64,000 nt of DNA from Pseudophaeomoniella oleicola (lineage: Eukaryota; Ascomycota; Eurotiomycetes; Phaeomoniellales; Phaeomoniellaceae), in contig QWDQ01000003.1 of assembly GCA_003868215.1 (NCBI GenBank), forward strand, positions 558,001 through 622,000, in the 5' to 3' direction. Positions 1 through 64,000 of this stretch are shown piece by piece. The stretch's first letter is position 1. Every line of letters starts with the position of its first letter. Both the position numbers and the translations under genes were made by a program. The notes beneath the pieces are model-generated. The model was not told the origin of the DNA. It ran no database searches and saw nothing but the letters and a program-made list of their open reading frames with translations.

Positions 1-3000
1 GACAATTAGTGGAAGTACGGTATTGCAGGGTTTGTTCATTGCCGCGTAGAAGGATCGCAAAAAGTTGACAGGTCAGAAAGCGAGATAGCCTACCGGGAAG
101 CTTTCCGCCAAATAAGGCCGACAAGGGCATGGCCGCCAAAAGGACAGGGCTTTGATCAGGCTGGGGTCAGTGCAGAGTCTAAGAGCCAGCCTGCCACCTA
201 AGTCGCGTCTCGCGTATTGCCTCAAGGCATCTATTTCGTCGCAACCACTTCCCGAGTGAGAATCCCAGTCCATCCTGGACCTTATTTTCCCACATTCTGT
301 TGGAACGTTTCTGTCATGTATCCCTGCCCATGCAGCGTTGTAGTGCAGTCGGCATGGCAGTCCCAAGGCGCTTTGCAATCCATCGTGCCGCCTATCGATA
401 CGTGGTTGAAGATACCCATGTACAGAGTAAAACCCCCGACGGAAGCTGTGTAGCCTTGGATCCGTCGCGCTGTGTCGGGGAACTGCTCTAGCGGAATATG
501 GACATCCCTAAACTCCTTCCGGTTGCCACTCAGGCTCTGGTGCAAACCATGGGGTGGCCATGTCGAATCAACTCCATTTCCAAACATGACCAGGTGTACG
601 GGGGACCAACGACGAACAGGGCACAACACATGGGATTGGGATGCATAATGCACGCCTCTGTCGTCGCCCTTGTGCCAACCAACGGATCAGCAATCTGTGA
701 TCCAAGGAACCAGAGTGGCATGGCATGTGGAAAGACGTGTCAATAGTCTTCCCGGCATAGACCGCAAGCGAGCGAACCTTTTGCCCCCGCTCGTCTCCCA
801 TGTACAACGTAACTCTATCTATTCTTGCTTTCACATCGGTGGATGGTTTGAAGGGTAATGTCGAAGCTTGAACTCCATGAGTGGATTCTGTTGGGGGGAG
901 TAAATGGATCAATGCTCTTGCGACGGGAGGTAGGAGGTGGTCAGTCCCCATTCCCTATGCATGTCGCATATCTCATCAATAGCTGCTACCTGGGTCGATT
1001 GAAATGGCGTGAATACATCTGGTGCAGTAATTAGCCATTCATCCAAGGGCAAGGTCAGCAAGAGACAGACACTATACGTACGGATCTGACGGTCAAGTTG
1101 CGAATGGATGCATGTCCTGTAGGCGTTATGCATGCACGGGTCTTCACACAGAAGTAGTATATTGATGTATCATCCTGTCTTATACGCGTAAATGGCATCC
1201 TATGCGCATATCTACAATTACTTAATTGGGCTTATAGTGAGATGAGATATTGAATGGCTTCGGCATCTCCCATCGTTCACCAGCGTCCACCAGCGTCCAC
1301 CATCATACTCCATTAGTACTTCCCCAAACTTGCATGACTTGCCTATTCAATCCAAATCGCCAACAAACCGAGAATGATCAACCCAATCCCTGACTATATC
1401 TCCCAGCAGCCAACGGTTTCTCAACAATCATTGCCTCTTGGATTCCGTCACTTTTCACCTGCCTAGGTATGCATCTACGAGTCTAGTTGTTATGCTTTGC
1501 TAGAAATGCCACTATCAATCTATCGGGATCTAGGACTTGGGCACTGGATTTCTCATTGCGGTATGGATTGAAGTCGCCCGGCTTCACAATCAGCCATTAC
1601 TGGATGCCTTCTTTCCGCCACATTGTCTTTTAGGCATGTAGTCACTCCCTTGACATCTCGGTTACACCGCCTGCCCTGGTCATCGGCTCCTGCGCCTGCG
1701 CCTGCAACCAGCACCAGCTCCAGCACCAGCATCTGCGCCTGTCCCCGATTTTTCTGTTTGCGATGCGCCTTGCTCTCGAGCACGTCTCTCGTATACTGTA
1801 CAGTATTCGCTAGCGCCGGAAGGAAGACACAAACATGTCATCTTTTCGCGCCAACATCCCGATCCAATACGCACAACCGTCGAAAGTGCTACGGGAAAGC
1901 TGCCAGCAGTCCCGATCTGTCCCATGTCGCCAGATGCGAATCGCAGAGGTCTACCATCCTTGGTTGGCCTGTCATAATTGCACTCTGACCTCCTGTCTCA
2001 TTGGCCCAACTCCGAATCGAACACTCCTTGTAATGTAATGCAGGTTGAGAAGATCCACATCACCAGTGTGCTACTCTTCTTCCAACTCCCTCAGATATGG
2101 GCATCGGCTCGTAGACATGCTTCAGGCTCACACCCCCAAACTTCATACGCAACTTGTGATTACTTTGCAATCTCGACCACTGAACGTGCGTCAAGCGACC
2201 AACTTGCCCAATCCTTGTCCAAATCACTTCTAGCATTGTCGTGGGCCCCCAAATCTGCTCTTGAGCGCGGACCCGAGGCAGGAACAAACATTCAAGCCAG
2301 GTCCGATGAATGTCACTGGGTTGTGTGATCGATCATCTCGCATCTCTCGGTCGTGAATCCTGTATTGGACTTGCCCATACACACCGGCACTCACACATGG
2401 TTTTCGAAGGCAGCGACTACGTGTTCGTGTTACCTGTATGTTGTCCGCAGACACCCCAGGGGCTCCGCAGGACAATTTCACTCGATCATACCATTTGCTA
2501 GCCCACATAAGCCATCTCAGTATAGATAGCACGTTGATGAGCAATCATTTGACGTCTCACCGCACTGTTCAAGCTGCAGGTTAAAAAGGCTGTCGCATCC
2601 TGTTTATTCACTGACAAGGCCATGGTTGTTGATACTCATACTCAACCTTGGTGCCATCGCCTTGCACCGCAGACTCTCTGTGGATTGAGAAAGGAGTTCT
2701 GCTGTCAGGTTTCACCAAGCAGTATTCCAGCTACAGTCTTTTGCCATTCAATCAAAGTCTCTTGACTTCCCCGAACTCTGTCATCGATTGCCCTCGCCAG
2801 GCCGCCCACCATTGGTCGATACAGTCTACAGCAGACCTCCACGTTAGACCAGAGCTTATCATCCGTCCCTAATACGACTCGCCGACGCTGTGCGTATAGC
2901 GAGACCCCAACCTTTACGCTCATCACAAGGAGCTCGGACCTTCGTGTTGGCAGCCAGAGATCTCATCTGGACTATACATTCGGGATCACAGTACCCATTC

Positions 3001-3675
3001 TTGACGTCGACAAGCGACTAAGCAAGGACCAAACTTGACATAAGATACGCGTTACCATTTCAAACCAAACACTGCCTGAGACATCTTTCAAAGTTTTCGG
3101 CATTGACTCTGAGATAGCCGTTAAACCACGGCTCAAAGCCAAAGAACTCACCCTGCTGGCTCGGGTAACGCTATCTTTGGCCAAAACCAGAAAATACTTC
3201 GTCCATTATCACAAGCCTCGACGGGACTGTGCATCTCTAAGTATACGACACTATTCGTCCTCGATAAGTCTCGTCAAGCTCTCCACTGAGATAGCATACT
3301 TGAGAATAAGACTACCTCGACCCGTTGGTCTCACTGTGCTTTCTCCATCATATCCGAAAATAAGGTGGTGGCAGGCCGTACAGAGACGAATTTGTCTTTC
3401 AGTGGTCAAAACCTTACCTACGATACCTACCACTACACACCTCTCCTCATCTGACAGAATTTCCGAAATACATTCAGTCATTATTCGCGTTTTCCCATGG
3501 TCAAGCTATTACTTCTTCGATTGTGTTTGCATTGTTCTACACCGTAAAACGATCTCTTCCACAAATTTCCAGTTTATCTCTAGATTGACGCGCTATCTCA
3601 CCTATCAAATACTGCATTGCGCAGCCGGAGAGCGTGTCCTCATGTTTGAGAAGTCTCTAGAAACACTTACCACCT
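1..3675. other. Stretch without a recognisable gene (possible gene remnant near 200-1140, minus strand)
   Basis: No open frame here matches a family I know, and frames are short and overlap on both strands. On the minus strand, frames at about 909-1133, 568-951, 530-721 and 282-653 read more like protein than the rest: the pieces LPLDEWLITAPDVF, RVTLYMGDERGQK and GGFTLYMGIFNHV occur in that order but in different frames. This could be an intron-rich or decayed gene of unknown function. The plus-strand frame at 3177-3713 (178 codons) has no recognisable composition and lies directly before the velvet gene, so I treat it as leader or intergenic DNA. Confidence 0.4.
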
Positions 3676-5558
3676 ATGACTGGCCAAGGTCCGTTTTATA
3701 TGTCTGCAGCTAAGGGCGTGCCTGTCGGAACTAGCTCTGTGGCCTGGACTGATCAAACAATGCGTAGAGCACGATATCAACTATCATTTGCCCAAGAGCC
3801 TGACCGAGGGAGAGTCTGCTCTGGAAAAGACAAAAGTAAGAAACCACGTCTACTATAATAACTGAGGACAGTGCTGACTACCGAGACAGAGGGTGGCATC
3901 CTTGATCCTCTGCCTATAGTCAAACTCAGGGTCGAAGATGGGGACCCAACTTGGTAAGCCACTGAGCGATTATAATTCGCTAGTCTTACTGACAAACCAA
4001 GCAAATACATATATTCCCCTCATATGTTCATGTTGACAACATTGATACGTGTTGACAAGGACGACCCTCACAAACATGAAGAGCGTGCCGACCTCATGCA
4101 TGGAAACCGCAGCGCGACGAATACGAAACTGCGCGATGCGAATAATCAAGTCCGTAAGTCTAGTGTATCCCGAATCTTTTTCTATGACGTGGTACTAACT
4201 TCCTGGAAGAAGATGCATCGTATTTCCTCTATCCAGATCTTTGCATTCTGGAACCCGGTGAATATAAATTGCAGTTCACCCTTTTCGAGAACCGGATGTA
4301 CGTTCGCAATGTCAGGAACGCTGTTGCTTCAGGAACTGATCTATGCAGGGTCACCTTTCCGGATTCCACTTCTCAGACCGCTGCAGTTTTCCTAGAAAGT
4401 CTAGAATCGAGAGCTTTCCGAGGTGAATAAGTCATCCCGCAAGATCTGCAGCTGTCTCTGATGCTAGTCTAGTGTATACACCAAAAGACTTTCCAGGAAT
4501 CAGACCCTCGAGTGCGTTGACAAGGCAATTCCACGAACAGGGACACAAGACAATGAAAGTCAGGAACGAGCCTAGAAAGATGTAAGTCCTGAGAAATTAT
4601 GGGTCCAATTGCTACTGACACACAAACTAGTAAAAGACGTCTTCCAAACTTCCCCCTGTCCGGAAGTAGCAGTCTAGCAGGGCCATTTTTGGGGGGGACT
4701 GAATTAGGAGAGCATCCTCTTATGCATGCACCTCACGGCTCATTCTCTTCTTCCAGCTACCCGTCATATTCTCCCCAGGAATTCGAGGCTCGGGACAGAT
4801 CGGACCGAGAGGATCCCGGCTACATTGGGTACGCAAGACATCAAAGGCCGAGGCTCTCATACGAGGCGGGTACTTATTTTCGAGAGCCCATGTATGGCTC
4901 CCAACAGCAGCAGCAGCAGCAGCCGCAGCAGGGGAATGGCAACCACACCACAAGTTACAGACCGCATTCTTTCCTTCCAGCATCCGACAGTCGCTCGAAT
5001 AGTGATAGTTCGACCCAATACGAGAGATTAAGGAACATGGCAATTTCAGACAACTATTCGCACGACGCGGACCGCGGCACGTACCAGCCTACCAGAGACG
5101 CACGGTTTGCACGTTCCAGTACTAGTTCTGCAACCAGCCAGGAACGTACTAATCATGCCTCCATGTGGCAGCAGAATGCGGAAGTTCGAGACTTCAGCCT
5201 GTCTACTCTGAACGTCCGGGTCCAAGAGGCCAGACCTTCCGAGACAACCCCCAGGAACATGCCGAGCGTTTCCAGGTTGACCAGTGGCCTGCCGAGGACC
5301 CTTGAGCCTGCTGTAAACACCTTGCCAGCGATCTCACCGGGGCTCGACCTGAACAATCATCGCATGGCTGGAGGACATCTCAACGATTCACCTATATATC
5401 CCCAGCCTCCTCAAATTCAGGGTCGGCCGAACATAGGCCAGGAGCTATCTGATCCACTACGCGCACTTCAGAGTAATCCTCGTCCAAACGGACTTCCACT
5501 TCTTTCTCGCTCTCGTGACGAGGAATTGGATTATTCTGCAAGGCATAGGCTATTCTAA
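3676..5558 (+). CDS. Velvet-domain developmental regulator, VosA-like, six exons
   Basis: I read the CDS as join(3676..3835, 3889..3952, 4002..4153, 4210..4422, 4473..4581, 4631..5558), 541 residues. Exons 1-5 encode a velvet domain: YQLSFAQEPDRGRVCSGKDK, then ILDPLPIVKLRV, then KYIYSPHMFM, then DASYFLYPDLCILEPGEYKL and VYTPKDFPGIRPSS. These are the block order and core motifs of VosA/VelB/VelC nuclear transcription factors, which control sporulation, spore viability and secondary metabolism and dimerise with other velvet proteins. The last exon is a low-complexity tail rich in Ser, Pro and Gln with a short polyglutamine run near 4903. Phases agree at every junction. Two acceptors are AAG (before 4002 and 4210). 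VosA is the best guess because the domain is N-terminal with a long disordered tail. VelC is possible. The exact start (3676 or the ATG at 3760) is uncertain. Confidence 0.85.
4903..4930 (+). repeat. CAG-type trinucleotide run coding polyglutamine
   Basis: An imperfect CAG repeat within the last exon of the velvet gene encodes about nine glutamines, one interrupted by proline. It is a length-variable microsatellite candidate inside a disordered tail. Confidence 0.8.
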
Positions 5559-6297
5559 GCACAAGTACAGCTTATGCGAGTGGATGTCAGCTTGGACGCT
5601 CTTGAAGCTACTGGTGCGAAAGCTCACCAGGCTATCTCCGTTTACAGCAAAAGGCATATTGATCAATCAACCTGTCATGTGATCATCGGAGTTGAGGGTC
5701 AACAAAGACTGTTTACCCGAGGAATATAGACTGCATATGGTACTGTATTGCATCAGTCGGAGCTGCGGTATAAGGGTCATTGGCGTCATGAGATGAGGCG
5801 ATGCTTCTTTCCTTGTTCTGGGAAACGTTATATCATGCGTGCTAAACGGATGGATGGGTAAAATTTCTTTACGTGGTTTTCTTCTCGTTGAAATGCAGTC
5901 AGGTATGCAACAGGCGATGCGGTATTAGTATTTTTAGTTTGTATGTGATATTACAACCTGTACCAAGTTAGATGACTTGTACATTTTCTTCCTTCTGGTG
6001 CTGCCTACTATCTCTTGTCTAACTTTTCTCAGCTAGGTAATAAGACCCGGAAGATACCTGACACATTGAAGGTACGTATGATACGCCTTTGACGAAGCGT
6101 GACTCCATCTGAGCAACTTAGATTATCTTTCAAAGAAAGTGCGATGCACCAGCTTCACCAGACGCGCTTTCACTTCCGCCTTTGGGACTTCGACATCCTC
6201 TCCAACGCTTCTCGAATGCCATAATTCAAGCATCCAATCTGTATTTTGAGGGTTCTATGATTTACTATTTCTCGCATACCTTGTAATACCCATACAG
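5559..6297. other. Intergenic, velvet 3' flank and promoter of the next gene
   Basis: No open frame of note. The stretch should hold the 3' untranslated region of the velvet gene and the promoter of the orphan gene at 6298. I see no repeat or RNA gene. Confidence 0.5.
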
Positions 6298-9200
6298 ATG
6301 GATTCGCACCACCCTATTTTGCGGGCGGTGGATGTGGAAGGTCGCTGGACAGGCCGCCGCGAAGACACAGCGAATCTCGATTTGACCTTCACAGTCTATG
6401 GCATGCCAAGAGCCTCCATAGATCTCATTGGTATGATACATAGTCACGCCGAAATCGTTGGGATATGTGAGCCCTGTGACCCTTTCACACATGGAAGCCG
6501 TTGTGGTTCAACGACATCAGCAAAGCTGCTGGCAGCGTACCCATTCGAGCTCCTCTTTGAACAGGATAAGAAGGTCAATCATGAAACACAGGAACAATCT
6601 AGAGAGCCCGAGACCTCACGCTTAGACCTTCATTCTGAAAAGACAATATCTTCAGAGTGGCAGCACTTCGGAAGCAACATCAATGGCGCAGACATCACGA
6701 CTAGTCCCAAACCGCCCAAAAGACCCTTTCACGCCGAAGACGATGCTGACAATCCTACTATGGTCTCCGAAGAGGCATTTTCACCACCAATGGTGGCCAT
6801 AGAGAGATTGAGCGTAAGCAAGAGGCAAAAGGTTGCTCCAAGAGGGTTCATAGACACAGTAGATACCGAGAAGTCTGATACACCAAAGCGCGTTCGCAAA
6901 CCCCTCCCAATACCGGAAAGACCACCTTGGCGGAGCCCTGGTCTCGTAGAGCGTGTTGGTCGCGGAAGAACAAAATTTGGACATCCCGATGGAAAAGAAA
7001 GAAAGATCTCACACTCAGCCGATGCCCGGTTTCAAGGGAAGAAGACAACACAGCACAATCACAAGTCGAACCACACTGAGCGAAAACCCTTGTCTACTCA
7101 TTCCTGGGACGATGCTTTATGGGGAGCTCCTCGAACTTTCACCTCGGAAGAGCGCAAAATTCGACTGCAATCTTTCGATACGCCAGTTTCTCAGAGGAGT
7201 CATAGCCCATCGAGATCAGTCATCCACGCTCAGGAAGCGACAGATACAGATCGTTTCGTCGAATTATGGCTAGAGAGAGGACGTGAGGAGATTTCCTTGG
7301 AGCAGCCAGAATCAATTCATTCACAACCCTCCACGCGAAGCATCTGGAAGGAAGATTTGGTTGTGATGGCCAATCAGACACAATGCATGTCTGACTCTGA
7401 CCGAGAAAGACTGGAACATCAGCTGTCAAGGAATGTCGAAAAGCTCACGTTAGACTCCCAGGACAGCTTTGATATGTTTCAACCTCTCAAGGGGCACCTG
7501 GGGCACCTCAACGACATCGACAGCCACAAAGGCGTCTCAGACCCACACTATGCAAGCGAAGGCGCACAAGATCTAGGAAAAGACAAACCCTTCATCATAG
7601 TTGACCAAGGACGTGCGCGGTTGCAATTTATGGGTGCATACCCCCGCGATGTCAGTGTCCATATCAAAGTCAAAGCTCATGTTGCTGAGCACGCCGAAGG
7701 GGGTTTGATCCTTGACATCCCAGGGTTACCTTTCCAAGCAGGGCAGCTCCATGGCGATATTGGGTGGTACGGTTTCACAATCGTAGAAGACTTTATGGGA
7801 ATCTGGCACAACAGAGACAAGATAAAATGTATCAAAGAGAACAGTGTCACTGAGTTCCAGGATGGACGGACTGCGGGTAGGTTCTCGCCAGATAGGCCAC
7901 TTCAGTTACGTTTCTTGTTGTTTGAGGAAACCCGGGTACTGAAGGATGGCCAGTACGAGTTAGATTGGACTTTGAACACGGGAGAAGATGCGACCAGTGG
8001 ATGCACAATAGTTACGGCAACCTGCTCCATTCGAGTCACGAACTTTATGTTCTGGTCTGAGAATGTCAGCTTTCACGTCTGGATCTGCGGAGGGCCGACA
8101 GACACGAACATACACGCGTTCCTTGCCCCCGGATCTCGTCGATTACAGCTCCCTAGGTGCTATACTCGACAATATCACAAGTTGAGGATTGACATATCTT
8201 GCCCCACCACCGAGATATCCAAACCATTCGTGGTGACGTGGGAAGCTCAAGTACCTCCACGGGGACTTCCTTATTCGGTCACCTCAAATATCTCGAGTAT
8301 CAATGATCTCTCTTCCCTCAGCCCGGAAAGTACTCAATTCGGCAAGGATGTCCATGAACTGCGAAAGCCACTGAAAGGGTTGAGCGGTTCCGGGACAGCT
8401 CTACAACCCACAACCATCACACAAAACAAGAACGTCGATATATTGTGGGATGATGCATCCTGGTATGATATTGGAGAGCCATTGCTGGACACGGGCATGA
8501 ACTTTTATGCTGAGTCCAAGAATCCACCTCTTCATATCAAAGGCCCCGAGTGTTCATACATCGGGAAGTCACCGGTCAATTATGACAAGGCTGCGAAAGC
8601 TATAGCAGAGGATCGGCTTGGTCGTGGCCTTGCTCTTGAGCCGCCAGATGACTCCCATGGGTTACGCAAATCACTGTCCATGGTTGGCAAATCGAAGCAT
8701 CCGAAAGAAGGTGAAAAGATCCATAGAGCTGATGAGCCTGGCAGTATTACTGGAGTGGCAAGTGCCCGGGGTGATAGCCAGGTCGTACGTCTCCGTAACG
8801 ATCATCGGCAGCGGTGGGCGTCCTTGACCACGGTCTTGCACGATATCACTACGTGTGCATACCAATGGGTCAAGAAAATGATCAGGGCCGTCAACCGTGC
8901 CTGTTTATTGTGGGCTGTTGTTATGATATGGGCGATGTGGGTGACCTTTTCCATTCTCGAACCTGAATACAGCAAAGCATGGTCTCAGGGGATTCTGGAA
9001 AGCGCAGTCAGCCGTGTCCAAGCCTTTGATTACCGAGTGAACAGTGCAGATTGGATCCCTATTATGGACGTCCTTGATTGGTACCATAAGACAGTGCCTG
9101 TTCAAGAACCGCACGAGACACTCTTTGTTGATAACGACTTTGCACAGAAGCCATATGCCTTGAGTACTACAGGATTGTGCAATGCGTATGAGGAGAGGCA

Positions 9201-9366
9201 GAACGATAGAATTGGAGGAGCACCGGGCACGATTGCGGCGTCATCTCCAGCGATTGGTCACCTTTTCGATGCTGAACAGGCTGATCAAGAACCTTGGCTG
9301 GGGAGGTTGAGAGACAAGATTGACACACTTCTCGGATGGCCCGGCCCGTTGGATGAGAGAGGTTAG
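6298..9366 (+). CDS. Large conserved-type hypothetical protein with one C-terminal membrane segment
   Basis: A single uninterrupted frame of 1022 codons starts at an ATG preceded by in-frame stops. I do not recognise a family. The N-terminal 110 residues (FTVYGMPRASIDLIGMIHSH and following) look globular. Residues about 110-430 are charged and Ser/Pro-rich with basic patches, probably disordered. Residues about 435-665 look like an ordered beta-rich domain (LQFMGAYPRDVSVHIKVKAH; FHVWICGGPTDTNIHAFLAP). One hydrophobic stretch, residues about 868-890 (ACLLWAVVMIWAMWVTFSI), is a likely membrane anchor, followed by about 130 residues. There is no signal peptide. Placement as a nuclear-envelope or ER tail-type protein would be inference only. 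The absence of introns over 3 kb is unusual for this window, though the GBD/FH3 gene shares it. Confidence 0.85.
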   Translation: MDSHHPILRAVDVEGRWTGRREDTANLDLTFTVYGMPRASIDLIGMIHSHAEIVGICEPCDPFTHGSRCGSTTSAKLLAAYPFELLFEQDKKVNHETQEQSREPETSRLDLHSEKTISSEWQHFGSNINGADITTSPKPPKRPFHAEDDADNPTMVSEEAFSPPMVAIERLSVSKRQKVAPRGFIDTVDTEKSDTPKRVRKPLPIPERPPWRSPGLVERVGRGRTKFGHPDGKERKISHSADARFQGKKTTQHNHKSNHTERKPLSTHSWDDALWGAPRTFTSEERKIRLQSFDTPVSQRSHSPSRSVIHAQEATDTDRFVELWLERGREEISLEQPESIHSQPSTRSIWKEDLVVMANQTQCMSDSDRERLEHQLSRNVEKLTLDSQDSFDMFQPLKGHLGHLNDIDSHKGVSDPHYASEGAQDLGKDKPFIIVDQGRARLQFMGAYPRDVSVHIKVKAHVAEHAEGGLILDIPGLPFQAGQLHGDIGWYGFTIVEDFMGIWHNRDKIKCIKENSVTEFQDGRTAGRFSPDRPLQLRFLLFEETRVLKDGQYELDWTLNTGEDATSGCTIVTATCSIRVTNFMFWSENVSFHVWICGGPTDTNIHAFLAPGSRRLQLPRCYTRQYHKLRIDISCPTTEISKPFVVTWEAQVPPRGLPYSVTSNISSINDLSSLSPESTQFGKDVHELRKPLKGLSGSGTALQPTTITQNKNVDILWDDASWYDIGEPLLDTGMNFYAESKNPPLHIKGPECSYIGKSPVNYDKAAKAIAEDRLGRGLALEPPDDSHGLRKSLSMVGKSKHPKEGEKIHRADEPGSITGVASARGDSQVVRLRNDHRQRWASLTTVLHDITTCAYQWVKKMIRAVNRACLLWAVVMIWAMWVTFSILEPEYSKAWSQGILESAVSRVQAFDYRVNSADWIPIMDVLDWYHKTVPVQEPHETLFVDNDFAQKPYALSTTGLCNAYEERQNDRIGGAPGTIAASSPAIGHLFDAEQADQEPWLGRLRDKIDTLLGWPGPLDERG

Positions 9367-9600
9367 GCTTCGCGACTATCTGGTCTCACCACACAGACTA
9401 GGCGGGAGCCGAGGTGGCAAGTATCGCATAGGATAATTCATTTGTTCCGCTTTGTATCGGATAGGAAAGACGATATTGGTAGACTCGAGGGTCATTGGAA
9501 GGGCTTGACAGAGCGCGCACGCATACATTTGATATTCCATAGACTCTAGACAGTGTATACCAATCCAGATTCCACAAGGGTCTGCTCTGCATTCATATGA

Positions 9601-9632
9601 GTAGGTAACTATAGTACCTAAGGTAGGTAGAT
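9601..9632. repeat. Dispersed AGGTA/TACCT palindromic repeat, copy 1
   Basis: Contains TACCTAAGGTAGGTAG, the same word family seen at 23.3, 32.1, 34.3, 39.8, 41.6 and 41.8 kb. Intergenic. Confidence 0.6.
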
Positions 9633-9765
9633 GGTCAATAGCCAATCAAACACGGCTATCTCAAGGCACTTTGGTCCTGTTCTATACTGGTGATGCAACT
9701 ACATCGATTCAACCAAAAAAGACAAAGGACTTCTTCCTCTCTCTCCAGACATACTAAAAAGCACC

Positions 9766-9774
9766 AAAAAAAAA
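9766..9774 (-). terminator. RNA polymerase III terminator (T9)
   Basis: A run of nine T on the minus strand begins 10 nt past the discriminator base of tRNA-Ile, the expected position and form for a Pol III stop. It supports transcription of the tRNA gene from the minus strand. Confidence 0.8.
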
Positions 9775-9783
9775 GGTGAATAT

Positions 9784-9910
9784 TGGTCCCTGCAGTGCTC
9801 GAAACTGCGACCTTCACGTTATTAGCGTGACGCTCTACTAACGAAATTGTTAGTCGTTGTGGATGGAAGAATATAAATTGGAAGACATACACCAACTGAG
9901 CTAAGGGACC
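9784..9910 (-). tRNA. tRNA-Ile (anticodon AAU) interrupted in the D-loop
   Basis: Reading the minus strand from 9910, the acceptor arm GGTCCCT pairs with AGGGACC, the D-stem GCTC with GAGC, the anticodon stem TCACG with CGTGA around the loop CTAATAA (anticodon AAT), and the T-stem GCAGT with ACTGC around TTCGAGC. The discriminator is A and CCA is not encoded. Between the D-loop bases GGT and TAGAGC sit 53 extra nt (9838-9890); without them the tRNA is 74 nt with the common D-loop AGTTGGTTA. There is no intron at the canonical 37/38 site. Box A (TAGCTCAGTTGG) is intact and lies just before the insert. Box B is slightly off (GTTTCGAGC) because pair 53:61 is U:A instead of G:C, though pairing is kept. 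A T9 terminator follows. It could be a working gene with an unusual intron or a copy damaged by insertion. Confidence 0.88.
9838..9890 (-). other. 53-nt intron-like insert in the tRNA-Ile D-loop with spliceosomal signals
   Basis: The insert begins GTATGT, contains GACTAACA with the branch-type A about 13 nt from the end, and ends TTAG. Length, donor, branch and acceptor all match ordinary mRNA introns of this window: the phytanoyl-dioxygenase-family gene has a 59-nt intron with the same GACTAAC, and donors GTATGT occur at 49120 and 54714. Eukaryotic tRNA endonuclease cuts next to the anticodon, so removal of this insert would need another route. Spliceosomal removal is my inference. Confidence 0.7.
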
Positions 9911-10177
9911 CCCGGTTTAATGTTCAACGTTCAACGCTGATAGGCTGAATTTGTGGGAGAAAAGTTGGTGGAAGTGGTATATATTTGGTAAGGGAAATTT
10001 GTGGTGACTGAAAAGTGACTCCAAAAAAGGCCCGCGTCTCCATTTTAGCGTAACGTTTAGTTCACTGTTACTCCGTATTTTGTAGCTTCATCGTTTTCAA
10101 TTGTTGTCGACACGCCCAACGTCAGTGTCAACTACCACGGTAGCAGTAGCAGTATTAACGGCAGCATCAGTAGCAGA

Positions 10178-10735
10178 ATGTTTGCAGGCAGGTCGTCTGC
10201 TGTACATATCATCCGCCGCTATGCCTCCTCCAATTCCTCACCCTCACTCTCACAGAGGCACCAAGCCACTGCTGTGCCTCTGAAAAGGGAAGCTCCAGCT
10301 TCCGCATCGATCTGGAACGCTTTCAAAACCGCCCTCGGCCTCCAAGTAAAACATACACCGGTCGCCGGCTTTCAACCTGCCCGCTTCAATGTCGTCAACA
10401 ATCCATACCGCGCAAAGAAGACATGGCCCCCTGACTTCGACCGTTTATCTCCACGGCACCGATTTCACTTTGAGAAGACGTACAGGCGGAGGGCGAAGTT
10501 GAAGTACACCAATCCTGGATGGAGACGCGGCGTCACGATCGTGCAAAACACTGCTATTGCCTTGACCATCATTTATTTTGTCTTCTTTTTGGAGGTCGAA
10601 GGTGAGGAAGGTAGAAAAGGTCTCACGCCGTTCCAAGGAATCAGAAACTACGTCTTTGGAAGCCTGGAAAGTGCATTTGGTGAAGAAAACAAGAGCAAGA
10701 CAAAGGTGTCCGCTGTCCAGACTGGGGAGAAATGA
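10178..10735 (+). CDS. Small mitochondrial-type single-pass membrane protein, unknown function
   Basis: 185 codons without introns. The first 30 residues are rich in Arg, Ser and Ala without acidic residues and include IIRRYASS, which fits a mitochondrial targeting sequence. A basic block follows (YRAKKTWPPDFDRLSPRHRF; EKTYRRRAKLKYTNPGW), then one hydrophobic segment at about residues 118-136 (VQNTAIALTIIYFVFFLEV) and a hydrophilic tail of about 48 residues. The pattern resembles small fungal inner-membrane proteins of respiratory-complex or ribosome assembly, but I cannot assign a named family. The start is the first ATG that gives a presequence. An overlapping frame at 10101 is less likely. 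Confidence 0.75.
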   Translation: MFAGRSSAVHIIRRYASSNSSPSLSQRHQATAVPLKREAPASASIWNAFKTALGLQVKHTPVAGFQPARFNVVNNPYRAKKTWPPDFDRLSPRHRFHFEKTYRRRAKLKYTNPGWRRGVTIVQNTAIALTIIYFVFFLEVEGEEGRKGLTPFQGIRNYVFGSLESAFGEENKSKTKVSAVQTGEK

Positions 10736-12230
10736 AAGGAACTTCGCACTGGGTCAGCATCTAAATATATGCTACAAGAAAGAGACATCTGAATACAGTA
10801 CTCCCTTTCTACCTGCGGCTGGAACATCTTCCACCCCTTGATTTCGACAAAGTCTCAATGAGTCTAAAATGAGTCGGCCGAGCTCGCGGACAGCTCTCGT
10901 CTTATTGGGCGAAGTTGCCGTGACGTCGCGCCACAATCAGGACACCCTACCGTCTGGAAATCTTCTCGAGCAATTTGAAGGATGTCCTGTGGTCAATCCA
11001 ACGTGGGACGGCGCAGATGAGCTGTTTCGGGCCGATATATCGGATAGGTGTATCTGGTCTACATCGGAAGTTTAAGTCAACAGCATAGCCATGTGACGCT
11101 TGCAACTTTGATATCAGTCTTATGTTCAAGACCCACAGTCTTTGACGCATTCAATCTCCATAGTCCTCCCGGTCATTGCGTACATGACATTACGTGTACC
11201 TTCCTGGACGGACTACGGAATAGGAAAGAGGGAACTCGAAGGGGGAGAAAAGCCTAAAGCCACAAATTCTGGGGGCAAGCGTAGCGTCACGGCGAGGGTA
11301 CCACCACAACATCCCCTCACCCACCAAATAACGAATAGAAACAATCAATAACTCAGGAGAACAAAAGAGCCGGTAAATCCAGCTGCGGGTGCAATCAACC
11401 CCTTCTTTCCACCAGACATTTCATTATATACATCCCCCCCAAGATCTCCCCCCAAATCTCCTGAGACCTTCTTCAGGCACCTCGACATCTCAAAGATTAC
11501 GACAAGTTGAGGTTTTAGCAACCACAAAGGGCCGGAGGAAGGCTAAATCCATTTCGTATATCAACATGAAGCAAGGAACTAAATAAATGAGTTGATTGAA
11601 AAAGGGAAGCAATGGACTCAATTTTTGTGGGACATCATCTCCCCCCCTCACCCTCTGTCTGTACTTCATACTTTATAAGAATGGACAGACAGATAATCAT
11701 GACCATACATACGATGGATATACATTCATTCATCACAAGCAAAATATTACCCACGAATAGGGAAGCCGGAAAAGAATAAAAGAGTTCATATCAATAATAA
11801 TAAAAAACAACCTCATTCATCCTCATGTACATACAATACCAATGCAATACCAAATCCATTTCCCAAAACGCCAGACCCAGACCCAGACCCATGCCATATC
11901 CTTCCTTTCCCTTCCTTTCCAATCTAGACAAAAAACCGATTTCCCCAAAACGCCTATACAGAGGAAAAAAGAGGAGGAAGGAGCATCATCAACATTAATT
12001 GTTTTTCGTTTGTTTTTTCTTTCGTAATGCATCGGAAGCCATCTTGATCCGACAGTCGACATATTCATCCAAGCGAGCGAAGCGTGTCAGAGAGGTAGGG
12101 AAAGTCAGCCAGAGTCAGAGCCAGAGTCGTCAAATCCTATATGTCCATCTCTGTACCTTTTTTCTTTCTTCTTCTTCTTCTTCTTCTCCTCCTCCTTGTG
12201 GAAATCAGAGTCACTCACTCGCTCGCTCAC
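10736..12230. other. Intergenic, convergent 3' flanks
   Basis: Between two convergent genes. It contains several simple-sequence tracts (C-rich at 11640, CCCAGA repeats near 11875, CTT repeats at 12168-12195). No coding frame has recognisable content. Probably 3' untranslated sequence of both neighbours. Confidence 0.5.
12168..12196. repeat. CTT microsatellite
   Basis: Roughly seven CTT units passing into CTC/CCT, just past the stop of the GBD/FH3 gene; in the transcribed strand it is a GAA-rich 3' untranslated tract. Confidence 0.7.
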
Positions 12231-14822
12231 TCACAACCATCCCAAGTCATCACCTCTCGTCTTCTCCGCAGCAGCAGCAGCAGAAAGACCTCCCTTATCC
12301 TCTCCGTCAATCTTCACATCCAACTTCGGCAATGCTACCACCGGCGGTTTCCCGACTGGCTTCTTCGGTGACGGAACTCGGACCTCGCGCGGGGGACCCT
12401 CCTTGACATCTGTGACATCCCACCCGTCGTCCATGGCGGCGGTGACCCAGAATCTGAGACCGAGGTGCAGGTGGCCGTAGAATTTCTCCTTGCAGGTGCG
12501 CAGGGTCGCGCCCATGACTTTTTCGAAACCGGAATCTCTCATTTCTTGACGCAGGATGTTGCGGGAGTCTGGGGTGGGTAGGGTGGCGATCAGGCCGTTG
12601 ACGAGGTCCATATGTGTGGCGAGGTAGAGGGTTGCTTCCCACTCGACGCCTCCGACGTAAGGGGCTGCTGGGTGGGGAGGAGGAGGGGTTGGGAAATGGA
12701 GGGCTAAATAGGAAGTGGAGGAAGAGGAGGAGTTGGATGAAGCTTTGGTGTCGGAGGGTATGACGTTGAGGTGATGGAGGAAAATCCAGAAGACTTCTTT
12801 GGTGACATTGACAATTTCTTTGCACCAGATGCGATATGGACGGCGGACGTGCATCTGCGATATGAAGTCCAACGGTTGCTTGGCTTCCTCTGGTGCGGGA
12901 TCAGCGAGGTACTCTAGGATTTTACGCGCACGGGCAGTCATCTCCGGCTGAGGAAGGCTCGTGGCTGAGGACAGATGCATAAACAAGAGCGAGGTAATGG
13001 TACTGCGGGTGGAGAACTCTGCAGGACCTTTCCGTTCCGGATCGAACAGCATCGCGAGGAGAGTAGGGAAGAGTGTGTCAGCTATGGTCGTAAGGCGGGC
13101 AAGTGCCAATGACGTGGTGCAGAGCCCCTTCAGACAGAGAAGGACTTCGTGTAGAAGCGTGTCCTCATGTTCCTCGCGCCATTCAACCTTGATGATTCGA
13201 TAGAGCAATGAGACGATTTCATCCATGCCACCTTCCGCGATGAACGAGTCTGTCCAAGCGACAGATTCATTACGAAGCAGGATCCGAAGTTTGTGTACCT
13301 TGCCGATTTCGACAATTTCAGGTTTCTGAACCTCCCGCAGATAATGGATGAAATCACCGGGAGCGACGGGGCAATCCGCTCTACCCATAGGGGATGCAAT
13401 ACTTGCATACGATGTCGTCGAAGTCATCGATCGAGACGAACCAGGTCGAATTATCTCGATCGATCGAGGTCTGCTGCGGGACCGAGCCCGGCTATCATCA
13501 CCGGACTTCTGCTTCTTGGGAGCGGAATTGTCGCTTCTAGAGAGAGTGAAAGCCCTGCCGCGGGGTCTAGATCGTGACCTCTTGGATTCAAGTTGATCCT
13601 TCTCCCCTTTCCGTGGAGACTGGCTCTTTACCGGACTGCGGCTGCTGGGACGTAGCTCCTCATTCGAAGCGGATGCCGTGGAGGAACCACTTTCGACACG
13701 GTGACTTTTGATGAAATCCGCTTTGATCTTCATATCCATTGAGCGCATCTTTTCTCTCATGTTGTGCGGGATATTACGAGAATCCAGAACATTTTCAAAC
13801 GCAGCGTCGATCTCTTGTGGGCTCAATGGCGCTTTCTGCTCTGGAGTGTGTTGTTGCGAGGTGTCTTTGCTCCACGAAGTCAGGGCATTGAAAGCTTCCA
13901 TGACACGAGAGCTTCGTTTGGGGTTGACATCCTGCGACGAGTCTGTAGTATTGGATCGAGATCCCGTACTTGGACGCGGACTTTCAAAGTACCCGGACTT
14001 GGGCCTCTCTTGATCAACCTTGTAATGTGGACTGACTGGGTAATCCGCATCGACTCCTTCTTCGGTGAATATAGACGACCGAGATGACTTGTGTTGCAAA
14101 AAAGGTGGTCTTGGAGGAGCTTCTGTCAGATCTGGGGGAGCGTAACCAGCAGGACCTCCATTCTGCAGTTCTCCGTTCCCGCTGAGTCCCTTGGGTGCGT
14201 ACAGATTCATTTCTTCGGCGATCGTTCTTTCTCTTCTTTCTGGACTGGGAGCCTTTTCAGTCTGCTTCTCGGATGATTGTGTCGCAAACTGTTCCCAGAT
14301 TGGGGATCTAGTATTTTCCAACGGCGCAACTGGGCCGGCATTCTCCTTCTCTTCTCGGCTCTTTGCAGCATCTTGTTTCAACGTCTTTGCAGACTTCTTC
14401 TTCAGCAGAGCCCCGAAGCCTCTTGATGATTGTGATTTGGTAGGGCTACGATCCTCGCATGGTCCGTCTGTCGATGAGATACTACTGCTGTCGGCGCCCT
14501 TTCCCGAGATAAGAGACTTCAGAGATACCGCACTCCTTGTCTTCTTATGCATCTTTGGTCTCTCATTGTCACCTTTGAGCGGGACTCTGTATGTATTCGG
14601 CGGGCTGTTGATATGGCGTTCACCTAGTGGACGTTCTGGCGATCGCCTTGGGTCTTTGACAGGCTCTGTCTGCGATGGATCATTCTCTTTGAGTCGCCTC
14701 CCTCGCAAGATTGCCCCAACAGAGCCCGTTCTTTTGTGTTGTTTGGAGCTAGCATCTTTGACCGGAGACCGTCTGCCGCGTGGTTCGTAGGCATCCTCGA
14801 AAATATGTGTAACTGCTGCCAT
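12231..14822 (-). CDS. Formin-like GBD/FH3 protein without FH1/FH2
   Basis: 863 residues, one exon, starting at the ATG at 14822 (MAAVTHIFEDAYEPRG). The N-terminal 330 residues are basic and Ser-rich. A Rho-GTPase-binding motif follows at about 340-380 (IDAAFENVLDSRNIPHNMRE; MKIKADFIKSH), a linker rich in SR/RS, then an armadillo-type FH3 region at about 490-790 (GDFIHYLREVQKPEIVEIGK; EGGMDEIVSLLYRIIKVEW). These are the N-terminal regulatory parts of Bni1/SepA formins. The actin-nucleating FH1 and FH2 domains are absent: the frame ends with a short charged tail after the helical repeats. It may bind Rho/Cdc42 and act as a scaffold or competitor at polarity sites. That role is inference. Confidence 0.85.
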   Translation of the reverse strand: MAAVTHIFEDAYEPRGRRSPVKDASSKQHKRTGSVGAILRGRRLKENDPSQTEPVKDPRRSPERPLGERHINSPPNTYRVPLKGDNERPKMHKKTRSAVSLKSLISGKGADSSSISSTDGPCEDRSPTKSQSSRGFGALLKKKSAKTLKQDAAKSREEKENAGPVAPLENTRSPIWEQFATQSSEKQTEKAPSPERRERTIAEEMNLYAPKGLSGNGELQNGGPAGYAPPDLTEAPPRPPFLQHKSSRSSIFTEEGVDADYPVSPHYKVDQERPKSGYFESPRPSTGSRSNTTDSSQDVNPKRSSRVMEAFNALTSWSKDTSQQHTPEQKAPLSPQEIDAAFENVLDSRNIPHNMREKMRSMDMKIKADFIKSHRVESGSSTASASNEELRPSSRSPVKSQSPRKGEKDQLESKRSRSRPRGRAFTLSRSDNSAPKKQKSGDDSRARSRSRPRSIEIIRPGSSRSMTSTTSYASIASPMGRADCPVAPGDFIHYLREVQKPEIVEIGKVHKLRILLRNESVAWTDSFIAEGGMDEIVSLLYRIIKVEWREEHEDTLLHEVLLCLKGLCTTSLALARLTTIADTLFPTLLAMLFDPERKGPAEFSTRSTITSLLFMHLSSATSLPQPEMTARARKILEYLADPAPEEAKQPLDFISQMHVRRPYRIWCKEIVNVTKEVFWIFLHHLNVIPSDTKASSNSSSSSTSYLALHFPTPPPPHPAAPYVGGVEWEATLYLATHMDLVNGLIATLPTPDSRNILRQEMRDSGFEKVMGATLRTCKEKFYGHLHLGLRFWVTAAMDDGWDVTDVKEGPPREVRVPSPKKPVGKPPVVALPKLDVKIDGEDKGGLSAAAAAEKTRGDDLGWL

Positions 14823-15471
14823 GTCGACGGACGATAACGACGACCAAGTCAAGACAATAAGACAGTGAGCATGCTATACAACCCGGATAGTATCATAAGA
14901 GAAAATCACAGGTAAGTTCGAAGACATGTCCAAGCGGTCGTTGGGAACTACGTAACATTGGTGATCAATCCAATCGTCTTCCGTTCACGTTCACCGTACT
15001 ATCGAGGTAAATAGCGGGGCGTTGCCCAGCAACACAGCGCCAAGGCCAGAGCCGAGGTTGACGCTTCACTGCGTAGTTTACATAGTAGTTTCGGGCTCTA
15101 GTCGATCGGCGGAGAATCAATTATTGACTGATGGCTATTCCATCTATTCCATCTATTCTGCAGAGCCCTCAGTGTAGATCAGTGTCACTTTGGCAAGATA
15201 AGAATAGGCAGTGCTTGAATTGTTCGTTTCCTCCGAGGAGTATCAATCGGCGTCAAGAAGAGATCTTGTCTCTGAAGACAGCACCTATACAAAAACCAGC
15301 TCAGCATAACCATAGACCATACTTTTTATCATGTATGCTACCATCCTGTGCTCCGAAGCTTCCTCTGCCTCGTTGTCAGTAAATCCCTCCCTCCTTGTTG
15401 CGTGTGAGGGTGGACAGGTTTCGTCATGTCTTTTGATCCCGGCAAATGTCCTCTTCGATGCTCGCACGGTG
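14823..15471. other. Intergenic, promoter of the GBD/FH3 gene
   Basis: Holds the upstream region of the minus-strand GBD/FH3 gene and the 3' flank of the aminotransferase. No gene or repeat family recognised. Confidence 0.5.
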
Positions 15472-17138
15472 CTACTTCTTCTCCGCTACTGCTGCCCTGG
15501 CCTTCGTGATTGCTCTTTCGAATCCATCCATCCCCCGCTCCAATTGGTCCATCCGTGGCCCATAGCTAATTCTTACGAACCGATGACAAGGGCTGTCGAA
15601 CAAATCTCTTCGTTTGGAAGGGTTGAGATCGAAGAATATACCAGGAACGACAATCGTCTTCTCTTTCAAGAGGGCGTCAAATAATGACAAACCGTCCGAA
15701 AGTCCTGCTGACTCCGGAAGAGGCGGATCCAGTGTCGTGAGATCAAGCCAGATATAGAATGTTGAATCGGGGATATGCTGTCCTTGCGATGGTCGGAAAC
15801 CCATTTCCTGTAGGCGCTTCAACACATAGTCTCTCTTACTTTTGAAGTGATGCTGCAGAGATGACATCTCGCGAGTAACATTATCAGGTTCTAACAATGC
15901 TACTGTAGCTTCCTGGAAGGGTACATTAGCTCCACCATCGAGGTAGCTACCGCAACTACCAAGAGCACTGATGTATTCTTTGGGCCCCACGATCCAAGCA
16001 ATCCGCCATCCAGGGAGTCGAAAGCGTTTGGTGAGGCCGTCGATGATAAGTACATCATCTTGGTCCACATCCTCAACATTCTTGGCACCGCTTCCTGTCG
16101 CACCATCACAATTGGTTGCATATGTATAGCCAGTGTAGAATTCATCAAGAATGAGAGTCGCACGGTCGCGGCAGATGTCTTGGATCTTGGCAAGCTCCTC
16201 CTTCGCAAGCTGGCAGCCAGTGGGGTTGCGTGGATTAGATGTGAGTATCACTGAGGCGCCACGAGCTATCTCTCCCGCAATCTTGTCTGCGTGGATATGG
16301 TATTCGTCTGAAGCAGACAGAGGGACAGGGATGGCGGAGAAATTCTTGAATAAAGTGAGCATTTCATTGTAGGCGGTATAGTCGGGGATGAAGAAAGCAA
16401 GGTACGAGTTTCCCAAGACTGCTGCGATTCGTATCAAGCCTGCACGACCGCCTGGTACAATGCATACGTTCTCCCAGGTGTATTGTGATTTCTTCCCCTT
16501 GCGATGGTGCTCATTGTAAAGCTTTGCAACGGCCTCACGCAGAGGTTTTATACCAGCCGTCGGACCATACTCTCGTGCATGATTCGAAATGGGTATCGAA
16601 GTCGGCCGTGGAAAGCAGCCTTCTATGTCATCATCAACTTCAGGAGCTCCTTGCCCTAGATTGGCCCATGCCTCCGGGTGGTCGGCGAAGCCATGTTCGT
16701 TAGCTCGCTGAGTGCACCTATAACGATTTATTCATTTGTTAGCAGCTAAGCGCAGAACATTGCAATGGACATGAACAGTGATGCAAAGGCTGGCGATAAA
16801 AACGTACCAAATGACACCTGTTGAAGCTCGACTGCTGTCAAGCCCAGGATGGGGATTAAATCTTTCTCTGAATTTCCTGTGTACCTCGGACCTCTGTTCT
16901 ATATCTCAAGGAAATTTCGACGTCAGCCATGCCATTTAGTCTGAATGCCATGGCGAGCTTATCACAATCCCATGGATCGCTTGCCAAAGGAAGAAGTGGA
17001 GATGGGCTCGCGGCGGGGTTCTTTACCATTTTCTGAAGGACCTTTGCTGGTAGAGAATCTCTTGTCGTTGGAAGTTCGAGCCAAAGAATCGCTGGCCTGG
17101 GTACCCAAGGTCAAAGCTTCTCTTCTGGGGGAACTCAT
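15472..17138 (-). CDS. Class I/II PLP-dependent aminotransferase
   Basis: I read complement(join(15472..16717, 16808..16891, 16966..17138)), 500 residues, all junctions in frame. The fold-type I landmarks are present: substrate-loop ISNHAREYGPTAGIKPLREA, NPRNPTG for the PLP-binding Asn, DEFYTGY for the Asp/Tyr contacts, the Schiff-base Lys in DGLTKRFRLPGWR, and the C-terminal substrate Arg in FVRISYG. The enzyme would move an amino group between an amino acid and a 2-oxo acid; substrate cannot be told. The first 55 residues are Ser/Arg-rich and precede the conserved SEVHRKFRERFNPHPGLDSS, so they could be a targeting extension. The first intron uses a GAG acceptor in this model, so the exact N terminus is the least certain part. 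Confidence 0.85.
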
Positions 17139-17457
17139 CGCGGAATAATGGTATACAAAGTAATTAGTTGTTCGACACGCGTAACTACTTAATAGAAAGT
17201 TGGAAAAATGTAACATCAGGGAAGGTCGCTTAGAGTTGCCAACGATCATGCTTCATGCTGGTGAAACTACTGGTCATCCACCACGCAGGTTTTCAGGACT
17301 TTTCATGCTCAGAATCGTTATTTTCATAAGAAGATACATGTAATAAGTATGTACATATATAAGAAGTTCATAAATGGCTTTCTTGCTTGCAAACTCCGAG
17401 TATGCAACACCTGCCATTCATGCAAGCACCCAATGATTTGCAATAAGGCTCATAGTC
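17139..17457. other. Short intergenic gap between aminotransferase and LPMO
   Basis: Upstream region of the minus-strand aminotransferase and 3' flank of the LPMO. AT-rich, nothing else seen. Confidence 0.5.
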
Positions 17458-18693
17458 TTATGCTGCCCTCAAATCTCTGGCATGACGACGAGCCTTGGTG
17501 GAGCTGCTGGTGCTGGGAGATAGTACCTGAATGAGGATTTGCCTGAGAAGGCTGATCAATTCGGAAACAGACAAACCAGCAGTGGAAACAGTGGTGCCAC
17601 TTGAGGTCGTGACGGTAGCGGTGGGTGCAGCGGACGTCAGGACAGCCGATGGAACGTTGCTTGTGAGACTTGAAAAGGCTGCTACGACCGAGGATGCTAC
17701 GGCAGTGGCTGTAGGTCCTGCTGTGGTCGTAGAGTTCGTGAACACCTGAGCGGCAGCGGTTATCGAAGAGGCGGAAGCACTGATGGTAGGACTTGCGAAG
17801 CCCGTCAAGTTTGCTACGGACGAGCTGGCAACTGGGGTCATGGAGGCAGAGACTGCAGCAGTGGTGGTGGCGCTGCTCGCGGCAACGGTGCTCTGAGCGC
17901 CCGAACCAGCACACGTGGCAACAGCTCCGCCGGGTGCCTTGAAAGTGCTCGCCTCAAATCCGTAGTAAACATCTGGAATGTAGATGTCCGTATCATTCGC
18001 TTTGTACGCGCCAGGAAGCGAGATGGTTGGACCGCAAGTGCCGCCGGTGCCAGTAATTTTCAACTGAGCACAGCCAATGTAGAATTGGGCACCCCCAATA
18101 GTTTGGGCTCCATGGAGAGCTTCCATCTCAGATCGCAGCTGTAGGTCGGTTAGTTTGAATTCTAAGGATCGTATAAGGGGATTGTTACCAAGTATTCTCC
18201 ACTTGTCAGGCCTTTTGGCAAGTTGAATGTATACGTCATGTTTTGTGCTTGCATAATTGCATTTGCCCATGTACCATTGACGTAGTCGAGTTCGTCAATC
18301 TTGAACCAACCAGCTCCAATACCGGTTGTCATCGCAGCGTTATCGACTGGTCCGTAGAGGAAGTGAGTGATCGGGCCTGGGTGACCTGAGGAATCCCATT
18401 GAACCTCGATCTTGTCACCTTCGTTCGCGGGAATCGTTTGAACGCCCGATGGTACGTTGGAGCCGTTGACGTTGCAAGCCATGTCGTTACTGGTGACATC
18501 GGTCTATGTCTAATCAGCTTCTGTTGACAACACGGTAAGGTCACATTTCACCCACCACAGGGCTGTTTGAGGGCGGCATCCGAATTCCAACCTGGTAACC
18601 TGGTGTAACATCGTTGACCCAGAACTGGTGCCAATTCTGGTGAGCCGAAACGGCAGCAACAAGAGAAGCAGCGATGGAAGCCTTGAACAACAT
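17458..18693 (-). CDS. AA9 lytic polysaccharide monooxygenase with Ser/Thr-rich C-terminal extension
   Basis: Model complement(join(17458..18138, 18189..18503, 18556..18693)), 377 residues. A signal peptide (MLFKASIAASLVAAVSA) is followed directly by the mature N-terminal His of the copper histidine brace (HQNWHQFWVND). The second brace His is in SSGHPGPITHFLYGP, and the axial region reads GGAQFYIGCAQLKITG, with the Gln and Tyr of the family. AA9 enzymes cut cellulose or related beta-glucans oxidatively using copper and an electron donor outside the cell. After about residue 245 a Ser/Thr/Ala-rich linker of 90-100 residues ends in a short basic tail (TKARRHARDLRAA); no CBM1 Cys pattern is present. 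The tail is not hydrophobic, so a GPI anchor is unlikely. Both introns are about 50 nt and phase 0. Confidence 0.93.
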
Positions 18694-19728
18694 TTTGAAA
18701 GAATGGAACGTGGATCACAGATCACACTTTGAAAAGAGAAAGACGAAAATACTCAACACAACGAATGAATAGAAGGGCTTGCCTGATGGAACAAAAATGC
18801 ATCTTCAATGGAATGGCTGTACATGACTATTTATACCAGTAGAAAGGTATACGACAACCTTGCCCACTATACGTGATGCAAGCAAATAAAAGAAATTGTC
18901 AATCGAAACGAAACATCGCCTGGAGGACTTGAAACGCCCTTGTCCATAACACCTAACTGCTACTGAAAAGAAAGGGAGAGCCGAATGTTTCGGCATTCAT
19001 TATAAGGACGTGTCCAAACCGAGTCTTTAATATATCTGAAATGCTTGGCCCCATATTCCAACTCTCCGGTGGGTCAATATCGTGTTGTGCAGACTCTTCG
19101 ACTCCTCAGCTCTTCCCCCAACATACGGAGCACAAAGGCGCATTGATTGAAGCACTTACCTCATCCTAAGCGCATAAGCCTACAAAATGAAAACTCACCT
19201 GACCGTGAGAAGGGAAATGTAGGGTTGTTCAGGCGTGTTGGATCATAAGCAATGAAGCTGCTCGATAAAGCTGATAGGTATTTGGGAAGCAAACTCTCTA
19301 TGAAGATAGTTCGAGGCTTCAAATTTCGACTATCAACAATCATTGGAAAGCTTCCTGCCAACTAATGCAAACATGAACTACTTCACGCAGGAGAACCCGA
19401 CCTGAGAATACTTGTAACCATGATCACATCCCTTCGTAAAAACATTCCATCTTCTCCTACTCCAGTTAGATAAGATGTAAATGTCAGTTATTTTCAACGC
19501 CGATTTTGAAAGACAGCACTGGCGCCGGACCAGGCTCCGGTTCGCAGAAAGAAGTACGGATCAAACGAGTAGAGAAACGCCGACTTCCGGTATGCAGCTA
19601 TGCAACCACAAGAAAAATCAAAAACAGTCCTGCAAGCCTAGCCGGACAGATGCAGTAAGCACAGCGTCCTGAGAAATGAAGACGCCAGGCATCAGAAAGG
19701 TCTCACACAGGCCATGGCTTCCGGTCGA
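18694..19728. other. Intergenic, LPMO promoter and cdc24 3' flank
   Basis: About 1 kb upstream of the LPMO on the minus strand. No coding frame. Carbon-catabolite or cellulase-regulator sites are expected here from the family, but I did not see a convincing cluster. Confidence 0.45.
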
Positions 19729-22722
19729 TCACTGTTGCGAGATTGCCTCTCCTGAGATCGAATGGCAATACAGGAGGATTTCTCCGACTTGGCCGGCAGC
19801 AAGCCTATCGGCATGAGTTTCGCGCCAGTCAAGGAAGGCGTCATGTACCGCTTCGTCGCTATCAATGGAGATGTAGTCGCCGTCTTCATCCCGATACCGC
19901 AATCGCACAGTACCACCGGCGATTGAATGGTTTGTGAACCGAGCCAGTTTAGCATCGATTCTGTCGGTCAAGGAGCGGAATTGTATGTTGCTGGCAATGA
20001 CCAATGTAATATAGTTGTCATCAAAGCAGACCTTAGCTTTCAGCTGACTGGGCATGTACGGATCATCATCACCATTCATAGCGGGTGCTAACGATGGAGC
20101 AGTTCCACGGTCACTGACGGACACTGGAGTGGCATATCCATTCGGCGTTGCAACACGTGGGTCTCCTCGAGGGGGAAGATAAGTCGAATCGTACGTATGA
20201 TGCGTATGAATATTGGGCCGGGGTGGAAGGCCATATGTGGGTGGCGCGCCAGGCGACTGAGTGGCTGTGCGGATTGGTAAACCTGTAGGTGAGTTGCTCT
20301 GACTTCGATTGATAGGAGCAACTCTTCCAGCTACGTGAGCTGGTATCGGGGGAACGTTTGGAACATTCTCACCCGGGTGACCTGCTTGACCATTAGGATA
20401 CCTTCGGTGCTGTGATAGATTGTTGTGTATATCGGGACTGCTTGCAGACCGCATCCGAATTGGGCCCATTCCCGATTGTTGCGATGACTGCTGGGGTGGC
20501 AGAGACGGCCTTGTGGAACGGCCGTTTTGGAGATAGGGATTTCCCCCATCCTTGATACTGCGAGACATCGCAGGAGCCGTGTTACGATTGGATTCCTCTG
20601 GGTGAGACCAGGCGCTGACCGGAGTTCCAAAGCGATTATAGGATGAGAAGGCAGACTGCGAGCTTGACCGTGTTGAGGCCGTAAGAGGGGTGTGCACGTC
20701 TCGCTCGGTGTTTGGCGAGAAGTACGACGTGCCATCCCGCTCTGCCGGGGATTGTGCTCCTTGGGGTATCCTTGTGTTGATTGGTGGTAATGCTCCGTTG
20801 TCTGGCATCGGGAAGCGTGGTGGGCGGGTAGATGGCGGAGGCATGTTCGTTCCGCCCGAACCACCAGTAGTAGACCTTGACCTCAAACTTGTACTCGAAG
20901 CATTCCGGCTCATACTGAGCTCCGAGTAACCACCCACTGAGTCCCCCAGAAGGGTATCCTCCTCGTCATCTACATCTGCTTCGGCATACGGATTCGTCAT
21001 CTGAGCACCGGCCAAGAAAGTAAACTGTGAATCAGATGTAGTGTTCTGCCTCGAAGACCGACTCGCGACGATCGATCTCAGACGGTCGATCTCATTGTTC
21101 CATGTCCGCATGGTGTCCTCATTTTTAAATTTGATGACGAAGTTCTCGGTGCTATCATCACCTTTCCAGAAGATCTGAACCGTATAGTGTCCTTCACACT
21201 GTCAGCTTACACCGGAGATAGAAGACCGCCTTTTACTTACCTGGTTTAGACACCACGAGAATGTTGTTGACATTTTTGATAAAGATTCGCCCCTTGAGCT
21301 GTAGGCGAGGCTTGCTGCCCTTCGGAAGTGGAGCTGGCTTGCTGCTACCGTATTTCTTTTTGTTGGGGTTGGCATCTTTGCAGCAAAGTAGGATAGCCTC
21401 AAAGAGATAGATGTGATATTCGCGCTCATTGTCCTTCCCAGAGTCGGTTTTCTGGACGGCGAAAGTACCGAAAAGAAGCAGTTCGCCAAAAGAGTCTATC
21501 TTAAGTTTCCTCCAATCTTCGACCCGGGTAGCGACATCTTCCCGGGCAGCTTGGCGGCTGTCTCTGTCGATCGACTCATTCGCCTGATTTAAGACCCCTT
21601 GAATCACATCTATCGCACCCTGGAGGTCATTGCTCAGGTTTTCATCCTCGGTCTGCTTCATTAAATCTTTCAGCATCAAGGGGTATTTAGTGAGGCGCTG
21701 GAAAGGCTTGATGAGGAAAGAATTCAATGTAGCTTGAGTGGCCAGCATCTGTTCCATGTGCGGATTCTTTATTGCCACCTTCATCTTCTCCCAGTCTCTT
21801 TGGCATGTCGCCTCACACTTGACTTGATTCGCAATGAATGGTTCATACTGTCGGAACTGCGCGTCGTAGTGTACGAACAATTCCCCCCAGTTCTGATCAG
21901 CATCCTTCATCGAGTATTGCTGCTCTAGGCGAATGAGGAAGCGCTGTGCAAAGTCAAGAATGTTGTTGAGGTTGAGGAAGATATCGTGAATGGAGTCACC
22001 CGTGAGGGCCCCAGATTCTTCCAGATCACGCCTGAGCTGCTGTAGGTTCAACAGATGATGCACATACTGTCTTTCTGTTTCCACGAGCTCCTTCAGGATA
22101 TAATCTCGTCGGGTCATCTGCACAGGTCCCACGTCGTCCAAGCTCTCCATGCTCTGCTTTTCAGATCCCTCGGGGGTGTGCTCGAGTTTCCCCTCTTGGT
22201 CTAAAATATCCAAGACGGAATTGACGAGTTTTAACACCTGACATGATGTGTTAGCCTCCGCGTTGCGAAACTTGTAAATGTTGAGGTTACCTTCTGAAAA
22301 CCAGTCGTGTTGTCGCCGAATAAATCAGTAATAAGGAACGTCTCGGACGTGGGTATCCCCAATTGCTGCATGCAGAACTTGAGGAATTGAAAGGTATCTG
22401 CTTTTCCTGCATTGTTTGCGCCTGCTCTCCTCACATCAACATCAATCTTTTGGCCTTCGGGTTGCGCCGCATTGTAAATGGTAAGTAGAGGTTTTCCGGC
22501 TCGGAAGCATTGCCAGAGGGACGATACAGGATCGGCCCCTTCTGCTTCCTGCTCCTCCATCTCATCTATATACGATCTGAAGCCTGGCACACCAGACAGA
22601 CGCCTGCGCAGCTTCAAACATGTCTGGTAGAGAGATTCTCCCTCTCTTTGATTGATGATGTTGTTCTTATCCAGCATTGGTATGCCATCAGCGACGGACA
22701 TAACAGGTATTGGATTCTCCAT
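19729..22722 (-). CDS. cdc24: Cdc24, guanine-nucleotide exchange factor for Cdc42
   Basis: Model complement(join(19729..21191, 21241..22237, 22291..22722)), 963 residues. Domain order is that of Cdc24: an N-terminal CDC24 calponin-type region (SLYQTCLKLRRRLSGVPGF; QFLKFCMQQLGIPTSETFLI), a DH domain starting near residue 185 (RRDYILKELVETERQYVHHL; LIKPFQRLTKYPLMLKDLM), a PH domain spanning exons 2-3 (LKIDSFGELLLFGTF to NEDTMRTWNNEIDRLRS), a long Ser/Pro/Asn-rich linker, and a C-terminal PB1 domain (KAKVCFDDNYITLVIASNIQ) that in yeast binds Bem1. It loads GTP on Cdc42 to set sites of hyphal growth. The start at the ATG 22722 follows an in-frame stop. The second intron needs an AAG acceptor (GTGAAG before 21191) to stay in frame. 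Confidence 0.95.
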
Positions 22723-25321
22723 GTCCAATTATTTGATTTAAATCAAGTGACTGCCGCGTGAGGATCGCTCATGGGATTGTCGCTAGTGAACTCCGCCAGA
22801 CCGTCTTGTCAGCGACCAGCGGCGTCAAGACGATAGACAACAGTGTAAGTCGGTCGTTGACCAAGTGAATCTCTTCTCTGCGCTGGCCTGCAAGCTATCG
22901 CGGTTAAAAGGCCGTCTCAAGATCGACACCCATTCACGACGGGAGAGGCTGGGTTGGAATGAGAGGTAGTGTGTATACGCTTCTAGCGCGGTCGGTGGCG
23001 TGGCGAAAAGAAAGACTCGAATTGTTCGCAAGTTGCTGAAGCCGAGTGAAAGATGGATGGCGTGGATGATTATGCAACCGTCAGACGACCGGAGTGCGAA
23101 GATAGATGGCGCGTGGGACGATAGCGAGGTGTATCTCAGACACAGGGGCTCACTTGGTGATACACGGCCGCACAGCGAAATCCCTTTTCTTGATCATCCG
23201 ATGGGGCTACACAAGGGCGGGATAAGCGGTTAAGTTAGGTTAGGTTAGGTTAAGTTTAAGGGTAGCAATAGCAGCAAACGGGGGGTAACCTACTCGGTAG
23301 GGTACCTACCTAGGTAAGGTAAGGTAAAGTTCTCATAGGGTACCTAAGGTAGGTAGGTTAGGTGATAAGGTGACCTTTGATAGGTGTGACCTTGGACCAC
23401 TTTGACTTACGGAAGGCTGACACACCAAACGGAAATGCCACTAAAAGAACTGGACTTCTCTTTTTCTACCCCGCCAAAACCCAATCTAGCAGTTTAGACG
23501 CCCGTTGTCAGCAACCAAGGAGAACAGCAGGTTCAGTGTCAAGTGACCGTTTTAGGGGAGAACAATGTTTTATTTTTAGGCAGTGGAAAACCATAGGGAT
23601 GAACTGTGATAGGGAGTCTGCAATTGTCGAGGCTTTGGCATTGAGGAAGAAGTGTGTGTGTGGTTGAAAGAAAAAAAGAACCTGCAGCGATCCTCTTGGA
23701 CTACTGCACGGCTAAGGCAAGTAAGGAGTAGGAATTGGTACGGAGAAGTACGGGTGCGTAAACTACTGCGTGATACCATAGTACAAGTATCTGAACACCC
23801 TTTGAGGACCTTGCCTACCAGCGAGGATCCAGTTACCGATATGCCCGTCAGGAAGGGAGAGATTTCCTTAGGTCGGTCACTTTCGGTACTCGGGTCCAGT
23901 GGGTAAGTTATCAAATGGTCAATTCCGAGTATGGAGGACATCATCTCCATTTATGGTTAAGAGGTAATTTAGCCTGCCAGGTACCTCACCCGGGAGAAGG
24001 AAGATATAATTGCTGACCTAGATGCAGATATACCTCTTCCAAATTCATGGCCGAACGTTGACACAGGTATCTACATAGTAATCATGTGGCCCGCCAGATG
24101 CAGTTGTAGCAGGCGGACAGGTGTCTTGTGGTAAGTAAGGTTGCTCACAATGTACACGTTGGTGCAGTATGTAAGTAGTAGGACAAGTGGTTGTTTGAGA
24201 CTGATCAGTCATGATCTCAGCAAGAGACTGACACTAAAGTTACACAACTCAACATGCTATCTCAAACATCCTATCGCATCTGCGGAGTGTGAATCTGGTA
24301 AGGGTATGGTGGTGGCGGCGGCGGCGGGACTGAGCGCGAGAGTGGTACTACTGTGGAAAAGAAAGGGGACCCAACTGATACATTACCACATAATAATATA
24401 ATATATATTCATAAGGTCACTGAGGTACTGGTTCTGACAAACTCGCCCTGGAAGAGCGAAGGCAACTCAGTTGGCTCTGTTGTTCCCGAAAGTCTGCCTG
24501 GTATACTTCAATATATTGAACATCCTACCAACATATACGAATCAATCTCCCACACTCTCCCTGCGGCTCGAAAATGAGGAGCGGGTGATTGACAAGGATA
24601 ACATTATCTGAACCTGCACCTGATGGTTCTTGCGTAAGTTAGTGATGATTTGTTTAGGGACGTAACATCTTAAAGGAGCGATGATTAATTACATCTAACT
24701 GCTCATTATCCAAGCCAGCACCGCGCTTGCCAAGCCTACAATCTACAAACATTAAGAAAGGATGACAGACAGGACGAGTGAGTCCTAATATGCATAGTGT
24801 GATATGGTAACCTACTGGTGATGCCTCTCTCCGTGCGGGTAGAGCGTCTGTTGAAATCCCTGGCGTTATTTCCTTCTTGGTTCATGGCAACAAAGCCATA
24901 GGGAAAAGCTTTTCCAATCCATGTCGATAGGCTGTTAGCGATATTGGAGCGCTCTCCACACCTCCATGCCAACTTGAACCGTACCAGTGTAGCGTAACCG
25001 AAGGGACTGGGGAGGAGGATAAGCCGCCGCCTACCTGACGTCTGGCAAAATAATAATCAGGTTTCGATCTTACTCGCCTATAAACATACATACCCAGTAC
25101 CTGAATATTCCTTTCCACCGACTGTTGTCTACCTGTCAACTTACCCTGTACTGATTAACCAATCTATCCACAATGAATCGCTCCTCAATGTTGGTGAACC
25201 GATGATAAACGACGTCATCACCTGAAGCATTCGAGACACCAGGATCTACCAGCTCAAAACAATACGGGACCCTGAGTTAGATCGGACGCCGAATCGAGAC
25301 GTTGTCAAAACAACCTTTCGC
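22723..25321. other. 2.6-kb intergenic region with TTAGGT and AGGTA repeats
   Basis: Promoters of cdc24 (minus) and of the F-box/WD40 gene (plus). It contains TTAGGT repeats and palindromic AGGTA words at 23229-23365. Frames at 23377 and 23576 lack any recognisable motif and I do not call them genes. Confidence 0.5.
23229..23365. repeat. TTAGGT array and AGGTA/TACCT palindromes, copy 2
   Basis: Four tandem TTAGGT-like units (23231-23252) are followed by TACCTACCTAGGTAAGGTAA and TACCTAAGGTAGGTAGG. It is not the TTAGGG telomere repeat. It is the largest cluster of the repeat family scattered over this window. Confidence 0.65.
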
Positions 25322-28068
25322 ATGGACAACATGGCAGCATTCAAACTGGATGAGGGTTTCTCGGAGGCGAGCGGATTTATGGATGCGCGCGATGAGGATG
25401 ATAACGCCGTCTTTCCAGAAGTTACAAAAGCCGCTGTGGAGGAATGGGTGATGGCACAAGATGAGGATGCGCGTCGTGGTACGTTCTGTGTGACAGTGTG
25501 CCGTTTGGTGTGGTCAGGAAGATTGACAGATGAATTGTAGATATCGCCCTTGAGATCCTACGAACAGTCCGATCATCCAGTATCACAGCCGTCATTACCC
25601 AGCTTCTAAACATGTTGCAACGAGATCCAGTGCAGCGCCTCCCGGCAGAAATCACATCTGAAGTATTTGCAGTGCTTGATGCGCCGACACTCTTGCGAGC
25701 GTCACTAGTATCCAAGACATGGCGACAACGGATTCTGGATTCCCAACTTTGGAAACGACTATATGCCAGTGAAGGATGGGGTGTTGACAACTCTGCCATC
25801 TTGAACTTCGAGAAGGCGCTTCATTCACAATCACGAGAACAAACGACCATTTCAAGCACGCACCTGCGAGATTCAGGAATAGACCTGGCTGAGCCAAAGC
25901 AAAAACGACGCGCTCCGTCAAATTGGCTTGATGATCGTCAAAGGAGCGTTCAGATGAGCCCCCTGCCAATGGACAGCAACTTCCACTGGAATGAGCAACA
26001 TGGGAAGATTGAAGCCGACGCTTCGCTGTCCGAAACATCTACGCAGACCAGCGATGCGGATCAAATTATGCAGGATGCCACCAGCCCTCTGAAGATGGAA
26101 TACCAGCCATCCGCTGCCAAGTCAAATAAACGTTCAAGTAACGATGTTGCAGTTGCTGAACAGGGAAAGGGGGCCTCTATACCCGGTCTAAAACGATCGT
26201 CATCGGGTCCAGCAACATCTGTGACCTTGAACCTGATCCCGTCGTTGAGGCCTTCGCTAACACTACTAACACCGTCGGGGTCACCCAAGCTGAATTGGAC
26301 GTATCTTTACAAACAACGAAGGAGACTAGAAGATAATTGGAACAGGTGCCGATACATAAACTATCAATTGCCACGGGTCGGCTACGAGTATGAAGGCCAT
26401 CGTGAGTGTATCTATACTATCCAATTCTTCGGCAAATGGCTTGTAAGCGGGAGCAGAGATCACACTATGAAGGTTTGGGACCTGGAGACGAAGAGAGTGC
26501 GTGGGCCGCCCCTTGTAGGCCACACCCAGTCAGTGTTGTGCTTGCAATTCGATCCACGACCCCATGAAGATGTTGTCATCTCCGGTAGCAGCGACACTAC
26601 CGTAAAGATATGGCGCTTTTCAACCGGGGAGCTGCTACAAACGTTGCGAGCTCATCGAGAATCGGTCCTCAACCTCCGCTTTGACCACCGCTATCTAATT
26701 ACCTGCTCCAAGGACAAGCTGATCAAGGTTTGGAATCGAAGAGAGATGGATCCCCTGGATTCCGCTTATCCTCAAATTAATCACAGAAGTAACGCCCACA
26801 TTCCTTCTTACATTATCGACACGTCAACATATACACCGTTGGTGTTGGAACAGAAAGTTGCGAATCGATCCTTCAGAACACTTGCACCTTATACCCTGTT
26901 GATGCAACTGGATGGCCACGGTGCCGCTGTCAACGCGATCCAGATAGAGGGTGACAAGATTGTTTCTGCTTCGGGGGACCGAAACATCAAAATTTGGAAC
27001 ATCAGAGATGGGAAACTACTACTGACACTCATGGGACATCATAAAGGTATTGCGTGTGTCCAGTTCGACAGCAAACGTATTATTAGTGGAAGCAGCGACA
27101 ACACCATCAGAATCTTCGACCAAGCCACGGGTGCTGAAGTCGCGTGCCTGCGTGGACACGAAAATCTGGTTCGCACAGTACAAGCTGGTTTTGGAGACCT
27201 CCCTGGAAGCGAAGAGGAGCTAAGAATTCAAGTCGAGACAGCAGAGCGAAAATGGCGCGAAATGTTTGAGCGAGGAGATATTACTAGACAAGATCTTCAA
27301 GTGCAACGACGGTCGCGAACACGTCCGTCGGATAATAGTCAGCTGGTCGCGATTGGAGCGGCCCTTCCCCCTGGTGGAGGAGGGAGCCACTGGGGCCGCA
27401 TCGTTTCAGGGTCTTACGATGAACATATCATCATTTGGAAGAAGGATGAAAGGAATGACTGGGTACCGGCTCACCGTTTGAGTCACGCCGATGCAAGCCA
27501 TATTGCCACTGCAATTGGTGGCGCTCACCTAGCAGTGTCTTCATCAACGGAAGGTGATTCTACTAGCAAAGAACCTTCACTGCCGAAAATAGCACCAACA
27601 AGTGGGCCATCCAGTGCCCCTCCAAACTTGTCGACGGGCTCTCTAGCGGCTCCCGCAATGGCGACTACAACTCTGAGTCCGTTAACTCCTGGTCTTCAAT
27701 TGCAGGGGCAGGCTCCAGGTGTACACCAAGCTGCTCACCAACTCCACAGTCACGCTCTGATGATGAATCAAGCAAATATCACAACTCACAACCACCAGGC
27801 GCTCGCGCGAATGCTCCACCCAGCTCCCCCACTGATTCCCGTACAGGAAGCAGTCCAACCTGGGGCGCAAGAAGGACAGGCGCCTCCAGGTCGAGTGGGT
27901 GGACGTGTCCGTGCGGCGCAGCAGACGGGGCCCCACAGGGTTTTCAAGCTCCAATTCGACTCTCGAAAAATTGTTTGCTGTAGCCAAGATCCTCGAATTG
28001 TTGTCTGGGATTTTGCGAATGGTGACCGAGAAATTGAAGAGTGCAGTCAGTTCTTCGTAGGACCTTGA
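25322..28068 (+). CDS. F-box and WD40-repeat protein (SCF ubiquitin ligase receptor)
   Basis: Model join(25322..25478, 25541..28068), 894 residues. An F-box lies near residues 85-126 (LPAEITSEVFAVLDAPTLL; LVSKTWRQRILDSQLWKRLY), which would bind Skp1. Seven WD40 repeats follow: six between about 345 and 640 (for example LVSGSRDHTMKVWDL, VISGSSDTTVKIW, IVSASGDRNIKIWNI, IISGSSDNTIRIFD) and the last at the extreme C terminus (KIVCCSQDPRIVVWD), separated by a disordered Ser/Pro/Gln/His-rich insert of about 160 residues. Such a split seven-blade propeller recognises phosphorylated substrates for ubiquitination by SCF. Yeast relatives are Met30 and Cdc4, but I cannot say which fungal orthologue this is. 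The intron is 62 nt. Confidence 0.92.
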
Positions 28069-28679
28069 TTACCATGTACCAATAGGCTTCCTGCGGGGTG
28101 TCACTTTCTCACTTCTGGTGGAAGATGGTAACTATGATAAGAGGCGGAAAGAGGGTCTTTGGTATCGTACTCGGTTCCATCATCATTAACTTCATGCTAT
28201 CTATCTTGGGAGGAGTAGGCATCTCCATATGAGATGTCAACAGATTAATTATAAGAGCGTCACCGTCAGTGGACAGCAACCGCTCCGTCGCAGGAAGTCG
28301 CCTATGGGCATAATTCCCTTAAGAGGCGGCCGTTGATAATACAAAAAGATTACATGCGCAAGTTTCTAAGCGTCAGCAGACCAAGTACTAGGTAGTAAAC
28401 CTCGGCACATAAAATTTGGCTGATGATCATCGGCACGTGACCTGACGTTGACAATTATGGGCCGTCTTCACATGCCTCGGTTGAACGAAATCCGGGGAAG
28501 AACAAATAAGTATCCGGGGGCAAGTCGTAATCAACTCGAACTGCTGACATATTTCCCCTTTGCTCTTGATGTTCTTCTCTTATTTCCGTCTCAACTCATA
28601 GATTGTATCACGTCTCTTCGCCCAACGATCAAGAGTGCCGTATCAGATACCCCCACCTCATCAGCGCGCTGTCGTAAAT
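28069..28679. other. Intergenic, thiolase promoter
   Basis: 3' flank of the F-box/WD40 gene and promoter of thiolase. CCTCGG at 28399 and CCTCGG at 28475 contain the CCTCGG core that FarA/FarB fatty-acid regulators bind in aspergilli, which would suit a beta-oxidation gene. The match is short and may be chance. Confidence 0.4.
28399..28404 (+). promoter_or_regulatory. Possible fatty-acid response element (CCTCGG)
   Basis: The hexamer CCTCGG lies about 280 nt upstream of the thiolase start, with a second copy near 28475. In Aspergillus this core is bound by the Zn2Cys6 factors FarA and FarB that induce beta-oxidation genes. Support here is only the word and its position. Confidence 0.3.
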
Positions 28680-29994
28680 ATGTCGCAAGGTCTGTGTCTC
28701 ACTTCTTCTAGTTTTGATGGCAAAGCGCCAGCTGACATGTGACATTTTAGCTCAAGCAAGACTCTCTCAGGTCGCCGACCACCTCAAAACATCTGCGACT
28801 CCAACAAACATAACATCAAAAGCACCGGATGACATCGTCGTTACCTGCGCTCTCCGAACACCTATCACTAAGGGCGGCAAGGGTGGATTTAAAGACACTG
28901 CCGCAGCAGATCTCCTTGCTGGAGCATTCAAAGCGGTAATTGAAAGATCAAAGATAGATCCTAAGCTAGTCGAAGATATCGCAGTCGGCAATGTCCTTGC
29001 TCCTGGCGCTGGTGCTACCGAATACAGAGCCGCCGCGCTCGTCGCAGGGTTTCCTGAATCCACAGCGGTGAAAGCACTCAACCGCCAGTGCTCATCAGGG
29101 CTCCAAGCGGTAGCCGATATTGCCAATGCCATTAGGTCCGGCATGATTGAAGTAGGAATCGGCGCAGGTGTCGAAAGCATGTCCCTTCAATACGGTCCAG
29201 GCGCTGTAACGGAATTCTCGGAACTCCTCGAAAATCACTTGCAAGCCGCGAACTGCAAAGTGCCTATGGGCGTTCTTTCCGAACAAATGGCAAAAGAGAA
29301 GAAGATATCGCGTGCCGATCAGGACGCCTTCGCCGCTGCGTCATTCCAGAAGGCCGTCAAAGCTCAACAATCCGGTCTCTTCCAAGAGGAAATCGCACCT
29401 CTAACCGTGCAATGGACAGATCCTAAAACCGACGAAACCAAGACCATCACAGTGGAAAAGGATGATGGTATTCGCCCAGGTATCACTGCCGAATCGCTCT
29501 CGAAGATCCGTCCAGCCTTCGCCAAAGACGGCTCTATACACGCCGGTAACGCGTCACAAGTCTCCGATGGCGCTGCCGCAGTTCTGCTGATGAAACGGTC
29601 GACCGCCGAAGCCCTCGGCCAAAAGATAGTCGGCAAATTCGTCGCCGCCTCCGTCGTCGGTGTCCCACCACTGCTCATGGGCATCGGACCGTGGAAATCG
29701 ATCCCTGTCGCTCTCGAGAAAGCAGGCATCACGAAGGACCAAGTTGATATCTATGAGATCAATGAAGCTTTCGCATCCCAAGCTCTCTGGTGCGTCAACG
29801 AGCTGGGCATCCCAATGGAAAAGGTGAATCCGAAAGGTGGAGCAATTGCTTTTGGGCATCCGTTGGGCTGCACGGGGGCCAGGCAGGTTAGCACCCTATT
29901 CACCGAGCTGCAGCGGACAGAGAAGAAGGTCGGGGTCACGAGTATGTGTGTCGGTACCGGGATGGGTATGGCTGCTGTCTGGGTTGCGGAGTAG
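28680..29994 (+). CDS. pot1: Peroxisomal 3-ketoacyl-CoA thiolase with PTS2
   Basis: Model join(28680..28689, 28751..29994), 417 residues; the first exon is only 10 nt (ATGTCGCAAG). Splicing yields MSQAQARLSQVADHL, whose RLSQVADHL matches the PTS2 pattern R-L-x5-H-L, so import through Pex7 is expected. The thiolase domains carry the nucleophilic Cys in LNRQCSSGLQAVADIANAI, the GxNAF-type loop as YEINEAFASQALW, the His in GGAIAFGHPLGCTGAR and the second Cys in TSMCVGTGMGMAAVW. It cleaves 3-ketoacyl-CoA with CoA to acetyl-CoA in the last step of beta-oxidation. Length is normal for the family. The intron-dependent start is supported by the reading frame and by the PTS2 it creates. Confidence 0.95.
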
Positions 29995-30427
29995 TCAAGT
30001 TGTATACTATTGCACTTCTTAGGTTACTTGTCTACCGATCGAGATATTACATTAAATTACGTTTACGGCCGTGCTCCTTGCTCATGAACAAGAAAAGAAG
30101 AATCCTGGAAAGTCGTCTTAAGGAACACATCCCGATCTGTTTTCTACAGGACTCGATGATGAGGATATCACAGCGAATCACCATAGTAGACAGTTTGGTA
30201 TGATCCTATGTATATGAAGATGCAATCGGGAAAGTGCGCCGAGTGGTATCATGATGATATCAATTTACGGAACATTCGGGAGTCGCAAACGCTATTTGCC
30301 CGCGAGTTACTCCGTACACTGCTGCACATCTACACGATCTTCCTACCTTCACTTCTATGTCTACCTGTGATTTTGCCGTTCATATTAAGTATTGAAGTCG
30401 AATCGGGATATAGAGCTGATCCACACA
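29995..30427. other. Intergenic, promoter of the TIM-barrel gene
   Basis: 3' flank of thiolase and upstream region of the next plus-strand gene. No other feature recognised. Confidence 0.5.
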
Positions 30428-31498
30428 ATGCCGTCGCAAAAGCTTCAAACTGTCAAAGGGCCGGCGATCTTCGTTTCCCAATATCTGTCAGATGAGGCCC
30501 CGTTTAACAGCCTCGAAGGAATTGCAAAATGGGCTTCCAGTCTCGGCTATAAAGGAATCCAAATTCCAATCGATGAGCGCTTGATCGATATTAAGCGTGC
30601 CGCAGAGGATCAGACTTATTGCCAGGAGCTGCTTGAAGTGACATCTCGTCATAATGTCCAACTGACCGAGCTCTCTTCACATCTGCAGGGACAACTTATT
30701 GCTGTCCATTCTGCCTATGACTCTTTATTTGACGGATTTGCTCCTCCTGAAGTGCGTGGGAATCCGGACATTCGACAGGCCTGGGCTCGAGATGTGCTCC
30801 TCGCTGCCGCGAAAGCTTCCAAAAATCTAGGCATGAAAGCTCACGCGACCTTCAGTGGTGCACTCGCGTGGCCTTATATATATCCTTGGCCACAGAGACC
30901 GAATGGGTTAGTTGATATTGCTTTCCAAGAGCTAGGCCAACGGTGGAAGCCCATCCTTGATGCTTTTGACGAGGCCAACGTTGATGTGTGCTTTGAGATC
31001 CATCCCGGGGAAGATTTGCATGACGGCGTTTCATTCGAACGATTCTTGGATGCTGTCAACAACCACAAACGTGCCTGTATTCTATATGATCCGAGTCATT
31101 TCGTCCTACAGCAGCTTGACTACCTTGCCTTTCTGGACCTATATCACGACAGGATCAAGATTGCTCATATCAAGGATGCAGAGTTTGTTCCTGATGGTAG
31201 ACAAGGAGTTTACGGCGGCTATAGCGACTGGACAGACCGGGCAGGCCGTTTCAGAGCTCTGGGAGATGGTCAAGTTGATTTCAACGGGATTTTCACCCGA
31301 TTGGCCAAATATGGATACCCTGGTTGGGCAATTTTGGAATCCGAATGTGCGTACAAGGACAAAATTGCATGTGCAGAGGAAGGGGCTGTGTTCATCTCAG
31401 ACCATATCATCCCAGTGGCTACAAGTGCATTTGATGACTTTGCCGGAACAGAGGCGAGTAAGGACAACCTCTTAGATATGCTCGGCATCAAACATTAA
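30428..31498 (+). CDS. Sugar-phosphate isomerase/epimerase-like TIM barrel (xylose-isomerase-like/AP endonuclease 2 fold)
   Basis: 356 residues, no intron, ATG at 30428. Barrel motifs and metal ligands can be followed: NVQLTELSSHLQGQ, NLGMKAHATFSGALAWPYIY, the Glu and His of CFEIHPGEDLHDG, the Asp and His of YDPSHFVLQQ, the His of IKIAHIKDAEFVPDG, and the Glu of WAILESECAYKD. This is the pattern of IolE/hydroxypyruvate-isomerase-like enzymes that use a divalent metal to isomerise or epimerise a small sugar. The substrate is not known. The C-terminal part (EGAVFISDHIIPV) is typical of the longer fungal and actinobacterial members. No targeting peptide is seen. Confidence 0.9.
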   Translation: MPSQKLQTVKGPAIFVSQYLSDEAPFNSLEGIAKWASSLGYKGIQIPIDERLIDIKRAAEDQTYCQELLEVTSRHNVQLTELSSHLQGQLIAVHSAYDSLFDGFAPPEVRGNPDIRQAWARDVLLAAAKASKNLGMKAHATFSGALAWPYIYPWPQRPNGLVDIAFQELGQRWKPILDAFDEANVDVCFEIHPGEDLHDGVSFERFLDAVNNHKRACILYDPSHFVLQQLDYLAFLDLYHDRIKIAHIKDAEFVPDGRQGVYGGYSDWTDRAGRFRALGDGQVDFNGIFTRLAKYGYPGWAILESECAYKDKIACAEEGAVFISDHIIPVATSAFDDFAGTEASKDNLLDMLGIKH

Positions 31499-32370
31499 CC
31501 GCCGCTCCTTATCCGGGTGACAAGTCAGATATGCGAATCTGCTGAGTCTGAGCGGACTTCTGACTACAGCTGGTGGCCCGTGTATAGACCATGGTTTCAG
31601 AGACCGTGCCGTCATTGCAGGTGGCTATGTTGCAGCGTAACCCTCCCGCCCCCCTTCCCCCCCCTCTCTCTTCAGTGTATATAATTGAAGACTAGCATGA
31701 AGTAGATGAAAACCATCGGCATCTATCATATGTGTGTTGGCGAGGCTGAACACCTAAATCGTTGATGGTACAGTAAGGATGTTATGCCAGATGGGGGTTT
31801 CTGGTCTTTTGCGAAAAGGTTCCTAAGCTTCAATGAACTCGCCCAGGTTGCGGAATTCAGCCTCGCACGGCTGATTCATAGTGTACAAGAATTCGACTGG
31901 CTAAGCTTGTCTGACATCGACCACATTGAGTCCTATGCTTTGTATCTGAGCGAACCATGGATAATTTCCACATTTCTACAGTCGTCTCTATCCGAACTTT
32001 ATCTGACGTATAATCTAAACGTCTCTGTCATATGAATCAGAAGATATCACCACGATCTAGTAATAGTAACTATGACAGATGCGATACTTCTTCTGAGACT
32101 GTCATGATGCATTCTGTATGTACCTACCTAGGTAGGCAGTTATGTATATCAGGAGGTATGGATCTCCCCGCCTTCTTCAAGGACCCTTGGTAGAGACGAC
32201 GACATCTCCGCCTTAAACATACACTTTCGATAGTCGTACACTACAACGTCAGACCATTGCCAACACAATCATTCTTATCTAGAGCTCTACTAGAATAGCA
32301 ATCTTAGGTGCACGTCATCATAACTGATGAAAAAGTCGCCCAGCGTGGATCTAACATCTTGGCCCAATCC
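31499..32370. other. Intergenic with one AGGTA repeat copy
   Basis: Contains TACCTACCTAGGTAGG at 32121-32136. The frame at 31784 (83 codons) is not recognisable and is left uncalled. Confidence 0.5.
32121..32136. repeat. AGGTA/TACCT palindrome, copy 3
   Basis: Near-perfect inverted word TACCTACCTAGGTAGG in intergenic DNA. Confidence 0.6.
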
Positions 32371-33257
32371 ATGGCTTTCCCATTCATGAGACTCCCCTTC
32401 GACATCCGTCAGCAGATATACCTTAGCGTCCTTGATCCGCAGGTCCATTTGAATTCACATATGCTCCATACGAAGCCGGAATTTCAGATGAAGGAAGTTA
32501 CTATTTGTCTACTAGGGTGAAGAGCCGAGTGCCATTATTGCCGCTTCTGTGCTGCAATCGCCAGATCCGCGAGGAGATTGTTCAGCTCTCACCATTGCAG
32601 ACCATCGGGCGATCAGTCAAGGACGGCAAGCTCGTTGTTCCTCTAAGTCCAGCTTTCTTGTCACTTGTGAGAAACGGTCATGTTGTTGTCAAAGGTGACT
32701 CTTCCGTTCTGGAAGCGTTCTTATCTGCAGCTTCCATTGAACTCCTTCTTGCAATTCGGTCAATCATAATATCTTCCGAGTGCCTTTACGGGGACGATTA
32801 TTACAACAGAGAGATGTGGTCCAAAGAGCCCGGCGAACAGGTGTATACACCCTTTACTTCTTTACTGATAACACACCTCCCACTACTACATGAAGTATCT
32901 CTCTATATACCCCACACCGATGCTGACTGGGAGATGTATTGCACCCATGCGCCACCTGAGTTCTGTCAGCTGCTTGAAGAGGGCAGACTGGACGTTGTCC
33001 GATTTCGATACAAGAGGCATGCAGAAGCTTGGACGCAACCGCGTTTATGTCCCAAGGTCGAGAATGTACTTCGACCACATGCCGCATATGTGAGAGGATT
33101 GAGCTTCACAGAAAGGGAGAACAGAGCTGCGGCCGCAAAACTGCTGCCGGACAAGTTCGTGGCTTCCTGGGAAGAGAGACCAGAGGAATGGCTTGCGGAA
33201 ACGGTGGTGGTGCTGAGGCGACCGGGTCAGGTCTCGGCGGATCCAGATCCTCATTAG
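32371..33257 (+). CDS. Small F-box-like hypothetical protein, two exons or frame-broken
   Basis: The start MAFPFMRLPFDIRQQIYLSV is the common opening of fungal F-box-like proteins (LPxEIRxxIY). The rest (SRVPLLPLLCCNRQIREEIV, then ITHLPLLHEVSLYIPHTDAD and ENVLRPHAAYVRGLSF) lies in another frame. Joining 32371..32442 to 32523..33257 keeps the frame with donor GTCCAT and an AAG acceptor, giving 268 residues; the donor is poor. The alternative is a single-base indel near 32500 that makes this a pseudogene. The function is unknown; the family usually has variable C-terminal halves. Confidence 0.6.
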
Positions 33258-36200
33258 GCCTAATATCTAAAGAAAGAGTAAGAGTGAAAAATCAGGGCTA
33301 GACTGTTGATACGAGTATATCTTCCCCCAGCAGCGTTATAGAAATACTATGATACCGTGCATGACCAACCTTGCTCTTTCGTTGTCCAGCCTTGCAGTCA
33401 ACCTTGCTTCAATCCGACTCACCTTGGGTAATATATAACTCTGGCAGAGCGAATATTATGATAAGCAGCTGATGAGAAAAACAGTAGATTGAGTTGACTC
33501 GTAACTCATCAACCTTCGAAGCCGTATTGCCCATCTATACTGTACATCAACATCAATTCCGTGTCTTGAGAATGGCAGCTGTTCCATGCCGAGTACCCCC
33601 GAATACATCAAAAACACTAGAATGCGATGCTTGAATAAGTAGATACCTCCATCAGAGTTTCAGATGGCAAGTTTGACGCCAACGAGCTCCAAGAGCTTGC
33701 TTGCTACTCCTTCCTCTTCCCCGGCCCCTCCTCTCCAGAGGAAAAAGAAAGGGTTTTAGCCTGCCTCCTACCAGACTTCGGATTCCATCTTTCAATAGGA
33801 ATTTTGATCCCCATGAGACACTACGTACGCACCGTACACATTGTGTTTTGCTTCATTTGATATTTATCTTACATCTCCAGCATTCAACTCGACTCCCCCC
33901 CCGGGGCCTTTTCCCTTTCATCCCTTTCTCTCTAATACGACCCAATCCAACCCAGCAAATCCTATTTCTCGCGTACCTCATGGATACATCAGGGTATAGA
34001 ATACGGAGGAACAAAATAGAAAATACAAACCGGTTACATGAGGTATAACACAGAGTAGACATCAGCTTCTTTACACAAAAGAAGGGGGGACTACTAGAAA
34101 GACAGAAATACAACCACGGGGTTTTTTTTGGGAGATACTTTTGCTTCTTATTGCTTCTTTCTTACCTTGCTTGTTTTATTGTTGGTGAGATACTGGGATA
34201 TGGAACATGGCAGAAGAGGAAAGGGGGCTAAGAGGAAAGGAGAGAGACAAGAAAAAAAGTTGCTGTGACTGACAGGTACTTTGTAAGTTGATATCATAAA
34301 TATGTATAATTGTCAAGCAAGTTTGTTAGGTTAAGTTAGATAAGTACCTTGGTACATAAGGTACCTTAGGTACGTACATACCTAAGCTACATGAGATCAT
34401 TGACATACACACAGACATGGTATACCCGAGCACACAAAGGTAGTGGAGGCCAGCACAATTGCTTCACAGGGAACAGGATAGTATAACAAGTATGTATGGC
34501 CCAGAGTTGTGGTTCCATGCATCCGCCTCTTCATCTTTTTTCGGGGCCTGCCTGGCTCAAAACCCCCCCCATTAGTCACCTCACAATCGTCCCCCTTTTA
34601 TCTTCAGAGTTGGTGATTCGAAATGCTGTCCACGGCTGCTCACGTTGTGATTCATGTAGCATTCTTTGAAGGTAGTAGCTGCGAGACTGATTTTCAGAGG
34701 AGAGAGAAGCGAGAAGAGAGAGAAAGAGAAAGAAAGAAGCAAGATATATACAAGGGTTATATACATACTCGTTTTGAACTGTTGTTTCCTTGCCGAAATG
34801 GACAGTTAGCAGCGGCGCGCAAGGCTGATGAGCTGTTTCACCGGCCGAGTGGTTCCGGTTCTTGGAATCATCGAGATAGACCGCCGGACGATCAGATATC
34901 GTAGCTGTGGCTTTGTTGTTAGACATCTTGGTCGGTTACGGCTGGTCTGACATCAGAAGAGATTATGAAGGAACCAGAGTTCCATGGTAGAATTTTCTGT
35001 CATCAATGGGCAGGGCTCATATATACATGACTACGAAGAGCCCCCCCCCCGTCCGGAAATGCATACCATGACATATATGATTTGCCTGACTTTTGCGAGG
35101 GGATTTCTGCATTGAATTGCCGTAGGCTGAGAACCTGCCGTAGTTCGTTGCGCGTCTCAAGGCTCGGCAGGAAACGAATGGAGATAGGGGCAGCCACGTC
35201 GCTTTTAGGCAAAGTAGCAGGATCGCTGTGCTGCAAGTCCGTGACTTCTCGGATAGATCAATCAATACAACCACGAGAGTCTTAGAGCCCTTTCATAGAT
35301 GAATTTGGCACAGTGTCTTTTAGAATTACCCTAGTGCTGGGCACAATAAGCCACAATAGTTGTTCATTGACGGATTAAAGAGATTTCACTGGCTGGTCTG
35401 CAGTCTCGCCAATGCCGATCAATCGCCCGACAAAGGCCGTAGTGGCAAGGGACACACAACTTGCTCTTCGAACGAACATGAATGCCATAGATTTAATGAT
35501 GCACTTCATCGTCTGGACCTCGGATTGGGTGGCCATGATGATGTTTTCAGAACCTGAGGACTATACCAGGATACCCCTGGCTAAATCTCTACATATCGCC
35601 TTGTGGGACAGCGGCGGTAGGTAGGTCACCTTATTGGCCTCCATCGTGACGAAGACAGGTCGTGGTGGGGTTACATCTTGCTGAATCTCTCGCTCGTCTT
35701 TGCGACACCTTTTCTACGTAGTAGAATTCAGGTTGATCTGGCGACTGGAGGCCCAGGCTGCTCGTTCGCCAATGATATTCAAGCGGCTTGTATATCCCTG
35801 CACACTGCACAGTTTCGCTCTATTTGTACCTTTGCATTCGTTCGGTCAGTCTTACTGCCTCGGAGACGACGTCCGAGCGATCTCCATACCACTAAATCTC
35901 CACCAACGAGTACCTTTGGATTTATCAGTGTGGTGGCCGGGATTGGGGTTGGCCTGCTTCATTTTTTGCAGTTAAGAAGAACAATGGAAGACCGTGCTTT
36001 TACTTCAAAAGCACAATATCCTTCGGGTTTTCCGGGGTCCAATCCACAGCGAGCTGGTGGGCCCGAAGGAAAGCGAGGTAGCAACGACAGACACATCAGA
36101 CACAGGAAGAATGAGAGAAATTTTTTAAAAAAAAACTCCTCGTGAATGAAGCCAACGTTGCAACATCCAAACAGGGCAAAAAATAAAGCGAAATTCTTGG

Positions 36201-36775
36201 GTTGATCAAGCCAGTGTGCAGTGCATGGTTGGGAGAGTGGTACGGGCTGGATGAAATATATCATAATGCTGTATATCACTGTTTCGGTATTCCATTCCAA
36301 GGTTACCCCTAGATTCGCTTGTCCAGCCTCACCGTCAAATGGGACTTTCGTTTCCCTGTGGGACAGCCTTTGTTGAGACGCCTCACGCTCGGGCACATTC
36401 CGAACTTAGATATATCAGAATGCTCTTTTCGTAGATGGGGTCTCGACGCTCGAAGCTCCACTAGGGCTAGCATCCTCATCCATAACTTTGTAGGGGCACT
36501 GGCCACAATGGTGACCTTTGAAAGCTCTAGAGCAACTTGGAGAGAGAGCCAGCTGTGTGAGACAAGAAGTTACAGCCAGGTACTGACTTCGTCCGAGAGA
36601 TATTTCAGGCATGTCCAGACGATACATAAATTGCTTGTCATTTGGTTCTGATGAGATTGAATGAATTGACAACATTGTCTTAGTCGAAACCTCTCATTTC
36701 GAGACCGGGAACTCTCGAAAGTGGCACAGCCTGTCATTCGCTCTCTGACCGGAGTGATGGCACATCTTAGCCGCT
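33258..36775. other. 3.5-kb gene-poor stretch
   Basis: Simple-sequence tracts (C9 near 35041, G/T runs, GAGA-rich 34690-34740) and one AGGTA repeat cluster at 34325-34388. Small frames (for example 35678-36145 plus, 155 codons; 36415-36675 minus) show no domain, signal or intron pattern that I can defend. A non-coding transcript or young gene cannot be excluded. Confidence 0.45.
34325..34388. repeat. AGGTA/TACCT repeat cluster, copy 4
   Basis: Contains TTAGGTTAAGTTAG, TACCTTGGTACATAAGGTAC and CTTAGGTACGTACATACCTA; the mixture of TTAGGT and palindromic TACCTTAGGTA repeats the composition of copy 2. Confidence 0.6.
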
Positions 36776-37303
36776 TCAATCACCCACAGGCTCCGGTCGA
36801 CTCCCAAACAGTATCCTGTATTCAATCACATCGACGACTTCCAATTCCTCTTCACCCCGGCTGCTGCCGTCATCGACCTCGTGCTCCGCACCGCTCATCA
36901 CCACATCCACACCGTTACCATGTACACCGTCGTTACGTTGGTTTTCACGCTTTCGTATCACGCCCAGCGGCTTTGGAAGTTTCTTCACTTCCCCTGTCAA
37001 CCTTTGATTCTTGCCGACGTACAAATGCACTCTCTTCATCCATTTCGTATCTTCTCTACCCGCCGTGGGATCGTAGAATGGAAAAATTAATCGACCTACT
37101 TCAGTTTCTGTTCTGCGTTGGAATTCGGTTGAGGGCTCAGATAAGCTGTCACTGGTAGCGGATGTCGAGGAGGGTACGTGTAATGTTCCCTGAATCTCGA
37201 TGATGGCTAGGCCACCTGGTGTTTGGAGCAGAGATGGCAGAGGAGATGGAACTGGTGGATTGGATGAAGGTACCGGCGTTGGATGTAGCGTGATTGACGG
37301 CAT
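36776..37303 (-). CDS. ctf8: Ctf8, subunit of the Ctf18-RFC clamp loader
   Basis: 175 residues, no intron, ATG at 37303. The order of conserved blocks is that of Ctf8: LPSLLQTPGGLAIIEIQGTL, VGRLIFPFYDPTA, KWMKRVHLYVGKNQRLTGEV, KKLPKPLGVIRKR and the C-terminal VVDVIEYRILFGSRPEPVG. With Dcc1 and Ctf18, Ctf8 forms the alternative RFC that loads PCNA and supports sister-chromatid cohesion; it acts in the nucleus. The acidic Gly-rich segment between the last two blocks is variable in fungi. The length is normal. Confidence 0.92.
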   Translation of the reverse strand: MPSITLHPTPVPSSNPPVPSPLPSLLQTPGGLAIIEIQGTLHVPSSTSATSDSLSEPSTEFQRRTETEVGRLIFPFYDPTAGREDTKWMKRVHLYVGKNQRLTGEVKKLPKPLGVIRKRENQRNDGVHGNGVDVVMSGAEHEVDDGSSRGEEELEVVDVIEYRILFGSRPEPVGD

Positions 37304-38568
37304 AGCTTAGGGACAAGACAACTGTCTGAAGCTGTAACCAATTGTATGGCGTCGGAAAACAGTTGACAGATCCGTAATCAAAGGTGAGTCCCGTCGATCT
37401 GTAGAGATACGCAACAGGTTCTGCTCGTGATGGTATGCCCTTCTGCGAATTGTGCGTAAACAATGTCCTCGGAACCCTGGTTCTGCCTTGAAAGTCCTGC
37501 AAAGAGCCAACGGTCTGAGACCTTGGTATTCTCCTATACCAAGAGGAACCTCAATCCGACAAAGTCGATCGTCTCAAACTATCTTTCTCCTCAACCGTCC
37601 AAGAGATCTCTCTCTTTCTTTCTTAATATATTCCACGCGTCCTTATCCAAACTACCGTCACCAATGTCCACAAAACAAAACTTTCCCTCGAAACACCAAT
37701 CGAACTCGAACAGACTTCTTCTTTCTCTTCCTTACGAATCTATAGTCTCCGACGAAAGACCAGAAATTGAAAACAAGCCAGTCAACTTTTCCAAAGAAAG
37801 AAGAAAAGAAAATGCAGAGAGACAGGGTGAGAGAAAGTGAAAGGGATGATGTTCTTTTTCCTATTTTGGGCGCCGCGCTTAATTATTCCGAAAGGTTTGA
37901 AGGGAGGCCGAACACGCGTTGGAGTCATGTGACCCGCGTATATAATTATCACTTTCCTGATAAGGATATCTATCAATTACCTCTGGGATTTTATTCAAAG
38001 AGTTCCAGATTACAAGTGTGCCTGCTTGCTGGAAAGGAACCATTGTCATTCGAACAATGTTATCTCTCCTGTTTACAACATATCCCATTACTCTTGAAGG
38101 TTAGGGTACGGGCTTTTCCATGAAATTATTATGGAAGTAGATTCGACCTGTTATGAATCCCGAGAATGGGGTCCTCAGACTCAAAAAATGAAGGTCTGCA
38201 GAAGCTCGGTACTCAATACCTCCTCGATGGGATAAAATCAACGCACCGGGATATATGATCTATGTCGTGTGTTTCGTTGCAACGAGGGTACAATTCAACA
38301 ACGGGACCTCTGCCTAAAGAGCTCTAGGCTATGTGACCGGTGTGTCATGTTCGAAAAGAAGTCGGATACCATAAAAAACGCTGGACAAAAGTAACTAAGA
38401 ATAACAGGCATTGAAAAAACATGTTTCATCCTTCGAGAAGAGTACAACCTTCTGCTGGCGCCTTCCGTTTTAAGGCCCCGCATTGACAATCTGCACCAAA
38501 TCAACCTTCAACAGGGGTATCTCATGGTCGTAACTTTCGGACACCGTTGACATGCCGCAGTGAGAAAG
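37304..38568. other. Intergenic between ctf8 and the perilipin gene
   Basis: Upstream of ctf8 and 3' of the CAP20-like gene. A plus-strand frame at 37463-37840 (125 codons) is Ser/Lys-rich without any motif; I regard it as chance. Confidence 0.45.
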
Positions 38569-39196
38569 CTAAGAAGATGTCTTCTCCTTGGCAACTTCCT
38601 TGGCTTCTTCCTTCTTCGTAGTGATGAAGCTGCTCAACCATTGCAAGGTGTCACTAGTCGCGACCAGCCCAGTGGTAACAATGGCCTTGCCACCTGCAAT
38701 GACGCCATCACCGCCGCACTTCTTGTACTCGGAGTTATAGGTATCAAACAAATACTTCTTGGTGGTGTCGAACTTCTCGAAGGGGTAGTGGGCGTAGCCA
38801 AAAGCAGTATCCTTGAGCTCCTTGGTCTCGGTCTTGACAACAGGGAATTTGCTGTCAATGGTTGAGAGACCACTGTCGGCAATCTCATCTGCCTTGGTCA
38901 CGTACGGGCCTACAATCGAGTATGGCTTTTTCAGATAAGGCAACGTTGGAGTGACGAATTTGGAGTAGGTTGCATCGGCGACGTCGAACCCTTTCTTGCC
39001 ATAGGGGTTCGATTTGACGTAGGAAATGCTATCGGCAACGAGAGGGTAGGAAGTGATGTGCTATAACGAGCAATTAGCCATTGGTTTCTCTTGCCGGCCA
39101 ATTTTGACAAAGATGATGACTTACAGAAAGTGTCTTGGAAGAGACAGTCTCTCCGTTAACAGATTCACCCATTGTGTCTGATGTAGCGTGCGGCAT
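38569..39196 (-). CDS. CAP20-like perilipin (lipid-droplet coat protein)
   Basis: Model complement(join(38569..39060, 39125..39196)), 187 residues. The sequence HITSYPLVADSISYVKSNPY then PYLKKPYSIVGPYVTKADEI, STIDSKFPVVKTETKEL, YNSEYKKCGGDGVIAGGKAI and VATSDTLQWLSSF follows the CAP20/MPL1 perilipin-like family of filamentous fungi. These proteins coat lipid droplets; CAP20 affects appressorium turgor in plant pathogens. Start MPHATSDTMGES resembles the MPHAE start of CAP20; the ATG eight codons later is possible. A 5' untranslated intron is likely (GTTCGT near 39316 to CACGCAG near 39219) after a CT-rich leader. Other intron is 64 nt with GTAAGT donor. Confidence 0.92.
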
Positions 39197-39820
39197 CAAC
39201 TGGAGCGTTGTTGAATCTGCGTGATCAAAAGTCAGTTCGATGAGTCCATAGCAGTGGTGATGGCCAAAGCGCCCAGCATGTGACAAAATGACCAGGACCA
39301 GACAGCACGACGAACCTTGTAAAATCAGAGGTCGCAAGCTACAACCTCAAGTTCAAATAGATCGATGGTTTGGTATCAGCTGATTTCCCGAGGAGAGTAT
39401 GCGTGATGGTAAAAGAAGAGGATGATGGGGGGATGTTAGCAGAGGATTGCAGAAGAAAGTGGTTGCAAGAGGAGGGGGGGAAAAGAGAGAAGTGAAGGGA
39501 AGAAGAAGACTGGGACAGAATGTTGGAGAGCTGTGCTTGTCCTTGTCCCCTGTAGGAATTACTACTACGTAGTACGTTACACGGTCTGGACTGGGTCACT
39601 AGAGAGATGGTGGCACGTCAGAAGTACTATGGACACAAAGCATGTGCTGCAGCAAGTAGCAGTAACGGGATATCGTTGTAGTGCGATATGGTGACCCAAT
39701 TAAAAGGATGAGCTTGGAATACTATCGTACATAACAGCTGAGAAGGGCCAAAAAAAAAACTTGGTTTGGGAAAATGGATAGCGCATCATTTCGTCCTTCT
39801 TTGTTAACCGTCAGATATTA

Positions 39821-39841
39821 AGTACCTTAGGCGGTAGGTTA
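39821..39841. repeat. AGGTA/TACCT repeat, copy 5
   Basis: AGTACCTTAGGCGGTAGGTT, a short partial copy of the family. Confidence 0.45.
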
Positions 39842-41610
39842 GAGCAGGTATGGATGTATCTAAACGTACCTATCTCGACGCATGTGCTTGGGGGGGGAGG
39901 GAAGAGGGAAGGAGGGAACGAGGGATCAGGGAACAGCGGCTTGCGTCAATGGGAAACGAGCGAAGCATGTGAAAGTGCTGTGCATAGCGCATCAAGGGAC
40001 TCCATAGACGGAAGCTCTTAACTAGAACTTAGTTACTACGTTAAGTGGCTAGTACGCCAATCCTTATCTGGGATCAGCTCTCTTCAACTAAACCGGATCT
40101 TGCTTAACCAACGTCATGGATGCCGTTACCTTCCATTCCCTACTAACTTACTACGACGAATGATTCACGTCTCTTATCACCGCCACCTAATGATTGCTGT
40201 AAGCCCCAAACTGCATCTTTTTCTTCTCTACATCTGCATCAGAAAGAGTCAAAATGACATGTTGCATAAAACGGTAATATGTACATCGTTGCCATGTCAC
40301 CATCCCAACATCCCATCCTTGCTCTCCCCGCTCCTATCATTCATCACTACGTACCCATGACAATCGTGACTGTATCTATCTGCAAGTCGCGCAGGTCACA
40401 ACCGTCCGAAGCTTTTCGCCGCTGACCGGGACGTACATACATTGTACACCAAACCTGTCGATCAGGGTTTCTCGAACCTTACTATCGAGCTACCTAATGT
40501 ACCGATTGCCCGGTGATGTGCTACGTACCACGTTAGTAGTAGGCTGTACTTCTGTTGCCTGCCTACAAGCGATCACCTCTCACCTCTCACCTCTGCATTT
40601 GCATATCTTAGGAGAGCTAGCTGTCCGAAACTACAACTAGAGAAATCCATTTTCCATTTTCGATTCTGTTAAGCGACAAAAAAAAAAAAGAGAAGAAGAA
40701 AGTTGACCTTCGCCTATGCAGTTCGTTCAATTGGAATGATTCTTGTCTTTCGCGAGCATGTGCAAATACCTTTGCCAAGATGGAGAATCCCGGTTACCTA
40801 GATCTACTACTGCGACAGCGACGGCGCTTAAAGTGTACAGCTGTCGCCTACATTGCAATCACATGTACCTCGATGTCACCTCCTTTCCTACAAGTAGAGG
40901 ATACATCAACTTTTGATTTCTATACCATCTCGCCACAGCAGAACCCTTGCACAACGATCAATCTTCTTCCTTCTAACCAAATCAAACCCCAACATTGACT
41001 CGCTTTTCTCTTTCTCTATCCCAACAAAACGAGATCGATCAACGATAGCAAAAGGACTTTGACGATTCCCATTCCGAACGAATCAAACACTCCCCATCTC
41101 TAGGAGCATACGTCAAACTACGCATCATCTCAACTTGTTCAGATATCCGGGTAGAGTAGGTAGGGAGTAGGTCGTCCATCCAAACCGGTTATGAGTGTAT
41201 TACTTGACCACCTATTTACCCGCCGCCCCCAACTCCTCGAGCCCTCGAACTTGAGACGACGATTTGTTCGCTTATGTATATGGTAGATAAATGCCTTGTC
41301 TCGATTGTCGCGTCGTCTACTTGAAATGCTTCTTTCTCACAACCCCCAGACCAAGTTTGATCCCAGTCTCCCTGTCTACATATCTGCACCTACATCTCCA
41401 GCTTCATTCCACCAATCAATCACCAATGTAATTACTTAACTTCCACGATCCATGCCCATCTCATCACTTTCGCTAATTACGAACACTGGTAAGTTAACTT
41501 ATTGTAGCAGACCTGAAAAAGGACAGACCAATGATTTACCCGGGGCTTGTCATTAACCGTTCGATTTGCATGGATGGACTCCTCCATCAACACCAAAATA
41601 ATTCCAGAAA

Positions 41611-41656
41611 TACCTACCTACCTTACCTAGGTACCTACCTAACCTACCTAAGGTAC
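41611..41656. repeat. AGGTA/TACCT repeat cluster, copy 6
   Basis: Tandem TACC units with the palindrome CCTAGG and CCTAAGG (TACCTAGGTACCTACC and CCTACCTAAGGTAC). Confidence 0.65.
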
Positions 41657-41760
41657 TTTACTTACCATTTGCAAAAATACTTTTCCTTCATGCATGCCGA
41701 ATGCACTGCACTGCACCGTCCCCTTCGTATTTTATCCATAGTTTGTACATAACAAATGAA

Positions 41761-41790
41761 CCTACCTACCTAAGGTACCTAAGGTAGGTA
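41761..41790. repeat. AGGTA/TACCT repeat cluster, copy 7
   Basis: CCTACCTACCTAAGGTACCT then AAGGTAGGTA: an almost perfect inverted repeat that could form a short hairpin. Confidence 0.65.
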
Positions 41791-42522
41791 TCTCGCGAAT
41801 TCAATATCGATGGCCTGTGGACCTGTGGACCTTTTTTTCCCCCATCTAAATTGCTACTGTGTTACTAATTAACTAAGGTACATACGTAAAGGACTGTTAA
41901 CACTACGACAAAACGACCAGCATAGGTAATTACCTACTAGTAGCATGTGGCATCCGCCTCCGTGGTAGTGGAGTTGCATGCAACATCTATACAGGCAGTC
42001 CACGTGCCTCGTGCTGCCCAGGCCTCTTTTTTCTTTTTTCTTTTCTTGTTTGATCTCCGCGAGTCACCGAGGTCCTAACGTGCCTCGACGCTACGAATTA
42101 ATTACAGTAGTGACCCAAATGCCGGGTCTCAAAGTGGGACTGAATTGACGCTTCCGAGGATGATACTACTAAACCTCTCACCGGCCTCTGAAGCAATGCG
42201 CAAAATGATCTAGACTACCCGTCTGTCGTGCGAGCAATTTCCGGAATAGTTGTTCTCGTTACGCTGCTTAACTTGCTGTTCTACTACGTAGTAGTACCTC
42301 AATCTATCTGACTCCTTCATACCACAACCTTCCTGTGGATCCATTGATGCACCGTAATTTGAGCACCATAGCTTGCTTTGTAGTCACGAGATCCGTTACT
42401 GCCAACGTGGCTTGGAATTCATGCCCTGATCAAGACACTGACGTTGTTGTCGTAGCCAATGCAGGCCATGACCTGCCCGAAGTGCAGCTACCTGCGTCAC
42501 CTTCACCATTGTACAGACACCT

Positions 42523-45500
42523 TCACTCTATGCCAGTTGCGAAATTTTCGAATTCTTTGGGATATTGCCAACCGTGCGTCCTACAGGCTCGTTTGTATGC
42601 CTCAATAGCCTCACCAACAGCATATGCCTGTCCACGAAACCTCTCTGTGGCGAGCCGTGCAGGCCGCGGTTCTGAGCTGGTCAGTGCCATACGGACCTGA
42701 AGCAGCACACTTTCCATGGTCGAAGCTGGGTTCCAACCAGTGTTTGTCAACAATTCCATACAAATTGCTCCGCCAGCAGTGACATGGCCGCCTCCACCGA
42801 GCGCAAAGTCCAAGAATCTGGGCCTAACCACCCGGACAAATGGCGGTGAATAAGGATAATTATTGGTGAACCGGATCTCGAAGACGATGCTCTTTATGTT
42901 TGCTCGCATCATATCTCCAGCCAAGGGTAGCGACTTCTCAAAAGAATGCATCTCCACGATCCACTGATACATATTGGTCACCAGCTCAGGATCGATGTAC
43001 CACCCGAGTTCATGCAGAGGCACTGATTTTTGTTCTTGTAATACTCGCTTGAGCTCGCGCTGTAGCGACGTCGTCGTCAGTATCGATGCATTCTCTGGGC
43101 TTTTCAATAATGGTAGACTTGTCGTGTCCAATGTGCCAGGTGTAAAGTCAGTAACCGTTGTAGGCGCATGACTAACTTTTCGAACGCCTGCATCCAGCTT
43201 CCTAGACGGCTTGATAGGTATAGATACAAACGGTCCCATGTCGAAGTCACTGTCCAGCTCGTAATCCTCATCTATATTATTGTCGCTCTGGACATCATCG
43301 CCGCCAGCATCTGGCTCAGATGCAAGGAAATCCCGGTCAGAATCCGTGGTGCGTATGCTTCTCCGATCGTTGCTCTCATCATCGTCAGATACGTCTTTGG
43401 AGTCCTCGGTGACCGAAACTTTGTATCTCTTTACTCCTTGTTTGCGGGCCGCCGAATTTGGTCGCCTGGATCTACTGACAGCAAGGGCAGGAATGACCAG
43501 AGGCCCCGCTTGCCCACGCACAATCATTGCAGGATCCTGTTGGTAATGTTCTGCAGGATTGCGGTCGTGTGTGTTTAATCGGAGCGTTGACTCACCTCGC
43601 ACAAAGAGGTACCGAGCTTGGATCCAATCCAATTTGTCGACGACCAAGTGGGGATGCTTTGAGACAAACTCCTGGGGTGCATTCACTACTTCGTTGAGTG
43701 CTATAGCGCAACTGACCTTGATTTTGCTCTGAGGCCAGTATGATTTGGAATTCTTGGGCAATAGTGTCGAACGACTCAATGTTATGTATGCGGCACTTGT
43801 GTTGTAATCTTGGCTTAGATAGACTCCGTGCCCATATGCACGTCCATGGAGTTGGTCCTAACCACGCCACGAAGTTAACATGTGATGTTAGCTTAAAGGA
43901 CACTTGTATACCTTAAAGTGTAGTCCTTCCCTCACAATTCCATGCCAATTCTTGAGAGGGCTACCGTGCCACGCGAAGATGGTGGGATACTGCAATTTCA
44001 GACGCTGTTGGGCAGATTTGACAGAATCAATGAATCGCTGCTCCTTGTCTGGGGCGCCTTGTGCAAAGCGGAACTGCGGGCAGATCAGTGAGAAGGCTCA
44101 ACTGCGGAAAGAATTACTTACCTGAATCCAATCCTGCATTCCAGGGACACGATCCTCTGGAAGCAGTGAGGTCGGTTGCTTTGTCTTTGCGCTTGGTGAG
44201 GTCCGCGAATCTGACGCAAAATGCTCCTCTTGGAGATCATCCACCTGTACGATGCAGGATCGATTGGAAGCTATGATCCATCGAAGTACATCAAGAGCAT
44301 AGGACGAGATACGCTCACGCCAATGGTTCAAACTAGCACCATTACCCACCGAACGCTGCTCGAGATACTGTTTCATAGATGAGACACTTGGAAGAGATTC
44401 GAGGAGGATGACGATGGCATCTTGCTTGGCAGGGTCGGGCAGCGTGTCGAACGGGACCCTGTAAGGGCAACATGTGACTTCAAGCTGTTGTGATTTCTTG
44501 TTAGAGGCCTTAGGTTTGGCTAAGCTTGTTTCTTCTGGAGATGCGGTGCTGATCACGTTCTTCAAACGTATGCTTTTTGGCCATCCATATGTGTCCTCCA
44601 CCATGGCATGCCAGACATTGGTAACCCCTTTCAACATTAGCCACTGGCCTATCCGAAAGGGGCAGTCCGAGGCTTTGGGATTGCCTGAGAAGAACAGCAT
44701 TAGCTTCTCTGATTCAATGCGGGCCGTAAGAGCAGGAGTGCTAGTAGTATTTGTAATGTTTTTGGGCATGTTCGTTCCATGGCTAGACCTTGTCATTGGA
44801 GTACTTGTGTTGTCTGGTACCTGTGGATAGTCACCAGTTGGATCAGGTACCTCAATGCCGAGTCCAACTGGAAACTCCTTCAGGCGGTAATCAACGGCTG
44901 CTGTATAACAGAAGCTGATCAGGAGATCGACGACATATTGGTTAGTAAGAATTTCCCATTCAATACTGGGTCCAAACCCGAGATGCATGAATTGGTACAA
45001 ACAGAGTGGTTTCGAGCATACATAAGGCTTTAAGGCTTCGAAGGAGGCTTCAATCTTGCAGTGGCAATTCAGACAGAATTCGGTGCATCGCACAAAGTGT
45101 CTGAGGACAAACTGTCCTGCACATAGTGGCAATGAGAGTGGATTCGAGCTGTCTCTGATATGATCCGCTGTGACAATTTCGGGGAGCGTCTGATCGTGCT
45201 CTTGATCGCTCTTACTGTAGAGATGTTTCATGTGAGCTTCATGAGACTCTTGTCCTCTTCCTTGAGCTTCGTTCAGAAAGGCCTCACCGGCTGTCCAGCT
45301 GAGACCGCGTGAAAGGCGGACTTGGACGATGCCAAGGAAGCGCTTGTTCATGAGCTCGTTGAGCGACCTTGAGATGAAGATGTCCTCAACTTCTTTTAAA
45401 CTCCTGAAAGATGATATCCCGGATGTGTTGTCGTAATAATCTAGCTTCGCTGTGTCATTGAACTTGTCGATAATCTGGGTCAGCGATGGTTTGTAGTGCC

Positions 45501-46305
45501 TGCATAGCGCAATTCGAAATTGAATGGCAGTATCATGTAGACATTCAGCAACATCTTCTATCCTGAAATACCCGCGGCGGTAGTATATCAAAAGGCATAG
45601 ATATTGATCTGGTTCCACACCCCAGGCCTTCATAGCTTCTTCAGATATCCCGAGCTTCGATACGCGACAGGACAAGCAAAGATACCCTCCATGGGCAAGC
45701 TCTCCATACAAGCCGACTCTGAAACCTGCTTCTTTCGCTTTACGGAGGTCTGCCACAATGCGCTGACGTAGAACAGGCCTATCGCTAGACTCTTTGACCT
45801 TTGACTCGGATTTGCCGGGTTGTTTAAGGGACAAAGTGGGGAAAAAGAGCTCATCGTCATCTTCTTTTTCAAAGTCAGTGATATCGCCATCGCTGAAAGC
45901 GGCATCTGCGAGGTCTTGAGGCTCGTTCGTATCTTGGAGGGTAGCAGATACAATGCCAAGCATGTCGGAAACTGATAGTCCAGATACCGAAGAGGAAAGG
46001 TTGTCAAGCGCCTGCGCTATGGCTGGAGGAGTGTTCTTCTCATGCTCTGCGAATAGGAGGTACTGATGCTGCCGTGGGTAGTCACCAAGGTCTGCAGTGC
46101 TCAGTATTTTCTCATGTTCAAAAACTTGGTATCTCATACCTGGAATAACAGCGATAATGCCGACGCCTCCGGCTGGGAGGGTTGGAAATGTCACAAGAAA
46201 TCTGAGCGAGCCGTCATCCTCGCCATGCTTAACGTCAGAGACGAAATCAAACAAACCAGGCTTAACAGCAGCCTTCATATCCTGGAGGAAGTGTTTGCGA
46301 GGCAT
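42523..46305 (-). CDS. PARP-like ADP-ribosyltransferase fused to UBE2Q-type ubiquitin-conjugating domain
   Basis: Model complement(join(42523..43857, 43912..44073, 44122..46305)), about 1226 residues. The first ~730 residues hold an N-terminal RWD-like region and a middle part with a Cys-rich patch (CTEFCLNCHCKIE). The PARP catalytic part spans the junctions: WHGSPLKNWHGIVREGLHFK gives the NAD-binding His, AYGHGVYLSQDYNTSAAY the Tyr, and HLVVDKLDWIQARYLF the strand that in PARP1 starts with the catalytic Glu; here His stands in that place. An acidic linker is followed by an E2 fold (IKSIVFEIRFTNNYPYSPPF) with active-site Cys in GGHVTAGGAICMELLTNTGW, closest to UBE2Q (no HPN). Mono-ADP-ribosylation linked to ubiquitin transfer is inferred. 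A 45-nt stretch at 43562-43606 may be a further intron (see findings). Confidence 0.9.
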
Positions 46306-46968
46306 TTTGAGAGGTCCGATAACTGGGCATCTGAATCAGTGACGAGCGGCTTAAGTACATGGAGTGGAGATAAACACTGGTGTGGACAAAGGAGATTGGT
46401 AGGAGAGATGGAAATGAAAAGAAAACACGAGAGATGGGAAGACCCAGGAACGAAGATTGAGATTGGAAGTGACATTCAATCGAGGTAATGCACGACGAGA
46501 GCTGCTAGGTGACACAAATAATCTATGTAGCTTGTAGCGTGTTTTCTGCAGCAAGAGCGCGGTTCACCATAGGAGAGGCATAGATTCACCAGCATAATCA
46601 ATGGAACGTGCAGACTACAGCGAAGGAATGAAAAGAAAGGAAGTAGAAAGGAAAGAAGTTTCGAAGTTGGACTCAGACCAGCATGATCTTGAATCTTCAT
46701 CCTTGTTGTACTTGGGTAATACATGTTGCATGTACAATGCAAGTGACAGGGCCACTGATCTCACTTACGTTTGTTCAAGCTTCCCGGCTCCACTGTTCTT
46801 CAGGGTACGTCTTCTCCAATGCTTCAGACAACAGATACTGAAAATTGGTAAAGCACAGTTGCGAACTCGTCTTTTGATTGCCAACGTTGCGCAACTACGC
46901 CTCGGACGATAAGCGGACTCTCGTTGGAGCGCAAAATGTTTGATGCGACCAGAAGATAATATCCAAAC
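46306..46968. other. Divergent promoter of the PARP-E2 and cog7 genes
   Basis: The two genes diverge across 663 nt. Purine-rich tracts (AAAGGAAGTAGAAAGGAAAG near 46635) are present; no coding frame is supported. Confidence 0.5.
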
Positions 46969-47979
46969 ATGCCCTCCCGCATTAATGAAGGCGATGCACA
47001 GGCAAAGATACAGACGTCTTCAGATCTTGATCACCTCACTAGTATCAGCTTTATCGACGCCAGTCTTGATCCAGTAGAATATCTCAACAACGCCTTACCG
47101 CGGCTCTCTCTTACTGGTCAGACCTCCCTTGCCAGCTCCTCGTCCTTAGCTGAAACCACCTCGAAAACACAGACGCTTCTATCGCAACTCAACGCAAGCG
47201 CTTCGCAGTCATCTGCCAGTCTGACGCAGTTGACCGACGACATCTTGCGCAGTGGTAGTAGGCTTGCATACGAGGTGGAAATTCTGCGCGGCGATACAAT
47301 TGGTCTCTCCGACGCATTGACTGATACGCTACAACATGAAGTGGGCCTTTTCAGTAGGGAGACAAACCAATATGAAGGCACCACCGATGGAGTTGACACT
47401 GCAAGATATGAAGAACAAACAGAAGCGAACAGCAAACAGGAGCCGTCTTACGTCTCAAAACTACGGATGCTGAATCAAGTCAAATCTCGTCTGGAGGAGG
47501 TGATTACCGCATTCGGTGAAGCAATGGAATGGCCACTGTCACCGTCGGAGCTGTCGGTAACATCTTCATTCATTTCTGTATCTGCCCCGGAACAAGAACT
47601 GAGCAGAAAATCTCAGGAAGATAAGGGTCGCGAGGTGGCAGACAAACTACGAGCAGATGTGCAGAGCCTCCTCAACAGTGGACGTCAAGACGCTGCAGGT
47701 ATAACAGAAGCTGCTAGACGTGTAGAACATTTACGACTACTAGCGCTCGTATGGAAAGGTACAGCAGAAGAACGAGCTAGGACGAAATTTGTCGACAGCC
47801 TAGTGAAGATGGTAGAAGACAGGCGGAGAGCCCTCGGGTTAGACGAGGATCGACCCTCCAGGAGTAACACGCCGCAGGCTGTCGGGACTGGGGCTGCGAC
47901 GAGCGGCGACGGAGCTGCCAGTAAAGGTGGACTCTTTCGCAATTTGCAGAGGTTGCGAGATGAGATATACCTCGAGTGA
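46969..47979 (+). CDS. cog7: Cog7, subunit of the conserved oligomeric Golgi complex
   Basis: 336 residues, no intron, ATG at 46969. The N-terminal half (FIDASLDPVEYLNNALPRLS) and the helical middle (AYEVEILRGDTIGLSDALTD; SKLRMLNQVKSRLEEVITAF then GEAMEWPLSP) follow fungal COG7. COG is a cytosolic tether for retrograde vesicles within the Golgi and keeps glycosylation enzymes in place. The fungal subunit is shorter than the animal one, and 336 residues fits. The C terminus is low in complexity and ends NLQRLRDEIYLE. It is divergent from the PARP-E2 gene. Confidence 0.85.
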   Translation: MPSRINEGDAQAKIQTSSDLDHLTSISFIDASLDPVEYLNNALPRLSLTGQTSLASSSSLAETTSKTQTLLSQLNASASQSSASLTQLTDDILRSGSRLAYEVEILRGDTIGLSDALTDTLQHEVGLFSRETNQYEGTTDGVDTARYEEQTEANSKQEPSYVSKLRMLNQVKSRLEEVITAFGEAMEWPLSPSELSVTSSFISVSAPEQELSRKSQEDKGREVADKLRADVQSLLNSGRQDAAGITEAARRVEHLRLLALVWKGTAEERARTKFVDSLVKMVEDRRRALGLDEDRPSRSNTPQAVGTGAATSGDGAASKGGLFRNLQRLRDEIYLE

Positions 47980-48978
47980 TGATAATGAGCAATGTCGATA
48001 TGACCATTTGAGTGAACCGGGCAGACTGTACTGTAATATGCAGTACACATTGTCTCTCTCTCTCTCTCATTTCCTTGAGTATGAGAGCTCCATTTCTCTT
48101 TAACACGCCGCCACAAGCCAATTCTTGCAAATGGTGGATAGCCGTTGTAACATAAAGCATGTACTATATTAAAGCGATAGCTGATGGTGAGGCTCTTCTG
48201 GAGGCTCAGGTCAAGTTTAGCTATTGGCGGCATATCTCCGTCTAGTCGGCTTCAGGGCTCTTCCGCCTGCCGCCCCAGGGATCTACACAGTTGCGCGTAG
48301 CTTAGTCTTCAGGTGTAAACTACCGAACGGTGGACATAGTTAGTACTTGGCACATGGATAGTTAAGAGTGGCGGAGGATTGAGATAGTATTTTCATTCTG
48401 ATCAGGGGCTACATAGTTAGGTGCCTTTGTGATGCTGTGCTCTCTCTGTTAAGGAATAAGATCAAGAATGACCGAAAGATGGAAAGATGGAAACGGCATA
48501 GTAAAGTTAAACGATAAATCGGATGAGGATGTGTTTTCCGGTATGAAGTTCATGAAGAGAAAGATTAGTAATGATCTTCAATAATGACTCGCTCTGTTTG
48601 TGATTAGAGTCATTCCAAGCCGGAAAGAGCGGGAACTTTTTTGTGGCATTGAGTGGCTCTCGCCGGATATCGTTCAGCCCTCAGAACCGAAAACATTCAA
48701 TCGCTTGATCAGCTTCGCAGCTTCATGACTACTTTGTCAGTCTTCTGCTCCCTGGCAGTCAGCGTCGGAAGAGTGCACTTACCTTTGTTCTGGCCGGCAA
48801 TCCTGTTTACCCTTCCTGATCTCACTCACACCGTCATTGGCCATAGTGCATTGGTGCCAGTGCGGAATCTACACCCGGGAAACTTGCCTATGCCACAGGC
48901 CTCGACCGAGGTACTCTATATGTGGCCCATCTTCTCTAGCATATTCACCCGCGCTCAGTCTGCGCATCTGGGACAGTG
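47980..48978. other. Intergenic, 3' flank of cog7 and upstream of the membrane protein
   Basis: A CT dinucleotide tract lies at 48053-48068. No gene is supported; a frame at 48653-48979 overlaps the next gene's leader and has no features. Confidence 0.45.
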
Positions 48979-50639
48979 ATGAAGGGCAGCGTGCTTTCTG
49001 TCCCAATGGAAAAGTCACTGCCTCTCAGTCACACGAGACCCCGCCGGCGGTCCATGTCGTTTCTGCTCGTCGCAGCATTTATCCTCTCAAGCCTATTCTT
49101 CTGGTACAAAGACGACTGGGTATGTTGCTCTCAGGTTGAAGTGCTGTAGCCTGGTGGAAAACTGACCTTGCGTGACCTCAGATTCCCAGCTTCCAGTTGT
49201 CAACAACAAGTGCCGAGACCGAGACCGCTGCACGGCTTGAGACGAAGCCATCTCCCTCAAACCAGTCTTCCGATCATGCCTTTCACATTATTATCCCAGC
49301 ATCAGAGTCGAGTGTAAATATTTGCAAAACCATTCTTTCTTTGACAGTTCTTCGATATCCCGCGCCTGTGCTACTCAATCTTGAAAGGAAGCAGACAAAC
49401 GTGCACCGAAGGAGCAAAGATAATCTGAGGGCAGTTCGCGACTGGTTGCACAGCAGCACGCGGGGACCAGAACTGGACGACATCGTCCTTTTGTTGGATA
49501 GTGACAACGTGTGGTTTCAGTTGCCTCCCTCCGTCCTGCTTGGGCGCTTTCAAAGTTTGACCGAGGAGTTCAACGAGAACTTGAGGGCCAGATACGGCAC
49601 AACACGCGATGCCAATGGAATTAGCAGGACCTCTCGATACTCGCAAAAAGTCCTTTTCGGTGCTGACAAAGAGTGCTGGCAAAGGAGTCATACGGAACAA
49701 GACCTCGCATGTGCTGCTGTCCCTGATCCGAATCTGCCGGATCATTCATGGGACGTAGACGCTGACAAAGATCCGAATGGACATCACAATCACCCGAAGT
49801 ATCTCAATCCAGAAATCGTTATTGGTCGGGCCGGGGATATGAGAGAGCTGTATAGCTATGCCATATCGAAGGCAGATGACGCCTTGGGAAAACAGTATAT
49901 CCTGGGGGAGATCTTCGGGGAACAAGAATATCAGCGTGAAACGTGGCGCTCAGAGCATGTTAATCCTTGGCTGAACTGGCTCGGGGACAAACTGGGGTCC
50001 TGGAAAGCACCCAATATCAGCAGCCTACGAATGCACGTCGAATTGGGACGGAACTACGAATTCGGCATTGGTCTCGACTACTCCTCTAGCTTGTTCTTCA
50101 CGGCGGCTCATGCTGCCAAGGATGCTGATTGGATTGAATTCAACGACACCAGTACACTGACGTCTTTGCAAGGATATCATAATATTCCAAACCCAAAACC
50201 AGTGGTAATGCCTCTTGACCTGGAACGTGCTAAGAGCCCGTTCTATGCGAATCAAGTAGAGGGCTCCCCAGGAAAAGCCTCCGCAGAGGTAGATAACCTG
50301 CCGAACGCTGATTCTCTCGACTGGTCAAATTTGCCTCTGGCCATCAATGTGCTTTCAAGAGAAGTGTCACCGATTCTCCATGTCGGAAACGAAGAAGCAC
50401 AAATCAAATGGTGGTCTCGAATGTGGTACCACCCATGGGCAAAAGCTCTACTTAGCAAGGGTATAGCAGAGCCGCCTACTCTACTCTTCAGAGATCGAAC
50501 AGCCTTCCTCAGAGGCGCGGAGCCGGAGACCTTCACCAGTCCAGCCGGCATCTCAGCTGGAGGAGCATGGACCGAGCATGGAGAGTGGATGGACTGGGAC
50601 GACCTTTGTGGCGCATACGAAGAAGAACTTTTTGCATGA
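48979..50639 (+). CDS. Type II membrane protein with a glycosyltransferase-like lumenal domain
   Basis: Model join(48979..49119, 49182..50639), 532 residues. A basic N terminus (HTRPRRRSMS) precedes one hydrophobic segment at residues 27-42 (SFLLVAAFILSSLFFWY), the layout of a type II Golgi or ER protein. The lumenal part begins with FHIIIPASESSVNICKTILS and includes DDIVLLLDSDNVWFQLPPSV, where DSD can act as the metal-binding DxD of GT-A enzymes; further on are LFGADKECW, YLNPEIVIGRAGDMRELYSY, and GEIFGEQEYQRETWRSEH. The arrangement resembles PLOD-type or collagen-galactosyltransferase-like folds, and the family seems widespread in filamentous fungi, but no activity is known to me. The intron has a GTATGT donor. 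Confidence 0.85.
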
Positions 50640-51107
50640 GCATGACATAACCACATTTTTGGAATCACATCAGACGGCACGTACTATGACACATACACAT
50701 GGACACGACAGAGCTTATCGATTAAAGCGCTTTCAACAACATAAATGATACCCCTTTGCACATGCATCTATCATGTTTGGCGGCGGGAAAGGGCAAGGGA
50801 AGGCACAGGAATGAATGCATTGGGTTGGATTTTTTTTTTGGGCGCCAGTCGGCGCAATGTGCAGTTTTTAAGGTTAGGTACTTACTACTCATGCTTCTTG
50901 GATATTTTGTGTTTGGCATCATCATTAGGACATAAAGACAAGGAACTGTCTTGGACAGAGAAAGAATAGAAAGTCTTGATACATGCTGTTAAAACATCCC
51001 CATGTTGGTCTCCTGTGTAAAACTCCAGCGCTTATGCAACAGTAAGATAATACTCAAAACCCGGCCTATTTCGAGGCCAGGGATGGACATTAGGCAGCTC
51101 TTCACTA
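50640..51107. other. Convergent 3' flanks
   Basis: 3' ends of the membrane-protein gene and Rpc17. A T10 tract at 50830 and purine-rich sequence; nothing else. Confidence 0.5.
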
Positions 51108-51926
51108 TCATTTCATTTGTTTTCGCTTCCCCTTGCTCTCCTCGACCTCTCCTCCATCAACATCGACCTCTCTCGCTTCCTCGACGATCCTCCTAACGCT
51201 CTGTAACATCTCACTGACCTCTTCGTCTGTGAACCTCTCGCCCAGTTCTTCGACCACCGCATGCAGGACCTGCGTGTCGCTGGCGTCCATCTCTTCTTCG
51301 CTTAGTAGACCGTTGTTCTCTGGTGCTTCTTCTTCTTCTTCTTCTTCTTCGCCGCCGCCATCTTCGCCACCTTCTCTTGCCACCCTCTTCATTGCGATCC
51401 CGAGCTCGATCACCATTAGGACTTCGCCCTTGGTCAAGCCGTACCCGTAGTTATCACCGTTGCCCTCCGCAACACCGTCGTCTGCGTCTCCTGCCCCTTC
51501 ATCTTTCTTCGGCAGGCTTAGCAGCCGCACGACCTTTTGCATCCATCCCGTCGATAGCGGTGGTAGGTCTTTTACGTGCGGAGCGACATTGTTGACGTAG
51601 CTGTTGAAGTCTTTCGTTATAGCGCGGTAGCCACGTAGGTTCGGGGCCGTGTAGCCGCCGATCTTTGGATCGGGTTTGCGGTGCGGTTGAGAGGAGAGAA
51701 AGGTCTGGAGTTCGGGGAGGGGGAGGATGGAGGATTGGGGGTCAAGAATCTGTGCGAGGAGAAGTTCATCAGTCTTCTGGTGGTCTGGGTTTATTCCCTT
51801 GATGTGTGATGAATAGCAATTGGATGATAGCTATGGTGCTTGGGTGACCTGCAGGGATCAAGAGATAAAGGGGTGCCGGGTGTTGAGACCTGGGAGGGGG
51901 ATGCGTAGTGGGGGAGCTACCTTCAT
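51108..51926 (-). CDS. rpc17: RNA polymerase III subunit Rpc17 (CRCP/Rpb4-like)
   Basis: Model complement(join(51108..51749, 51921..51926)), 215 residues; the first exon is only six nt (Met-Lys), the intron 171 nt. The protein reads MKILDPQSSILPLPELQTFL, then NLRGYRAITKDFNSYVNNVA, YGLTKGEVLMVIELGIAMKR and FTDEEVSEMLQSVRRIVEEA, the HRDC-like fold of Rpb4/Rpc17. With Rpc25 it forms the stalk of RNA polymerase III that helps initiation on tRNA and 5S genes. An insert of eight or more Glu from a CTT repeat (51328-51347) and a DE-rich linker are local additions. The Met-Lys exon is inferred from the frame and from the common MK-ILD start. Confidence 0.9.
51327..51348. repeat. CTT microsatellite coding polyglutamate
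   Basis: Seven CTT units (GAA on the coding strand) give a Glu run inside Rpc17; length may vary among strains. Confidence 0.75.
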
Positions 51927-52499
51927 CTTTGGTTACCACTCATCCCTCAGGGCAGAGACGAGGTTAGAGTGAAACCCTGACCACCACTGTTGAGTACCGC
52001 CACAACGTACGATCGGTGCTTTGGAGTGCTAGCGACTTGTTCGCGTGATGTGAGTACAAGGGGCGCGCGATCGACCGTGTCTAAAGACCGGAAATTGAAT
52101 TTGGTTTCTGGTGCGCCAATTGTCCGGCAGAATCGCCGATAAGATAAGCAGAGATCTTCTTCCCTTAGGCGGTCAGAACTAAAACTATCCGACAGCGAGT
52201 GCGTGTACTACCGAAGCTGCAATGGGCCTCATATCTAATTATAAACCCGTCTATGATCCATGGAAGGTTTCTGTAAATTTAAATCAATACCGAGATATAC
52301 TCGGCACTGTGGAATATCATATAGCCAACTATCCGCCCGAGCAATATAGAACGCCGCCTCACATTTACACCATAGTACGCTGAATCGTCCATGTCCACGA
52401 GTCTCTCTGATGTACATCTGAACGAGAAAGCCCCAAATTTTCCGAAAGCAAAGGATATCGTGAGAATCAAAACCAAGTGCTAGAGAACGGCAAAGACGC
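51927..52499. other. Intergenic between rpc17 promoter and nop58 3' flank
   Basis: No gene. ORFs on the minus strand here are extensions or shadows of the Nop58 tail. Confidence 0.5.
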
Positions 52500-54407
52500 C
52501 TATGACTCTGTAGCGGCCTTCTTCTTCTTCTTCTTTTCCGACTTTGACACTTCACCGTCTTCTTCGGCCCTCTTTCTCTTCTTGCCATCATCATTAACTT
52601 TGGCAGCCTCCTTCTCTGCCTTCTTCTTAGCCTTCTTGATATCTTTCTTGGATATTGACACAGGGGTTCCGTCAGCTTCGAATTTAATCTCGCCACGCTC
52701 CAACTTCCTCTTGTACCTCTTAACACTTAAGCCAGCCTTTGCGGCGAGTTCCTCCAGACTGACATGACCATTCGAAACACCATTGGCTTGTGGCTTCTTA
52801 GAAGTCTTTGCAGGAGTAGGTTCTTCATCATCGGAGTCAGATTCCTCGTCAGACTCCTCAGCCCCATTCATTGTCACATCTTCGGGCGATGCTTCCTTGA
52901 CCTCCTCGACGAGCTTCTTCGATTCCTTCTTCGCCTTCTTGTCTTTCTTTGCCGATGTAGATGGCGTGGCCTCAGTGGCAGGAGCTTCGTCACCACCAAG
53001 ACCATCTGCATCAGGGTTGTATTTCCGGGCTTCCTTGATCTCCCACTTCTTTGGCTGTGGGGTTGCGGCACCAGCTGGAGCAATGGCAACGCCACGAGGT
53101 TTCAGTGGTTTGCCTTCCATCGCCGCGAGCTTTCTCTCTAGGTTAGATCGTGCCTCCAATCCGAGAGCTGCTTTCTCCTCTTCTGGGATATTCGCTTCGT
53201 CTTCACCCCAGTCCTGTAGTGCGTCCACTCTCAAGCCAAGCGCGGCTTTGGCAGCCAGGATTCTTGCCATCTTACCTTTGTTCTTGCCAGTTGCTTGACC
53301 AATCAGCGAGGCATGGTAGATGAGACCATACTTTGGGGTGTCATGTTTAGTCTTTAATGCTCTGAAGAGGGCCTTCTCAGCTCCTAGGATTTGAATTGTA
53401 CTTGCTGGACTCTTTGAGAGATTGAGCAAGCTGCCGGCATGAGCGATAAGGCGGGCACCGACCAGATCGCCAACCAAGGCCGTCAAGTTCGGGGCTATGG
53501 CTGTCATTCGAGCACTGAGATAGCTTGCAAGTTGACTCCTGTATTCAGTGAAACCGACAACTTGTTCTGCTAGGGCTTGGATGTTTTCCAGATCCTCCTC
53601 GGTGATCTCGGTACCCATGGACCTGTCAGCAGCATGTTTAACTGCTGTCTCGATTTCTTCCGGGAGGATATCTGCAAGGTCGACCGTTTCCCAATTTGTT
53701 CGCATTCCCATCTTCAAGACAACCTTGGCATAAGCCAGATTATCATTGAGAATCTTTGCCATTTCTGGAAAATGCCAACCGTACCACTCCTTCACTCTCA
53801 TGGCATATGTATTCAACTCCTTGTCGAGATCATCCAGGAGAGCAATGGCCTGTACGATCATAGTATCAATTTTGTCCGGAGAAAACTTCAATTTGTGTCT
53901 AGCAAGAGAGTGTGACAGGCCCAGAGACATCGTGTTCACATCTTCAGGAACTAATCCAGGAATCAGCGATGGAAGATGTGCTCTGATGGCGCGGTAAAGA
54001 TCATGTGTCGATGAATCGGCAATTGCTTTGATCTCGAGGCCAGGAAGCTTTCCAATGGCCGTTCCAAGCTTCGCATCCGCGACTGCAAGTGACACCTTCT
54101 TCTCATCCTTAATTTCGTCAAGCAGAGATGCAAGACGTTGAGTGACTTTCCCCTCAACAATTGCAGCAGCTTCTTCCAATGCAGCGGCCGCTGAATCGAA
54201 TTTTTGGAAACTCTTGAGCTTGAGACTACAGGTACATTGTTAGCTAGGCTTCTTAATATTCCGACCAATGGTATTTTCATACAGATTTGTAACGCCTTCT
54301 GCAGTAGATGTCTTTTCTGCCAAATCTTCTTGCTTCAACAACTTTTTGTCCTTGGCCTTGAGAAGCGCATAACCGGCCGACGTCTCGGTCAAGACGAAAA
54401 GAGTCAT
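52500..54407 (-). CDS. nop58: Nop58, core protein of box C/D snoRNPs
   Basis: Model complement(join(52500..54225, 54283..54407)), 616 residues. It opens [20 protein letters not shown], continues [20 protein letters not shown] across the intron, and has the NOP5 N-terminal, coiled-coil and Nop domains ([40 protein letters not shown], then [17 protein letters not shown]). The tail from about residue 470 is Lys/Glu/Asp-rich (KKE repeats) and ends in a Lys cluster. Nop58 binds the C'/D' side of box C/D snoRNAs with Nop56, Snu13 and fibrillarin and is needed for rRNA 2'-O-methylation in the nucleolus. The 57-nt intron may carry no snoRNA. The gene diverges from vma6. Confidence 0.97.
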
Positions 54408-54681
54408 CTTGACTTTTAAGGGCGCTTGTCGCAACCTACTGTCTCGGGCAGATTAATAATAGTTGTAGCGACAGTTCGGTATGGGCACAATGCACTTCAA
54501 TATTGTGAAGCCAGAAGAAATTTTGAGGATTCCCCAAAAAATGCATCCCCGCTAGCCAGCAGCTCCAAGAAGGCTTGGCACGGGACCCATGAACTGCATC
54601 ATCTTACTACTATTGCAGTTGCTCATTTCTTCTGCTAGGCATTGCGATAGTAATTCTGAGGCAGCACGTTGACTACTCAAG
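54408..54681. promoter_or_regulatory. Divergent promoter shared by nop58 and vma6
   Basis: Only 274 nt separate the two start codons, so both transcripts must start here. I see no clear TATA box; the region is short enough to suggest a shared nucleosome-free zone. Confidence 0.55.
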
Positions 54682-55938
54682 ATGGAAGGCCTCTTCTTCA
54701 ATGTTGACGGAGGGTATGTGTGTCCTTTCCTTGCCGCTGGAATTTGCATGGACTAATTGGTGCAGCTACATCGAGGGTGTAGTCCGGGGTCATCGCAACG
54801 CCCTCCTCACGAACCAGAACTATGGCAACCTGACGCAATGTGAAACGATTGATGGTATATTCACCCTTTATCCAATTATATAGAGGTTTCTCACAGGTTG
54901 CAGATGTCAAGCTTCAGCTTGGTCCTGCGTATGGAGACTTCCTCGCTTCTTTGCCGCCTAAGCCATCGACATCTGCGCTCGCGCAAAGGGCTACTGATAA
55001 GCTAGTTGCAGACTTCAGATACGTCCAAGGGCAAGCGACTGGGTCAATGTCCAAGTTTATGGACTATTTGACCTACGGATACATGATTGACAACGTTGCC
55101 TTGCTCATTACCGGGACACTACACGAAAGGGATACAAGAGAACTGCTCGAGCGGTGTCATCCTCTCGGATGGTTCGAAACGATGCCGGTACTATGTGTAG
55201 CCACAAACATCGAAGAACTCTACAATTCTGTTCTGATCGAGACCCCGCTTGCGCCATACTTCAAGGGAAGCCTGAGCCACCAAGACCTTGACGAGCTCAA
55301 CATTGAAATCGTCCGAAACACGCTCTACAAAAATTACCTTGAAGACTTCTATAACTTTGTCAACAATGACTCTGAGCTCAAAGGCACTCCTACCGCAGAA
55401 GTGATGTCGGAAATTCTTGAATTCGAGGCCGACAGAAGAGCCATTAATATTACCTTAAACTCGTTTGGCACAGAGCTGACGAAACAAGACCGCAAGAAGA
55501 TGTATCCTGAGTTTGGAAAACTGTATCCCGAGGGCTCGCTCATGCTTTCGCGAGCCGACGACATTGAAGGAGTCGCTCTTGCAGTCTCTGGAAATTCCGA
55601 TTACAAGTCGTTTTTCGATCAGGTTGGGCTGAATCAAGGCGGTGGCCCGAGTACCGGTAACATGGCCGGTGGCACTGGATCGGACGGGAAGAGTTTGGAG
55701 GATCTCTTCTACCAGAAGGAGATGGAGTTGTCTAAGCTGGTTTTCACATTCCAATTTACACCTGCTGTTATCTACGGTTGGTTGAAACTACGGGAACAGG
55801 TTCGTTTCATCATCATCAAACTTATACAATCAGTGCTGACATATCTTATAACAGGAGATTCGAAATATTACCTGGATTGCAGAGTGTATTGCACAGAACC
55901 AGAAGGAGAGGATAGGGAACTACATCAGCGTGTTCTGA
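54682..55938 (+). CDS. vma6: Vma6, V-ATPase V0 subunit d
   Basis: Model join(54682..54713, 54766..54854, 54904..55799, 55855..55938), 366 residues, close to the usual 345-365. It reads MEGLFFNVDGGYIEGVVRGH, QLGPAYGDFLASLPPKPSTS, SKFMDYLTYGYMIDNVALLI, WFETMPVLCVATNIEELY, YPEFGKLYPEGSLMLSRADD and ends EIRNITWIAECIAQNQKERI then GNYISVF. Subunit d sits on top of the c-ring at the vacuolar membrane and links V1 to V0. All four exons join in frame. The short variable loop GLNQGGGPSTGNMAGGTG is typical of Pezizomycotina. Confidence 0.97.
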
Positions 55939-56823
55939 AAGCCATATCTCCACCTCTTTTCCTCTCCCGTTCAACATATCTCTCTTGTAACTTGCTAGAG
56001 CCGGTATATTCAGCGCTATTTCTTTTTGGCCCGCGGCGGTTTGTACATACTGTAATATCGATCAATACCTGCAAACAGGCTCATCCGCACCACATGTCTC
56101 TCTATAACCCTCCGGCTCCCCTCTTCGTATCCCGTCACCTGTTACTATCCGGGTAGAGAGTAAGGTATCTATCCTACTTGTGGCTACATACAGTAAGGTA
56201 ACTATTTTCTACTGTGCCTCTTCTACCTCAAAAGCTAATTATGTGCTACTATGTACCTATGTATGTATGTATGCAGTCTGACCAAATGGATTGCGTTTGT
56301 TTGGAAAGATGAAGATTAGCTGCAATGAAACATAATCTATGATCGATCCTTTGGTGATTAAGGTATGTATGTAATCAATGATGTTAAATGGTGGTAGATA
56401 TTGTTTTTTTTTTGTTTTTGTTTTTTTTGCTCTTGTTCAAAATCTAGAAGAGAAATAAAAAGTGAGACCGCGATCTGACAAACCGATTATAACGAGTTGA
56501 CAGGATCTAACCAGACAATGCAAAGATTTCTACATCTGTTATTACACCACGTTTTCTCTTTCCTGATTCTTTCTATGCAATCATGTTTGTTTCAACGCTT
56601 TCTCTCCGGTCTTACTAGAAACGACACTCTCCCAGCACTTGGTCGGAGGTCGCGGAGGGAAAAAGAACATTCGTAACTGCTAAATGAGACATGGCCAGAC
56701 ATATCGGGTATATCGGGCATGCTTGGTAGATTCACGGTGCAAACAAAAACAAGGGAACCCCCTGGCGCCAAATGCAACATGAAATCAGAAAACCTGCCAA
56801 TGCATGGAACCTGTACTCTGAGA
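55939..56823. other. Convergent 3' flanks of vma6 and prs1
   Basis: T-rich (56405-56432) with ATGTATGTATG repeats near 56262. No RNA gene or frame supported. Confidence 0.5.
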
Positions 56824-58242
56824 TCAATCATACTGAAACAATGCGCTGATACTCTCGCCGAAGTGAACTCTGCGGATAGCCTAGAATGAAGCATTAGCAG
56901 GATGAAGGGGATATGACACTGGTTGATTTACCTCGGCGAACACATGAGCAACATCCAAGACCTCCAGCTTCGGGCACCTCTTGCAGTGCTCAACCTGAGG
57001 GACAGTATTGGTCACAAGGACCTTATCCAAGGCTGAAGCATTTATTCTTTCAATAGCATCCCCGCTGAGAACACCATGGGTAACTAGAGCATACACTCGT
57101 GATGCGCCTTCCTTCTTCAACAGTTTGGCGGCTCTAGTGATGGTATTGGATGTGTCTGCGAGGTCGTCGATGAGAATCGCTATGCGATTCGCAACATCGC
57201 CGACTAGCATCATTGATGCATTTTGACGCTCAGTGATCTTTGTCGGACGGCGTTCTTTGTGGATCAGTGCAAACTCCATGCCAAGAGAATCTGCAATTGC
57301 GGTTGCCCTTTTCGCACCGCCGGCATCGGGACTGACAATGATTGCGGACTTGTAGTCGGGAATGTGTTGGTTGATGTATCTCTTTATCAAGGGGCGTCCA
57401 TACAAATTGTCCACTGGGATGTCGAAGAAGCCTTGGTATTGGGGATCATGCAAATCCATTGTGATAATGTGATCCGCCCCAGCGCAAGTTAGAAGATCTG
57501 CAACAAGTGTCCCAGCTTGAGCAACCCATTGCTTGTACCCTGGTCGGGCCTTGAAATCAGGCTTTGTTGACGAGCCTGAGCCAGATGCCACGGAAACTGT
57601 GTCATCAGCAGTACCATTTGTAAGCGATGCCGAAGAAGGCATTCGCTTCCTGTTCGGAAATTCAGACTTGAATGAATCTGCAGTCTCCGATCTTTGTAAG
57701 CTTGAGCCATTCATGTGGGACTGAGTTGTGTGTTTTTGTGGGCTTCCGTCGCCATCGACCATCTGCGTTCTGGCCAACGACTTTTGTAAAGAATCAATGC
57801 CATTGGCCAAACCCAAGCTTTCCGCCTTTCCGGGATAGGGTGTTGAAGGCATGCTGTCAAAGGTATAGGACGCTGAATTGTCGGGTTTATTGTATATACT
57901 CGAGCTTTTTACAAGGGGAGCACCTGTCTTATTGTAAGGTATATCGCTCTGTCGGGAATATGGAAAGAGTGGGAGGACAGCTGTGACTCTCTTGGCGGAA
58001 GCAGTCTTGCAGGCAGCGATAGTGATAAGGAGCTCCATCAGGTGGTCATTGACCTTTCCACCACCAGATTGTATTATGTAGACATCTTTTCCTCTGACTG
58101 ACTCATGAATCTCAACGCGCGTTTCTCCGACCGCAAATTTCGAGAGCAAGCAGTTGCCTATGGGGATTCCAAGATGTTCAACGATAGCTTCGTTGAGCTG
58201 CGGGTGAGACGAGCCCCCCAGCACCACAATGTTTCGCACCAT
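56824..58242 (-). CDS. prs1: Ribose-phosphate pyrophosphokinase (PRPP synthetase) with internal insertion
   Basis: Model complement(join(56824..56880, 56932..58242)), 455 residues. It makes PRPP from ribose 5-phosphate and ATP for purine, pyrimidine, His, Trp and NAD synthesis. Motifs in order: LGGSSHPQLNEAIVEHLGIP, PLFPYSRQSD of the flexible loop, GADHIITMDLHDPQYQGFF, IIVSPDAGGAKRATAIADSL for PRPP binding, RIAILIDDLADTSNT, and the last exon AIRRVHFGESISALFQYD. Residues about 101-228 form a Ser/Asn-rich non-homologous insertion after PYSRQ, as in yeast Prs1 and Prs5, which also link the enzyme to cell-integrity signalling. The length without the insertion matches the 320-residue family norm. 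Confidence 0.95.
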
Positions 58243-59199
58243 GACTGTTGATTTCGAAAAGGTCGAGGAGCGCTGAAACGAGGGACCAGTGGCTGTAATG
58301 ATCGGGAGAAATTCAGCCGCAGAAGACAGGGTCGAGCGGAGAGAGGAGGTATCAAGGTCTCAGAGGGGTCTAGGTGTAGTAGAGGGTTCCCGAGGCAGAA
58401 GGAATCAAAGGAGGACCATCGTATATAGAAATAGAGGTCTATCAGTTGGTACATACGACGAAGTCTTGAGAGTATGACGGCAAAAAATTTCCCAAAGGAG
58501 GGACATGAGGGACAGCCTGTAACGAGGCAGAAAATGAAATCTTGTGGAGACGAAAAGCCTCGATCAGTTGAAGGGGGATCGATTGCCCCCACGTCCCAAA
58601 CACCAACGAGCCAAACACTTAACAGCAGAACACGTCTGAGAGGATTCAGAAAGCGACTAAACCGATGCTAGAAGGATGATGCCATTGTACAGCTTCAATC
58701 TAAGATGATCGCTTTTCTCCCACCACATGATCCCTGGCAATTGTTACCACCCGAGCCACCTTACCTACTACGTAGTATTTGTCGTCGATGGTCTCGATCC
58801 TGAGGCTCCATTTCATGCAGACTACATACGGGGCACATCGCTCTGGCATGTGCTTGCTATTGGCTGCCATAGGCTTCGCTGGCCTTGAGATCCCACACCA
58901 ATTCTCATACTGCAGCCGGGATGAGTGACATACTTCTGCGAGACCAACATGATAATCCACTGCCCAGCACACTTTTGATACGTTCACGTGACTAGATCAG
59001 TGTGTAGGCTCATGTGCTGGTTAGGAACTTGGAGGGACCCTAATACTCCTCTTGTGTGGTCGCTATTGGATGACAGCTCTCGTAATCACCCTGATCGCAG
59101 AACTCGGATAGCGTATGATAAACATATCCCAATATCATGATAAATGACACCAATACCAACATAGAGTCCAAGATATTGGGCGGTAGTTGTGCTGGATTC
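58243..59199. other. Promoter of prs1 and 3' flank of the RS-Hub1 gene
   Basis: Purine-rich leader 58300-58400 upstream of prs1 (CT-rich in the transcribed sense). No other gene. Confidence 0.5.
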
Positions 59200-59905
59200 C
59201 TAGTCTCCGGTGTCTACTTCGCTATTGATGCGTCAATTGAAGGCTTGCAAGAGGAAAACCGAAAGACTTACAGATCCAACTGTACTCCGTTGCTTACTCC
59301 ATAATCTTCCAATGTCAATTGGTCCTTGAATGGACGTTCACCTTGTCGTTTTAATAGGATTTCATGAGGCTCCCGTCCGATACGTGCGGCGACTTGGGCC
59401 TTAAATAACCCTGGATGTACTGTCAGCGAGGCTCTGTCATGTAATGGTGGTCTCACTCACTGACAGGATCCGATGCTAAGCATGGAATTGCAGCTTTTGT
59501 CCCCAATCGATCATTAATGTGAACGATGATCATGGGCTCTGACGGTGGTGCAACGACGGCCTTCTTCTCCTTCTTTTCCTTTTTTTCTTTCTTGACTTTC
59601 GGTGTATATTGCTGAGGTGAATCAGTCACTGCGGCGTCCTTGGTTTGCCTTGGGTCATCACGCCCTCCTCCTGCTGGTGATCGTGGTCTGCGTGAATCTC
59701 TATCCGAGTTACGATAGCCTCTGTCTAGTCCACGGTTCCTATCATCGTCGCGTCTGTCGAAATCATCCCGTGGCCGCTTTTCCTTCCACCTAAAGCCAGC
59801 ATCTTTCCGCCGAGGTCGATCTCTGTCATCACGTAGTCTTGGCGATCGACTACGACGCCGGTCGCCATGATCCTGTGATCTTGATCTAGACCTTGACCTG
59901 CCCAT
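59200..59905 (-). CDS. hub1: RS-domain protein with C-terminal Hub1/UBL5 ubiquitin-like fold
   Basis: Model complement(join(59200..59221, 59272..59410, 59461..59905)), 201 residues, in frame. The N-terminal ~75 residues are almost all Arg, Ser and Asp (MGRSRSRSRSQDHGDRRRSR), followed by a Lys-Glu stretch (VKKEKKEKKEKK) and then a Hub1-type domain: MIIVHINDRLGTKAAIPCLA, LFKAQVAARIGREPHEILLK, RPFKDQLTLEDYGVSNGVQL, ending DLEVDTGD. Hub1/UBL5 binds Snu66 and Prp38-type HIND motifs non-covalently and adjusts 5' splice-site choice. It has no terminal Gly-Gly. RS domains are also typical of splicing factors, so the fusion fits one pathway. Yeast and animal Hub1 are only 73 residues. A 64-codon frame on the same strand overlaps the start (60080-59886). 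Confidence 0.9.
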
Positions 59906-60080
59906 TTTGATAACTATTATCGAGCAATGTGGCCAAAATCAAGTCCTCCGTAGCAGGCTCGTTTTCGCTAAGATGATTGCTAAAAGTCAATACTTCTTGA
60001 TCACTTAAGTAAGGCGGTAGGCAAAATGCTTGGCTTTCAAAGTTATCCCACTCCCCAAGTTTGCTTTGCTTGATACCCAT
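59886..60080 (-). other. Upstream ORF overlapping the RS-Hub1 start codon
   Basis: An ATG-initiated frame of 64 codons (MGIKQSKLGEWDNFESQAFC) runs past the RS-Hub1 ATG in another frame and stops 20 nt inside it. If the mRNA leader starts above 60080 it would lower translation of RS-Hub1. It could also be part of an alternative first exon. Confidence 0.35.
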
Positions 60081-60288
60081 GACGCAGGACTAGACAGAAG
60101 CACGAAGAGTATCACGGAATCAGGTGGTCTCTACGTTTCAGTGATCTGCTATTCAAAGGCAGTTTGCTGTGATGTATTCTCTTTGGTCTGCAACACGCAT
60201 TTACGATAATAATATTTTCAACGTTACTTAACAATCCAGTTCTTTTTGAGAATCTCGTGGCTCACGAAAGATCACTTGCTATATCATC
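59906..60288. other. Divergent promoter of RS-Hub1 and Rho-like genes
   Basis: 383 nt between the start codons, largely taken by the upstream ORF on the minus strand. Confidence 0.5.
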
Positions 60289-61075
60289 ATGGAGGCTGAT
60301 GACGGCTTGATGGCCGTCACTGTGCTGCTCCTAGGCGATCCTGATGTGGGAAAGTCGACCTTCCTCTCGTACGTGAACCTCTCAGAATCTCAATCAACAT
60401 AGCCATCTTTCTCACGCTCTTCGATCCCAAATGAAGACGTCTAAGTCTAGGCCCACATGCCGATTCAAGCAAACCAGTTGTCATGCTCAGGGATCTTGAC
60501 CAGCCTTTCATTTTCGATATTACTGTCCGTAAATCTGATTCTCCAGTACGCTTCAAGTTCTACGATAACGATGCACCCGAGAATTATACGCTGCTCGAAC
60601 CAGATTATGTCATTTTATGCTTCGATGTTGCAAACCGCCATAGTTTAGAGAGTGTACGATCTCGGTGGAGGAAAGAGGTCATCCGGACATTTAGAAGGGA
60701 AGATAGGATCCCCGTGATGCTATTGGGTTTAAAACGGGATCTCAGAAGCAGGATTGAGTTGCATAGTACATGCGTTGTGCCACAAGAAGTAAGTCCTCAG
60801 GACCGATTATGGAGTCCAATCACGAATCCTACTGCATTATATTGTCCATTGTTCCGAGACGATATCACGATGAGACTTGTACAGTAGCGGCTTATGACTT
60901 TCCATTTCAGGCCTATCAGTATGCGCAAGAAATGCGTTGTGACCAATATGCCGAATGTTCGGCAATATCGGGTGAACTGATGCGAGAGACATTCGAGGAC
61001 ATCGTTCAAAGAGGAGTGAAGACCACGACTCCCGAGGGTGGCCAGAGCGCTGGGCCGGTGTGTGTGGTCTCTTAG
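60289..61075 (+). CDS. Atypical Rho-like small GTPase lacking the switch II Gln
   Basis: Model join(60289..60368, 60446..60788, 60911..61075), 195 residues. The P-loop is LLLGDPDVGKSTFLS. The DxxG/switch II region reads FKFYDNDAPENYTLLEPDYV, where Rho proteins have DTAGQEDY; both the Gly and the catalytic Gln are missing. The guanine motif is LGLKRDLR in place of GTKxDLR, and the SAK-type loop is ECSAISGELM. The C terminus CVVS is a prenylation CaaX box. The family is a fungal Rho-like group that should bind GTP with weak or no hydrolysis and sit at membranes. The second exon needs an AAG acceptor (CTAAG before 60446) to keep frame. Other switch residues are divergent too, so a non-cycling role is possible. 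Confidence 0.85.
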
Positions 61076-61104
61076 AAGTACGGCTAATTGAAACATCAAA
61101 GTTC

Positions 61105-62427
61105 CTACTTGCCGGCCATCGCCAACTTCTTTTTGTACTCGGTGATGAATTGGTTATAGTGCATGCCTCCACTGTCTTCGATATTCAGTTTCGCGGCATC
61201 CGGCCGTAAGTCGAACACATTGTTCGCTACCCGCAATTCTGTGTCATCCACTGTATCGAGGAAAGTGGCGCCGACATCAAGCATCTCGGCCATCTTGCCT
61301 CTCGGAGTAAAGAACCCTTTTTGAGAGAGCGGAAGCTTGACACTCTGATGCGAATATACCGGTACGTGTGGTGACTAAAGCCGAAAACAGCCACCGTCAG
61401 CTATACGCCCCTACACTCAGGGATGCCATGTGCATAGAAGGGTGAACAGTATGAGCACATACCGTGTATCCGAGCGCGAGCATGGCCCGATGTTCATTAC
61501 TGCTATTTGGCATACCCGCATGCCACGTACGGATATCTCGGATCATGACGTCCCCGCGCTTGCATGTTGGTTGAATTGGCGGACGGCCTACCCGGCGCCT
61601 CGCAAGCACTTCTTGCTGAATGTCACAAATCGGCCTTGTGACGGTAACGTCTGGCTGATCTTCCGGACTCAAGGTCACGTGAACTTGATCGTCGACTGTT
61701 GTATGCGCGTGTGATCCCAGCCAGAACTCCGTGGATCCGTTCTCTGGACTGAAATCACACAGTGGTACATTGGCGATGAAGAAGAACGGGCACTATCTGG
61801 GTCATTAGCAAAATCGTATGAGCTTATACTGTTTCACAGTCACTTTACCACCGGGTGTGAAGCTGCGATGTCCTTGTGCACAGGCTGTCTAAGGCCTGTG
61901 TTTCCAATAGCGACATTTCCAGTCATGAAATTCCATGTTGGCTTGGTACCGAGATACCTGGATGATGAATTCGTTAGTCGACATCCTCCTTAGCAGTCTA
62001 GATCATGGGCCATACGCATTCGCAACTTGAATCAGAAACGGATTGAAGTAAACGTCGTCGAAGAGAAGATCACTTTGAGCCAGAGGTGTCGTCTGTAGGA
62101 TATTGGCTTTGAGAAGCACGTCTGATTAGCATACATGTCGATAGCGGCTTGCGACGTGGCCAAATCATATTGCGGCATACATTTAACACCGTGATTGAAG
62201 ATGATATCTTCCTCTGAAAGACGACGGTCCACCTCGCCACAGACAGCAGCGTTCAGTTTCTTTACATGGTCGACGTCTATAATCGATCTGAGGACGACGA
62301 ATCCATCTTGATGTAGAGCCTCAAGCGCTTTACGAAGAGAATCAGATCCATATTTACCATTCTCACGGTCTTGGGCCGACAAGTCGACAGCTTGCGCGTG
62401 GTTCGTTGTTTCTATGGTTGCGCCCAT
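61105..62427 (-). CDS. Phytanoyl-CoA dioxygenase (PhyH) family protein
   Basis: Model complement(join(61105..61374, 61463..61792, 61849..61957, 62016..62106, 62181..62427)), 348 residues, in frame. It is an Fe(II)/2-oxoglutarate oxygenase of the PhyH type: ALHQDGFVVLRSIIDVDHV starts the double-stranded helix, PVHKDIAASHP holds the HxD iron ligands, FSPENGSTEFWLGSHAHT the conserved turn, and MIRDIRTWHAGMPNSSNEHR the distal His and the Arg that binds 2-oxoglutarate. Fungal members hydroxylate diverse small molecules; substrate unknown. One intron uses GACTAAC as branch site, the same as the tRNA insert. The neighbour at 3' is the Rho-like gene, convergent and only 29 nt away. Confidence 0.9.
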
Positions 62428-63307
62428 CTTGGCTCGCGACGTATATAGTTCAAAGCTCAAATTGTTCTGATTATGATTTCTTGTGACATCTTGATTCTTG
62501 CTGCGAGCATTTGAACTGGATTATCTGAAGCTTACGGACTCCACCGTGTGTAACATAGTCTGCTGTCTATATTCTATAGCAATAGATAAGCCCCTCCAAG
62601 TGTTTGGGCGGTCATCTGCGTCTTGCCCAGCCGTCTGGAAACTTCACAGCCCAACAAAGATGTTGACCTCGGCCATACCGTCAGGGGCGGCTGGCGGCAA
62701 AGAGATAACATACCGTCTATGGCGTCTTCGCCATGTCTCTTCACTAGCTTGGTCGCTGCGTGAAAAGTAGCGAGTAATCCTGTTAGTTACAACAGTCGCA
62801 AAGAACAATTCAGCACAGGCAGGAGACAGCGCGACAGTCAGCATTCTTTTTCCATCATTGGGCGACAGCCTCTCCACGAGGTGATATCCGCTAGTCCTTA
62901 GGCTCACACTCTCTTATGCCACCAGATAAGTAGTAGTTATCGAGGTGGCAAGAAACTCGCTAGAACGAACATGGCGCATCTCTCCGTCGCCTTATCAGAT
63001 GTGGGCTGATTGGCCTCGACTGGCCTCGCTGGCCAAGGTGTGCAGGTCCACACGACCCATCGAAGCCATCTGCCATAAGATAACGATGGCATTGAGAGAA
63101 ATATGTACTAAATCTGAGCAGGGGGGGTTGCACTCGTAGGCTCGAATGGTCCATTGCGACCCACAGATACGCGGCTGTTCAACTACTGTGGCCGCGCCGA
63201 GATGTTCTTAAGACGGATGCCCACTGCTCAATCGTTTGACTGACATCCCTTTACGCCGTCTTGCTTGCTGTGTTACCTCGTTACAGGCCTCCAGCCAGAC
63301 ATTCAGA
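62428..63307. other. Divergent promoter between PhyH and permease
   Basis: 880 nt. It contains GATAA/TTATC words (near 62585, 62705, 62925, 62993, 63077), the core bound by AreA/Nit2 nitrogen regulators, which would suit a nitrogen-source permease. The words are short and only suggestive. Confidence 0.45.
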
Positions 63308-64000
63308 ATGGCGACGTGGATCAATCAGAAGAAGGCTACTATGTCAGTAGCTTTCAAAGACAAGGAGTCCTTCATCGCTGCGGTGCAAGTCAGGGACACG
63401 TCGGATGAGGGTCAAGATTATGACCGCGCCGACAGACGATGGCTCAACGAGGGTGAGCGCTCCTCTGCCACTGATACTGCTGCCACAATCTAACCATTGT
63501 ATGTCAGATCTGGAACCTACATCACCTGAAAAGCGAAGTATGTACAACGCTATGATTCCTTCACCCTCTCAACTAACACCTGGTAATAGCATGGTCGTTC
63601 ATGACCTACGTTTTATTCTACTGGGGTTTGTCGTTTGGCAACTGGAATCTTGGTTCTGTGAGTCTTCTGGCGGCAACCCAATCCACGCAGAGCACTAATG
63701 GTGACTACCCAGACCATGGTCGGTATTGGCCTGAACTGGTGGCAGGCTATTCTTGTCATCTTTATCTCCCAGTCAATCTCATCAATTGCTATGGCGTTCA
63801 ACTCCCGTTGCGCAAGCACGTTCCATATTGGTTACCCCGCCGTAGCAAGGAGCGTCTTCGGACTCTGGGGCAGCTTCTACTTCGTCGCTGCCAGAGCGGT
63901 CCTTGCGATCATCTGGTATGGTGTTCAACGTACGTCCTCTGCTCAGCATCTCCGTACCTCATGAATGTCTTCTAACGTGATATTAGTTTACACTGGAGCT
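63308..64000 (+). CDS. NCS1-family nucleobase/allantoin-type permease, 5' part
   Basis: Partial: join(63308..63452, 63508..63537, 63590..63657, 63713..63929, 63987..64000 and beyond). The protein begins MATWINQKKATMSVAFKDKE, then DYDRADRRWLNEDLEPTSPE, KRTWSFMTYVLFYWGLSFGN, WNLGSTMVGIGLNWWQAILV, and GYPAVARSVFGLWGSFYFVA, then LAIIWYGVQLYTGA. These match the N terminus and first membrane segments of Fur/DAL-type NCS1 symporters that import uracil, allantoin, uridine or related compounds with protons across the plasma membrane. Exons are short with in-frame joins. About four fifths of the gene lies outside the window. Confidence 0.9.

Follow-up and report, generated by a model that had tools for sequence, protein, structure and literature searches.

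Inserts resembling spliceosomal GT-AG introns in at least eight tRNA genes of the fungus Pseudophaeomoniella oleicola

Introduction

The default position of eukaryotic tRNA introns is 37/38, and to our knowledge, all known tRNA introns are either cut by a protein endonuclease or self-splicing. A 2026 review defines tRNA splicing as the work of enzymes distinct from the spliceosome (PMC13149111). A tRNA-Ile(AAU) gene of Pseudophaeomoniella oleicola raises the question of whether this division is strict, as the original prediction placed in its D-loop a 53-nt mRNA-type intron that might be spliced from a Pol III transcript. We addressed this question in the 64,000-nt stretch of DNA carrying the gene (C36:558001-622000, the window) and in the 26.1-Mb assembly of 112 contigs. 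From the sequence it is highly probable that the 53 nt are a U2-type (GT-AG) spliceosomal intron interrupting a nuclear tRNA gene, and that this fungus has at least eight genes of this kind.

Results

An interrupted tRNA-Ile(AAU) gene in the window

The coordinates, strand and motifs of the predicted gene were all reproduced (Table 1), including the order GTATGT...GACTAAC...TTAG within the 53 nt at 9838-9890. The locus comprises a full tRNA distributed over the two sides of the insert, splice signals of the mRNA type, and Pol III-type boxes with a terminator. The unspliced gene was not recognized as a tRNA by ARAGORN, with introns allowed or not, and the whole window yielded no tRNA gene by ARAGORN and no match to the Rfam tRNA model at its cut-off; a permissive Rfam search scored the locus at 20.7 bits against the cut-off of 29. 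In contrast, the joined form was called tRNA-Ile(aat), and its stems of 7, 4, 5 and 5 bp formed 21/21 pairs, bearing out the claim that all of them pair fully once the insert is left out. The joined D-loop had the predicted reading, AGTTGGTTA, and the anticodon loop in exon 2 was CTAATAA.

The promoter elements of the gene gave a mixed picture. The A box was intact, and the B box carried T53 and A61 in place of G53 and C61. The G53-C61 pair is nearly universal in tRNAs, making T53-A61 odd both for a working tRNA and for a B box. When the insert sequence was shuffled, GT..AG ends appeared within 3 nt of the joins in 20% of cases, and together with a branch motif in 7%, so that the Ile gene by itself constitutes weak evidence for an intron. 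An ORF at 6298-9366 and an apparent gene start near 10178 (by eye) both lie on the strand opposite to the Ile gene. A protein search found no relatives of the protein at 6298-9366; elsewhere in the window, positions 52500-54179 encode the Nop58 protein. Its best matches reached 92% identity, and the 120 matches listed, out of 8000, included Fonsecaea, Endocarpon, Cladophialophora, Exophiala and Pyrenula, which we read as placing the fungus among eurotiomycetes near the Chaetothyriales, Verrucariales and Pyrenulales.

Table 1. Coordinates and sequence features of the interrupted tRNA genes and of the U6 gene (numbers without a contig are window positions; for the eight tRNA genes, the description gives the Sprinzl site of the insert, its length, its 5′ hexamer and its branch motif).
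Feature	Location	Strand	Description
tRNA-Ile(AAU) gene in two parts	9910-9784	minus	20 nt + 53-nt insert + 54 nt
Ile exon 1	9891..9910	minus	20 nt; 5′ strands of acceptor and D-stem, first part of D-loop
Ile insert	9838..9890	minus	53 nt, GT..AG; D-loop, site 20/20a
5′ splice-site-like motif	9885..9890	minus	GTATGT
Branch-site-like motif	9849..9855	minus	GACTAAC; A at 9850 as branch nucleotide, 12 nt from the final base of the insert
3′ splice-site-like motif	9838..9841	minus	TTAG
Ile exon 2	9784..9837	minus	54 nt; remaining D-arm, anticodon arm, T-arm, acceptor 3′ strand
Presumed A box, from the A-box consensus	9892..9903	minus	TAGCTCAGTTGG; intact, close upstream of the insert
Presumed B box, from the B-box consensus	9795..9805	minus	GTTTCGAGCAC; T53 and A61
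Pol III terminator-like run	9766..9774	minus	nine T, 9 nt past the gene
TATA-like stretch (by eye, putative)	9978..9986	minus	AAATATATA; about 67 nt upstream of the gene
tRNA-Leu-AAG	C91		15/16; 61 nt; GTTCGT; TGCTAAC; also 17-nt intron at 37/38
tRNA-Phe-GAA	C36:747050-747340		16/17; 81 nt; GTAAGT; AACTAAC
tRNA-Lys-UUU	C85		19/20; 60 nt; GTATGT; TATTAAC
tRNA-Ile-AAU	C36 (window)	minus	20/20a; 53 nt; GTATGT; GACTAAC
tRNA-Gln-CUG	C61		23/24; 60 nt; GTACGT; TACTAAC; also 19-nt intron at 37/38
tRNA-Pro-UGG	C1		24/25; 51 nt; GTGAGC; TACTTAC; also 13-nt intron at 37/38
tRNA-Trp-CCA	C22		26/27; 68 nt; GTAAGT; TTCTAAT; also 12-nt intron at 37/38
tRNA-Arg-ACG	C29		32/33, anticodon loop; 51 nt; GTAAGT; TACTAAC
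U6 gene in two parts	C32:203080-203235 (locus L169, 1501-1656)	minus	GAAGATTAG; 56-nt insert GTTTGG..TGCTAAT..CTAG; CATGGCCCC

The original prediction also called for a count of uninterrupted Ile(AAU) genes. The joined Ile query had a single further match in the 26-Mb assembly, an intact gene at C40:164312-164385, so that one such copy was found and not many. The two genes differ at 15 of 74 bases, with 88% identity over the 55 bases aligned. Eight stem pairs differ between them, six on both sides and two on one, and none of the eight is broken, which makes a damaged copy less likely. These changes follow the mode expected of a tRNA under selection, although part of them may predate the insert. 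The fungus may have two working Ile(AAU) genes, the split one and the intact one, but the presence of the latter makes the product of the split gene less certain.

Seven further interrupted tRNA genes

The assembly was searched for a T-arm and acceptor combined with an A-box start around any insert, and neither GT nor AG was required. All 46 tRNA family matches at E<=0.001, obtained by scoring 63 of 781 candidates, were examined; 15 of these 46 lie on C110, a small contig with closely packed tRNAs that looks mitochondrial, and were excluded from nuclear counts. A B-box pattern gave 65 matches compared to 48 for its control, and all 65 were examined. Patterns consisting of a B box and a T run gave 173, 38 and 75 matches compared to 82, 21 and 24 in the controls, and 36 T-arm/acceptor-like stretches were picked from them by eye, covering the first 100 of the 173.

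This material revealed interrupted genes for Lys-UUU, Gln-CUG, Leu-AAG, Phe-GAA, Arg-ACG, Trp-CCA and Pro-UGG, bringing the apparent number of interrupted tRNA genes to at least eight, of eight isoacceptors. Lys, Gln, Phe, Arg and Trp came from the search; Leu was noticed by eye and then confirmed, and Pro was listed by the search and read by eye. The B boxes of the seven genes other than Ile were selected by the B-box patterns. T runs of at least five residues lie downstream of all eight genes, four of which (Phe, Arg, Trp and Pro) were found with patterns requiring such a run, and TATA-like stretches were noticed by eye, without a chance comparison, upstream of several.

At the joins that restore the gene, all eight inserts read GT..AG and measure 51-81 nt. 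The branch A, taken from the motif nearest to YTNAY in a zone of 7-35 nt, lies 11-13 nt from the last base of the insert in every case, and five of the eight contain an exact CTAAC; in random 60-mers of the window, the branch motif was present in 17% of draws and CTAAC in 0.9%. Three inserts have weaker signals: GTTCGT in Leu, GTGAGC with CTTAC in Pro, and TTAAC in Lys. Placement of the join is single for five inserts, with two options in Lys and Trp and three in Leu. Past these signals, the inserts compared by eye have little in common, except for the first 11 bases, GTATGTCTTCC, which are common to the Ile insert (window 9880-9890) and the Lys insert (L075).

None of the eight inserts uses position 37/38; their sites, which we assigned from the joined sequences, range from 15/16 to 32/33. 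Every site falls either in the interval separating the A and B boxes or where the A box ends, with the Leu and Phe inserts inside the A box, in a search that was blind to sites before position 14 and within or after the T-arm; this arrangement may reflect promoter constraint. Four of the genes, Gln, Leu, Trp and Pro, carry a second intron at 37/38, and a second copy of Leu-AAG (L055) has a short anticodon-loop intron only.

With the inserts left out of the sequence, all eight genes gave tRNAs. The joined forms were read by ARAGORN as the expected tRNA with the expected anticodon in 8/8 cases, and formed 164 of 168 stem pairs with U33 present throughout; Lys-UUU has one acceptor mismatch and pairs 3 of 4 in its D-stem. 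In contrast, among the unspliced sequences, with anticodon-loop introns allowed, Ile, Gln and Leu were missed and Lys, Phe, Trp and Pro were misnamed; only Arg was called correctly, its insert being taken as a tRNA intron.

Significance of the splice signals

Among the 42 other distinct nuclear tRNA or tRNA-like sequences, 33 had an intron called by ARAGORN, and one of these 33 (33 nt, L155) read GT..AG compared to 8/8 inserts (Fisher 9e-8); the ends of the 33 are approximate, since in our reading some are miscalls (L019, L063, L133, L135, L142 and others). The tRNA sequences gathered included none for Asp or Tyr. In shuffled inserts, GT..AG within 3 nt of the joins together with a branch motif appeared in 0.6-7% per gene, the product being about 5e-15 if independence is assumed. 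A strict detector accepted no gene in 312 kb of reversed sequence, nor in any of three shuffles. Applied to the real sequence, the detector accepted eight loci, namely Ile, Gln, Leu, Phe, Arg, Trp, L133 and L162; Lys and Pro were missed because its settings do not cover their branch motifs or the Lys acceptor. The cuts in L133 and L162 were alternative ones, and we read both as ordinary anticodon-loop introns.

An A box followed by GTATGT was not enriched genome-wide, with 65 matches compared to 77 for the reversed-pattern control, and the 46 of these 65 that were examined included Ile and Lys as the only tRNA genes.

The same signals in protein genes and in U6

Codon usage alone was of no use for finding introns, giving none at first and later 22 and 5 candidates that lacked intron-like signals, and was abandoned for a signature method. 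In 257 kb, the signature GT[AG]NGT..CTRAY..YAG was flanked by ORFs of at least 60 codons that it joined in 21 of 108 matches, compared to 8/174 and 4/102 for scrambled signatures; judging by these controls, some of the 21 are due to chance. Being chosen by signature, the 21 show its use in protein genes and not the full range of introns. They measure 47-88 nt, 7-27 nt separate the branch A from the end, and seven of them begin with GTATGT. The 51-81 nt of the eight tRNA inserts fall within this length range, which was itself bounded by the signature and length limits of the selection.

The single match to the U6 family above its cut-off was likewise split (Table 1). The branch A of its 56-nt insert lies 13 nt from the last base, and this gene is a further case of the known class of fungal U6 introns.

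Interrupted genes without an intact copy

A DNA search of the assembly with the joined Phe, Trp and Arg-ACG queries found one gene each, the interrupted one. A fungus is not viable without cytosolic tRNA-Phe or tRNA-Trp. Because no place other than the interrupted gene was found, removal of the insert from these three is probably essential. Intact near copies should have been detected, since a search of this type picked up the Ile paralogue, which is 88% identical over 55 bases; it is possible that intact copies have diverged beyond the reach of a DNA search or lie in an assembly gap. A scan for fungal contaminants with the tRNA-Phe anticodon arm matched 22 prokaryotic records, from bacterial and archaeal genomes, and none in viral contigs.

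Discussion

A model for removal of the inserts

The simplest account of these genes would be a spliceosome able to process Pol III precursors, with introns having reached tRNA genes in the way they reached U6. The gene would be transcribed by Pol III and the insert removed from the precursor by the nuclear spliceosome, as with the pre-U6 intron; the joined RNA would then fold as a tRNA, and in the four double-intron genes the tRNA endonuclease would presumably act last, cutting the 37/38 intron. We consider it likely, with less assurance than for the nature of the Ile insert, that this amounts to a second tRNA splicing pathway, in which, in this lineage, the spliceosome is obligatory for eight or more Pol III pre-tRNAs, among them the only Phe, Trp and Arg(ACG) found, and precedes the endonuclease. 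The finding of eight interrupted genes supports the proposal of the original prediction that an mRNA-type intron in a tRNA gene might be spliced from a Pol III transcript. Several points count against this reading. An uncapped transcript with a first exon of 15-31 nt would be an unusual substrate for the spliceosome. The Arg insert occupies an anticodon-loop location at which ARAGORN already accepts introns, the inserts of Leu and Phe interrupt the A box, the signals of Leu, Pro and Lys are weaker, an A box followed by GTATGT is not enriched, and the long tRNA-like locus L019 has no GT-AG signals. T runs and B boxes of several genes were also among the selection criteria, and the Ile gene combines T53-A61 with an intact paralogue.

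Alternative explanations

Non-canonical tRNA introns are familiar in another form, the bulge-helix-bulge (BHB) type; the red alga Cyanidioschyzon merolae and nucleomorphs have such introns in the D-arm and at other sites (PMC4090602, PMC3978253). If the inserts were of this type, the tRNA endonuclease would excise them and tRNA ligase would seal the exons, and the many 37/38-type introns of this fungus as well as the location of the Arg insert agree with such an origin. Yet the endonuclease needs no GT, no AG and no near-fixed branch motif, all of which are present in 8/8 inserts, and GT..AG ends were found in just one of the 33 other called introns. BHB scores at the joins were 5-7 of 10 compared to shuffled means of 5.2-6.8, a weak test in which 27 canonical introns scored 6.8 compared to 6.4. 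Taken together, these results make a BHB origin very unlikely. Production of the tRNAs from Pol II transcripts, with ordinary Pol II introns and later release by RNase P and RNase Z, would account for both the cap and access of the spliceosome, and fits the TATA-like stretches seen upstream of several genes by eye and without a chance comparison; T runs of at least five close downstream of 8/8 genes, partly by selection in four of them, speak against it and leave this origin fairly improbable.

At the Ile locus, a surplus tRNA-Ile copy with an insertion that is never processed would explain why an intact Ile(AAU) gene exists on C40, why the split copy lacks G53-C61, and why the unspliced locus does not pass ARAGORN and Rfam. 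A pseudogene would hardly be expected to retain 21/21 stem pairs with eight changed and none broken relative to the intact copy, or an intact A box and T run, and we therefore judge it an improbable, if somewhat more credible, explanation for this one locus. It cannot account for the class as a whole, because seven other genes have similar inserts and three of these tRNAs were found nowhere but in the interrupted gene. An assembly or mis-binning artefact could be suspected from an assembly in 112 contigs of unstated completeness, but the eight loci are spread over seven contigs, 108 kb to 1.2 Mb in size, and follow one intron grammar, which renders this source barely conceivable. Spliceosomal introns in Pol III-transcribed tRNA genes thus best fit the combined evidence.

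Relation to known introns

The canonical fungal introns at 37/38 are present in this genome, in 33 other called cases and in the four doubly split genes, and the eight inserts differ from them in position, length and signals. The D-arm and other inserts of C. merolae, nucleomorph and archaeal tRNAs resemble ours in affecting several genes, some with multiple introns; the C. merolae and archaeal introns are described as being of the BHB type and cut by the endonuclease (PMC4090602, PMC3978253), whereas the inserts described here carry GT, branch and AG signals with no BHB excess in what is a weak test. A parallel is the fission yeast U6 intron, which is of the mRNA type, lies near catalytic nucleotides and is thought to derive from reverse splicing (PMC10484740). 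Fungal U6 introns share with the present inserts the mRNA-type GT-AG structure in a Pol III transcript; U6, unlike tRNAs, is a part of the spliceosome, and here eight tRNA genes are involved, four of which also carry a 37/38 intron. Bhattacharya and colleagues reportedly described spliceosomal introns in the nuclear rDNA of ascomycetes, many of them lichen-forming. Those introns, too, are short, of the GT-AG type, and found in related fungi outside mRNA genes, but their hosts encode Pol I rRNA and not Pol III tRNA. The present inserts would be a known class of intron in a new class of host gene.

If this reading is true, two splicing worlds would meet on one RNA, translation would become directly dependent on the spliceosome, and the substrates of the latter would extend to Pol III transcripts that are short and uncapped and have first exons of 15-31 nt. 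As unrelated tRNA genes are hit at different sites, the genes also offer a test case for intron gain by reverse splicing. Introner-like elements are a source of new introns in fungi; the Ile insert with its flanks matched only itself, with no second match in the genome.

None of the literature matches listed, from a search with preprints and most subscription journals outside its scope, described a nuclear tRNA gene with a spliceosomal intron. The Endocarpon genome report gives 72 tRNAs predicted with tRNAscan-SE (PMC3897900), and the available description of tRNAscan-SE 2.0 presents its search for non-canonical introns for archaea. Because tRNA finders can miss such genes, the class could sit unseen in other sequenced fungi.

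Other loci noticed during the search

Several further loci came to light. A tRNA-like sequence GCCCAAG..CTTGGGT with an A box, T-arm and T run (L019, C21 about 299886-300049, minus strand) is about 90 nt too long and has no GT-AG signals; removal of single stretches to leave 70-76 nt gave no convincing tRNA and no GT..AG cut. Another sequence (L078, C91:166050-166450) resembles the tRNA-Lys(CUU) of L047 up to the T-arm and has the same anticodon-loop intron with a different acceptor 3′ strand, and by eye it is likely a pseudogene. Two tRNA-Ala(AGC) genes about 390 bp apart (L156 and L157, C42:130570-131260), one of them with a 17-nt ARAGORN-called intron, perhaps record the recent appearance or disappearance of a canonical intron. 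Finally, three related stretches of more than 200 nt (L134, C21:298750-299040; L139, C38:143060-143350; L144, C63:87850-88140) carry the B box GTTCGATCC, a 3′ T run and a start that by eye resembles an A box. For these stretches, Rfam at E<=0.1 returned only a sub-threshold bacterial family, on L134, and they perhaps form a family of Pol III noncoding RNAs.
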